A DNA stretch of 64,000 nt, from positions 372,001 to 436,000 of the forward strand of contig OY744472.1 in NCBI GenBank assembly GCA_963556145.1, given 5' to 3'. The position numbers and the translations under genes were made by a program. The DNA is from Hygrocybe punicea. Its lineage: Eukaryota > Basidiomycota > Agaricomycetes > Agaricales > Hygrophoraceae. This document shows, piece after piece, positions 1-64,000 of the stretch (position 1 is its first letter; every line of letters begins with the position of its first letter). The notes under the pieces are model-generated. The model searched no databases and was not told the DNA's origin. It saw only the letters and a list, made by a program, of their open reading frames with translations.

Positions 1-1222
1 CGAGTCTACGAGACCGACCGACAATTTATTGCAGAGTCCATCCCAAATTTCCCATTCATTTTCCCGCCCTTATCCTTACCGCCCTGTATCGCATCACTTC
101 GTGGTAAGTTGTGTTATCTAAATTCAAGTGATGACTTGATATTTCATTGCGGCAGACCCGACACCCGACACCTCGCCTTTGGTCCCAGCAGGCGAAACCA
201 GGGACTCGATCTTCGAAAGACTCGACCTGTCCTTGCTTATACCCAGTCCTCCGCCATTCTCTCAGTTAACGCCAAACGCCATAAGCTGCGAATACCTACT
301 GGAATGGCATAAAATTCTTAGCTCTGCTCGAAGCCACTACAATATCGGGGTACCGCTGAGGCCGTTGTGGTGCGGCCACAAACGTCTTTTCGGAAGACAA
401 GAAATTTGGGCCGTTGCAATTCTCATGCGTAACATCTATGGGCAATTTTGGCAACCGGAACTCTGTACGTTCCGTAGTAATTGTTGTGCCATTGCTCATC
501 AACCACAACAGCGGGCATTTTGGCTTCAACGGGCGAATATTTTGCATTCGGGACATTGGAAGACCCCCACCCCTCCTTTCTGGACTTTGTAAGTGCGCTA
601 TTATTACTTTTGCCATACATTCTCATTATCTTTCTAGGTTATCCAAGACCATGAACTTATGGTAGAACAACTCAAACAAAACGTCCTCGCGACGATTATC
701 CCTCGAGTTTACAGCGGGCGGTACGGACCGGTCAGGAAATTGTTGAAATACGTGAAGTCCAATCAGATCTGGAACCTCCCGGCTTGGGAGGTAAGTTTTT
801 TTAATTACTCATGGAACAATTTTTTCTCAACTGTGTACGGTGCAGCATGGCGTCGATATCCTCTTCGGGGGATTGATTATGGCCGATTTAATGAGGGATG
901 TATTTCTTGGCTCACACTCCTCCATTGCACGCCACTGGGAATACGGTTTCCTTGAGCGGCGACCCTATATTTCCAAGGATACTTTGGAAACGGCAGCGCA
1001 ACTTGTAAGGAAATGTTATTTTGCCCCACCTTCACTGAAATGTATTTTAAATTACAGTGCGTATATGTCGTTTGTCATGTAGTTTACCAGCAAGAATTCA
1101 CATGCTCTAATTATCAAGGTGTTGCGAAGGACGTCCGCGATATCATTAACGACATGTACAATGATCCCACGCAATTCGAGAGGTACCTGTTATTGGAGGC
1201 CGCCTGGGATCAGCGGCTTTAA
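1..1222 (+). CDS. Unidentified multi-exon gene, 3' part (5' end outside window)
   Basis: I do not recognise this protein. The segments 1-103, 156-464, 512-588, 638-790, 846-1004 and 1058-1222 join through GT-AG introns of 47-55 nt with matching phases and stay open to a TAA at 1220-1222, giving about 320 codons with no start in the window. The middle is rich in Ser/Pro and Phe. The C-terminal half holds a hydrophobic stretch (HGVDILFGGLIMADLM) and ends in LLLEAAWDQRL. No catalytic motif or membrane anchor is evident. It stops only 168 bp before the Plavaka transposase start and has the same intron style, so it may be a second gene of that element or an unrelated host gene. Confidence is good that it is coding and nil for function. 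Confidence 0.55.
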
Positions 1223-1390
1223 TTAGTTTCTCATTTACTGGGTTTAAATTTTCACCGCGTGGTTTTTTGATTACCACATCGTAATTGCAATCCAACCCAT
1301 CTCTAAACTTCTCCACAAAATTTCCTGTCGTCCATATGTTGATTTAATCCATCAATTATCGTAGAGCCTGCTGACTGTACTCTTCGACCC

Positions 1391-4300
1391 ATGGATCGTG
1401 GCTCTGCATTCGGTCAAACCTGCTCTTGCAGCAGAACTTTTTCCCACTTGGGAGCTTTTAGGAATCACCAGAACAACTGCAGGCACAGTAAAAGACGCCT
1501 GTCTAATGCGCTGGCGAAAGCGAAGGAGGCCTTAGCTGCTAGAAAACGGGACAGCATCGTATCTAACCCGAACCCGGAGCCTTGTCCGAGTGTTGACGGC
1601 GACCAGCGGGATCACTTTATTCCCCATATCCCTCCGCAGTCTTGGGACGCCGCCCCTTCTACGGAATCTGATATCGGTTTCGACGAAGCGAGACCTAAGA
1701 AACGTGTCAAAAAACTTCCTCTTCGCTTTCGGGTGGCCAGTCTGCAGATGCATGACAAGAAACTCGCCGATATTCTTCCTCAACCAGCCCCCGCGCTACC
1801 CCCTCCTGGCGTAGAAGCTACGGGTTCAGGTTCTCGAGCATCACCACCATTGACTACGCTTGACACCACTAATTCTGTTGAATATGGCGATTCTGGCGTG
1901 CGCGGTTGTATTCGCCGAATTCTTGATTCTGAAAAGAATTCATTTGGCATATTCCGTCGCTACCATGCAGAGAAATTCCCATCCCATGATCCTGAAGGCG
2001 AGGCGAACTTATGGTCCATGTCAAATATAGTGGGGGCCAACATGTCCAGGTCCAAAACCGTCGAGTCGGGCATCGGACACACCGATTCTTCACATGTCGA
2101 AAACTTCGGCCCATATCCCAATAAGAGTTCCTTCAGACTGGGTGAATGGTACTGGAACGGAGACAAGCAGAAGTCACAGCACGATTTCAAGCAGCTTTTG
2201 GACATTGTCGGAGATGAGGAATTTCAGCCAGAAGACGTTCGAACGACTCATTGGCAGAAGATCAATAACCAGTTGGCGCTCAACAACTGGGATAAAGATG
2301 AGTGGATCGACGACGATGCCGGATGGAGGAGTTCACCCGTCGAAATATCAGTTCCATTTGACCGCAACACGAGTAACCCTGGTGTTCGGGAATATGTGGT
2401 GGAGAAATTTCACTATCGTCCCTTGGTGTCAGTTATTCGGGAAAAGATGTCGAGACAATGTGACGATTTACACTTCCATTACGAACCTTACACACTTCTC
2501 TGGCAGCCCTCCGGTGACAGGGAAATTCGCCTTCATGGAGAATTGTACACATCACCGGCCTTCATCAATGCCCATGACGCTCTACAGAATTCACCCCCGG
2601 AACCTAACTGTGAACTCCCTAGAGTTATTGTTGCCTTAATGTTCTGGTCTGACGCCACTCACGTAACGAATTTTGGAAACACGAAACTCTGGCCATTATA
2701 CATGTTTTTCGGCAACGAATCGAAGTATCGACGGTGTAAGCCGTCGTCTAATCTATGCGAACATGTCGCCTACTTTGAGAGGGTATGCCTTCCATATCTC
2801 ATTCTCGCAGGTCTCGCACTAACGACTGAGTTTAGCTACCAGATGCATTCAAAGATTTTGCAAGCAAATACAGTGGCAAAAAGAAACTCAAACCGGAGTT
2901 TATGGCACACTGTCACCGTGAATGTGTTCATGCCCAATGGGAGATTCTCCTTGATGATGATTTTATACATGCCTATGAACATGGCATCGTGATCGAGTGC
3001 TGTGATGGGGTTGTACGCAGATTCTATCCTCGGATTTTTACTTATTCGGCGGACTATCCTGAAAAGTGAATGTCGTTTGTTCGCAAGTCGCTTCTAGCTT
3101 GGCTCACACCGTTGTCCTGCAGGATCCTTTTAGCTAGCATCCGCAACTTGGGAGGATGTCCATGTCCGCGTTGCACAATTCCATTATCAAATGTTCATCT
3201 AGTAGGCACTAAAAGGGACAGGAACAATAGGGTGAAGCTAGCTCGTGTCGACGATCGCCGCCATAGGAACTTGGTATCTCAGGCCCGACGGGCCATTTAT
3301 CAGCATAATTTTGCCGTTGACAGCGCACCCGTAGAGCGAATGCTCAAACCTAATTCATTTGTTCCCGCCTCTGTACGTCATTCGTCGGAGATCGGATGAG
3401 ATGACTTAACATTGACTGTGCGTTTCGCAGAACGCCTTTTCCAAGCGGCTTGCCCGTTTCGGTTTTAATTATTTCTTACTATTCGTGATCGATCTAATGC
3501 ACGAAATTGAACTCGGAGTGTGGAAATGCCTCTTCATTCACTTGCTTCGAATCCTGGAGTGTGTCGATGAAAACTTATTGCACGAATTGGATCGCCGGTG
3601 TGTTGTTGTCCTTGTACACTGGATATCTTGTAAAATTTTCAGGTTCCGACTTATTCCCACTTTTGGGAGAGACACAATCAGACGATTTACCTCTAATACG
3701 TCCGAACTGAAGAAAATGGCTGCAAGGAATTACGAAGATTTTTTGCAAGTAGGTATTGTTTCTTCCGGTATCAACAACATTAAAGGCTAAAGATTGTTAG
3801 TGCATTATTCCGGTTTTCGATGGCTTATTGCCAGAACCACATAACGGGAGAATCCTCAAACTCTTGTTCACTTTCGCTCACTGGCATGGGCTAGCCAAAT
3901 TGCGGATGCATACTGATGATACGCTGGATATCCTGGACAAGGAAACCACAGCCCTAGGGAAACAGCTTCGCGCTTTCCAATCGGAGACCTGTTCTGCTTA
4001 CAGCACGTATGAATTGAAACGCGAGATGGATGCCAGAAAGCGTCGTCAAGCAAAGAAGGAGCCGAAAGTTAGCTCATCGACGCCAGCGGGTGGTGACCAA
4101 AAGAATACAAACCAACGAAAACGGAAAGTCTTCAGCTTGCAGACTTACAAAGCTCACTCTTCCGGAGATTATGTCACTACTATCCAAACAGTTGGCACTA
4201 CAGATTCGTATACTTCACAAATTGTGGGTTTCAAGCTACTATTGCTATTTATTGATGAATATATTCTGTTCACAGGGAGAACTGGAGCATCGAAAACCTA

Positions 4301-5618
4301 AATCTTGGTACTGCAGGACAAGTAAGAAGAAATTTGTCCGACAATTAACTCAAATTGAGCGTCGGCGGACACGCATCAGACTTATTCGTCAACGAAAGAT
4401 GTCCGAACTCTCCGGAGCTAAGCAAAAGGAATTTGTAGCAGACAGTCCTGAAGCTCACCACCATATTGGTGCTGCTGAGAATAATCCAGAGCACATCGGT
4501 TCTTTTTTACGGCTACACACCGGAGATCCAGCTGTAAAGGTAGGCTTCAACGCCAAGGAAGGTTCCACACAGCTAATCTTCTGACAGGACTTCTGGTCGA
4601 AACTGAAAAGGCATATCTTGCCTCGTATAAAAGTCGTGTTGAATAGTGAGATGCCAATCAACGACGATATCATTGCATCCACGGGCTCTCGGAATGATGG
4701 CACTGCTGAACTTGATGGCATCCATTTCAAAGGCGACCGTATTTACCGACACAACATTATGCGGCTTAACTACACCACATACGACATACGACGCGCTCAG
4801 GATACGATCAACCCAAACACAGATCATCGCGACATTTTGCTCCTCTCTGCAGAAGGCACATTACGCCACCAATATCTGTATGCTCGCGTTCTCGGCATTT
4901 ATCATGCCAACGTTATCTATACTGGACCTGGCATGGTAGATTACCGTGCTCGACGCATCGAGTTCCTGTGGGTAAGATGGTTTGTGAACGTAGATGATAT
5001 GCCGGTACAGGCTGGCTGGGTCCAACGGCGACTTGATCGTCTCAAATTTCCCCCCATGAGCGGAGAAGACGCATTTGGTTTCGTTGACCCTAAAGATGTT
5101 TTACGTGGATGTCACTTACTTCCATCTTTTTCTGCGGGCATGCGACATGCGGATGGTGTGGGGATTTCGGAATGTGCTCAGGATTCGAAGGACTGGCACC
5201 AGTACTTCGTGGGTCGGTGGGTGATTACAAATGTCTGTCCTCGATTTATAATTAACTCGACGGTAGCTTTGTGGATCGGGACATGGTCATGCGCTACCAC
5301 TGGGGTCTGGCACCAGGACATGTCTACAGTCAAGGTGAAGATACCATTGTAGGCTTACGTGCCAGCGATGCCGAAGACGTTATTGACGACGAGAGTGATG
5401 ATGCTGGGGATGACTGGTCACCAAATGTTTCCGAAGGAGTCCACACAGAGATTCACAACAAAGAACACCCAGATGAGTCGGATAATTCTTCCAGAAGTGG
5501 TTCCGACAGCTCAGGTGATAGCGAAGGCTCAAATGAGGAAGCCCACGGCGATGAATTAGAACTAATGGCAGTGGACGAGATGTATGGTGATTCGCAAGAT
5601 CTTGACTTATATGAATGA
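1391..5618 (+). CDS. Plavaka-family (CACTA/CMC-like) DDE transposase, apparently intact
   Basis: Cut-and-paste transposase of the Plavaka group common in Agaricomycetes. Exons 1391-2782, 2836-3065, 3123-3372, 3431-3597, 3643-3748, 3801-4223, 4276-4539, 4588-5216 and 5267-5618 are joined by eight GT-AG introns of 45-58 nt. The phases agree at every junction and give one 1270-aa frame. It starts with a C2H2-like finger (CSCSRTFSHLGAFRNHQNNC), then a basic region (KKRVKKLPLRF). Family blocks follow: VIVALMFWSDATHVTNFG, the IRNLGGCPCPRC cysteine motif, LMHEIELGVWKCLFIHLLRI, FAHWHGLAKLRMHTDDTLDIL, YARVLGIYHANVIYTG and DRDMVMRYHWGL. The C-terminal 90 residues are acidic and Ser-rich. No stop or frameshift was seen, so it could be active. 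Terminal inverted repeats were not located. Family assignment is from remembered conserved blocks. Confidence 0.9.
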
Positions 5619-6204
5619 TCAGCGGCAGATTTATTGATGTGTTAACTGCTGTTTGAAAACATTCAAGGAGTGTCATTGACGTATGTTAAGCTCATTCCAT
5701 GCTTATGATATTGAACTTATTGAGAAGACAATGGATATGTCATGTGTTTTCGTTGCTACATTGATTCGTTGTTCAGTGTATGGTTGGTGTATAGTTGGTG
5801 TATAGTATCTGGATAAGTTCCTCTTGTTTGACTAAGATTCATGGGTTGTTACCCACAGCTTGGGGTACGGTTCGGACTTTTGCGGCCACACCTCTACACC
5901 GTACCTGTGTACGGATTTACACGGGTTCCAATCGTGGGTAGGTAGGTTTGGATTCTTTCTAATTTTACTGTGTATTCTACTTCATAGACGTCCCATTCGT
6001 TCGTGAGGTAAGTTTCTGTGTACTTTGAAAACCACTACTCATTATCTGAAAGAACAACTTGCCAGAAACGGGCCCAGACGACAACAGCAGCGGTAAACAA
6101 CAAGGATGATGATGACAGCGAGGAAGCGAGAGGGAGGCAAGCAGAGTGAAGGAAGGAAGGACCTATGAAAGCCGGTCAGTAGATCCCAGCCCGACTTCCC
6201 CGCT
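5619..6204. other. Non-coding 3' flank of Plavaka
   Basis: No gene seen. It holds an 11-bp direct repeat TTGGTGTATAG (5784-5794 and 5795-5805) and a short hairpin TGGGT-tgtt-ACCCA (5842-5855) beginning a GC-rich stretch to about 5945. These could belong to the right end of the Plavaka element or to another element end, but no matching inverted repeat was found on the left side. Confidence 0.35.
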
Positions 6205-6372
6205 GCTAGCTCACTAGACCGCATCAACGACGCCGGCGACGAACTACGAAAAAACCAACATGCCTACGACGACGACGACGAGAACGCCGACGTGGAGTGG
6301 GTACCAACAGGAGACCATGAAGAGGACGAAGACAACACCAAGGCGGTGGTGCACCCACGCCCGGGCTTTCAG
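6205..6372 (+). pseudogene. Acidic coding-like fragment
   Basis: One open segment reads SSLDRINDAGDEL followed by a Tyr-Asp-Glu-rich tract (HAYDDDDENADVEWV) and ends at a plausible donor (CAG|GTGTGA). Flanking frames are full of stops. It looks like a relic exon of an unidentified gene; a chance acidic reading of GA-rich DNA is the alternative. Confidence 0.25.
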
Positions 6373-6568
6373 GTGTGATGATAAAATATACAGATTAAAC
6401 CATGGCTTATGCACCCGTTCAGAGCCAATATCCGCGCAGTAACGTCCCTCTGGGGCGACGATAAGTGCACATCGTGCAATGGGCGCGGGCGTACAGAACG
6501 GCGACAGCAACAAGCAGGGCCATGAGAACGGACGTGCGAAGACAAGAACAACGGCATCGTGCTACTGG

Positions 6569-7215
6569 TTAGGTCTTTTCCTTCACCAAAGCCTCCACCG
6601 TCCCTCCCTCCTCCCTCAGCCCCTCCTCTCGTCTCTCGGCATCCTTCTTCTCTCGCTCGAGCCCCGCAATCAGCCGATGCAGCATCCGCAAGACCTCCCC
6701 ACTGGCCTTGTCCATGACACTCCGCGCCATACTCTCCTGCCGACTTTGATCTACCTCCTCAAGGTGCTTACATGCGCGCTCCAGCTCCCCCCCTTCTCCT
6801 TCTCCCAGCCTTTTAATACATTGCATCGCTTCTCCATCTCCCGTTCCGCGACATCTACCTGCTTCCCGAGCACCTCAACGAGCTCGTCACGCGCACGCGA
6901 GTCCACCTCGTACTGCGTGCACAACTCACTCTGCAGAGCCAGTTGCTTGCGCAAGTAACAATCAGGTCATCCTCTCGTGACCTCTTCTTGAAGTGCTTCG
7001 CAGCCTCGGCGTGGTGGCGTGGCGGGGATCATTGTCTACGGTGTATAGTATGTTGTGGCGTTTGCGCAGAACGGGTCCAGCTCGGGAGTTGCGTTGGAGT
7101 ACACGACAAGCTGCGATGTAGACTCATCGTTGATTTCCACTTCTGGAGTCTGGTCCGTGCTGCGGATCATTGTCTGGAAGACCGTGTCACCAAGTGTGCG
7201 GCTCCCTGTTCTTCG
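6569..7215 (-). pseudogene. Fragment of a long coiled-coil protein, broken
   Basis: Read on the minus strand. It begins with an open tract containing TPEVEINDESTSQLVVYSN and PELDPFCANATTYYTP, then a TAG (7036-7038) where a Gln codon would fit, then TMIPATPP. After another disrupted stretch come charged heptad-like segments (ARDELVEVLGKQVDVAEREM and LERACKHLEEVDQSRQESM, then RMLHRLIAGLEREKKDAERR) in two frames, which requires a frameshift near 6760-6820. The alternating charged and Leu pattern marks a coiled coil like those of cytoskeletal or spindle-associated fungal proteins; I cannot name the protein. Both ends are missing and at least one nonsense and one frameshift are present. Confidence 0.5.
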
Positions 7216-10200
7216 CCTTGGCCTGTCGCTGGCTGGGCGTTCTTTGCATTTCTGAGGTTGGCAGGGAGATTGAAACCATCACCCAATTTCACCATCACAG
7301 TCGACATTGCAAATTCACCACAGGATTTGACAGACGCCGTCCTGCGAACAAGTTGTACCTCGCACAACATCTTATCGTTGGCCAGGGAGCATCAGACCAC
7401 ATGCCATTGATGGGGCGAAGTTCTTATCATCGCTGAATATTTCGATTGTTGGTAGGACTCCCGTGCGGAGCAATATCCAACGGGGTGGAGACACACTCAC
7501 TGATTATATCCAGCGATGGCTCAGCCGCCTCTCTGACCGCGCCTTCGACTCCAGGTCTTTTGCGTGGCTTGACCACATTTGCCCAGCTTTGGTATTACAC
7601 GGGGGGCGATATTTACACCTCGAGAGTCCCGTTAAAACCTCGGATAACCCTGCATTTGCACGCCATTTTCTCAAGTTTAGTGTAGATTTATGACTCTTGA
7701 TTGATTTGCACAGCCCTATCGGGGTTTTATGCTCGATGCAGCACGACACTTGTAAGCTTCCTTCGTTTTATTTCCTCATAATCTCAACCCATGCACGACA
7801 TCTACATCATCATAGTTTCCCTATACCCGACATACAACGAACCCTAGATGCTATGAGTTATGTCAAGGCCCGCTCCGCCTCTCGATATGGTTGTTCGTCT
7901 TAACCACGCTCTTCGACAGATCAACATGTTCTGTTGGCACATCAGACAGCCAAAGCTTTCCCCTCTCTATTGCCGAGTTTCCCGAACTGGGGCATATTCG
8001 TCGAACGAGGTGTACACCCCCGGCGACGTGCAAGATATTGTCGTATATGCCGGTGCCGTGAGCACGACCCTCCCCTCACGTAGAGTGTACCCTGACCAGA
8101 CTCCCTCTGTAGCGAGGCATTGACTTCCTAATGGTGGGCTTTCCCCGCCCCAATACGCAGGCTGTATGTACCATCAAATAACATGCAGGAGATAGACACC
8201 CCAGGTCATACTGCAGCTATTTCCGCCTCACACCCGGAATATATCGCGTGTAACTCCGCCAATGAACCTCCTGCTGGCCAACTGCGCATTGCATCCCCCG
8301 GAGTGGCCAACTTCACTGCTTCGCTCATCTCTGTCGTGGCGAAGACTCTGCCATCAAAATTTTCAGCGTGGCGATGAATGGAACACGAACTGTTATGCGA
8401 ACGACAACGAGACACAGGCAGAATTGAAGCGAAGTGGACAGACGCTGGAGGAAGCGTTGGATGTTTTCACGCAGGGGACGCATCATGCACTTTTGGCGGT
8501 GGGGAAGACGCCTGTTGTGTGGGAAGGTCGGTTAGTGCTGACACGATGTCCTGTTTGCTCACAACATTGTTGTTAGAAATTGTTTTAAATCACAAAGTGA
8601 CTTTGGATAAGAACACTGTCATGTTCGTGTTGCCAAATTTTCGGGACCAAAATTCCACGCTGGACGCTTTGGGTTTGGATCTCATCCAACAGTGCCGCTG
8701 CCGTGGTCGCAAAGAACTTCCGGATTATTCTTGCGCCCTCCAACTATTTCTGCTTGGTTCACGAACACATGAACTTTTGAAATGCGGTAGTCCGGTTTAG
8801 ACGTGTATCAATAGGACTGCGGAGGTGGCTGGGAAATAGCCCAACCAGGTAAATTATTTACTGACTAACGAGATGTCATGACTTACCTCTGATACTAATA
8901 ATAGCTGTGATCCATTCAAAACTTGGTCAGAGGTATGGTTTTTTTCTCCTGTTTCTATTTTCCGCAGCAATATATGCAGAGTTCCATTTGGTAACAGGAG
9001 GCGAAGAGCTTTTCCTCGAAAGTGGTTTGTTAGCCACCGTAAAGGCAGAAGACCTGTGCGAATCTGGTGCATTGATCCCTCCCGATGGCGATGCCGGTGG
9101 ACCCGGTTCCCCGTCTTTCTCCTTCACCCCCATCCCCAGGATTTTCTTCCGGCGACTTCAAGTTCGAGAGTCCTTCGCACCCTCCCTTGCAGCCATGCAG
9201 TGCTATCTTCGATTCATATTCCACAGCACCATTCTCTATCGAATCACCTCACCGCCACTCACCCTTACCTTCAAACAACGAAATCGGGAGCGTGGTGCTC
9301 TCGTCATCGCCTGTATCACGCAGCTCGCCCTCATCAACCTTTACTTTCGAACACCGAGATGTCCAACACAGCTTCTACATCTGCTGTGACGTTTTTCAAC
9401 ATGGAATGTGAAGCCAATTCCTATCCGCCAGTGAGTCGCGGTGCATCTTCTGGGTCATCGCAGGTCGCAAACTGGAAACTCCCGTGAACCGAGCACGTTT
9501 CTTCGATCAGGCTCCTTCCGCGAGGCGAAGTAGTGTTTTTCCGTCACCTACATCCCCAACAACAAACAAAATATCCAGCCTGTGCCTTTGGGCTGAGGGA
9601 ATGTCATCATACAACTTGTCATTCGACGCCTTGAGAGCCACATCTCTCCGTTCACTCTCACCGATCACCATTCAAATTAAACTATCCCTCCCATCAATTG
9701 ACGATATTCATAGCCTGCCCACACTCCATGGTTTTCATGGTTCCGTCACTTTCAATGCCCCATGGCCTTCTTCAGCCAAGTGCGTTACCGGGTCTATGTT
9801 GGAAAGGCTCGCATCTCCGAGGAGGCCGAAACTCTTCAACTAGTCGCGTCTAGTATATCTATGGCGATATGGCGAAGGTTCCTTCACACAGAATCGTCTC
9901 TCAGCAGGAGTCGATGGCTTGATGCAAGTACGCATACACCACAGATGTTTTCCACATGCTCGCCGTATACTGATCCACGTGTCTATTAATTAGCTTTGCA
10001 GACCACTATAACACAGGAATTCATCATTGACGGCCATCTTCTGGCCCTCGTCTTCTACGACCTGGAACGGAGAGCCAGCAGTTCTTCACCGGCCGCCCAA
10101 CTCACAGGATTCACTCCATACCGGACTGACGATACCGCTGCCGTACATGTCCCCAAATATTGCCTTTCCCTTAATCCATTTCCCTCCCACGAACTCATTT

Positions 10201-10615
10201 TAGCCGATTTTGGTGGATATCAACTTCCAGTCATACACCTTTGATCCTCTCGTAAACATCATCTCATCACAGACGCAACTTGTTCTTGGCGGTAAGACCG
10301 TGTTTCGTCTGCTGAAAATTTTGTCACATAATTAAAAATCTCGCCTTGTCGATGCAGGCGAACAATTGCTTTGGACCGAATAATCTTCTCCAGAGAACCT
10401 CGATTCGATCGTCTGGCCTCGCGCCGCCAGCTCCGCTGAGGTTTTCTGGACGGGGCGACGCCCCCCAGTGGTCGCGTGCGTAACATTGCTAGCGCGCTTC
10501 CGCGGTTGCACGACTTACGGTACCGGATGGTGCGCCGGGACATCAAGGCTATCTCGTTGCAGCCGTATTGGTGTGTGTTGAGGCCTGGAACTTGTGATGT
10601 TGGCGCTTGGAGTGA
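7210..10615 (+). pseudogene. GH20 beta-N-acetylhexosaminidase pseudogene, interrupted
   Basis: A secreted exo-hexosaminidase (GH20) relic, collinear from N- to C-terminus but in shifting frames. Recognisable blocks: KPSPNFTITVDIANSP (about 7270-7320), RGLTTFAQLWYYTGGDIYTS (about 7565-7620), RTLDAMSYVK (7837-7866), GAYSSNEVYTPGDVQDIVVY (7991-8050), EIDTPGHTAAISASHPEYIA (8186-8245), and RGDEWNTNCYANDNETQA holding the catalytic Asp-Glu pair (8370 onward). TPVVWE, EIVLNHKVTLDKNTV after a short intron, and CDPFKTWSE (8911-8937) follow. The C-terminal part resumes at 10357: GEQLLWTE, a TAA, SSPENLDSIVWPRAASS, and LPRLHDLRYRMV to LRPGTCD. The first Gly of the usual GGDE is Arg here. Frameshifts, a TAA in place of a Gln codon and a 1.36-kb insertion make it dead. 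Neighbours are other gene fragments. Confidence 0.8.
9006..10362 (+). other. 1357-bp insertion inside the GH20 pseudogene
   Basis: GH20 homology stops after FHLVTGGEEL at about 9010 and resumes at 10357. Both junctions carry the 6-bp GGCGAA (9000-9005 and 10357-10362), like a target duplication. The insert holds Ser/Pro-rich coding-like reading (SPSPPSPGFSSGDFKF at about 9112; SLPTLHGFHGSVTFNAPWPS near 9712) and FVIDG-like segments near 10020-10120 (IIDGHLLALVFYDLERR), in several frames with stops. This looks like a decayed gene fragment of unknown identity carried in. No terminal repeats or transposase were seen. Confidence 0.45.
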
Positions 10616-10669
10616 AACTCCGACTGGACATGCGTTTAATAAGACGTCTATGGGTCTAACTTTTTTTTC

Positions 10670-11960
10670 TACAGACTTGAATTGACTTAGAAGTGCCTTG
10701 GATAGTGAAGGCACCTGGCTCCGCAAAAGCGTGTAAGGAGACTCTTCGACATCCATAGTCTCATTATCACGTTTCCTCTTTCCGCGGATATTGGAATCGG
10801 CATCCTTGGCTTGAGGATGGCCGCTATAGACGGCTGTCTGGTTGAGAAGCACGACATAGGTTGCCCAAACTTCAAGGCGGACTGTCTCTTCGCGATCACC
10901 AAAGCGGGAGATGAGGACAGGTGACACTTCCTTGTATATCGACACAAGAAGTTCTGGGCGCGTGCTCACAATGGCCGCCAGCAATTTGGTGGCTGACCGG
11001 CGTATTTTGTAAGAAGTGTCTTCGTCGTCAGAGTACCTGATCCAAGACCATGTTTCAGAGGCAAAATGTAATTGAGATATATATTACACTCACCCATCGA
11101 GCCCTGCGTCGTCGTCGTCATCATCGCCTTCGGCGTCAGCCATGTCTTCGTCTTCGTCTCCCTCATCACCAGCATAATTCTGTTGTTACGATGGTCAACA
11201 GGAATGAAAACATCGATTGTCGTGCCAAGAACTTACCGGATCATGTTTAATGAACTGATTCCCAACCAGCACGATTGAGTTGAGGAAGAGAGTGATCTCG
11301 GCAGGGCACCGAAGTACGAGTGCTTCCAGAGCCTGCCATATCTTCACGTCAGTACGATGACTTGCCTTGATGAACACAAATTTGCCTGAAGTCCACTCTC
11401 TCGGAGCTCGTCATCTTTTTGAACTGCTTTCAAAATCCCCGGAACGATATCTCCCAGTACAGGCGCAATTTGCAACGCTGAATGTCTCGCCACAGCCGCC
11501 ACGAGCTGCGAAGTTGTGCGTTGCTTTTCTACACTTGCCGAAGTGGTAAGAAAGGGGTACACAAAGGATTTCAGAAGTCCCCCAAATAGCTCGGGTTGAG
11601 ATGTTGGGATGAACTGCGCGAGGGTGATGATGGCGCGTTTTCGAACAACCGGACGTTGGTGGGCCAACAAAGGAGCTAGAACGGTTAGTGGTTGTGGGTT
11701 TAAAGTGGTGCTGGATAGGTTGGAGGGGAATCGGCTGATTAGGATGGACAGAATAGAGAGGGTTTCAATCAGTGTTTCAGGTGGGGTATCTGGCTGTAAT
11801 GGTGTTATATTAGTTGAGGACTGCCGAACGTGGTGGAAACAATACATACATTGGATACTTGTGCAAGAAGTTTGGGTGTTAACTTGGCGCACGCCGTCGC
11901 AGCAATCTTCCCATCTGGCGGTAGCTCGGCAGTGATGGTCTTCAACGCTATGGTATGACT
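10670..11960 (-). pseudogene. CAND1: CAND1/TIP120-like gene fragment (middle of gene only)
   Basis: CAND1 is a HEAT-repeat protein that binds unneddylated cullin-Rbx1 and exchanges SCF substrate adaptors. On the minus strand: LKTITAELPPDGKIA from about 11956, then after an intron PDTPPETLIETLSILSILIS and LAPLLAHQRPVVRKRAIITL, ALQIAPVLGDIVPGILKAV, an intron, LEALVLRCPAEITLFLNSIV, and an acidic linker (GDEGDEDEDMADAEGDDDDD). The last recognisable part is IRRSATKLLAAIVSTRPEL followed by PVLISRFGDREETVRLEVWA and LLRSQVPSLSKALLSQFKS. Introns have proper GT-AG ends, and the fragment starts right at an acceptor. Only about 320 residues of a protein usually near 1200 are present, and it abuts the GH20 C-terminus in opposite orientation. 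A truncated genomic copy, not a working gene. Confidence 0.8.
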
Positions 11961-12369
11961 CAATTAAGGAAATTTGCTTTCGGCCGTGGCAAGCTGGAAG
12001 CGCTTCAAGCTCAAGCCCAAGCTCTAGATCTAGCTCAAGGCCTTGGCCTCAAGCTTCATCATGATGAAGCCAAGTTCACCGTTTCAACGTCGCGCAGGAT
12101 AGAGCGTACTCTTTGGATTGCCGTGGATGATCGTCGAGGGGTCGGGTAGTGTCCGAAGAGGCACGAGCGAGTGAGTTTTGTGAGTTTGTTGTCAGTCGCA
12201 CTATTACTGATTTAAAGTTAACTCCGATTTTTTCTTTCTTTTCCCCCATCAGACTAAGACATTACTACCTTCGTCAGATCCGCGCTGTTTCTAGTAGTTT
12301 CTCGCCTACTCAGTATTCCAACCATTTCTATCTTGTCCTATGTCATTCAACCGCGCTCAACATATCCAG

Positions 12370-12628
12370 ATGAACGCCTGCACCCTGAATGACTTCAGAG
12401 GTGATCAATTTAATATCAGTAAGTCCGAGTCCCATTACCCCGGAATGAAACCATACTGACGGATTCATAGCGATCGGCCGGCTACCAGACGACCAGTCCG
12501 AGGCGGGGCAAGAGAAACAGTGGCGAAAGGCGGCGGAAAGGCGCGAAGCGCATTTGAAACGGGAAATCTACCGTTTGAAACGGGAAATTAAGCTGTATGT
12601 TCTCATGTCCGTTTCTCTAAACGGATAG
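12370..12628 (+). CDS. Small two-exon hypothetical (68 aa)
   Basis: ATG at 12370, exon 12370-12418, a 52-nt GT-AG intron (12419-12470), exon 12471-12628 ending in TAG. The product starts NACTLNDFRGDQFNIT and continues as a strongly charged helix with repeated RLKREI units (LKREIYRLKREIKL). The GDQFNIT-like start recalls short leader exons in front of some agaricomycete NLR-like genes, but no downstream domain follows here, so it may be a detached first exon. No function can be given. Confidence 0.3.
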
Positions 12629-12899
12629 TTGACCCTCCCTGACAGTGTCTTATTTTTTTTCTATTCTCTCTTCATCCTGCTCTTGCTTCTTATTTCAAGG
12701 TTGTGGAAGATGTTTTGAGGTACAATAAATGATCCCTTGGCTTAATTTCTGCATGTCAACTCACTTCAGCATTTGCTGAAGTTACTGTGAGTACAATGTA
12801 TTTTAATTCACCAGCAAGGAAGTAACTGATCCAAAGGGATGGGCCAACATTTAAATTGACCAGGCGTCATTGGCCTAAACGCTGCCGCATTTAGATTAA
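12629..12899. other. Intergenic, no gene seen
   Basis: AT-rich spacer between the small ORF and the truncated kinase. It contains a perfect short palindrome CTTCAGCA-tt-TGCTGAAG (12765-12782) and an imperfect inverted motif GATTAAAACTAAATC near 12890, at the point where the kinase reading frame loses its expected sequence. Confidence 0.3.
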
Positions 12900-14770
12900 A
12901 ACTAAATCTGCACTCCCCGTCCCCTGTGCCCATTCCGGCTCCCCATTCCGGCTCCCCTGCTCTCCGGTTGCCACCTGTTCTGTCTCGCCACCCCCTCCCC
13001 AGCACTAGCACAGACGGCCACTCATACTCTCCCCGCGCAATCCGCCTCCTCTCTGCCCACCCACCCTTCCCCTCCATCATCTCCCCCTCTGCTCTTTGCG
13101 CCTCACTATACCCATATCCCTGCCGCCCCAACGAACCTGGCTCCCCACGGATCCCCGTTCCTTCGCCTGCATCTGCGTCTACGCCATCCCCAAATGGCAA
13201 TCGCCGTACACAAACCGCGAACAGCACGACGCCACACGCCCAAGCGTCCGTTGCACGTGCATCGTATCCGCGGCCAGCCGTGACGAGCTCTGGAGTGGTG
13301 TAGGCCTCGCTGCCACAGCGGGTGCGTAGGCGAGGCGCACGGGGATCCACGAAACGCGCCAGTCCAAAATTGCCTAGCTGCGTCAATATGCGTGAGGATG
13401 GGGGCAGCGGGTCTAGGGGGGCAACGAGGAGGATATCTGCGTGTGCAGAGAAAAAATATTAAGAGGGTGAATGTGATGGTGGAAACAAGATATGCTCACT
13501 TTCAAGCTTGATGTCGCGGTGCACGAGCCCGACGCTGTGCATCCATGCAACGGCACTACAGAGCTCGCACCACATACGCTGGAGCGTGCTCTCGCTCAGG
13601 GCACCGCACGCACCATCGTTGTTGACGAGAGTGAGGAGGTCTCCACCAACGAGGTGGGGGAGCACGAGGACGTGGTGGGTCGACGTCGAGAACGCACCAA
13701 GGAGTGCCGGATGTGCGATGTGCTGCAGCGCTGTCAGCCATTAGTAATCCCATTGGATATAACACGAGTATTAAAAAATTCAAAGAAAAAAGGTGCGCAC
13801 CCGGAGGACCTCCACCTCCCTGACGAACCCGACGCGCGTGCGGTCGCTGTTGCGGTCACGATCTTGCTCGCGTGCCCTAGGCATTGTCTTGACCGCGACA
13901 AGCCGTGAGCCCACCCCTACATCCACCCTGCGAAGATCCGAACCGGATTCGGCGGACTTGGTGATGCCAAGTCCCCGGAGGGCCTCCACGACTGGAGTCG
14001 TGCCAGCAATGTGAGCACCTTTTGGATATGCCCCTACGCGCGTCGTCGGCGAGCCAGACACTGCTGAACGCGCCCTGGCCAAGAGTACGCACGAGTATGA
14101 GAGTGATGTGGGGCGGGCCGACTGCCGGGGGTGTGAGAGGAAAGAATAGATCCGGGGACGAGAGCAGAGTCCAGGTTCTCTGGATAATATACAGGGTCTA
14201 TGGGTGGTGGAGGTGGTAGGGAGGCGGAGGTGGAAGTGGAAGACGGAGAAGACGAAAGAGAGGGGACCAGGGACGGTGGGCAGGGGGGGGACTCTGCGTC
14301 AAACGAGATAGGGGACGAGATGAGGAGGTGTTCAGTGTCAAGGTCGAGGAAGTCACGTTTATGTTGATGGAGATCGGTGGGGACGTCGATGGCGAGATCG
14401 GTGAGGTAGCGCGAGGGGAAAAGGCGAGAGAGAGCTGGGAGACGTGTTGGGATTGTGAGAGACGCAGGATCTTGGTGGGTGGGTACAGAGTCGAGGGAGG
14501 AGGATTTGTAGTGATGATGATTGGGTGGGGGCGCTGGCGAAGGGGGGCGGGTACTAAAGGGGCTTCCAAAAAATGCAGACGTCTTGCTTGAGGGCGTGCT
14601 CGGGATGCTGGAGGAGGGCCGAGCGATATGCACGGTGAGGGGATAGAGGGGAGAGACAATACGGAGATGTCAGAGAAGGTGGAGGAGACAGACGGGGAGG
14701 TACCGAGGAGGGACAGGGCCCGGGAGAGTTGAGGGAGGGCGCTAGGGAGGACGGTGAGCGGGGGTGACAT
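12900..14770 (-). pseudogene. Truncated Ser/Thr protein kinase with NFG motif
   Basis: Minus strand; likely ATG at 14770. A Ser/Pro-rich N-terminal leader changes frame near 14620-14640 without an intron signal, so a frameshift is present. The kinase domain follows: glycine loop LGQGAFSSVWLADD, a 46-nt intron, VAVKTMPR with the beta-3 Lys, VGFVREVEVLR, VLPHLVGGDLLTLV, catalytic loop HRDIKLEN (its Asn codon rebuilt across an intron), then NFGLARFVDP where DFG is expected (codon AAT), CGSEAYTTPELVT (Thr for the Ala of APE) and DAWACGVVLF. After RIARGEYEWPS the reading departs from kinase sequence and the C-lobe end is missing. Loss of the Mg-binding Asp, the N-terminal frameshift and the missing C-terminus all argue for a pseudogene. 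Confidence 0.75.
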
Positions 14771-14895
14771 CCTCGACGACAGGCCTGTTGAGGGTGCTGT
14801 GCTCGGTTAGTGGTAGTCGTCATAATGGTGATAGTGGTGGTGGTAGAGGAGGGAAGTGGCAAGGACGGAACGAACGAAAAAATGTTAAGTCCCAT

Positions 14896-15490
14896 GACAT
14901 CATAGGCATACAGTGCGGTTCTCGTATTTATTCTCGTATTGGATACATCTTGTCTTAGTTACACAAAAAAAGAGTTTTTGTGAGTACGAGTCTACAAGAA
15001 CATAAGTCTCTATTTTTGGTTAGTTTATTCATTTTTAATCGTTGTCTTTTCTCTCGAAACGATTTTATTATTTGCAACCCAATTTAAAAGGACTTATCAT
15101 ATCTAAATCTTTTTAAAACTTGCGACTTTTCACTGGGATTTGTCGTCTACCGATGTAATAATAGATATTTATTTGCCAGAAATGAATTCACATTAAAATA
15201 ATTCCAGTCCATGGTAACCCCATCCATGCACTGCCAGGAATGCTGGCACTATGATAAGGACATACTAAGGCCATATCATTATGCCAGTAAATGATAAAAT
15301 GTTGCCATTCCGCCACTGAAATGGTAATACCAGATATTTATTTACCAGCACGATATTACATGAGCTAAGCCTAAAATAATTCTGCGCCAAGGTAAGAAGA
15401 GGTAATATTAGATCAGTGGCTGGGCGGCTGATTAGCAATTGTCAACTCCGCCATGCCTTACCGGGGTCTCCACGTTTTCCTGATGGTAGC
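14896..15490. other. AT-rich intergenic region with a degenerate direct repeat
   Basis: No gene. AGATATTTATTTGCCAG (from about 15163) recurs as AGATATTTATTTACCAG (from about 15332), each followed about 20-30 bp later by AAAATAATTC. It could be a remnant of a small AT-rich element. It separates the kinase relic from the J-domain gene. Confidence 0.35.
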
Positions 15491-18400
15491 TCACAATGCC
15501 TCGTTCTGCAATCTTGCAAGAAGCCCTCGCAATTGCTTCAGCTCTGCGTAGCCGTATGTCAGCGCATTGAGCAGTCTCCAGCACACAGTCCGACTTACCA
15601 GAGTCTTGTTGTGCAACTTGTGCTTCTAACTGTGATACACTCACACCTTGAGAATGCCGATCCGGAACACCGAGTCTCCCGTTCCTGCCTTCACTTCTGC
15701 CACCTCGCCTTCGGAAACCTCTGCCGCGGCCCCGTATCAATTCTGCACTCGATGAGTCAGCGAGTGATGATATGGATGGGTCGGGTGTGAACAACCCATT
15801 GGGCATTGTGCATGGCAACTCATCCCAGGTTTTGCTTGGCATATATACCGATCCAAAATTTCGTCTTGAATCTCCTTGACGTCTTGCACTCGACACAGGA
15901 AAGCCTGACCTTGAGGGTGCTTGCATTGACACTGCGGGCTCATATAGGAACAACTCTTCTGGAATGGCGCATGTCTGGATATCAAGATGCTGGATATCAA
16001 GATGCTCAGGCGTCCATGACGTGGATGGTGCACTGGCCGGTGGTAATGTTACTTTAGATCGAGACACAAGGGGAGTTCCGGAGAGCGGGGTACAGAGTGA
16101 ATCTGACGAAGTTGAGATTGGAGAAAAGATGGGTGAGACCCCCGAGTTCCCATGATCATTGAGTAGTGGAACATTGTCATCAGCCCTCCCGTTTGGCACG
16201 AGTTTTGGTGCCACTGGTGGGCTGTCGGTTGCAAGTGCATGCGCCTGCTCAAAAAGGGTTAGTTTCAAATGTATTTTTGCTGTACTGTTTTTAATAAATT
16301 GACGAACTAACCTTGAGCTTCGCCAGCTCCTTCTCTTCTCGGAGACGTTGGGCGCGTGCTTTATCTCTCGCACTCTGTTCAGCTCTCCTCGCTTCCTCGC
16401 GGATCTGTGTAGTCGTCAGTGTTTCCATCAATATGAGCATGGAACGATAGACAAGCCTTGGCCGAATTCATCAAGGGCACAGGCCTATCCCTATCCTCTC
16501 CAATACACTCCACCTGGTTAGAACACGTTGATATTATCATAGTAGGAAATCAGCAAAGGATGCACCTCGCATTCGGCGCGCTTCCTAGCTACTGCTTCAC
16601 GCTTCTTTCGTACAAACTTCGCGAAGGTTTCTGGCTTGGCGTTCCCCCCCTCTTTTTCTGCCTCTGCCCCTTGATGCGTGACCGCTGTTTTGGGTTGAGC
16701 CTCCTTCATTGATGGGCCAGCCTCATCCAGACCTTGCCTCCTGCAGAATTCTTCAGCCTCTTGCTGACGACGAAATTCCGCTTGTTGTTGAGCCTCTGTA
16801 AATGGTCGGGCATTGTCATCAACTTTACGAACTTCCTCCTCTTCCAATCGACGGGCCTCCTTCTCTGCAAGTAGACGGGCCGCCTCCTCCAACCGACGAG
16901 CTTCCTTCTCGGCAAGTATACGAGCATCCTCTGCCAACCGACGTGCTTCTCTCTCTGCAAACAAACGGGCCTCCTCCTCTTCCAATCGACGGGCCTCCTT
17001 CTCTGCAAGTAGACGGGTTGCCTCCTCCAACCGATGTGCTTCCTTCTCTGCAAGTATACGAGCATCCTCCGCTAACCGACGTGCTTCCTTCTCTGCAAAC
17101 AAACGGGCCTCCTCCTCCACACGACGAGCTTCCTTCTCCGCAACCAAACGGGCCTCCTCCTCCAACCGACGTGCTTCCTTCTCCGCAACCAAATGGGCTT
17201 CCTCCGCCATCTCAGCCAATTGACGCACTTCCTCTTCTGCCAACCATCTCGCTTTCTCTTCTTGAATTCCACGAGCTTCTTCCTCGTCTGCTAGACGCTG
17301 CCTCTTTTCCTCCTCGACGCGTTTCCGCGCGTCTTCTTCCTTGCGCCTTTTGGCTTCGCGTGCGTTCTCTTGCGCCACAATATTCGCCTTTTGTGCTGTC
17401 GCTGCCTCCACTTCCGCCTTTGCCCAGGCAAGCTTGCGAGCAGCTTTTTTCGACAGGGTCTTGCTATTTCCGGGGTTAACCCCAGAGACATCTCTATCGG
17501 TGGGGAAAAAACCCTTCTACATAGCGCAATCCAATTCAATTAAAGTGGCCGGGACACGAAACGAGAACCCGAAGTCACTGAAGCACATATGGAGGAACTT
17601 ACCTTCGTGCAGAGTACTTGACTAAATTCTTTCCACTTGCCTATACCCTCATCGGCAGCTGATGCGGACGTAAGCTGCTCCTCGATGTAATCCCAGCAGC
17701 GCTTGACGTCATGCACTGTCGCATCGTTGATCAGCATCTGCACGATGTCAGACATGCCACTCGCGAGGGCGAGCTGCAGGGGTGTTCTACGACCCGGATC
17801 AGATGCAGCTTTCGACGGATGACAACCCTCCATTGGCTTGCTGCGCTGACGCTCGAGAAACCATTTGACAACACGTGCATTTCCAGATAGAATCGACGCG
17901 TGGAAAGGTGTGAGAAGATTTTGGTTGAGTGCTGCGGGGTCTGCGCCTATTTTTGCGAGTCGGCATGTAAAGTCTCATAGAAGACTGGAAAACCACTGCA
18001 AGGGCCTACGTACCTCGGTCGAGGAGAAAGAGTATCAAGACCTCATCGCACGATTGCGCCGCGACATGCAGCATTGTTTCATACTGGCTGCCTTGTCCTC
18101 GTTGCTTGGACTTCTGCTTCTGCTGCACCACCTCGGGTGCGGTCACATCGAGGTCGAATTTCTCGATCAGGGCCTTCATGGCTTTGCCGTCGCCTGCCTT
18201 GCCTGTGGAGAAGGCGCGTTGGTGTGCAGCAACCCGTCGACTATGGGCTTTGGCTTCCTTGCGGGCAATTCTATCTTTCTCACGCTGATCCTCAGCAATT
18301 TCGCGTTCTGCAAGAGTTCCGAGCGTCAGTGAGAATTAGAAGGTAAGCGGAAACTGTGGAAATATGACGAATATTCATATACCTAGCTCACGGACCCGCT

Positions 18401-19082
18401 CGAGGTAGGCCTCATGTTCCCTTCGCTGCCTGGCGTTGTTTTCTTCCTGGCGCATCTGTGACTCGGCAAAACCGCCGGAGAAGGCGTACACTCCACCAGC
18501 CGCACTGCTGCGCTGCTTGCGATAGCCTAGCGAACAAAAAACTTTGTGAAAGGCGTACTGCGGGCACACGGGGGGGACACGTACGCCGGCCCTTGGCATA
18601 AGAAAAACGATTATGCAACATCTCCTCGAACACGAATCTGTGGACACGGCCAATGTCAATGGTGTAGGACAATAGCCCACAAGAAGACGTGCCTGAAGAA
18701 GCGTTCAGCTTCCTCTCCGTCCAGAGGGACATCGTCATCACTAGAATACCCATGGTCGTAGTATGAATCTTGTGCCTGTTGGGCTTTCCTTGCCTTGGCA
18801 TCGGGAACTTCACTCGATAATGGGTGATCGTAGTGCCGTTGGCAAATCTGCCAAGCCACACCAATCTACACATTGCATTCTTGTGTCAATTCATCAAGGG
18901 CCTGAGAAAGAAACAGGACGAACTTCCTGGAAGCGCTGAGTGGCGGAAAGGTCGCCATAGTTGCGGTCTGGATGGTGGGTTAGGGCGAGCTTCTTGTACG
19001 CGCTCTTAGCTACATGTTCGGAGACATCTGGGGTGAGCCCCAGGACGCTGAAGGCTTGAAGCACCTCTACTTTGAGTACCAT
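15491..19082 (-). CDS. J-domain / ankyrin / coiled-coil / RGG protein (988 aa)
   Basis: Eleven exons on the minus strand: 18924-19082, 18693-18865, 18585-18637, 18383-18526, 18014-18307, 17603-17946, 16566-17516, 16457-16513, 16312-16404, 15599-16244, 15491-15543. Phases agree throughout (2967 nt). Introns are 52-86 nt; two are GC-AG (18638-18692, 16405-16456). Residues 1-65 are a J domain with HPD (LALTHHPDRN), which stimulates Hsp70 ATPase. Ankyrin-like repeats lie at about 245-370 (ETMLHVAAQSCDEVLILFLL; RRTPLQLALASGMSDIVQML). Residues 400-650 are a repetitive charged coiled coil of EARRLEEEARL-type units. Then come a Ser/Pro linker, an RGG-type patch (RGRGRGFRRRGG, near 920) and a C-terminal heptad (LKQLRGLLARLQNEAL). 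It is probably a cytosolic co-chaperone with client- and RNA-binding parts. It is divergent to ATG18, and the 465 bp between them are the shared promoter region. Confidence 0.8.
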
Positions 19083-19547
19083 GGGTGTGTGGGTAGGCGC
19101 GTTATGGGTGTGACACACGCGTTATACACGAGGCCGAATATTACTACAACGGAATTGTAAAATATTAAATATGGCGAAGGAATCGGCGAAGGTTGAATAA
19201 CGTTGAATAACAGAATCTATTTCCGAAATTTGTTGAACCCCTACTTTTGAGGGATGTCCGAGTCGACTCTGATGGACCTTCTTAAAGGGTATACCGTATA
19301 TGTAGCATTTCTGTGAGCACAGGTGTACCAGTCGTACGCGTGTATTGTGGGGGAGTGCACTCAGTGCGAGATAGTAAAACGAGAAGCGGCAACTACGTCA
19401 AGTATATTCACTGACTCCAAGCCAGTGGTGAGTGTGGCCGTCCTTGGCTTGTGTGGCCGTCCATGGCTTCGACGTGAAGAAGGCTCAGTTAGGACTCGGA
19501 CTCATAGGAGTGATTGTGGGAAAGTCTTCTGTTGCACCACAACCGAG
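19083..19547. promoter_or_regulatory. Divergent promoter region (J-domain gene / ATG18)
   Basis: 465 bp between two head-to-head start codons. No TATA box is obvious. A direct repeat GTGTGGCCGTCC(T/A)TGGCTT occurs at about 19434-19471. Its role as a shared promoter is inferred from position only. Confidence 0.4.
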
Positions 19548-21190
19548 ATGGCAGAACGCATAAATTCCAACATGTTGTTCGCAAACTTCAATCAGGATTT
19601 CTCGTAAGCCCCTCTTCGGACTCTCCTTCACCACCTTCTGAAACCCAAAGGAATTTCAGCTGCATTTCGGTGGGAACGCGGAAGGGTTACAGCATCACAA
19701 ATTGCGATCCATTTGGCCGGGTTTTCACCATGAGTACGTTTCTGGATTATCTTTGAGAACGTCGTGTGTTTATGGTGAGGTGCAGATGATGGTGCTCGAG
19801 GCATAGTCGAGATGCTCTTTTGCACGTCTCTCATTGCCTTGGTTGGCGCAGCCGATCAACCCCAATCAAGCCCTCGAAAGTTACAGATCGTAAACACCAA
19901 GGTTCGTAACGATATCGATAGTCGATATTTGTATTCTAATTCTGGCTACAGCGTCAGTCGATGATTTGCGAGCTGTTGTTCCCTTCCTCTATACTCTCAG
20001 TCAAGCTCAACCGAAAGACCCTCGTAATCGTCCTCGAAACCGAAATCTACATTTATGACATCTCAAACATGCGTCTCCTACACGTCATCGAGACGACACC
20101 AAACCCAGAAGGTCAGTAGTACCACATCGAGCCTGTATCTTGCAGTGACCCCCCTTACTATCTCAGCAATTTGTGCCCTTTCCCCATCCGCTGATTGCTC
20201 ATACCTTGCGTATCCCACCCCCGTCCCCTCACCCACATCACCGCTCGCTACTCAGCCCGCCTCCGCCCCGTCATCCTCTACCTCACCGCCACAATCCGGC
20301 GACGTTATCCTTTTCTCTACGCGTTCGCTCACTGTGGCCAACGTCATCCAGGCGCACAAAGCGCCTCTCTCGTTCCTCGCAATCAACTCTGCAGGCACGC
20401 TCCTTGCGACTGCATCCGAGAAGGGCACTGTCATTCGTGTGTGGAGCATTCCCGGGGCAGAGAAACTTTACCAGTTCCGCCGTGGGACACGTGAGGCACG
20501 GATACACTCGATCAACTTCAACGTCGTGTCCACACTGCTTGCTGTGAGCTCCGCGCATGACACAGTCCATATTTTCAAGTTGGGCCCGCCGTCGTCGTCG
20601 AACAAAAACGGGCAAACTAGTCCTTCTGGCTCGATCGATAGCAGAGAGGGGGTGCCCGGGCTGGATGGCGGATACGAGTCGTTCGTCGATGGGAAGAAAA
20701 AGAGTGGAAGCGTATCGTGAGTGCCAATCCAAATTTCTTTTCGGTGCAGAATATTTTTTAAGCTGGATGCCAGATCAAGTTTGCGACGCAAGTCACTGCA
20801 GGTGACCAAGAGTCTGTCGCACTCGGTTAGCGGCTATCTTCCAAATACGCTTACGGAGATGTGGGAGCCATCGAGGGATTTTGCGTTCCTGCGTCTGCCA
20901 ACTAGCGGCACACGATGTATTGTAGCACTCAGTGGGTGAGTCGGCCGGAGAAGTTTAACTGCAGTACGGTTCTGATTGGGTGTTTAGGACGATGCCTCAT
21001 GTGATGGTAATTTCATCAGAGGGATACTTCTATTCGTATACTATTGATCTGGAGAATGGCGGGGAGTGTACATTAACGAAGCAGTACAGGTCAGTGACCT
21101 GCTCATTTAGTTCGCTTTTTATTTATTGATCTATTGATCTTATGCAGCTTGCTCGATTCAGGCGAGGAGTCATCAGGCAAGGTGGAGTAG
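19548..21190 (+). CDS. ATG18: ATG18-type PROPPIN (PI3P-binding beta-propeller), 420 aa
   Basis: WD40-like propeller that binds PI3P and PI(3,5)P2 on phagophore and vacuole membranes and works with ATG2 in autophagosome growth. Exons 19548-19603, 19660-19733, 19786-19901, 19952-20111, 20167-20716, 20774-20935, 20988-21089 and 21148-21190 are joined by GT-AG introns of 50-58 nt with consistent phases (1263 nt). Diagnostic blocks are [19 protein letters not shown] at the start, [35 protein letters not shown] and the lipid-binding FRRG motif in [18 protein letters not shown], followed by [16 protein letters not shown]. There is a Ser/Gly-rich loop near residues 160-190 and another before the last blades. 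It ends [16 protein letters not shown] and a short acidic tail. Complete; nothing missing. Confidence 0.93.
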
Positions 21191-21428
21191 TTTGTATCGA
21201 GCGTCTAATTTTACAGCGACACCAGAACTGGTTCTCATGCAATAATGCAAACATATGGACGACCAATAAAAAAATAAGATTTTTCTTGAAAGGCTGAGTA
21301 GTATTTAGTAAAATGCTACTCGGACGCTACCATAAACGTCCAATGATAAACATGTGGCAACCAAAATCAGCTGCGCGGGCACTCTGCCCCTTCACTCTGT
21401 CGAACGACCATTTCCCTTGCGCAGGGTG

Positions 21429-22601
21429 ATGGCGACCTTCTCCTGGTCAGACACCGTCAAAGCTGCCTTCAGTTCCTGTCTTCCCTGTCTTCGGCCATCG
21501 TCTCCACCACCTTCCAACGACGTCCTCATCCATACCAACAACGGCAGTCACCGGATTCCCCGCGCACGCCCAGACGAGCTCGAAGGGCTACTTGCAGACG
21601 TTCCAGACACCGATACTGATGCAGAAACTCACTCACTTCACTCCAACCTCGGCGCACCTCGCCATGGTCGGTCACGCCAGCCGAAATCACTAAAACGCAT
21701 CACCTTTTTCGGGTGGGATCTTTTCGGGCGTCCGTCTGCTATTCAGCTTCCCGCCGACGACCCCGACGACCGTGATGCGAGCGTGGACCCATACTCGAGG
21801 AATGACAGTCGTAGGTTGCGTCGGGGGAGAGGCCCTCGCAGTATTTCGTCCGGCACGCTCGATGCGGACGCTTCGGCATTGGACCCGTCTATCATTGAAG
21901 GTCTCTCCCCCGAGCAGCTACAGGAGAGCACCCTCGCCGCTGGAGCTGAGGAGGAGCGACAACGGCAGCGCAGGAGGGATCGCAAAGAGCTCAAGCGTGT
22001 TGCCCGGACCCTTGCGCTGGGTGCAGTCGAAGGAGACAAGTTCGAAGGTTTCCAGGGAAGCGGTGCCGGGGGAGGACCCCCCGGGTTACTGGGCACTGTT
22101 CAGCACTCACCAGCACCGGCTGCGCCTGATTCCCAAAAAGAAGCATTCGGGCCGTTTGTAGGAGCGCCCCAGCGCGACGTGGACGGCGATGCGGACGACG
22201 ATGCGGATCTCGGTGGCGAGCTGTACGCACGCCGCACCACATCTGGGACTGCCAGCGGCTCCGACTCACGCTCCCAAACGTCTTCCTCTCTGGACCCTTC
22301 GCAGCCGCCTAGGACCCACCACCACCACAACGCGTCGTCAATCTCTTCCCCGTCGTCCCTTACAATGGCCTCCGACACCCCACGCCGCACCACAAAACGG
22401 AAGTCGCGGTCTTCGGGAACGACGACTTCAGCTTCGCAGTCCCCTTCACCCACATCCCCGGACACTCGCATCTCCCTCACATCCCCCACTTCCTCGGACA
22501 ATAACGGTCCTGGCCATGGATTTCCCAGGGCTGGGTTTGGCGGCGTGAGGGGCAAGAATGGTGACATGGGTGCCTTCCTCGCACGGAGAGGAGATGCTTA
22601 A
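21429..22601 (+). CDS. Conserved-looking hypothetical, low-complexity, single exon (390 aa)
   Basis: ATG at 21429 chosen because the product then begins MATFSWSDTVKAAFSSCLPC; an upstream in-frame ATG at 21354 is possible. The body has a motif that looks conserved (RRPDELEGLL-type segment IPRARPDELEGLLAD, and LKRITFFGWDLFGRPSAIQL), an Arg/Glu-rich helix (EERQRQRRRDRKELKRVART), and a Ser/Thr/Pro-rich C-terminal third with a His run. No signal peptide or membrane segment is evident. Mostly disordered; a membrane-cortical or scaffold role is possible, but I have no basis to name one. It follows ATG18 on the same strand after 238 bp. Confidence 0.65.
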   Translation: MATFSWSDTVKAAFSSCLPCLRPSSPPPSNDVLIHTNNGSHRIPRARPDELEGLLADVPDTDTDAETHSLHSNLGAPRHGRSRQPKSLKRITFFGWDLFGRPSAIQLPADDPDDRDASVDPYSRNDSRRLRRGRGPRSISSGTLDADASALDPSIIEGLSPEQLQESTLAAGAEEERQRQRRRDRKELKRVARTLALGAVEGDKFEGFQGSGAGGGPPGLLGTVQHSPAPAAPDSQKEAFGPFVGAPQRDVDGDADDDADLGGELYARRTTSGTASGSDSRSQTSSSLDPSQPPRTHHHHNASSISSPSSLTMASDTPRRTTKRKSRSSGTTTSASQSPSPTSPDTRISLTSPTSSDNNGPGHGFPRAGFGGVRGKNGDMGAFLARRGDA

Positions 22602-23071
22602 TGATTTCCTTAATTTTTTTTAATCTGGATTATTCTAACCCGACTCATGATCACTGGTTGTATACACAGCATCATCACAAGTACTCTGTCTTACTATCTT
22701 TTTCTCCTGGATCACTGTCTATGCCTCTAATAATAAGTTCATTGGTTACTATACACCGACGTCGCGAATCTCGGTATCAGAATTCTGCGGTGTTGTGTCA
22801 GCTCAGCCATCCACGCTTCATCACAAGCCTTCACATGCTTCACAGGCTTCACCATCTAAGCTACCATGAGGCAGCCACAAAATTAAAACTGGTATCAATT
22901 TGAGGGTTGTCATTGGTGCCGGTGAGTCTTCTCCCTCAACTCTTTAGGATCTGGGGCAATGGTAGTAACTTACAGAAGACCTGGGACTGTTGTACCAGTA
23001 GTGACCAACGCCGCCAGGGCACATACAGGAACCATCATGTCAGTAGGGGATTGAAATGATCAATTTGGTCT
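22602..23071. other. Intergenic, no gene seen
   Basis: 470 bp between the hypothetical gene and the lectin promoter. Only short ORFs without coding character. It contains 3' flank of the upstream gene and upstream sequence of the lectin. Confidence 0.4.
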
Positions 23072-23086
23072 TATAAATCTTATAAA
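23072..23086 (+). promoter_or_regulatory. Double TATA box upstream of the lectin gene
   Basis: TATAAA at 23072-23077 and again at 23081-23086, 76-90 bp before the chosen lectin ATG at 23162. The spacing suits transcription starting near 23110 and argues against the longer reading frame that opens at 23096. Confidence 0.6.
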
Positions 23087-23161
23087 GGCTCGCTCGTGTG
23101 TGTAATCGTTCTTTGCCAGTTTGCGCTCGCCGCTCACCACATAAGCAGCAGCAACCTCATC

Positions 23162-24080
23162 ATGTCCACCGATGTCAACACCTTCAACACTGTGGAGGTT
23201 CGTCCCTGGAACCAGCCCCAGCTGAATAACTCCAAAGACGTCAAGATCACCGCCCCGGCTGCTGGTTTCCCTATCGGCCTCACTGTGCTCGATATCGCCA
23301 AGGAAGCCAACATTCGCATCAGAGCCTTCACCGACACCCTCACCACGGACTCAATCAAAGTCCATCTTGACTCCTGGGCCGACACCATCCTCTACTCTGC
23401 CGGGTGCACCTGGCTCGCAGTCCATGCGAAAGATGAGGATTTTCAATTCGGCCAATTTAGCACCACGGAAGACCACCCTTGGAACAGGCCCCAGACCCTG
23501 ACCTCCCGCACAATCGTATTCCCCAATAAATTCCACGGTGCCCCGCCGAAAGTCGTCGTTTGGCTCTGCGAGCTCGACATGGCGAGTACTGGCAACCGGC
23601 GCGCCAAAGCCTACGCGAGCGACATCACCGTTGACGGTTTCACCATCCACATTGATACTTGGGGCGATACTACACTGTACAGCGCAGCAGCGTGGTGGAT
23701 CGCATACCCTTCGAGCTCCACATACATCATGTCGGGTTCATTCAACACCATGGACGTGCGTCCATGGAATGTCCCCCAGCTGGTGAATCAGGGCCACGCG
23801 CACTTTGATAAGCCATTCAAACGCCCTCCGAAAGTGATCACAGCGTTGAATTGGATAGATGTAGACCGCAGTGCGAATATGAGGATCAAGACGTCGACGA
23901 GCAACGTTACCAAAGAGGGTTTGACGTGGAATATCGACAGCTGGTCTGATACTGTTCTTTATTCTGGTGGTGCATCTTACATTGCGATTGACGAAGAAGA
24001 CAGGTGAGTATCGGACTTCCACTATATCAGATGAATTGAATGGAACCCGTCCATCCATTAGATCACTTGCGGAGTGGTAA
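23162..24080 (+). CDS. Triple H-type lectin domain protein (286 aa)
   Basis: Three tandem H-type lectin units, the beta-sandwich fold first known from invertebrate GalNAc-binding agglutinins and fungal/Dictyostelium discoidin-like proteins. Each unit starts with the same theme: FNTVEVRPWNQPQ, FSTTEDHPWNRPQ, FNTMDVRPWNVPQ. Each ends with a Trp/Tyr block: IKVHLDSWADTILYSAGCTW, IHIDTWGDTTLYSAAAWWIA, WNIDSWSDTVLYSGGASYIA. Repeats span roughly residues 8-90, 98-185 and 195-278. The first exon runs to 24003; a 58-nt GT-AG intron (24004-24061) adds the end RSLAEW. No signal peptide from this ATG, so a cytosolic defence lectin or non-classical secretion is likely. Sugar specificity cannot be read. 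Confidence 0.85.
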
Positions 24081-24124
24081 GACAATCAATCGGCTTATAC
24101 TTGAACCTTACGTAGCCTCACTCC

Positions 24125-25120
24125 ATGTGTTCCAATCTAGGTATTGCGCAAACCACAGGTGGAAGGATAGTCTCCTCCTCAAAGTTCGCCTTCCCACCCT
24201 TCGAGCATCCACTGCATGGCACTGACCCCCCCGCAGATCATCAACGTACTCCTCTACTTCTTCTTCCTCGGATCCAATGTATATACCGTCCTTTCACCAG
24301 ACGGCTACCACCATACTGGAAAGGCAACCTACATCACCCCTGCCCCATGGGCCTTTGGAATCTGGTATAGTGCCCCAACGCTTCGCCTCGCTGTTGACTG
24401 GATCTAACCTCCCCCCCGTCCTTTAGGTCCGTGATCCATTTGCTTCTTCTCGGTACGGTGATCTACCAATTCTTTCCGGGTGGCAAGCGAGTCATCGTGG
24501 ACGGCATCTCCTGGCGCTTCCCCCTCCTCATTGTGTTCAATTCTATCTATGTATATTTGTTGCTCACAAAGTACTACACCCTCGCTTTTATTTTCTCCCT
24601 TGTCGTCGGCTCCATAGTCACAGTAAGCAAAGCACCCAACCCGCGCCGATTTCCTTCTCACTACTCCCCATAGCACATCTACTACATCGTGAAGACATGC
24701 CATCCCCCGCAGCACTACCTTGACGACGTCTTCATCCACCTCCCTTTCTCACTCTACCACGGATGGACGACCGTCCTCGTCGTCCTCTCCGCCTTCGTTG
24801 CCTTCGGCGTGGACGCCGCAACGCAACCCGCGGACTTCTGGACCAAGTTGTTCGTGTTCCTTGCGTTGTTCTTCCTCGAAGCTACAGCCGCAGCATACGC
24901 CCTCGTTTACAACCCTGCTGCCAAGGCCGATCTCCCCGGCAGCATCACCATCGCGTGGAGCCTCTTTGCGATTTTCGCACAACAGCAGAACCCTTTTATT
25001 CATTGGAGCGCGTTTGGGTTTGCTGTGCTGTCGTTGGTGTGGATCGTCCGGGCTTCCGTGTACTTGCTGAGGAGGGACGGCGCGATTAGGCTTCCTGATC
25101 CTGAGACGGCGCCGAATTGA
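24125..25120 (+). CDS. Multi-pass membrane protein, TspO-like at most (possible frameshift)
   Basis: From ATG 24216, exons 24216-24364, 24427-24622 and 24674-25120 splice to 263 aa with about six to seven hydrophobic helices: [84 protein letters not shown] and [29 protein letters not shown] resembles the proline/tryptophan block of TspO/MBR proteins, but that assignment is weak. A better N-terminus ([20 protein letters not shown]) starts at 24125 in the adjacent frame. It would join in frame if the C-run at 24225-24231 had one C fewer, so either a one-base error or mutation exists there, or the 24216 start is used. Confidence 0.6.
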
Positions 25121-25397
25121 CAACCTCTCCGAAGTGATGAGATGATGGGATGGAAACCATCAAACCACATGTCTGTCTGCGCTGTCATTATGCTTCTGTG
25201 ATCGGACTGGCGTGTATGCCTTTGCTCATTTTCTAGCAACTTGTATTTCATTCATTACACATTGTTCTACCCTCAAGTTTTCTGTTTCGAATTATCAATT
25301 GGGAAATGCATGTTTTGTTTGCAGACCGTACAATCTATATGGCTTACATCTAGCTTTGAACCACAAAAGGTGTTTGTTCTCAAGGTGTGCCAGATGT
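25121..25397. other. Intergenic, no gene seen
   Basis: 277 bp between two converging genes; only their 3' flanks are expected here. Confidence 0.35.
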
Positions 25398-26582
25398 TCA
25401 CTGTTTGCCGGTTTGACCAGAAAAGCAATGCACATCGGACCTTTGCATCCATTCTGTAACCTTCGCTTGGCTAGCTTGCTGCGCACGCAACTCGTCTTCC
25501 TCCTCCCGCCTCTGTCTCGCCGCAGCTATCGCATCAGGGGTAGTTCCTTTCAGCCACATGGAGAGCGCAAGAACGTCGTCCATTGCTTGTAGCATTCCAG
25601 GCGACATGTCCGTCGTGTGGTGTCTCCTCCTGGGCGAGGTACGGGGCCTGATGTTGCCATCGCAGGAATCGTCAGATTCGCCATCAGAAGAGGTTGGGGA
25701 AATTGGTGGTCTTGGAATAGATTCATAATGCTCCGAGAAGCGACGCTGCATCACTTCTTTGATACCCTCTCCCGCATGCCAGCGCTGATAAGCGGCAACA
25801 CCATACATGTAGTCCAGGAGGATGGCCGGTGGTGGCGAAATCGCTGTACCCGTGAACTGAGCGTCAAGACCCGGGACTGGGACCAAACCAACGGGTGGCA
25901 CCAAGTTCTGCAGAGTGATGCGACTTGGTGGCATTGGACCTGCCTCGATCCTTGGGATGTCAACAGTATCCAAAGCGAAGTTAGGAGTCTGGAACTCGCT
26001 GACTTTTAACAATATCTAAGCTTTGTTCGACCGCTCCACGTACCTTCAGGAAGCCGACTTTCCCATGGCCAAAATGGGAGTGCAGATCTTTGCGTAATAA
26101 TATCCCGTTCTGAACATCATTGATGCCCACTATAGGTTGGATGGGGTCATACAAGTTGAGGCGATCTTCGACAACTCGGGAGATGTACTGGAGAGGGGAA
26201 TTAGTGGAGGCTTTACGTGAGACCATCTCTCGAAGGGTACCTCATCGCCTTGGGATCTAGGGATGAGAGATGATAATCCCCTATATCAAGACAGCACCCT
26301 ATAGTTACTAGCTGCGAGCGAGAAGCTCGAAAACTAAGTCATCTCACCCTGAGGAGTATAGTAATAGTCATCAGCAAGATCAGCATGAGTGACCTTGTCA
26401 TAGTCGGCAGCGGGGCCATCCTGTGTCTCAGAAAGATCTCCACGGGCTCCGCAAACGGCAAACGTAACAAATCGAAGCCATTTGAGAGGGCAAATGGCGA
26501 GTCTCTGAATGTCGGTGGAGGGGATGGAAAGGGCAAGAACTTGAGAACCCTCAGTGGGCACGCTCAAGTAGATGTTCACCAT
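25398..26582 (-). pseudogene. HNH-nuclease family gene, copy 1, nuclease core deleted
   Basis: Minus-strand sister of the gene at 38903-40224. It keeps the N-terminal exon (MVNIYLSVPTEGSQVL; DYDKVTHADLADDYYYTPQG), the exon with YISRVVEDRLNLYDPIQPIV and LLRKDLHSHFGHGKVGFLK, and the C-terminal exon (TPNFALDTVDIPRIEAGPMP to TEWMQRSDVHCF). The whole HNH block is missing. Sister sequence from just after GATTATCATCTC to just before CCTAGATCCC is absent at about 26250-26262, with ATCATC microhomology at the junction. It also differs by a short indel in the intron. Without the HNH residues it cannot be a nuclease. Confidence 0.75.
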
Positions 26583-26702
26583 GGAAGCCAGTCATACAGT
26601 TCGTGACGTCGAGTTGCGACTCGACAGGGGTTGTATAGAATCTTCCCGTTATATTCAAAACATATTCAAAACATATTCAGCTATCATACAATTCGACCAT
26701 TA

Positions 26703-27494
26703 CAGCTGATTTCATAAACATGCGGAAAAGTTGAAAAAAAAATTGAGGTGTAAAAGTTTTGGACTTGGTGAAATTTCTCTTGTATCTCATGGAATACTGC
26801 ATGGATTGAGATGGTTATAGAGGGAAAGTTGTACTATTTCTTAAGGGCTTTCTACTCCTGTGATTACATTTGGATAATATTTAGTGTATGGTGAGTTGTA
26901 GATGAAATAACAGGGAAACCAGCACTTTTTGAGACCCAAAATGATATTGTCAAATTATGGCATCAAATGAGCTCCTATGAACAAGATTGTAGGGGGGAAA
27001 TTGTTCATTTTTTCAAGGGCTAGAAGTACATATACCGTGTTTTCCTTTATTTTTGTGTTTTGAGCCAATATTTATAATTCTTGTGGTATTTCGATCCCAA
27101 TGCAATCAAAAATAGTACAGATGTAATATTGGCTCAAAACACAAAAATAAAGGAAAACACGGTATATGTACTTCTAGCCCTTGAAAAAATGAACAATTTT
27201 CTCCCTACAATCTTGTTCATAGGAGCTCATTTGATGCCATAATTTGACAATATCATTTTGGGTCTCAAAAAGTGCTGGTTTCCCTGTTATTTCATCTACA
27301 ACTCACCATACACTAAATATTATCCAAATGTAATCACAGGAGTAGAAAGCCCTTAAGAAATAGTACAACTTTCCCTCTATAACCATCTCAATCCATGCAG
27401 TATTCCATGAGATACAAGAGAAATTTCACCAAGTCCAAAACTTTTACACCTCAATTTTCTTTTCAACTTTTCCGCATGTTTATGAAATCAGCTG
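26703..27494. repeat. Foldback element: 370-bp inverted-repeat arms around a 52-bp loop
   Basis: The left arm (26703-27072) starts CAGCTGATTTCATAAACATG and ends GAGCCAATATT. The right arm (27125-27494) begins AATATTGGCTC and ends with the reverse complement of the left start. By eye the arms are nearly identical, with a few single-base differences. No coding capacity. It looks like a foldback or MITE-type element between the HNH copy and the borosin gene. Confidence 0.85.
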
Positions 27495-27635
27495 TAAGAA
27501 ATAGTACAACTTTCCCTCTATAACCATCTCAATCCATGCAGTATTCCATGAGATACAAGAGAAATTTCACCAAGTCCAAAATTTTTACACCTCAATTTTT
27601 TTTTCAACTTTTCCGCATGTTTATGAAATCAGCTG
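27354..27635. repeat. 141-bp tandem duplication of the foldback end
   Basis: 27354-27494 (TAAGAAATAGTACAAC to AAATCAGCTG) is repeated at 27495-27635 with only a couple of differences. The outer 141 bp of the right arm is therefore present twice in direct order. This could be slippage or an abutting second, truncated copy. Confidence 0.8.
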
Positions 27636-27796
27636 TAACAGACCACACTATACACACACAGCAGACAATACATGACCCAAACCCCAGGTAGCAACAACTG
27701 TAAGAAATAGACGCTTTTTTGGAACCAACACCCCAGAACATATACCAATTTACGGCAGAAGCGAGTGCCTGGACATGATGCATGATGGGTCTTTAG

Positions 27797-29131
27797 TCAA
27801 ATGAGTACTTCAAGCACCAAGAGCACGAAGGCGGGCGTAACAACCCCAACGTCGAACTGAACATCCCGGCCACTCCTAATGTCAGACAAGGTGGATTTCA
27901 TCACGGCGTAAACCGAACCCTCTTGTCCGGTACCTAAAGCAAACTTCTCTTGCTCAGTGAGTCCATCTGTAGCCTCAACAACTGCCTGTGGATTAATCCT
28001 ATACTCCTCGAGGAGTTTCGGTTTTAGCGAGAGGTCGAACAATAATTTTCTTGCTGCGGGCGAAGCCCGAAGGACCCTGTAATGATCTGGAGCGGTATGG
28101 GTGTCAAGCCTGGCAATGAGCTCGCGCTCGTAAGGGCCGTAGGTAGGTGCAGTTGCCAACGACGGTCCGGACCACGTAGGGACGTCTTTCGCCCAGTTGG
28201 GCAGGCCCAATTTCTGAGCCATGATGTGATGAGCCGGAGTCAGGTCACGAGGGGGAATGTAAAGAGTTGATATGGTGTTGAACTGCTTCACCACTTCCTC
28301 CTTACGAAGATCGGCGATCGTGTATGTGTCCATTGTTGTGACCGATTGGGGAAGAACGGCAGCAATGTAGTGCACGACCTTGTGGTCAGGTCCAAAATCC
28401 TTCTCAAGGCGATCGACGAGCAGACCGAACTTGGCGTTCTAGTACCACAAAGAAGAGAAAAATGAGCCAAATTGAGGGGTATGCTACGCAAGATGGTATG
28501 TACTCGCATCGAATATCATGGTGATGACGCCGACGCCCCCAACTTGCCAGATGATGTTATGAACTGAGGGATTCAACACTCTGTCTCTCATGATCAGTTC
28601 GGTGGCTTCGTATGTCGCACAGCCATTAATAGCGGGGTCAACGCCAAGATCGGCAAACAGGACATCTTCGGCGGAGATTCCTGGGAGCATTCTTGCCTTA
28701 TAGCCCTCCTCGCGAGCTATGGCGATAGCCCTATGAGTGGGTGAGACGAAGACGCCGGGATGCCCGTAGAAGATGCCCAGGACATCGTGGCCAGCTCTGA
28801 CATCTCTCAACATGATCTTCGTTACAAATATTAGCTCATGCCAAAGCGCAAAGAGACGACTACCCGCCTCGCACATCTGGATGTATGTATCATATCTGCA
28901 CTTTTCTGTGTCGTAGAAGACGCTCAAGTCGAAGCAGGCTACTTTGGCGTTGTCCTGAATAAACGCCTCGGTGGCGGGGTCACAAACGACATAGTAGACT
29001 TTCTCGGCCTCCTTGAGATGCGAGACCGTTTCGAGAGTGATATGCGCGATACTCGCAATGCCAGACCCAGCGATGATTAAAGTCCCTTGCTTAGTGGCGG
29101 TAGGGATGGGGGTGGTCGAGAGTGATTCCAT
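27797..29131 (-). CDS. Borosin-type alpha-N-methyltransferase fused to its core peptide (421 aa)
   Basis: Ribosomal-peptide precursor in which a SAM methyltransferase of the tetrapyrrole-methylase fold N-methylates the backbone of its own C-terminus, as in fungal borosins (omphalotin type). Exon 1 is 28508-29131, exon 2 is 27797-28438. The intron (28439-28507) is read as GC-AG because the GT donor four bases further in breaks the frame. Methyltransferase marks: [74 protein letters not shown] and [11 protein letters not shown]. After the intron: [20 protein letters not shown], the STLYIPP block and a helical clasp region with [13 protein letters not shown]. It ends with [17 protein letters not shown] at the stop, an uncharged Val/Leu-rich tail (one Glu) that is the likely core, with no follower peptide after it. 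Length matches the family (about 400-420 aa). No maturase gene is in the window. Confidence 0.88.
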
Positions 29132-29200
29132 GGTATCAAATAATGAGGGGTTAAAGGATGTCGATGCGAGTCGATTGTCCCTATACTACAAAGTAGCAAG

Positions 29201-29208
29201 TTTATATA
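29201..29208 (-). promoter_or_regulatory. TATA box of the borosin gene
   Basis: TATATAAA on the minus strand (plus strand TTTATATA), 70 bp upstream of the ATG at 29131. Spacing and match are good, suggesting the gene has kept a promoter. Confidence 0.55.
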
Positions 29209-29210
29209 GG

Positions 29211-29778
29211 ACAAAGAGAAGGGGAGAAGGATACCCGGTGATTGAATTAGCAACCAAGATTCCGCACACGTGTACTTCGCATCCTACGAGCGGAAGGCAG
29301 TCAGCGATTCGGAAAGAAAAGGTGCTCATGATCGTGCTGGTAGGCCGTGTTAACGGCCTTCCATTTCAAAGATACGGGCCATAAGGTCGGGTGTATACAA
29401 CCAGCTGGAGAATGTGCGGATATTCTGCCGCAGTCATAAGTTCAGCTGGAGGGCAACTCCCGGTATAAAAAACAAAATCTAAGAGATTTACGAGAAAAGG
29501 AAATGTCAGAGAATATCCTCCGGTGAGCTAAAGCGCTTACCTTAATCAGTGTCCTACGAGTTGAAGGGAGTATCAAAAGCGTTGCAAGACCGGTTTCTGA
29601 CTTGAATGATGTTGAATTTATTGACAGACCCCAGCTAGCGGTATTGGACCTCGCCGAGTCACCTCATAATTACGCAGTACGCGTCAAGGGCGAGAGAGAA
29701 GTCAGTCAGACCGTCGCCACTGCTAGTAACCCAGTGACATAACGGGAAGATTCTGCAGTCATGTCCTTTCGGAAATCG
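29211..29778. other. Intergenic, no gene seen
   Basis: 568 bp upstream of the borosin gene up to the outer Tc1 fragment. No pathway gene such as a peptidase or oxidase is visible here. Short ORFs lack coding character. Confidence 0.4.
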
Positions 29779-29809
29779 GAAATTCATGTCTCACGTGTTC
29801 AAGCGTAGT
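29779..29809 (-). repeat. Outer terminal-repeat piece of a Tc1/mariner-like element, cut off by the Helentron
   Basis: 29779-29810 is the reverse complement of 38825-38856 with one mismatch (core CATGTCTCACGTGTTCAAGC). The two pieces are 9 kb apart because the Helentron sits between them. Confidence 0.7.
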
Positions 29810-30040
29810 TACCTTGCTTGCAAGGTTGCTTGCTCCCCAAAAAAAAGGCCATCGGGCGTGCAGATCGTAAATTAAGGTAAACATCGCGGTTATCTTCCGT
29901 TAATCCCTATCCTTGCCACATCGTGGTTCAACCGTTTCCCTGAACCATCGTTCACCATTCAAGACCATGTCATCGAAATTCCAAGTCGATCCCCATCTAC
30001 ACTCTTGTCCGAATCTCGCTTAAGAAATGAAAATTCGTTT

Positions 30041-33000
30041 CTAACCACTCATTTTCGACCACCAAACGGACGTCTCCTTGTCCCTCTCTGCTAACCTCAT
30101 GTCTTCCATGTACAATTCTGAGTCGTGAGCCTGCATGAACTGTTTATCATCAAAATCTCGCAACAAACGAAGCCGACTCCGTCCCGAGCTCCTCGACAGA
30201 GCAACGTAGAGGTTGAAGAGGCTTAAGTTTCCAGGTGCCGGTGGACATTTGATGTCCACAATCACGTACGGGATCGTTTGCCCCTGTGCCCTGTAATCTG
30301 TGAACGCGTAACTGGGTGTCATCGCAAATTGTAAGCGGGAAACCGTTCTTGTCAAAGTGCTGCTGCCATCTTTCGTCTTGATTTGCATGCGACATGTAGA
30401 AGGCTCGATGGGGATTATTCGCGACTCCAACCCAGCCAGACGATTGGCACGTGTACGATTGAGCTTCACCAGGACATAGGCCGGCACATGCTTCAAGTGT
30501 ATGATGTTTTCCGTCTCTGGGCAGGGCTCATTCGGGTGTAACTTAATGTCCACAATTTCTCCACGCGCTCCATTCGTGATGTCCAGGTCCGTCTCGATGT
30601 TCGTCGTTATCATCACCTTCATCCCTTTTGCCAATTCTATTGTCTCCGGTAAGTCTCGCTGTGCGTTCCGTGCCTTTCCTTCACGACTTGCTAACCGGAT
30701 TCGCTCCTGCGGCGTAAGTCGTCGACCACGTATCGTATCATCTGCAGTGACAATGTAAAGCGTCTCTCCTGTTTGACTACAATACTTGCGGAGTGCAGCC
30801 GAATTCCATCGCTCTCTCACAGCATGACGAGGGGTGACCAGCACGGCATTTCGCCACTCAGGAGATTCAAGATTCGTAGGCGCACATCGTGGATCACCTA
30901 CAATCAATGTACGCAGCATCTCCAGGTGCCGAGCCTTAACCTCCCCATGCCATAAATGATGGAGGAACTCTTGCCATACCGGATCCGTAACCCTTTTTTG
31001 TTTCTTCAAAATCACCACAGTCTCGAATTCTTCATATATCTTCCGTCCCAGCTGCGCTTCCATTTTTTCAAACCCTGTGGATTTGTAAAACAACGCTTCT
31101 GTCCTTGTCGTCGCAACAGGAGGAAATTGGTGTAGATCTCCACAAAGAATGACATTGATCCCTCCAAAGGAATGTGCATTGGAATTTTCATCAGCAGCTT
31201 TGCCAATCCCAATGTTTCGAGACAATGCACTGAGGAAAGTTTTCCCTATCATCGAAAACTCGTCAATGAACAGATAACGGTAGTGACTCCAAAACATTTG
31301 AATTTTTTGTCTCGCCGATGCGGACATCGCGTGATTCCGATTCGGTGACATTTGCGCGATATGATGTGTCGTCTTCCCATCAATCTGAGAAGCTGCGATC
31401 GCTGTGTAGGCGGCTTTCAGGAGCCAATGCTCAACGTGATAGTCACTGAAACTATCGGTCACAGCACGAATCACTTTGGATTTTCCTGTCCCCCCTTCTC
31501 CGTAGATTATCATCCGCAGCGGAGGTGGGTCCCTTCCTGCCAGCGTTTCTCTCAAATGCCACAGGATGATGTCATGCGCCCTTCGTTGTTCTTCGTTTAA
31601 GATGTCTCTTTCGTTGGTATCATCGCGATGGTCATCAAAGACGCAGTCGTCCTTCACTTCACTCATCACTTCCATTTCCAAGGCTTGCACTGAAGGTCCT
31701 TTCGCCTGCACCCCTCGATCTTGATGACCACGACTGTTTCCGTTTATCCGTACGACATTTTGCTGTAACTCGTTCCTCCACTGTAATAAATTTCGAAGAT
31801 CACCTTCGTTTGCATTGACAGCTTTTTTTCCTGTGGACGACCATGCGTCGTCTATTGATGGAAAAAAATTGGCGTTTTTTGCGAATTTGATCGCCAAACA
31901 CCCGTTGATCTCTTCCTTCATCGACTTCTGTGACTTCTTGAATGCAACTACATCTTCTTCCGTGATCTCTTCATCCACATCCATTGACGTCTCCCCCAGC
32001 TCCAATTCATCGTGATCATCGCCATCTACTTCTTGAATGACGACATCTGCTTTCGTCTGCTTGTCTCTCTCTCTCTTCGCGGCCATATCACATTCATGGA
32101 AGTATTGGATCGAAGAGAGGACGAAGTGGGTCCGAGGAGGAACGCCTTCAAGATAACTTTGAAATGCCTCGACCCACAGCACCTGTTTTGGTTTTAGATC
32201 TTCCTCCAAAACACGCCAAGGTTTCAGCAACATTAACATGCATGCTGCATAGTAGTCCATTTTTTCCACATCATCTCGCCTTGGGAACCAGCGTCCTACA
32301 ATATCAGGGAGGTTCCGGTGATTTTCATGTCTGAGCACTCGATACGCTCGTGAACTTTTAGGATGGGTACTGAGATATGGGATGCGCTCGTGCCGTGGTC
32401 GTCCTCGCGTCTGAGGTTGATGATGTGCTTCAAACGGATCTTCGTCAACTTCATATGTGTGAACAAAAAAATCCAACACATTATAATCTTTAAGAATGTC
32501 TCCACGACATTTATAGTCCGTCACTTGGCTTTTGGGGTAGAAACGTTTGTCGTCAGTGACGTCCAATGTAAGAACATCTGCAATCAACTGCAATCATCTT
32601 TTAATCATGGTCCCTGCCGTCCAATTCGTCTTCACACACCTCCGTCTCCGTATTTTTTTCAACATTTCCCTCCGCGCACTCCTGTTGCTCAACGGATCCA
32701 CATGGTACTCTGTCGTAAAAAAACAACGGTCTTATCAATACGTGTGAATGTAAATAAAAATCATATAACCAACACACTGTCAACTTCCATGTTTTGGGAC
32801 TGAAAACAACCTTCAGTCGCTTGTGAAAATCCTAAACCAAACACTTACGTTCTCAATGATGGGAAGGCACTCATCAGATTCGTTACAAACATTGACCAAT
32901 AGATGTAGGAATATGTATGTGACCTGTACACATCCCCCCATCCCATCAAATATGAATCAACCATGGGACTGCCAATCTGCTGTTCACGATTGATGGCATG

Positions 33001-36000
33001 CACAAGACGAAACATGAGAAGCCTTTGTTGTGCGCGTAAGTCGACGACATAGCTTGGATTCGGATGGGACAGATGATACGCATATGCATCTGCTAAAACG
33101 GCTGAAAGATTGGAATCCCTGTCCTGTTTTTTGGCGGCGTACGTCGTGACGTAAAAGGTGATGTTTTTAGTGTCGCCCCCATTGGTCAAAAGTTTCCCAT
33201 CATTATTGCATCGAACATTGATAAGGATGGCCGGGACCCAACCATTGATAAAATGATAGATTCGTTTCGAACCCCATTGTCCATCAGCATTCACAAATGT
33301 TGCTTCTGCCACATGGAAAGGCGCACGGCGCTTGCATATGAGAACTCCGTCGTTGTTGTACTTCAGACAATGTCGGAGTTTGCATGTATGGACCTGTTCC
33401 ATGCGTGCCAACCTCAATTCAAACGCTTTCAATTCCGTCCCGTAATGAGGGCTTGATGGATTCGGAGGTCGACTATAGCTGATCTCTTTTTCCTTTGTGA
33501 TGTGGTTGATACTCTCCGATGATTCCAGTCCCGGTAAATATGCGCGAAAATTTGCATCGATATATCGGATCATTTTCTCTCGAAACCCTTCATCATTGAG
33601 AAGGACCGCAGTTTGATCAAAGGACGGCGTATTCTTCAACCAGAGCAGGAGATGAAGATGTAGGGTTGCACGCCCTTGTGCCTCGACTGCACCGAAATAA
33701 GCCATTACTTCACCCAAGACCCCCATCCTGCTATCGATTTTGTTCTCCTTAATTCGGATTTGAAAAAGGCATTCCAGGATCGCTCTGATTGTGAAGTGGA
33801 AAAACCTTGCAGCCACATAGGGATCCTGAGCGACGTTACATGCCCTCTGTTCACGATCAGGACCCACTGATGCGACGAAATTATCAAGATCTATATCTTC
33901 CCCCACAAAAACTTGCAGCAGCGGATCGTGCAGGTCGGAAGGATTGATAGTCATCCAAACTGACGGTGGACCATGGAACAATGACGTTGACCAGATCTGG
34001 CTCCGCAGCTGATACCGTGCCTGATCTGTACCCTGAACGCGGGCGACCGCGCCATGAACGTGACGACGGATGTTGCGCACGGTAGGATCTGTGATGGGCA
34101 GTTTAGCGTCTTCTTCCCTCGCTGCTTGTTCCAAATGCTCAGGCGTCAAAGCCATCACGCTTGCTGCAACTCGTTGAAAGTCGCTCCTTTTTATCTGAAC
34201 GCGAGCTGTAGAGAGAGCTTGGCGGCGTTGTAAAATACCAAATGAAACGAAGCGGAAAGTTTCATGTGTTCGAAACCTCCGATCGTGATATTGCATCATC
34301 CATTGTACGTGCTGTCGGAAATCAATTTGTGTCTCCCGGTCCGCCTCAATTCCACCCGTTCCATAAGGGAAGAGACATGGGAATGTTTTTTCAAAGAAGT
34401 TCGGTTTGTCCTGTGTGATCGTTCTCGTCTTCTGTTTATTTGCGGAGCGTGAGGTCCCGAAATCTGAAACAGGGTCCTGTCCATGGATTACCGCATACCC
34501 TCCTTCCTTCCCTTCCTTCCATAGGTTCGCCAGCCCCCACATCATCATCTCAGAACTCGTCAATTTGGTAAGGTCACTGTCGACTGACCCAGACACATGC
34601 ATAGGGATCACTTGGGGTCCTATTTCGTTTTCAATCCTTTCAGGCTGTTTTTTAACGAATGTGAAAAACAACCCACACCTTCGCTGTCACCCACATTCTG
34701 TTCGTCTTCATTCATCACTCCCTCACCGTTATACGCTATTTAACTGGTTAAATCGCACCTGACATTGTTAAAACCAAAAAAAAATCACCTGCCAGCGGAT
34801 CATCGTGAGACGGCACATATCCTGCATTCTCTTCATCCAAGACCATGTCATCTGATGAGTGTCGCACTAACCCGACAACTTCAGCTGGCACATCATCTTC
34901 TGGAAGTTGGAAAAGGTTGTCCATGGACAGCTGGACGGTGCCATAATATTTCGGATTATGGACCTTCAACCACCGTAACGCGTCATGTACCACTTGTCGT
35001 CAAACCTTGAATGTCGACCGTAACCATGTCGTCGGAACCACAGATGTTCCAACGAATGTAATAGACAACACGCTTGCCAAAATCTGTGGCTTGCGTGGCA
35101 AAAAATCACCTTCAATCATAGCACTCGCGCCTTTGATGTCCAAATCATACGTGCTCACTGTGCCTCCCATCCCACGTTGTAAACTTCGTTGGTCGACCCC
35201 CGAATAAGTTAGACGTGGAAAAAGTTTAAACACGTATATGCGAGGATAGTAGAGCGCGATCAACATTTGTTCTGCAAACGTAAGCCTCTTGAGTTCCCAT
35301 GGCACCTCCCCGATCCAAAGCTTATTCGCAAGAGAGAGAGGAGGAGGGCGTTGTCGTGAATCCTGCAAAGAAACTATGCACGGTTTGCATGCGACCACCC
35401 GCGTCGTTGACATCGCATCTCCCATTTCCACGGCTGTAGGATCAAGAAGCCTCCCATGGATGATGTGGTGCGCCGGATGTGCAAGTTTTGGAATTAATCA
35501 ATGTGAGTTGGGCAGATCCGTCAAACTGTAACAATGAAGCTCATCATCTTGAACACTGAGTTCTCGTGCACAAATCCCACAGACTCCCATCTCCACAGCG
35601 GCATTGGATGTCGCTGAATAGAATTTGCGATAACAATCGTGAGTTTGACCTTCTGATGGCAAGTCAAGGAAATGACATGGGTCGACGTGTAAAAATGTCC
35701 GGTCAATTTTGATTTTTTTCCGCCTAATTTCATAGCTTTCTTCCACTTTCCGTTTTCGTTCGAATTCCTTCAACTCCTTAGCTTCCTTCACTCGTGTTTG
35801 CTTTGCTGATACCACGGAAAGAAGATGGTTGTGCAATGCCGGTGATCCGATGGCGATGATTCGATGCACAATATCCTCCCTTTTCCGTTGAGCCTGACCG
35901 AACTGAACGAAGCCGCGTGAAAGCACCTTCAACTCCCGTACTGTTAGGTGTCGAATGTCGTGTGCAGTGAGCATCCCTGTGTGAACAGTCACTGAGATGT

Positions 36001-36184
36001 GTAAGACACGATGACGGACAATCAATGTAATGACATACTGTGGCTCGCCACAAATCTTTTCCAAGTAATGACACATCTCCGTCTTCAGCCGTTGATGACT
36101 ACTCTCTTGAAACCAATCAAAGTTGTGCTGGATTCTATTAATATCGTCTGCTATAAATTTAAGCCATCCAACGTATAACGACAA
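30041..36184 (-). pseudogene. Helentron RepHel (Rep endonuclease + PIF1 helicase), disabled
   Basis: Rolling-circle transposase on the minus strand. The N-terminal part, 36184-34748, is one frame interrupted by two TGA codons (35498-35500 after LTDLPNSH; near 34995 after RSTFKV). Both are likely former CGA, since sense continues in the same frame (LIPKLAHPAHHIIHG; RQVVHDALRWLKVHNPKYYG). It contains CGICARE and LSLANKLWIGEVPWEL. The next segment, 34671-32845, is the Helitron-like N domain with VWMTINPSDLHDPL and the HUH-type GRATLHLHLLLWL, and a likely Tyr block YVTTYAAKKQ. After introns and an acidic linker (32601-32783) comes the helicase, 32593-30041: Walker A GEGGTGKSKVI, LFIDEFSMI, INVILCGDLHQFPPV and YVALSRSSGRSRLRLL. 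The helicase segment is fully open. Confidence 0.82.
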
Positions 36185-36356
36185 ATGGAATGACGGACAC
36201 CTGGGATCGCACTCTCAGACGCTATGACCCCGCCCACCACCCCATCCACTTCCCTGAGCTCTCAAGAGACGTTGCATGAACAGGAGATGGCCGCTATCTC
36301 TCATAATGTCACGTCCGTCTGTTCCCCAAAAAATTCCTTTCATACTCACAGACACA

Positions 36357-37431
36357 ATGAACAGCATTCGGGTACACGGAATTCCGCCTTCCATCACTAC
36401 CTCCTCTATCGATGTTCAAGACGACAAGGTTGGCCTGTGGCGCACAGCTCTTATTGCATCTGGAAAGTATTTAGGCAACCTTGACACAACAAGAAACCTT
36501 CGATGGATGAGAGACGGTCGTACCCTTCGTCTCGTCGCTCATGACCCCGAACAAAAACATTCGCCTTCAAACCCGATCTTGCCAATGATGGCCGGTGATG
36601 CTGAGAGCTCCGTCGAACTCTCCCTCCTCGTCCAAATCACAGAAGATGACTTCTGGATGATGCCAGACGGCATGTGGCGTGGCAATGTTGGCGGGGCGAA
36701 AAGGTTTGCTGACATCAAACTGACATGCACCGGAGGACCAATCTGTACGTCAACACTCAACCAAGATTTCAACACGGCGATCTCCAGCCTCCGAAAGCTC
36801 ATGACCACCGCCAAAAATCCCGGCTCTATCTCTGAAGGGATCCTTAAAGAAGGCGAGGGCGGAATGATGAAAATCCGATTTCGACACCAACCTTTTCATG
36901 TAAGCACTGCCCACCTTTCAATTCGGCTTCTTCTGTTTCATCAACTTCCAGAGGGCCCCCCTCCCCTCCAGCGAAGACGTCGAGCCAGAAAACCAAAGTA
37001 AGCGTGTCGTTCTCACTGTCATTTATCTCATTTCTGACACTCTCCCAGATGACCTCGCAGACGAAATCAAAATCAGTGACTGGCCTGTAGATAGTGAAGA
37101 AGCACAAACCGCACTGGAGGAGATGGATGGCATTTACAACGTTAAACCGCTCCCTGCTTTTAACATGGAAGGCGATCTCATTGGACCACGGGAGTACGTG
37201 GAAACACTGAGAGGCGCGACCGTCGCCACCCGTTTCACACTGCAAAAATTCTTAGTGAGGGAGAAAGCGCGTCCTAGCCGTGATGTCTTTGTAGCCGACA
37301 TCGCAGGACTCCGCGTCGTCCTCCCACCGACTCGTAGCGCCCACTCCTCGCCTCACAAAAAACGCCTTTTAAAACGAGACCCCTTCGATGTTATCAGCGA
37401 CCTGAAGGGTAAAAAGAAACAAAAAACGTAA
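36357..37431 (+). CDS. Helentron accessory gene, unknown (323 aa)
   Basis: Transcribed away from RepHel, starting 173 bp from its N-terminus. Exons 36357-36899, 36952-36997 and 37049-37431 (GT-AG introns of 51-52 nt, phases consistent, 972 nt). An in-frame upstream ATG at 36276 is possible. The product begins MNSIRVHGIPPSITTSSIDV and has WRTALIASGKYLGNLDTTRN, ADIKLTCTGGPICTSTLNQD and AATRFTLQKFL-type text (VATRFTLQKFLVREKA). It ends in a basic tail (KKRLLKRDPFDVI, then KGKKKQKT). The basic C-terminus suggests nucleic-acid binding or nuclear import. I do not recognise a domain; an RPA-like single-strand binder would be a natural partner but is unproven. Unlike RepHel it carries no lesion. Confidence 0.6.
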
Positions 37432-38440
37432 CCAGCCACTCAAGCCCATCAACTTCATTCAATTACCATGTAAACTACAGCTACCCTCCCCCAAAGAGAA
37501 ACGAAAAAAATTCGTCATCATGTTCTCCCACAGTGACAGCAAAGACCAGTTTCCGTTCCCGACAACCGTCAAAGCCCCTCCCACTCATGTCCTGTCTTGA
37601 AAATCAATCCCATGTCTCGCAAAGCCTTCTCATTTACCTTGGTAAAATATCTGATGAATGTAAACATACTCCACCCAACGTTAGTCAATCATCTGCTGCT
37701 TTCCCAAACAAACTCACCACATGAAGCACGTTCAACAACACTTCAGACGAATCACGTTGATCTTCATTCCACCTCGGCACCCACTGAACCTCGTGGACAT
37801 GCAAATCTTGCCCATCCACAAAACGTACAACGTGAAAAAAAGCTGTGAAGTCAACGGGGCTAGGCATCGGCGGATTGAAAGTCGAAGATTCCTCGTTTGA
37901 CAATGACATCGCTACCCCTATCTCCAAAGATCACCCGAGTTTTTCAAATAACAACACTAACCTACCCATCTCTTCTTCCTTTTCAGGTTCCGATGAACAT
38001 CGCAATCCACCCCACCGTAAACCCTCATCAAACTGCGTTCACATTTCCTCAGTCACTCAATATTATCACTCTCTCAATATCGCAAAACCATGACTGTCAA
38101 CGCGAACAGTCTTCAAACCACCTTCACACTCCCTCCCTCTCAATATAACGGATCGTTCACAATGCACACCCGTCTGTAAACGCTTCACTACGACTCAATC
38201 CACTAACTCTCTATTTCAGTTGAATCACAACGCCGTGGCCTCTCACATCAACATCTGTCCCATGTCACCAACTCACCCGTCACACTCTTGCTCTGAAATT
38301 ATCGATGTTCCAACAGAAAAGAAATCTGCCTTTTTAAAATAAATCTTCCCCGCTATCTTTTGTATTTATCCCGACAGTCTTCCCAAAAAAAAAACCCCCC
38401 TCCGCTCATACTTCACACCATGTATATTACTTTATGAAAA
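37432..38440. other. Non-coding tail of the Helentron
   Basis: About 1 kb with C/A-rich, stop-dense sequence, short ORFs only, and long A and C runs near 38390-38400. It leads into the subterminal repeat and 3' hairpin. No gene seen. Confidence 0.45.
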
Positions 38441-38450
38441 GCAAGGTTGC

Positions 38451-38477
38451 GCCACCAAAGGTGGCCCTTTCCTCTAG
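38451..38477 (+). repeat. Helentron 3' terminal hairpin and CTAG end
   Basis: Stem GCCACC/GGTGGC with AAA loop, then 8 nt and CTAG, directly followed by the interrupted Tc1 repeat (TTGAAAATCC). Confidence 0.75.
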
Positions 38478-38856
38478 TTGAAAATCCTGGAAAAAATCAT
38501 TAAATCTATTCTCACATATGCAGGTCCTCGATAGCATCAACATTCAAAATGCGCGGACGGCCTCGCAGCACTCCTGGTGGATCTACATGCCCGTAGGTTT
38601 CATACTTTTCAACACGTGCTCTTTTCTGGGACTCCAAGTGCATCGACAATACCTTCCATCTCCCAGCCTTGGTCCAGAAGCTGCAGGGCCCGTTGTTTCA
38701 TGTCTGGGCTAATATGCCGATAGCCCATGATCGTTTAGATACAATTGGGAATGTGTCTGTGAGGTTAAGAAGTCGGAATAGATTTTTGATGATTTAATGA
38801 TTTTTTTTCTTTTCCAGGATTTTCAACCACGCTTGAACACGTGAGACATGAATTTC
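38478..38856 (-). mobile_element. Truncated Tc1/mariner-like element with terminal inverted repeats
   Basis: TTGAAAATCCTGGAAAA (38478 onward, through ATCATTAAATC and CTATTC) is inverted at about 38776-38826, giving repeats of 35-45 bp with small gaps. The outer right repeat extends to 38856 and its partner lies at 29779-29810, beyond the Helentron. On the minus strand inside is the start of a transposase with a helix-turn-helix: MGYRHISPDMKQRALQLL, GWEMEGIVDALGVPE, then after a frame change GRPRILNVDAIEDL. The DDE catalytic part is gone, so this is a non-autonomous deletion derivative. Confidence 0.7.
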
Positions 38857-38902
38857 GTGTATGCAACCCCCTGTCGAGTCGCAACCCGACGTATGACTGG
38901 CT

Positions 38903-40224
38903 ATGCTGAACATCTACTTGAGCGTGCCCAGTGAGGGTTCTCAAGTTCTTGTCCTTTCCGTCCCCTCCAGTGACATTCGGGGACTCTCAATTCGCCCTCT
39001 CAAATGGTTTCGATTTGTTACGTTTGCCATTTGCGGAGCCCATGGAGATCTTTCTGAGACACAGGATGGCCCCGCTGCCGACTATGACAAGGTCACTCAT
39101 GCTGATCTTGCTGATGACTATTACTATACTCCTCAGGGTGAGATGACTTAGTTTTCGAGCTTCTCGCTCGCAGCTAGTAACTATGGTGCTGTCTTGATAT
39201 AGGGGATTATCATCTCATCGATTACATGGCATTAAACGAGCAAATAACCTCCTCGGTGCAAACCCCACATCGTAGTCGGTTCCGTGAGGATGTCATGGAG
39301 CGCGACGGTCCATTCTGCGCCATCACCCGGGACACTGCAGATGATTGCGAAGCGGTACACATCATCCCTAGATCCCAAGGCGATGAGGTACCCTTCGAGA
39401 GATGGTCTCACGTAAAGCCTCCACTAATTCCCCTCTCCAGTACATCTCCTGAGTTGTCAAAGATCGCCTCAACTTGTATGACCCCATCCAACCAATAGTG
39501 GGCATCAACGATGTTCAGAACGGGATATTATTACGCAAAGATCTGCACTCCCATTTTGGCCATGGGAAAGTCGGCTTCCTGAAGGTACGTGGAGCGGTCA
39601 AACAAAGCTTAGATATTGTCAAAAGTCAGTGACTTCCAGACCCCCAACTTCGCTTTGGATACTGTTGACATCCCAAGGATCGAGGCAGGTCCAATGCCAC
39701 CAAGTCGCATCACGCTACAGCACTTGGTGCCACCTATTGGATTGGACCCGATACGAGCCCATGATGCTCACTCCACCGGTACAGCGATTTCGCCACCGCC
39801 AGCCATCCTCCTTGACTACATGTATGGTGTTGCCGCTTATCAGCACTGGCGTGCGGGAGAGGGTATCAAAAAAGTGATGCAGCATCGCTTCTTGGAGTGT
39901 TATAAATCTATTCCAAGACCACCAATTTCCCCAACCTCTTCTGCTGGCGAATCTGACGATTCCCGCGATGGCGACATTGAGCCCCGTACCTCACCCAGGG
40001 GGAGACACCACACGACGGACATGTCACCTGGAATGCTACAAGCAATGGACGACGTTCTTGCGCTCTCCATGTGGCTCAAAGGAACTACCCCTGATGCGAT
40101 AGCTGCGGCGAGACAGAGGCGGGAGGAGGAAGACGAGTTGCGTGCGCAGCAAGCTAGCCAAGCGAAGGTTGCAGAATGGATGCAAAGGTCCAACTTTTCT
40201 GGTCAAACCGTCTGCAAACAGTGA
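38903..40224 (+). pseudogene. HNH-nuclease family gene, copy 2, one nonsense codon
   Basis: Exons 38903-39137, 39203-39387, 39441-39584 and 39640-40224 splice by GT-AG introns of 53-65 nt into a frame of about 382 codons with a single internal TGA (39450-39452, YIS-stop-VVKDRL). The sister copy has CGA there. Exon 2 carries the HNH core: RFREDVMERDGPFCAITRD, CEAVHIIPRSQGDE. Domains of this kind cut DNA through a metal at the His-rich finger; the role of this expanded agaricomycete family is not established. The C-terminal region is disordered with a charged helix (RQRREEEDELRAQQASQAKV). One readthrough or reversion away from intact. Confidence 0.75.
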
Positions 40225-40799
40225 ACATCTGGCACAGCATTCAACATTCAGTCATTATTTCCTCAAAATATAATCTTTGAATTTATTGCTATTTGCAAAT
40301 ATAATGACTTTGTCCAAAATAAAATATCTTCTAATCACGCCACTTCAGTTGTTCTTCTTGAAAATGGAGGAGTAAAGATGTCTGCGGCACTGCTCTGTAA
40401 GTCAGAAGCAGGTGCCCAGGACTGATCATTACAAAGTACATGGTTGCGTAACCGGTAAGAACCAAGGGAAGTGGTAAAGGGTGGGAGAGCACAAAGAATG
40501 AGAAGATACAACTGAAGAATGATAAATTTAAAATGTGAGATGAGGAACTGCACAAGATAGCTAAAAAATGCTTACTTGAGGGAAGACTGCAGTCCTTGAT
40601 GAAAGGACAGGAGTTCCCTCGAGGAATATAAAGGGCAGATAAAAAGGGGCAGAGTGAGACAGTGCGATAAGCATGATGGCAAGCAGTAGATAGTTGAAAA
40701 GGGAGTACACAAGGGACTCCAAGGATTAGCCAGTGAATGGCTGAGGAGTCAGCAGTGGTGACCCGACATCTCACGCTATGAGATAATTCTCAGTCACAA
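40225..40799 (-). repeat. Distal part of the Copia 3' LTR region, split off by the Helitrons
   Basis: No gene. 40788-40799 (TCTCAGTCACAA) continues directly into 58519 (TGAGAGATAAC) once the Helitrons are removed, and an uninterrupted version of the joined motif lies at 58613-58642. A long minus-strand ORF (40331-40774, Cys/Leu-rich) has no recognisable coding character. The outer LTR boundary and the junction with the HNH gene's 3' flank could not be fixed. Confidence 0.5.
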
Positions 40800-40904
40800 T
40801 TCTATAGTTAGGTTGACAGTGGACGCGTGACCTGACGGATGAGGAAGCTGACGTAAATTTTGCGGAGTTGCTGAGCGAAGCGAAGCAACGGCAACCCCCT
40901 CCCA

Positions 40905-40978
40905 AGACTGAGCGAAGCTCAGTCTTGGAGAGGCCTGGTGAGGTTTGCTTGACTGAGACTGAGCTTCGCTCAGTCTCA
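40905..40978. repeat. Self-complementary motifs in the Helitron leader
   Basis: GACTGAGCGAAGCTCAGTC (40908-40926) and its reverse complement GACTGAGCTTCGCTCAGTC (about 40959-40977) occur 32 bp apart. Each is itself near-palindromic, so both single hairpins and a longer stem can form. A single related unit lies at 44736-44754 in Helitron B. Confidence 0.6.
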
Positions 40979-42496
40979 GGCAGGCCTGGTGAGGTTTGCT
41001 TGGCAGTTTGGTTGTCTGAGACTGAGCAGAGGGGGATTTGTGGGGGAAAAGACACTGTTTGTGGTGCCGCGGCTGGAATGGGGCACGCGAATTTTTGGTA
41101 AATTACGTGCATATTCTACACTATATATGCAACATTTTGTCCCACTAAAAGGAGTCCCCATGTTGTGTGTGTGAGCCTGCAGAATGTCAGGAAAGTGAAG
41201 GTGGTCCGGAGTTGTGGCTGAAATTCGGACTCAGTTCGAAATCCACTGCCAGAGCGTTCGCACTCAGACAAACCCAAAACCTTCTGCTCATCAACATCCC
41301 ACCCCCGCGATTCCGGACTCTCTTCCCAGCTCCCTGTTTCCCCTGCAGCCCCACAACTTTCCCATCCCCCTCTATTGTCTCCTACCCCCCTCCAGCCGAC
41401 TTTTTGGCCCCCCCAACGTGGCCAATGTCCAGCAACGGCGCCACCAGTGCCCCCAGCAAGAGGGGCGCATTCGGGCTGCTTTTGAGCGCCATGGGGGAGT
41501 TCTGAGGGCAGCAGGGGTTGTGGTGCACCCACCCCCTGCTGTTCCAGGTGAGTTTTTAGTTTAATTGACTGTATTGGAGGTGAATTGACTGGGTATTGAT
41601 CACTCAGGCTTCAGCCCCCTCTCCCTGCCCTCCCTGCCCTCCATCCAGCTCTTCCCCACATCCCTTCATCCCTCCTGCACTCCCTCCACCCATCCTCCAC
41701 CCTCCCCCCTGCTTCCCCTCCCTTCCTGGCCTGTTCTGCCCCCCCCTCCACCTCCCTCCTTTTCTCCCCTCCAGCCCCTTCCTTTAGCACCCATCTACCC
41801 CCCCATCACTCTCCTGTCATCTCTCTCACCACACTGTGCCTGTACCCTCTGTAGTAGCTCATTTTGTATGATATTGACATTTAATTTAATTTAATTTGAT
41901 TTAATTGAACTTATTAAATAATTAAATAATTAATAACTACTTAACCAAAACAGTGTCAAGACTTCAAGACTTCACTACTGTGAATCCTGTCTTCAGGAGG
42001 CAACCAGACTATTCTCCACTGTACAGGTGGGAGTCTATCTGATATTTACCTGTAACATCAAGCATGGTCAGATCTCAGCAGTAAACATAATACATTCCAG
42101 ACATACATGAAATTATAGGAATTCAAAAAATCTTTTCTTCTTTGCTCACACTCAGCATTTACTACTGATATATACACCTACCAGTGGAATTAATTGCTAA
42201 ACCTGTCTTGGTGAGCTTGCACAATGAGTGGTAGGATAATGCGACCATGTCCTGGGACCAGTGGCATAACCTGAGGAAGAAAGTGTATTTGTTAGGTAAG
42301 ACAGCAAGATATTAGCATTCACAGAAAGATCAGAAAAACAGGGGTGAGTTAGAATGCAAGGGGAGCGCAAGAAAATTATATTACCTGGAAATGGTGAGCT
42401 AACAAAGCAACAGTGTAAACACAATGACAGAGATTTACAAAGAAGACTTACTCACAGTTGTGAGTAGTGAGACTGAGATCAGGCTGTGACCACATC

Positions 42497-44165
42497 TGTT
42501 ACGTTTCCAACTCCGCTTCCAATCCCGATGCCCATTCCGATACCCACCATGACGATTCTGCACTGCACATCTTCCTTTTTCATTTCTTTTTGTCCTTTGT
42601 CTTCCTTTCAACGTCATTGTTTCTTCATTTGGACATCCTTGTATTTTCTTATTCTTGTTCTCTTTTTGTCCCTTCTTCTAGAACAATCCAGACCAACCAT
42701 GGACATCTCCCACATGACCTTGTTGTACCCAAATAGTCTCCTTGCTGATGGACGTCACCGACATTGTCTTTTCCCTTCGATATCTTGTTTACGCTATCCC
42801 ACGACAAACCGATCACAATGGCTGTACTCCCGACACAGCTCATTACCGTAATTGTTATTGGCAGCATTGCCATCACCTTCCTGATCGGTTTCTACCTTGT
42901 TATGATCTATCTTTGGCATCGACACCGAAACCCTTCCGCCATTGATACTTCTGACTTCCACCTCGACAATATATCGACACATAATTGACAATTGCCATTC
43001 CCGGATATTTGGTTTCCATATTCGTACCCTGTGCCCACCATTATCCTCCCTGACGATCCGACGACATTCCTCACCTGCATGCGAACTCTGAACAATCCCC
43101 AATCACGAGACATTTCACTGTTCTCTCTAATCCGACCATCGCCGGAGCATACTCTTTTGGACTTCGACCACAGACCATACGACTTCCCAAACAGTGAACC
43201 AACCCCTATCGTATATTGTTCGCACGACACCACTTCAATGCAGTACCCGACGACTTGTTCCCACAGCTTGTCACTCATGCCATGACTCGAAACCTGGACC
43301 CACATTCATTTATCCTTTTCCATCCATAATCTTGATACCTCCCACACTCGTTTACAATGATACCCTTTCTTGGACAAATACCGACATCAGGTGGACCACA
43401 TTGTTCCACACACAGGACAAGACACCGCCCCTCGATACGTCATTGACACAGACATCGTCATCCGGTACAGCTTATGCTGTTCACATGTCTGACCTCGACT
43501 GGCCCACTGTCCTAGTTGGTTTTTTCCTCTATACATTCCTTCATTTTCTTTCATACCAACCTTGCCACTATATCCACGCTACCTCAAGACACTCTCATTG
43601 CCAACCCCACACTGGACGATACCCATCTTTGACCCGACCGTGCAACGCACTTGCCAAACTGCGCACTTGCCTGTTACAGCAAGTGTAGACCCCGAATTGG
43701 CCATTCTGCTTGTCACATGATCCGATGACAAATCATCCGAGTCATCCGGACCTCTTCTATCCTCAATGACACCCAGGCCTCCAGTTGGATCGCGAGAACA
43801 TCGACATGAGGACGCCTCATGTACGTCTCATGGTGAACACATGGTAGAGTTGGACATGTTGTGGCTTCATGGTTGTATTCCTATTTACCTCCCCTCAAGA
43901 CCAGCCACTATATGTACTGTTCTTGTTGTTGGTTCGGACTTTTTCTTCTTTTCCTTTCCTTACGTTTAGTCTGGTTCTTGGGGCAGACTCATCTTGTTTT
44001 GGGTAACCCCCACGGCTCGCAATGACATTAGACCTTGACCCCCCCCTTCTTAGCAGTGTTGTCTTAGCTGTAAGCAACAATGAAAGCTGCTGTTCTCCCC
44101 TCTGGAAGCCGATCCCCTGTTAAGTTGATTGTTGCCGGAGCCCGCTGCAGAAGCGATCCGTAACA
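42497..44165 (+). repeat. Solo LTR of a Gypsy-like element, 1669 bp
   Basis: Starts TGTTACG and ends CGTAACA, with ACATC on both sides (42492-42496 and 44166-44170), a 5-bp target duplication. The first 25 bp and last 40 bp (TTGTTGCCGGAGC..GAAGCGATCCGTAACA) resemble the ends of the 562-bp Gypsy LTRs at 47097 and 53668, so it is a related but longer-LTR family. No internal retrotransposon genes; consistent with LTR-LTR recombination. A short ORF with one membrane helix (LITVIVIGSIAITFLIGFYL, near 42840) has no known role. Confidence 0.8.
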
Positions 44166-44580
44166 ACATCACACAAAATGTAGTTGGTCTCAGCAACAGT
44201 TACAATGTATGCAACATACACTGGGGCCAAGGTCTCAGGTCTCATCATAACATATTGCACATAAATATAATTTTTGGCAGAATTCACATTACACAGAATT
44301 TACTGTAGATTATATTTTACCTAACAATCCTCAAGGACATATTCCACATACAAAACCCAAAAATATTCTCTGTACCTATCTTGATTATTATATGTTCACC
44401 CAACACCAAATAAAATTCACAATTGTTCCTTTACTACCTATTACCATTAATTATTGACACCTAATAGTTGAGGGGGCGGGGCCAAGCGTAGCGAGGTCTC
44501 AGCCCCCTCCATAAATCACAATATATTCCACAGAAATTTTCCAAAAACATCTCAGCAGCCCATTCTTTCTAGGACTTTAG

Positions 44581-44630
44581 ATCCCGTCCAGGACGGGATT
44601 ATCGCCTCCCTGGATGGGTCCTAACCCTAG
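44581..44630 (+). repeat. Helitron A 3' terminus (hairpin + CTAG)
   Basis: 8-bp stem ATCCCGTC/GACGGGAT, 3-nt loop, then 27 nt and CTAG at 44627-44630. The next base is the first base of Helitron B. Confidence 0.85.
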
Positions 44631-47096
44631 TTCTATAGTTAGGTTGACAGTGGACGCGTGACCTGACGGATTAGGAAGTAGCTTACATAAATTTTGCGGA
44701 GTTGGCTGAGCGAAGCGAAGCCTCAGCTTGCAGAGACTTCGCTTCGCTCAGTCTCTGGCAGGCTGCTGAGGGTTTGGTGGACTGAGTCTTTGCAGACGTA
44801 TTCTACACTATGTATGCAACATTTCTCCCCACCAAAAGGAGTTCTCTGGTGGTGTCTGTGAGTCAGAAAATTGGGGGAGGTCCGGAGTTGTGGCTGAAAT
44901 TCGGACTCAGTTCGAAATCCACTGCCAGAGCGTTCGGACTCAGATGAACCCAAAACCTTCTGCTCATCAACATCCCACCCCCGCGATTCCGGACTCTCTT
45001 CCCAGCTCCCTGTTTCCCCTGCAGCCCCACAACTTTCCCATCCCCCTCTATTGTCTCCTACCCCCCTCCAGCCGACTTTTTGGCCCCCCCAACGCGGCCA
45101 ATGTCCAGCAACGGCGCCACCAGTGCCCCCAGCAAGAGGGGCACATTCCGGCTGCTTCTGAGCGCCAGGGTGGCTTCTGAGGGCGGCAGGGGATGTGGTG
45201 CACCCACCCCTTGCTGCTGCAGGTGAGTTTTCATTGCTATTAACTGTCCTGGATGTGAATTGACCTGGAGTGATCAGCCAGGCCTCACCTCCTGCTCTCC
45301 CTATCCCCCATCCAGCCCATCTCCACCTCCCTTCATCCCTCCTGCACTCCCTCAAGTCATTCCCCACCCTCCCCTCTGCTCCCCATCCCTTCCTGGCCCC
45401 TTCTGGCTCCTCCCTCCACGCCCCGGCCTTTCCCCCCTCTCCAGCCCCCTTCCCTTAACCCCCACTCACTCCTCTATCACTCTCCTGCCATCTCTCTCAC
45501 CCCTCTGTGCCTGTACCCCCCATAGTAGCCATTTGTACAATATTGACATTTAATTCAATTTAATTTAATTTGATTGAACTTATTAATTAATAATTAATAA
45601 TGATTTAGCAAGAATATAAAAGGTTAATTCCGGTCCAAAAGCGGAGTTTAAACTTTATTCCCACGATAGCGGTGGGGCACTGCAGCCTCATGTTTGACAG
45701 GGTATCTGGCTCAGTCAATAACCACCAACCCCCCACTTTCACCCCACTCTCAACTGCCCTTCCCTTTGCCATTCCCCCTCATATTTTGTAGTGGAGTGTA
45801 GATAGCTTTTTTGTGCAATACATATCACCAGTCAAAGGTGAGCTAGGTGGGGTTCTGTGCCTGTGACACAGTCCAGAAAGCCATAGGTCCATAGGTAGTC
45901 AGTAGCCAGTAGTCTACAATTGGTCTGAACTGTTGGGATTGTGCCCTTCAGTGGACCAATCTTTAGCTGACCTCTAGAACAGACGGTAATCACTCCGTTG
46001 ACTGGGGCAGCGTCACAACTGCAGACCAATTGGCTGAAGAATCACCTTCCTCTCTTGCCGTTTCTAACCTCTGATTGGCTAATCAGAGAGAGCGGATAGT
46101 TCCGCAAGAGACAGGTTACATAAACACTCCCCCTGGACCCTGGATTTTGGTGTGTCAGGATTGGTTGTTGACCTGAACATCGCATTTTATTTTTGATTCA
46201 CTTTTACCACCTTCCTCCCAATGTAAGTGGCATGGTTTGCATCATAAACACCCACTCATGACATCTGAAATTCAGGCATAACATTCAACAAACCCCTCGC
46301 AGTGCTGCACGCCAGAGTGAGCGTGATGAACGACAGCTGGACAGTCCAGTAAACCGTCGTATCCCTCAGCAGAGAGACCTTCCACCACCTGCCATCCTGC
46401 CTTTAAATTTGCCCATCGTCAATCAATTTCCAGTGCCCCCCTACCAGGGTGGTGATCCTTTTGTCACTCCACCAACTCCCTCTGCCACAGCTGCCAGACT
46501 CGCCTTAGATGACCTGAGAGCACAAGCAGCTGCGACCAGTGCTGTTTTGTTGCAAACAGGCAGACGGTCACGTGGGAGGCCTCGAAGGGCTCCTGTTCAG
46601 GATCCTTTGCCAGCTCAAACCCCTGCTCCAACTCCTTCCAGATCTGTTTTGCCACGATATCAGGTACTGTTTTTATCTTGAATTTAGTCCTTCTGCTGAC
46701 TTTTATATTCAGCCTGTTCAAGAGAATGCCATCGCTGGTCCTTCCACTGTGAGACCTGTGCAATGGGTGGAATATGTCAATCCAAATGTGAGTTATGCAA
46801 TGAATAGCCATGACCACATTCTCACAATATCTTTAGAATGCTGTTGCTGGCCCATTCAATCCCAGACCTGTTGTACAGTGGGCTGATCCTGTGATTCCAG
46901 ATGTGAGTTGCTGCAATTCTATTAAAATGTTGTTAATCTGACAGGCCCTGTAAGATTATTTGAGCTGCTCGATATGAGGAGATTAGGCAGTTTGTAACAG
47001 CCAGAGACCCATCTCCACCACCAGCACCTGTGCCACCACCACAATCACCACCACCACCACCAGCACCTGAAGTGCCAGAAGCACATCGTCCCTTTG

Positions 47097-47658
47097 TGTT
47101 ACGTTTCACCCCGATTTAACCCCCGCTTCCGACCCCGATGTCCCTGACACGACGTCACAAGACAATATCATAACTTGGGTCCGGAACATCGTGGAAGACA
47201 ACCAACGACGGTATCCCAATCCCCATGATTACCCTCATCAACCGATCACCGCCGATACATCATACACGTTGGTTCAAGCACTCAATAATACCGCGCAACA
47301 TAATCATCGGATCAGCTGTCTGCTGACACCGGACCGGCAACACAGCTGTTGGCCACCTCGTTGGCACCCCAAAACGTTTAGACCACAAAGCCAAGCAAGA
47401 CGCCGTTCATCCCGGAGCTTATCCTCCACGCAGCCACGCATGATGAAGAAGCCGACCCTGAAGTTGTTCACCAGTATATAATCATTGACATTCGTAGTCA
47501 ATATCCTTAAGTTTAGTATAGCTACTCTTCCCTCGATCGCTACCACGAAACCCAGATACCTCCCCTCCTCTATTCATTTGTACTCGCTTTTTCTATAAAC
47601 ACATCCTCGTTTGGTTTATTGTTGCCGGAGTTCGCTATAAGAACAGCGATCCGTAACA
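47097..47658 (+). repeat. Gypsy 5' LTR
   Basis: 562 bp, TGTTACG to CGTAACA. It contains GTATATAATC near 47474-47483 (a possible TATA element). The sequence after the LTR begins ATAATAC, where the primer-binding site should lie. Confidence 0.9.
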
Positions 47659-47910
47659 TAATACTAAACTTTCTCTACTCTCTCGACAATAAACCAAGAC
47701 ATCCTGGAACCCCGACGATACCGAACTCCAGACTCAGAACAAGGCGACGAATATCATCTCGCACCCGAAACGTCAGATTCCTCTGACGACGACTTCGACC
47801 AATACGTCGCAACACAGACTAGTGTCCGAACCGCGCCTTTCCCCTCGTCATCATTCCCTCCTCCAACAACTACTTCTCACTATCAACCTCAATCCCAAAC
47901 CCAAACCAGA

Positions 47911-48924
47911 ATGTCAGACACCGAAGAAAATCACGAAACCCAAGACACCACCACTGTTGCACCCGCAGCCCCGTCGCCTCCAAAATCTCATATTGCTCCG
48001 CCAGCTAAGTACGATGGGAACAAAGAAGGGTTCAAAACATTCTTCCACAGCGCCTTCATCTACATCCGTGCAAACAGAGCTGCATTCGACAGTGAGGAGA
48101 AACAAATCCTTTTTATCCTCTCATACCTGCAAGGCGGACTCGCTGGACGATGGGCAGACGAGTACGTCGACATTGCCCTACAGCACTCCCCCATCAACTT
48201 CAGATCCCTGGAGGACTTCACCAAAGAATTCAAACGACACTTCGAGAAGCCAGATCAGAAGAAGGACGCGTTGACGAAGTTGAACGACTTGCGCCAAGGA
48301 AAAATGACAGCTGATGAGTTTTGGATTGAGTTTGACACTCTCCGACGCATCGCTGGACTCGGCGAAATCTTGAATGATAATTACCTCATTCAACTCGTCG
48401 AACTGCACATGAACAAACCACTGATCGACCAGATCTATACCGGTATGAAGATCCCAACCACCGTCGAAGAATGGCGTACGCAGACGGTCCAATTGGACCA
48501 ACAATGGCGACGTCGTCAGGATCAGATACGATCCATGAACTCTCCCACAAAAACACGATACAATCCAAACACAGCAACCGCATCGACAACTCCCCGACCA
48601 CAACAAACATCGACACCTCGTCCACAGTCAGAATCTGTTCCAATGGATGTCAACACTCGACAAACCCAACCGAAACAACGAGCGTTTACGCGCTTAACCG
48701 ATGAACAGCGACAGGAATACATGAAGAAAGGAATATGTTTCAAGTGTCGACAACCAGGACATATTTCACGCAATTGCCCAGAGCAACAAGGACGGCAACA
48801 AGTGCGATCAATGCAGACGATACCACAAACATCGAAACAACAGGACGATGACGGCAAAGATGCCCGAATCGCAGCATTGATGGACGAGTTGACGGCGTTG
48901 AAGTTGAAACAAGAGGGTTTTTGA
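47911..48924 (+). CDS. gag: Gypsy gag (capsid-nucleocapsid), 337 aa
   Basis: Structural polyprotein that forms the virus-like particle and packages the element's RNA. The capsid-like retrotransposon gag domain is at about residues 30-200 (FKTFFHSAFIYIRANRAAF; YLQGGLAGRWADEYV; FTKEFKRHFEKPDQKKDALT). A Thr/Gln/Pro linker follows, then one CCHC zinc knuckle CFKCRQPGHISRNC near residues 278-291, and a helical tail. ATG 47911 begins MSDTEENHETQDTT. It ends at TGA 48922-48924, directly after the slippery GGGTTTT; pol continues in the -1 frame. Complete. Confidence 0.92.
   Translation: MSDTEENHETQDTTTVAPAAPSPPKSHIAPPAKYDGNKEGFKTFFHSAFIYIRANRAAFDSEEKQILFILSYLQGGLAGRWADEYVDIALQHSPINFRSLEDFTKEFKRHFEKPDQKKDALTKLNDLRQGKMTADEFWIEFDTLRRIAGLGEILNDNYLIQLVELHMNKPLIDQIYTGMKIPTTVEEWRTQTVQLDQQWRRRQDQIRSMNSPTKTRYNPNTATASTTPRPQQTSTPRPQSESVPMDVNTRQTQPKQRAFTRLTDEQRQEYMKKGICFKCRQPGHISRNCPEQQGRQQVRSMQTIPQTSKQQDDDGKDARIAALMDELTALKLKQEGF
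48915..48921 (+). promoter_or_regulatory. -1 ribosomal frameshift site GGGTTTT
   Basis: In the gag frame the codons read GAG GGT TTT TGA. G.GGT.TTT matches the X.XXY.YYZ slippery heptamer; slipping back one base continues as TTG AAG AAG into pol. The site abuts the gag stop, the expected arrangement. No downstream pseudoknot was worked out. Confidence 0.7.
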
Positions 48925-51900
48925 AGAAGCGACGTGAAGCGCAGGAGGCCACGATCGCACGACTCGAGAAAGATGTATACGTATGTAAACAATTCGATAA
49001 CGTTTTCATCAAACTCAAAGCCCTCCGCAATGACCTAAGACAAATAGAGAAACCAGAGCCGAAAGAGGAAAGCAACACGTGGCAAGATACCCATGTTGCG
49101 GACGAAGAAAAGAAACCAGTTCCCCCAAAAGAGAAAAGAAAGACAACAATTGAATCCGAATTCAATGCGATGGAAACAATCGTTGCCATTCGTTCAACCA
49201 CGATGGGTTATGCCCTTGATCTCTTGAATGACTTTGACATCCATGACCAATGGACGGAAAAGATATCACCAGGTTTAGTCTTATCACTCAATCGACGACC
49301 CATTGCAGAAGCAGTACAATGGCTGACACAAAATATGCCACAAGATTTACCACATAAACCACGAACGTCGGAAGCAGTCCGTGCTATGACAAAAAAAGAT
49401 TCCGAACTTCGAATGGCTTTGTTGGTTCATGGTTATGTTTCTGTCCCTCAAGATGGACGACAATATCCCATGACGGGTCTGATTGATTGTGGCTGTACCA
49501 TCTGCGCTATTGATATCGGATATGTCAAAGCACATAACATCCCGACAAAACCATATCTAAACCCATTCCATTCCTACATGAGCGATGGAACACAACCGAA
49601 GACAGGACAGATCACGGAATACTGCGAATTACAAGTACGTCTCGGAGATCATCACGAATTACTTCGCTTCGCCGTAACGACATTGGCAAAAATGGACATT
49701 TTCCTTGGCTATGATTGGTTAAGCAAGCACAATCCAGAAATTGATTGGTGCGAAAACGAGATCAAGTTCTCGCGATGTCTTTCTGGTTGTGGCGCACCAT
49801 CAACAATACGTTCGACAGGATTCAATACAATAGTCTGGGAACAACCCCTTTGGTTTGACCAAATGATGGAGGAGACAATGGATCCAGCACATTTTCGTTC
49901 TTTCATGACGAAATCAACAGAACTCGCCATAAAAGCACAAGAACAACAGAAAGAAAAGACATTCGAAGAGTTGGTCCCGGAGACGTACCATGAGTATCGT
50001 GACGTGTTTGAACCATCTGGTTTCGATGAATTACCAGCGCGAAAACCATGGGATCATGCGATCACCATGAAACCGGATGCACCAGATCATCATGATTGCA
50101 AGTTGTATCCTTTGTCGCCAAGTGAAAAAGAACACCTCGACAAATTCCTCGACGAAAACCTAAAGACAGGACGGATCCGTCCATCGAAGTCACCATATGC
50201 TTCTCCCTTTTTCTTTGTGTCGAAGAAAGATGCAGCAGAACGACGACCAATACAAGATTATCGATGGTTGAACTCATGGACGATCGATGACAAATACCCG
50301 CTACCATTGATCAACGATATCATCAATCAATTGGCTGAAGCAAAATACTTCACGAAACTTGATGTACGTTGGGGGTTCAACAATGTCCGCATCAAAGAAG
50401 GTGATGAACACAAAGCCGCCTTTTTGACACCAAAAGGTTTGTTCGAACCAACAGTTATGTTCTTTGGTCTGAAGAATTCACCACCGACATTCCAACGACT
50501 GATGAATCACGTCTTTCGGTATGAGATACGTGAAGGATGGCTGTTGGTATACATGGATGACATCCTGATTTTCTCAAAATCACTCGAAGAAAACCAAAGA
50601 CGAACGAAACAGGTTCTGAAGATTTTCCGCGAAAATAATCTATTCCTGAAGCCAAAGAAGTGTACATTCGACAAAGAAAAAGTCGATTATCTCAGTCTCA
50701 TTGTCGGACATGGACAAGTTCAAATGGATCCAATCAAGACCAATGCTATCACCGATTGGCCAGTCCCAACAAACCAGACCGAACTCCAACGTTTCATTGG
50801 TTTTCTGAACTTTTATCGTCGTTTTGTTGAGAATTTCTCACAGATTGCAAGTCCATTGCACAAATTAACGGGAAAAGCAAAATGGGATTGGACAGAAGAA
50901 CAACAAAATGCATTCGATCGTCTGAAAGTCATCATAACGACCGACCCAATCCTCGTCTTGCCTGTCCCCAATAGAAAATTCACCATCGAATGCGATGCAT
51001 CGGATTATGCGATTGGTGCCATTTTATCACAAGAACAACCCGATGGCCTTTTTCGTCCTGTCGCGTATATGTCGACAACGATGACACCAGCTGAATGAAA
51101 TTACCAGATATTCGACAAAGAATTGCTCGCAATCATACGAAGCTTCGAGGAATGGCGACAGTTCCTTCTCGGCGCAAAAGAACAGATTGATGTCTTTACC
51201 GATCATCGAAATCTAGAATACCACCGCAAACCACAAGATCTTACTCGACGACAAGCTCGCTGGATTGCATTCTTGCAAGATTACAATTTTTGCTTATTGT
51301 ATCGCAAAGGATCACAAAACAAAAAAGCCGACCTCCTTTCCCGACGCGTTGATCACAAGCCAAAAGAAATGGACAATAAAGGTATGATTGGTCTTCCTAA
51401 TTCATTGTTCATCCCACCAGAACAAGCAATCCGACAAATATTGCATACTTCTCCTACGAACGATAACATTATCGCCCTCCATCATGACAATCCCACCGCC
51501 GGCCATCCCGGCCGTGATAAAACAATCGAGTTGATTTCACGGACAACAACATGGCCAACCATATGCGAAGATGTGGAACGTTATATCAATGGTTGTACGG
51601 GATGTCAGCAGAATAAACCACGACGCGGAAAACAACTTGGACAACTTTTCCCACATGACGTACCACCCTATAACTGGCATACAATTTCTGTCGACATGAT
51701 TGGTCCCCTACCGGAGTCACATGGCTTTGACGCCATTCTGGTTGTTGTCGATAAGCGGTCGAAACATCCCATATTCATTGCCACAAATACGACGTTGACT
51801 TCGGAAGGATGGGCACGACTATTCCGCGATCATGTCTTCAAGCGTTTTGGCATGCCACGCTATGTCATCTCCGATCGCGGCTCTGTTTTCATCTCACGGT

Positions 51901-53207
51901 TTATCACCGATTTATATTCCCTGATCGGTATCAAAGGACGTCCAACGACAGCATATCATCCACGTGCTGATGGACAAACAGAACGAATGAACCAAGAACT
52001 CGAAATTTTCCTTCGATATTTCACCAATTACCGACAAGACGATTGGCATGAATGGCTTGCCCTCGCAGAGTTTGCATTAGCCAATCACGAATCTTCTGCT
52101 ATCAAGACTTCCCCCTTCTTCGCAACACAAGGACAACATCCGTGGACGGGCCTCGTACCTGACACACATACACCCATCGCGAATGAAGCCGTTCATGACT
52201 TCGTTACACGAATGAAAATGATACAACAAAAGATCGGCGAAATAGCGGATGTCACGAAGCAAACAATGAAGGATAAGTATGACAGTCATGTCAAGAAAAT
52301 TGTCTTTTCCCCTGGTGACAAAGTCTGGCTAAACGGAAAGAATTTGACCACAGATCGACCTAGCAAGAAGCTCGATAATCAGCAATTCGGTCCGTTCACC
52401 GTTCTCGACAAAATCGGTTCTTCATCGTACAAACTGAAATTACCAAAAACCTGGAAAATCTTCCCCATATTCAACGTCGCTCTCCTCTCCCCATTCCGAC
52501 CTCCTTCTTCTCCCATCCAACAAAAATATCATCTTCGACCCCCTCCTGAAATTATCGACAATGACGATCATTACGAAATAGAACACATCCTTGATTCCCG
52601 TATACGCCGTAACAAGTTATATTATTTAGTGCATTGGCTCGATTACCCCCGCGACGAAGATTCTTGGATCCCCGCATCCGAAACCGCTTACTGCCAAGAT
52701 CTCGTCGACGATTTCCACAAATTACATCCCCGTGCTCCTTCTTCTTTATCACTTCGTTCCCTTTTCACTCTTCCCCCTTCCGTTATCCCTCCTTTCTCTT
52801 CTTCCTCCATTTTACTCGCTATTTATCCCCACAATGCTGCCCTTATCCTCAACGGTTCTAAAAACCACGAATTCCGTAAATATCTTTTTCCTCCCGGCAT
52901 CACACACGCTTACCTTTATGAAACCGCTCCCATTGATGCCGTTACCTCTGTCATCGAGATCTCCTCCCCTGTTATCGCCCCCGCCCAGATTACCGACACC
53001 ACCGGATTCGGCAACCTCGATTTCAATTCCCGTAAAAAACTCTGTCCTTACGCCTTCCCCATTATCCATTGCTATCACCTCCCATCACCAATCCCTTCCG
53101 CCGCCCTTTCCCACGAATATGATATTTCCACTCCACATCGTTTTTCTCTTCTCCCTTCCTCCTTCACCCACGATCATCCCGTTAACCCCGATCACCTCGT
53201 GTACTAA
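48921..53207 (+). pseudogene. pol: Gypsy pol with chromodomain and C-terminal ASCH-like domain; one nonsense codon
   Basis: One frame from 48921 to 53207 with a single TGA (51096-51098) in the RNase H region (TMTPAE-stop-NYQIFDKELLAII), probably a former CGA. Order: a helical linker, an aspartic protease with LIDCGCTICAIDI (Cys in the D-S/T-G position), an RT with FTKLDVRWGFNNVRI and YMDDILIFSK, RNase H (CDASDYAIGAILSQEQPDG; FTDHRNLEYHRK), integrase zinc finger (HHDNPTAGHPGRDKTI with CTGCQQ), DDE core (SVDMIGPLPESHGFDAILVV; ISDRGSVFISRF; RMNQELEIF), a GPF-type module (QFGPFTVLDKIGSSSYKLKL) and a chromodomain (YEIEHILDSRIRRNKLYYLV, then HWLDYPRDEDSWIP). After it, about 125 more residues with GSKNHEFRKY match the ASCH signature GxKxxExR. 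Confidence 0.9.
52800..53204 (+). other. ASCH-like (PUA-fold) domain at the C-terminus of Gypsy pol
   Basis: Reads ILLAIYPHNAALILNGSKNH, then EFRKYLFPPGITHAYLYETA, PIDAVTSVIEISSPVIAPAQ, TTGFGNLDFNSRKK and YAFPIIHCYHL. The GSKNHEFR octet fits GxKxxExR, and the order of strands (motif, aromatic xxYETAP strand, later Tyr-rich strand) is as in ASCH/EVE-type PUA-like domains, which bind RNA or modified bases. It is in frame with the chromodomain and has no stop. The domain call rests on motif recognition only. Confidence 0.65.
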
Positions 53208-53288
53208 TGACCTACCCTAATCTTCCCTTTCGTATATATAGTCTGTTCTCTTTTCTTTCCTTTTTTTCGCTCTTTGCCTTCTTCCCCC

Positions 53289-53690
53289 ATGTCTGCCTCG
53301 GACGTTTATCTCCCTTCTTCCCCTTATTATCGTCTCCTTCCTCCTCGCTTTCGCGTCCCTCGTTCGAAGCGCCGCCTCTGCGATCGTAGTGTTCGCTTCG
53401 CTGTTGACCTCATGCGACCCTCTTCCTTTGGCTCCGTTCATCCGACGACAGCTATCGCCCATCTTGGCGTTGACCCGTTCTTCGCCCCGCGATCCTTCTA
53501 CTCCGTGCGTCCCTTTGGGCCTCCCCCTCCTGCTGTCCCTCCCACCGTTCCCGTCTGGTTCACCGATGTTCCGTCGATCCCTACCGCGAATTCATCGACT
53601 GCGCTGCCGTGTATGATTCCGTTTTCCCTCCGGTTAATCGGGACGATTCCCCTTGTTCCGGGGGTATTGTTACGTTTCACCCTGATTTAA
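53289..53690 (+). CDS. Possible extra Gypsy ORF between pol and 3' LTR
   Basis: 133 codons starting MSASDVYLPSSPYYRLLPPR and overlapping the first 23 bp of the 3' LTR. Basic and Pro/Phe-rich, with no known domain. The region is pyrimidine-rich, which lowers stop density, so this may be chance. Chromoviruses rarely carry a third ORF here. Confidence 0.25.
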   Translation: MSASDVYLPSSPYYRLLPPRFRVPRSKRRLCDRSVRFAVDLMRPSSFGSVHPTTAIAHLGVDPFFAPRSFYSVRPFGPPPPAVPPTVPVWFTDVPSIPTANSSTALPCMIPFSLRLIGTIPLVPGVLLRFTLI

Positions 53691-54229
53691 CCCCCGCTTC
53701 CGACCCCGACGTCCCTGACACGACGTCACAAGACAATATCATAACTTGGGTCCGGAACATCGTGGAAGACAACCAATGACGGTATCCCAATCCCCATGAT
53801 TACCCTCATCAACCGATCACCGCCGATACATCATACACGTTGGTTCAAGCACTCAATAATACCGCGCAACATAATCATCGGATCAGCTGTCTGCTGACAC
53901 CGGACCGGCAACACAGCCATTGGCCACCTCGTTGGCACCCCAAAACGTTTAGACCACGAAGCCAAGCAAGACGCCGTTCATCCCGGAGCTTATCCTCCAC
54001 GCAGCCACGCATGATGAAGAAGCCGACCCTGAAGTTGTTCACCAGTATATAATCATTGACATTCGTAGTCAATATCCTTAAGTTTAGTATAGCTACTCTT
54101 CCCTCGATCGCTACCACGAAACCCAGATACCTCCCCTCCTCTATTCATTTGTACTCGCTTTTTCTATAAACACATCCTCGTTTGGTTTATTGTTGCCGGA
54201 GTTCGCTATAAGAACAGCGATCCGTAACA
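53668..54229 (+). repeat. Gypsy 3' LTR
   Basis: 562 bp, same ends as the 5' LTR, preceded by a G-run (GGGGGTAT) that may be the polypurine tract. Followed by the CTTTG duplication and then the continuation of the Helitron gene. Confidence 0.9.
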
Positions 54230-57200
54230 CTTTGATAAAAATGCCATAACTGTCCATGACTTGGGACATATGAATGTCATCTGCCGCAATTGTAATGCTT
54301 TGCATTGGGCTGCAGAGCGATTGACTGAATCTTCTCGAAGGAATCCCAAGTTTGGCATGTGTTGCTTCCAAGGCAAAGTCTCCCTTCCTCCTCTCGAACC
54401 CCTCCCTGCAGAGTTGCGCCACCTTTACGATGACAATGATGATCAGTCAAAGAAGTTCCGGGAAAAAATCAGACAGTACAACTCAGCTTTGGCTATGACC
54501 TCTGTTGGCCAGGATGCTGGAAGGCAGCTGCACATAGATCACACCGTGAATCAGGGCATTGGTCCTTGGGTTTACAAAATTCATGGCGCCTGTCATCACA
54601 TCACCGGCTCCCTGCTGCCCCAAGAGGGGAGACAGCCTTCCTATTCTCAGTTGTACATCTGGGATCCAAATCAGGCTCTGAACATTCGCATGAACCACCG
54701 TGCAAACGCAGACTTGGATCGTAGGACAATGCAGTTGTTGCAGGACATTCTCTACCACAAACACCCTTCAGTGGCTCTCTATCGCCAGGCAGTGGAACTC
54801 ACACAGCACATGCAACCTAATCAGGATTGCAGGATACTCCTCCGCTTCGACAAAGACTGTGACCACCGTCGCTACAATCTCCCTGGTGCTCAAAACAGAG
54901 AGATCGCAGTCATAATCCCTGGCGAAGGTGATAGAACTACTGAACCACGTGATATTATCCTTTACAGGAGGGGTGGTGGTCTTAGACGCATTAGTGACAT
55001 GAGTCCTTTATACCAGTCTCTGCACTTTGTCTTGCTCTTCCCTACAGGTCAGCTTGGATGGCATAACAAACTCTATCGTGGTCATGAGGATGATGAGCAG
55101 CCAGAAGGTGGTCATGCCAGATGCAAGAAACTCTCCATGATAGAGTACTTTGCCTACTGCTTGCATCCCCGTCAAAATGAATCAAACCACATTTTCAAGG
55201 CAGGCCGTCTCTTTCAGGAGTACATTGTCGATTCTTGGGCTTCTGCAGAGCAATACAGCCTCAATTGGTACACACTTAACCAAAGTAAAATATGTTCAGA
55301 GTTGTACAGTGACCTTGCACATGCAGTGGCCCAGGATCCCAACGTCGATGGTCAACAAAGGGGAAAGCGTGTCATTCTTCCCTCTTCTTTCACAGGTGGC
55401 ACTCGCGCAATGGTTCAGAATCTCCAAGACGCCCTCGCCATAAATCGCTATTTTGGAGGTGCCGACTTCTTCTTGACCATGACAGCAGATCCAAACTGGC
55501 CAGAGATTAAGAGAGAGCTCCTTCCTGGACAAACAGCAGCAGACAGGCCTGACTTGGTCACCCGTGTCTTCAAAGCAAAGGCTGCTCAGTTGTGGGATGA
55601 CATTTTCAAGCATGGTGTCCTTGGTCTTGCCGTGGGTCGTGTCTGGACCATCGAGTTTCAGAAGAGAGGTCTACCTCACATGCACATGATCATCTTTCTT
55701 GACCGTGATAGCAAGCTTCGCACTCCAGAGGAGATCGATAGCCTGATTTCTGCAGAGTTTCCTGACAAAGACACTCAACCTGAGCTTTACGACTTGGTCT
55801 GCAAGCATATGGTACATGGTCCCTGTGGTCCAGACAATCCAAATGCACCTTGCATGAAGGATGGAAAGTGCTCAAAGGGTTTCCCAAAGCAGTTTCATGA
55901 TGCCACCACTATTGCTGAGGATTCTTATGCCACCTACAGGAGAAGAGATGATGGCAGGAAGCACACTGTCAGAGGCAAAGAGGTTGACAATCGCTGGATC
56001 GTTCCATATTCTCCATGGTTTCTTTTCCGCTATTGGTGCCACATAAATCTAGAGTCGGTCTTTTCCATAAAGGCAATAAAGTACATTTACAAGTATGTCT
56101 ACAAGGGACATGACCGTACCACCATGCAGTTTGGCACAGCCCAGGATGAGGTCCAGCTATACCTTGATGCTCGCTACGTCTGCTCATGTGAGGGTTTTTG
56201 GCGCATAGCACAATTCTCAACCCATGAAGAGTCTCCTCCTGTCTATCGCCTCGAAGTTCACCTCCCTCAGCACCAGAATGTCACTTATGTTCCAGAACCT
56301 GGCCAAAACATGCAGGAAGTCTTGGACCGTGCCAAGGATACTTCTCTCATGGGTTACTTTAAAGCAAATCAGGCTCATGAAGCGGCTCACAATATCCTTT
56401 ACCAGGACTTCCCTGGACACTTTGTCTGGAATGAATCCAAGCATCTGTGGACTGTCCGAAAACAAGGCTTTGCAATTGGGAGAATGTACTATGCTCATCC
56501 AACTTCCGGTGAACGCTTCTACCTTCGTCTCCTCCTCACTTCAGTCAAGGGTGCCACCTCTTTTGAGCACCTGCGCACAGTTGATGGTGTCCTTCATCCT
56601 ACATTCAAGCAGGCCTGCCTTGCTTTGGGTCTTCTTGAGGATGATCAGGAGTGGATTCAGTGTCTCAATGAGGCCAGCACCATGCAAACAGGTCCTCAGC
56701 TTCGCCACCTCTTTGTCACCATCCTCTGCGATTGTGGTCCAGCTCAGCCAGAACTTCTTTGGGACCAGTTCAGGGAGCACATCTGTGATTACTTGAAGCA
56801 TGCTCTTCGTCATAGAGGCATTCAGGATCCCAGTGACAACCAGGTCTACGATTATGGCCTGTATCTCATTGAGTGCATGTTGAGGTTCAGGGGGAAATCT
56901 TTGAAGGACTATGACCCTATGCCTGAGCCACAGGAGGATTGGGATCAGCAGTTCGGAAATCACCTGATCTTGGAACAAAGAGACTATGATCCAGAACAGC
57001 AGGCTGCTCTTGCCCAAGCACGTATCCCTACCCTTAATCCAGATCAACGTGCTGCATTCGATGATATCATGCAAGCAGTCACTACCCACTCTGGACAGTG
57101 CTACTTCCTTCATGGCTCTGGTGGAACTGGCAAGACCTACATATACAATACTCTTTGCTACGCACTCCGTTCCCAGGCAAAGATCGTGCTGTGTACGGCT

Positions 57201-58472
57201 TCATCTGGCATCGCTGCTCTCCTGCTCATTGGAGGTCGCACCACTCATTCCCGTTGCAAGATTCCCATCATCCTCCATGAAGACTCCATCTGCAATATCT
57301 CAAAGAATTCTCTTGAGGCAGACCTGTTCAGAGCAACTGATCTCATCATCATTGATGAGATCACCATGCAGCATCGCCATGCTGTCGAGGCTCTTGATAG
57401 AACTCTCCAGGATATTCTCAACTCCAATAAGATCTTTGGAGGGATCTCTGTCGTCGTTGGTGGTGACTGGAAGCAGATCCTGCCTATTGTAATCAAGGGG
57501 TCACGTCCTCAGATTGTAGGTGCATGTCTTCAGCAGTCCAGGATTTGGGAGGAGCTCAAGGTCTTGAAGCTCAACACCAACATGCGCCTCATGCAAGGAG
57601 ACCAGGAGGAGAATGACTTTGCCAAGTGGCAGCTGGAAGTTGGTAGTGGGAAACACACTGACAATGACAACAATGTCAACATCCCTCCTAAATTCCAGCT
57701 CCCACAAAACACTGTTGAGGCTCTCATCACTCACATTTACCCTGGCATAAACCTCCTCCCTCATCCCTCTGATGCCTACTTTGCAGAGCGCTCCATCCTC
57801 TCAGCTCGCAATGATGACGTCCATGAGTTAAACAAGAGATTACTCGCAGACTTTCCAGGCCAAGAAAAGATTTTCCACAGTGTCGATACAATTAAAGATA
57901 CTGGCAATCAAGATGTCATGTATCCTGTGGAATATCTTAATGGCATAAATCTTTCTGGAATGCCTGTTGCAAAGCTGGCCCTCAAAGTTGGTGTTCCCGT
58001 CATGGTTTTGCGCAATCTCAATCCTCAGCAAGGTGTATGTAATGGTTCCAGGGGCATAGTAACTCGCTTCGCTAATCGTGTCATTGAAATTCGTCTCCTC
58101 ACTGGCGATCATGCTGGCAAGCATGTCTTCATTCCTCGCTTGACGATAGAACCTTCAGATGCTCAACTTCCTTTTCCATTTTCACGCTTTCAATTTGCAT
58201 TGTCTCTTGCTTTCGTCATGACCATCAATAAAGCTCAGGGTCAATCTCTCAAACTCGCTGGTTTAGATTTTAGAACTCCTCCTTTTGCTCATGGACAATT
58301 CTATGTCGCAGTTTCAAGAGCTACTTCAGTAAATAGTTTAAAAATAATTTGGGATCCTAAATTACCAGCTCCAACCACAAAGAATATCGTATATCCTGAA
58401 GTATTATTAAATTAGCTTTTTTGTATTTTTTTTATACTTCAATATATGTAACTTTTCCTCCTAGCACTTTAG

Positions 58473-58518
58473 ATCCCATCCTTGATGGGATTCAGACCCT
58501 GACAGGTCCTAACCCTAG
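58473..58518 (+). repeat. Helitron B 3' terminus (hairpin + CTAG)
   Basis: Perfect 8-bp stem ATCCCATC/GATGGGAT with CTT loop, then TCAGACCC..CCTAACCCTAG. It shares ACTTTAGATCCC and GGTCCTAACCCTAG with the Helitron A end. Confidence 0.87.
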
Positions 58519-58715
58519 TGAGAGATAACAACTACGTATTTGAAGCATACCTATGAGATAATTCTATGGTAGCTATTAGTCTAGTGTATACATGAGTGTT
58601 TAAGAAACATACCTCAGTCGCAATGAGAGATAATGACTGAGGTGTGCATCTGTCACAGTGGGGTCACAACTGTATCGCTTGGCAATTCCCAGATGGGTGG
58701 AGGTCCCTTGCCCAT
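58519..58715 (-). repeat. Proximal part of the Copia 3' LTR region
   Basis: Lies downstream of the Copia RNase H stop on the minus strand. It includes the motif CTCAGTCGCAATGAGAGATA with its inverted partner TGACTGAGG (58613-58642) and repeats CTATGAGATAATTCT (58546-58560) also seen at 40775-40789. The Helitron pair begins at 58518 and interrupts it. Confidence 0.55.
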
Positions 58716-59912
58716 CTACTTATTCATGACACTCCCACTTGGGCCAGGCCGTAATCCCATTGCTTGTGTGAACTTCCAGTGCTTCTCATGAGGGAGTGCT
58801 TTAGTGAAGATATCGGCAACCATATCTTCTGTCGAGCACCACCTTATTGAACATTCCCCTTTTGCCACTAAATCATCTCGGATGTAGTGATATTTTCTCT
58901 GAATGTGTTTGGTTCGAGCTTGGAACTGCGGGTCACATGATAGGATGATCGCAGCTTGGTTATCGCACCTGAGGTTGGTTGGTTTCTCTTGAGGATGTCC
59001 AATTTCATCAAAAAAGGTTTGCAGCCATGCTATATGTTGTCCAGCATTGCTTAGGCCTATATATTCCGACTCTATTGATGACAATGAGACCATCGACTGT
59101 AATTTGCTTGACCACCCGATAGCTCTGCGGTTGCTGATGAATATGTAGCCTGAGGTGGAGTGTGATGTGTTGGGGTCCCCTCCCCAATTTGCATCTGAGT
59201 ATCCATGAAAGTTCATGTCTGTGTTCACGTCTGAGCTGTCAAACACTAACTCTAGGTTTTGGGTCCCCTTAACATAGGGTGCATTTTGCCAAGCTCCAAT
59301 GGCAGGCCTTTGGATTTGCGCTGTAGCATCCTACAATGCCTGTTGTGTAGGCTAGGTCTGGTCGGGTTCCTAGGGATAGCCACATGAGAGAACCGACAAT
59401 GCTTTGGTATGACACTTCTCAGTTTCCAATCTTCATTGTATTGATTACCATATCATCTGTTGGATCATTCGCTGAGAGGTGCACTTTGGGATCCATCGGT
59501 GTGAAGACTGGTTTACAGTCTGTCATACCAAAATGTTCGAGTACAGTGTTAATGTATTGGTGTTGAGATAGTGTGATTGTTCTTTTAGATCTGTCTCTTT
59601 TGATTTGAAGTCCTAACATGAACTTGGTGGCTCCAAGATTGCGCATTTTGTAAGTATTGGAGAGCATGTTCTTGACTTTGTTCATGAATGCTTGAGATGT
59701 TGCAGCTAGTAGTAGATCATCAACATACACCACAAGGAAACATAGGCCTGCCTTCTGCTTGTAAATGTACAAGCAAGTCTCAGCATTCAAACGAGTGAAA
59801 TAGAGATTTTGGAGTTTCCGGTCTAATGTTTTATTTCACGTGCATCCAGCTTGCTTGAGACCATAGAGTGACCTGAGTAAGCACCAGCAGTGTCCTGGTT
59901 TGATCTCGACTC

Positions 59913-60947
59913 TAGGGTATAGCATGGGTTTGGGTAAACCCGCGGTTTTCAGGCTGCAGGTTGCTCAGGTATGGGTATGGTGTCCAAATTAGGCAACCCG
60001 CGTGCCACCGTGAACCTGCACCATGGGTTGATGGGTTTCGACGGGTCTTCAAGAGACCCTTTCGGTATGTTTTTATTCAACTATTCAACATTTATTGACT
60101 TATTTTTTGACTTAGGCAATGTACCAACACATCTTCAAGGACCACAAACAACCACTCCCACATCACCACTCACACAGCACTGGCAAGAACAACAATGGAG
60201 AGTGAGGCCAGGAGGGTGGTGTGCCCACCTACCGGCCCCAGGTATGTGCCCCATATCTAAACCATCGCGTCTACTAACTTAGCCATCCCCTCGCAAACAT
60301 GAAAGGCCCAACGACAACAAAGGGAACGTGGGTGTAGCCCACGTTCCGCCACCGGCCATATCACTTCGCGAATGAGCACTGATGCGTTGACTGACGTGTA
60401 GATGTCATTCGTGAAGTATCTGGCACTGACAACGACGACCTTGCCACCAGCCACCTCGTGAACACAGCCTGACGCGTCAACTGACATGTGTAGGCATTGT
60501 TTGCGAGGTATCCAGCACCAAGGGCACCGGGAATGGTGGATGACTCATCTGAGTCCCCACCCCATACCTCGCTAGGGTGACAGACACATCAATTGACGTG
60601 TGTCTGGCCTGAGCGAGGTGTTGGGACCTTGGCTTGATGTGTCAGGCCGTGTTCGCGAGGTATCCAACACCAAGGGCACCAGGAATGGCGCACGGCTCAT
60701 CCGAGTCCCCACCCCATACCTCGCTAGGGTGACAGACACGTCAATTGACGTGTGTCTGGCCCAAGCGAGGTGTTGGGACCATGGCTTGCCCAGTAACACG
60801 CTCACAGTAGCACTCGGGTTCATGGTACCCGCACGGTGACCCGGGTAACTGCTATACCCGCGTCTGATAGCGGGTAATGCAGACCTGTACCTGTGATGGG
60901 TACGGTGTCGGGCTTAGGGACCTGTGGGTCACCTGTGCTACACCCTA
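59913..60947. mobile_element. Non-autonomous hAT element, 1035 bp
   Basis: Terminal inverted repeats TAGGGTATAGCATGGGT and ACCTGTGCTACACCCTA (13 of 17 positions agree), flanked by a perfect 8-bp duplication CTCGACTC (59905-59912 and 60948-60955). It splits the Copia RT between PPDGVE and IKPGHCW. The interior is non-coding with GTCAATTGAC-type palindromes and a 152-bp tandem repeat. An 8-bp duplication and TAGGG ends are typical of hAT elements. Confidence 0.9.
60503..60800. repeat. 152-bp tandem repeat inside the hAT element
   Basis: The unit beginning GCGAGGTATCCA at 60503 repeats from 60655 with a few differences (both include CCCCACCCCATACCTCGCTA and GACGTGTGTCTGGCC). The second unit is cut short near 60800. 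Further partial GCGAGGT/ACCTCGC motifs occur in the left half. Confidence 0.75.
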
Positions 60948-63900
60948 CTCGACTCCATCTGGGGGCATCATGTACAATTCTTCAACCAGTTCTCCATTCA
61001 GGTAGGCTGCCATTACGCCCATTTGATCAAGTTCTAAATTGTATTTAGCTGCCAGTGCCATGATAATGTGTATGGATTCTAGGTTCACCACAGGAGCGAA
61101 AACCTCCTGATAGTCCACCCCTTCCTTTTGATGCAGATCTTATATCTGGTGACATTTCCATTTCCATTGAACTTCAGCCTCATGACTCCTTTGGAGGTGA
61201 TTGGCTTGACGCCCTTTTGGATTGGGACCTCTTTGTATATGTTATTTGATTTGAGGTTTTCTAATTCCTCTTGGAGTGCACTGGACCATTTTTCAGAGTC
61301 TGGGCCACTTAGAGCTTCTTCTAGACTTTGAGGTAAGTTGTCATTCGATGGTCCAGTACTGCCTAAACTGGCAAAGTGCACGTTGTTGTCCAGGAAATTG
61401 ATTGGGACTCCTTCAGTATCCAGCGCTGGGTTTTCTGGTGCAGCATTTGCAGTTTCCGGTGGTCCTTGCTCAGTGAGTCTCTTGGCTTCTCATTCAAGGG
61501 TGCGTTGCAATTTTTGTAGTCTTTCCTCCTGAATTTTCTGGTCATAATCTGCATTTTTGTTGGCAGCTGTTCATTGACATGTGCTCCTATGTGTTCCAGC
61601 CATTTTGGTTGCTGGCAGATGTTTTGGCGCAGTCGGTCCCAAAGTTGGAGAAGGTGGTTTTTCTTGTTTGATTGGTGTGGTTGTTGTCCACCAAGGGATC
61701 CATGATGGCGTGTACTGAGTCTTATCAGCTGCCTTTGGAACTGACATCGTGGGTGTTGTTTCAGGTAGCGCATCTCCCACTGATTCGGTTGTTTCGGTAT
61801 TGCATCCTCTAAGGAGCGGGGGCTCATCGGGATCCTCCTTGTCGACTACCGTGACTGGTCTCCATTTGGGATGCACATTGGTTTTTGGTTCGTTTTCACT
61901 TCCTTGAAGCAATGACTCCCACTGACCCTTTGATTCATCCAAGTAGTCTGCTTGGAGATTTTCTGGTGGAGTTCCTTCTTCATCAAATTTGATGTGTCGG
62001 GAGGTGAAGATTTGGCAAGTCACCATGTCCATCTGGAGATAGGCCTTCTTGTCAAGTGGGTAGCCAATTAATATACATTTTGTTGCCCTTTTGCTGAACT
62101 TCCATTTTTGGTGTGCTTTGTGTATGAGTGCATATGCTGTGCATCCAAATGGGCAAAAGAGTAATACGTCCACTGGCCCATCAGTGAGTTTGGTATAGGG
62201 AATTTCCTTGTTTATTCCTGAAGCTGGGGATCGTGCGATAAGGTGGGCAGCAGTTGCCATGGCATAGGTCCAGAAGGATTTTGGAAGCTTTGAGGCATAG
62301 AGCATGGCTATGGTCTTAGTGACCAGTGTTTGGTTTATACGCTCAGCTACTCCATTGGACTCTGGCATATCTGCTGTCATAGTCTGGTGGAGGATTCCAT
62401 CTGCTTTCAGTTTAGCTTCAAATCTCTTCCCATTGTACTCGCTGCCGCCATCAGTAATGAGAAAATGAGTTTACCCCTCACCAAAGTGGATGATACCTAG
62501 TTTGGTCCTACAGAAGGCCTGCGTTTCTGTTTTCCATGCTTCATATATTTTCTTGACATCTGATTTGTGTTTGGTGAAGAAGACCCAGGGGTGTCTGGAC
62601 CATATGTCAGTGAATGTTACCCAATACCGATAACCGTCATGAGAGGTGGGGGTGACTGGTCCTCGAACATCTGAGTGGACTATGTCCAGTGGGCCTCGTG
62701 CAATGGTTTCACTGCGTTTGAATGGTAATTTCTTCATTTTGCTCATGACGCATGGTTCACAGAAACTTGGTACTCTGGTGAGCATGTTGACATCTTTGAT
62801 TTGATTCTTGGCGACCATTTGTTTTAGCTTGTGGATACCTACATGTCCCAATCAACAGTGCAGCACATTTACGTCCATTGACAGTAGCGCTCCCACCATA
62901 GTTCTGAGGGGTTGCACTTGGAGATGGTATAGTCCCTTTCGTTCGTGTGCTGTCATGATTTTGGTGCACCCTTGTGATATGTATCCTGTACTTCCATCGA
63001 ATATGCTGACGTATCCTGCTCTCCCAAGTTTGCTCACGGATATGAGTGAGATTCAGAAGGTGGGGACTAATAAAGTGTTTTTCAGGCATACCCTATACTG
63101 TTTGTTCCTGATTTGGCTGGAGATCCATATGTCTCCAACTCCGGTTGCTTCGGTGGTAGAGTTGTCACCAAAGTGAACCAGATGAGGTGGATCGAGCTTC
63201 CAGAAGGTGAGCGTGTCGAACCATTTGGGGTGTGGAACCATGTTGGTAGTAGCTCCACAGTCAATTATTATACTGTTTCCCTTTTTATGTGGTTCAGATG
63301 TGAGGTAGGAATTCGCAGCCATCTCTGTTGAGTTATAACTACATTGTCTGGTTGTACTACATAGGCCTCATCATCGTCATCCGATTTGTTGTTGTCTGAT
63401 TCTCCATTCGATTCACCCTCCATTACATTGTGTGCCTTCATTTTTCCTTTTCCTCGCTTATCTCGATGTTTCTCCTTCACCTTCCCTTTCTCTTTCAGAT
63501 TTTGGAACTCATCCATGCTGTGTGCATAATTTCCATGAACTTTGCAAAAGACTTTCTTCTTCTTAGTTTTGAGACCTTTAAGGTGGATTCAATGTTCGGA
63601 GTTGGCATTTCAGGTTGCATTGTGTCATTGTTGGGTTCCTGAACATCAGCAGCATGCGCACCGAGTTTGGTCTCAATGATTGATAGCATAAGTTTCTGCC
63701 TGTCTGGTACTGAACCAGTAATTGCCATTTTTAATGTTCTCCAGTCTTCGTTGTCAGGAATCGACTTGAGGAGGAGTAACGGGAGTAAATCTTTGGGGAA
63801 AGGGTATCTGTTAGAAGTGAGACAGTTGTTGTTGCTTAGGAAAGAGGCAATGTGGTCTGACATCAATTTTGGGGATGGTGCATTGTCATATTTTATTAAT

Positions 63901-64000
63901 ACAAGTGTGGCGAGCACATGGAAAGTGGTGGTGACGGTATTGGTTTCATTGTAGCATTTTATGATTGTGTTGTACAGTTCTTTTGCAGAGTTCTTGGCAC

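Follow-up and report, generated by a model that had tools for sequence, protein, structure and literature searches.

The window analysed here, a stretch of 64,000 nucleotides (C40:372001-436000) from a genome of 92 Mb in 42 contigs, carries on its minus strand a gene that begins with an ATG at 29131 and ends, after an open frame, with a TGA finishing at 27797. The RPB2 protein of the genome is 97% identical to its best match, a metagenome protein, and 94-95% identical to proteins of Marasmius, Mycena, and Agrocybe, which puts the source among the agaricomycetes. The sequence of the gene makes it very probable that the product is a fused borosin precursor of the fungal type, with MroMA and pocMA as its nearest counterparts. 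The best gene model has three exons and a predicted product of 404 residues (88 + 103 + 213), with the following features:

29201..29208, minus strand: TATA box
28868..29131, minus strand: exon 1, with the ATG at 29131; residues 1-88, carrying Y73, R79 and Y83
28817..28867, minus strand: intron 1, 51 nt, GC-AG (GCGGGT...GAAG), with a branch-like GCTAAT near its 3' end
28508..28816, minus strand: exon 2; residues 89-191, carrying GHPG (Y105) and Q179
28439..28507, minus strand: intron 2, 69 nt, GC-AG (GCGAGT)
27797..28438, minus strand: exon 3; residues 192-404 and the TGA stop
28364..29083, minus strand: PF00590 methyltransferase domain of the tetrapyrrole-methylase fold; residues 17-216, E 7.4e-16, the span including the introns
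27899..28249, minus strand: predicted clasp domain; about residues 255-371, boundaries by OphMA homology
27800..27832, minus strand: predicted core; residues 394-404, after Pro393 at the extreme C-terminus, the boundary being putative

The TATA box reported in the earlier note is present as TATATAAA (29208-29201); 69 nt separate it from the ATG, which is the placement expected. That note proposed a 421-residue protein encoded by two exons, a model that has to be replaced because it reads through the 51-nt GC-AG intron 1 between two catalytic residues. The 51-nt segment is in frame and stop-free, and it adds 17 residues if translated. These residues are missing from all 17 of the public relatives that we aligned, and removal of intron 1 gives a gapless junction with every one of them. 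Insertions of about 17 residues at this site occur in two of the 120 listed relatives (the best 120 of 1826), P0061 being an unspliced near-copy of the window gene and P0046 carrying an unrelated sequence. The second intron (28507-28439), which the note did recognize, is borne out by introns at the same site in a borosin paralog on contig C6 and, in retained form, in P0026 and P0069. Indeed, both intron positions are occupied by introns in the C6 gene, where both are GT-AG (GTGAGC, GTGCAA). The 404 codons of the three-exon model contain no stop.

Of the donor-acceptor pairs enumerated, 21 in the vicinity of intron 1 and 22 in that of intron 2 keep the frame open, several of them with a GT donor, so that the statement that no GT donor keeps the frame had to be dropped. 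Because the other pairs begin or finish elsewhere, each either loses conserved residues or retains part of the intron, as judged by position rather than by individual scoring; read in the same way, only 28867-28817 and 28507-28439 give the junctions seen in the relatives. A GT lying 4 nt past the GC donor of intron 2 breaks the frame when it is paired with the same acceptor. We consider it very unlikely that the 51-nt segment is translated to give the 421-residue form, or that the product comes from some other splicing that keeps the frame. The open frame of the segment, the model of P0061, which is also predicted to be unspliced there, and the number of pairs that keep the frame would allow such a product, but the 17 extra residues would be inserted between the equivalents of OphMA Y76 and Y98, where the 17 aligned relatives lack them and where both the C6 paralog and P0046 have a GT-AG intron; for other splice forms, the relatives' junctions are the obstacle.

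The three-exon model requires GC donors at both introns, whereas GT is found in the C6 paralog and in three public models that retain introns. These three carry unspliced-looking sequence at the intron 1 site (P0046) or the intron 2 site (P0026 and P0069), and the first extra residue in each is Val, implying a GT donor if the intron starts there. The model of P0061, a metagenome protein, is unspliced at both introns and has Ala at both donor positions, so that its donors are also GC; since the GC donors are common to P0061 and the window gene, they are not a base-call error. GC-AG introns with G at +5 are generally spliceable. A literature search yielded no figure for the frequency of GC-AG introns in fungi. 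P0061 is 95% identical to the window protein over 231 aligned positions; the two differ at 6 of 191 residues in the exons and, where introns are translated, at 5 of 39 (Fisher p = 0.023). These 11 differences, from one relative and at the protein level only, suggest constraint on the exons. Residues 1-73 of P0061, which lie upstream of the near-copy, have 11 genome matches at E <= 1, none of them upstream of the window gene, and the two copies thus differ in their flanks.

Comparison with solved structures places the protein among the borosin methyltransferases, as the earlier note had anticipated. In phmmer searches against the PDB, the best matches are MroMCspL (E 1.2e-143) and MroMA1 and MroMA2 (about 1e-143), followed by dbOphMA (about 1e-104), OphMA (about 1e-99), and the bacterial SonM (about 1e-37); the matches with MroMA1, MroMA2, and MroMCspL extend from residue 13 to residues 389-396 of the window protein. 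Among public proteins, for which the 7998 candidates sharing most words were scored, 1826 reach E <= 0.001, of which the 120 best were listed; the top match has E 2.4e-170, and the first ten listed, pocMA among them, are 57-66% identical over 89-99% of the query. The SAM motifs of the tetrapyrrole-methylase fold, including GHPGVF, are present as first described, sequence alignment places a clasp after the methyltransferase domain, and the same polypeptide ends, in frame, in a hydrophobic tail that contains the putative core. TP_methylase is the only Pfam match of the protein, above the curated cut-off, and many relatives are so named by their sources, as might be expected if the protein were not a borosin but a primary-metabolism enzyme that methylates tetrapyrroles (corrins or porphyrins). 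This reading is extremely improbable given the far stronger match to solved peptide N-methyltransferases, which extends through the clasp, and the presence of both the OphMA substrate-binding residues and the hydrophobic tail.

The active site supports assignment as a borosin precursor. We carried the OphMA numbering over by way of GymMA1 (P0078) aligned to the OphA chain, in which six residues lie at a constant offset of one. The equivalents of R72, Y76, Y98, Y66, and Q172 are all kept in the window protein as R79, Y83, Y105, Y73, and Q179, respectively, and OphMA Y63 is replaced by Ser70. According to PMC6108569, methylation was undetectable after purification for the OphMA variants R72A, R72K, Y76F, Y98F, and Y98A, and was reduced for Y63F, Y66F, and Q172A. 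When only those listed relatives that have a residue at the position concerned are counted, conservation is 101 of 103 for R72, 102 of 103 for Y76, 113 of 114 for Y98, 104 of 106 for Y66, and 118 of 119 for Q172. At the Y63 column, the 120 listed relatives examined (the best 120 of 1826) have Ser in 28, Tyr in 28, and Thr in 18. Homology, active-site residues, clasp, and hydrophobic tail together argue strongly for the self-methylating, borosin-type precursor that the earlier note proposed.

The genome contains at least two borosin genes, defined by six exon matches. A search of the genome DNA with the window gene returned only the self-match, with no second DNA copy. The other gene, at C6:7660308-7661628 (L019 4809-6129), is divergent and groups with GymMA1; it is predicted to encode 376 residues and to have three GT-AG introns, the third between clasp and core, giving the predicted tail LAPPPLVVVIVVV. 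If the third intron is kept, the frame ends earlier with another tail. The window and C6 proteins are identical at 170 of 367 aligned residues. In a FastTree phylogeny with 91 members (the two genome genes and 89 of the 120 listed relatives, chosen as 330-430 residues long plus P0061), the window gene pairs with P0061 (support 1.0), and the C6 gene falls in a 17-member GymMA1 clade (support 1.0) that leaves the window gene, MroMA1, and pocMA outside. GymMA1 itself scores 648 bits with OphMA versus 319 bits with MroMA1. A further TP_methylase match at C33:2437626-2438356 (L001, L003) was not matched in the borosin protein search.

Transposable elements flank the window gene, with a Helitron on one side and a foldback repeat on the other. 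The Helitron (29809 to at least 34686) lies on the same strand as the gene and contains ORFs at 34686-32848 and 32593-30041 (Rep, helicase); its 3' half, used as query, has 65 genome matches. The 3' end near 29809 consists of the hairpin CCTTGCaaGCAAGG followed by TAA, the copies sharing the hairpin and then having TAA or TGA. Capture of the borosin gene by the Helitron was considered and rejected, since this shared 3' end lies near 29809 and the six compared copies diverge beyond it. Downstream of the gene, the foldback element (26700-27497) has 373-nt arms that are 99% complementary, and the region to 27638 includes a 141-nt tandem duplication at one end. The element is found at dozens of genome sites: with 40 of its 875 candidates scored, the query 25000-27796 gave 83 matches, most of them to the foldback element and many counted once for each strand. 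An inverted duplication of 91-93% identity (25386-26637 and 38860-40236) brackets the foldback/borosin/Helitron block, and one of its copies contains an ORF with a weak match to HNH_2 that does not reach the cut-off. A single-frame H-type lectin gene lies at 23060-24004, with three matched stretches and its best-scoring named relatives, at 56-58%, in Tulasnella. A Pfam scan of 30 of the 74 listed ORFs, which genes with many short exons could escape, identified no prolyl oligopeptidase, P450, or NTF2-like partner near the borosin gene; the scanned ORFs show the H-type lectin, a PROPPIN, kinase and ankyrin pieces, and transposon proteins.

Doubt that the gene functions comes chiefly from the GC donors, from the GT close by, and from the transposons on either side. 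They raise the alternative that the locus holds a silent or decaying borosin gene, with an open frame whose correct expression is stopped by the GC donors or by the insertion of transposons at each flank. The C6 paralog and three public models have GT at the two donor sites that read GC here, a competing GT adjoins the donor of intron 2, the Helitron stops some 600 bp short of the TATA box on the upstream side, a high-copy element lies downstream, and the ORFs scanned nearby include no partner genes. Nevertheless, the 404 codons are free of stops, the GC donors recur in P0061 and hence are no fresh error, exons differ less than introns from that relative, and introns of this type with G at +5 can generally be spliced. 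We therefore regard silence or decay as unlikely, though a good deal less so than the alternative products above, and the gene as probably functional.

The earlier description of a Val/Leu-rich tail at the extreme C-terminus is correct, and no other 10-mer of the protein is as hydrophobic as its final 10 residues. The predicted core would start after Pro393. Its sequence is unlike those of known cores, as had been noted, to the extent that it matches at no more than 6 of 11 positions in the terminal 45 residues of any of the 120 listed relatives, partial sequences among them. We compared tails in 66 of the 120 listed relatives (380-430 residues, the other 54 being left out) and the two genome genes. 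Pro is present just ahead of the core in the window gene and several near relatives, and is absent or elsewhere in other relatives, so that a conserved Pro at this position is not upheld as a family rule. No omphalotin-type follower was found past the core, the protein ending in its hydrophobic tail. In the omphalotin system, according to PMC12235650, OphP cyclises N-methylated cores with release of the follower, and a protease of no established identity is thought to cut the clasp first. With no follower, cyclisation of the full tail by the OphP route is impossible, and cyclisation of a shorter core is possible. Release as a methylated macrocycle, which the earlier note had assumed, is consequently unsupported, given the lack of a follower and of an adjacent prolyl oligopeptidase among the ORFs scanned.

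In the whole genome, Peptidase_S9 (PF00326) matches lie on C41, C35, and C7 and not on the borosin contig. The clear Peptidase_S9_N (PF02897) match lies near 2.95 Mb on C6, with some 4.7 Mb between it and the borosin gene of that contig; a weak PF02897 match on C2 was rejected as a peptidase because it falls in a WD40-repeat frame. Pieces of an S9A prolyl oligopeptidase gene are present at C6:2954319-2955954 (L040), and over 167 residues these score 241 bits with PDB 5N4B-5N4F, which we take to be GmPOPB, versus 131 bits with OphP. This prolyl oligopeptidase, unlinked to the window gene, may be a housekeeping enzyme.

On this reading, the protein combines an N-terminal SAM-dependent alpha-N-methyltransferase domain and a clasp with a short, hydrophobic C-terminal core fused to them. 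By analogy with OphMA structures, the precursor would form an interlocked dimer in which each subunit N-methylates backbone amides of its partner's tail, and a protease would then free the methylated peptide, perhaps after Pro393. A broader reading, which we put forward tentatively as possible but doubtful, is that the window gene belongs to a follower-less borosin group whose core is the natural C-terminus and whose products are linear or differently closed N-methylated peptides released by an unlinked host protease, the two GC-AG introns perhaps gating precursor production in this lineage. Were the core the natural C-terminus, follower-releasing cyclisation of the OphP type could not use the whole tail. 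Few mature borosin compounds are known despite widespread gene clusters, according to PMC11395268. The corrected model and the unfamiliar core together provide a directly testable precursor, and the presence of both main tree groups in one genome permits a side-by-side test of follower-less core release. Moreover, the missed 51-nt in-frame intron illustrates how gene models in this family go wrong.

The kind of gene is already known; what is new here is the corrected model, the unfamiliar core, and the unusual splice sites. OphMA, LedMA, and DbiMA1 (the precursors of omphalotin, lentinulin, and dendrothelin) and GymMA1 share the enzyme-clasp-core layout and the catalytic residues of the window protein. 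In OphMA, LedMA, and DbiMA1, as described, the core is followed by a C-terminal recognition sequence, and their clusters include a prolyl oligopeptidase gene; neither was found for the window gene; GymMA1 (P0078), unlike the window protein, ends in polar residues. P0079 cannot be equated with dbOphMA, its C-terminus lacking the DbiMA1 recognition sequence, and is simply a Dendrothele bispora relative. MroMA1 and MroMA2 (PDB 7TWK and 7TWL; Mycena rosella), for the first of which a literature search found no paper, resemble the window protein in architecture and length (59% identity over 92%, P0019), in having a hydrophobic stretch near the C-terminal end, and in lying outside the 17-member GymMA1 clade; they differ in tail sequence and in having Thr rather than Ser at the OphMA Y63 position. 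Finally, pocMA (P0002), named by its source as a type I borosin cyclic peptide precursor, is 66% identical over 97% and shares with the window protein a Pro shortly ahead of a follower-less hydrophobic tail, although the tail sequence differs and that of the window protein includes an acidic residue, a feature present in 4 of the 32 hydrophobic tails that were counted.
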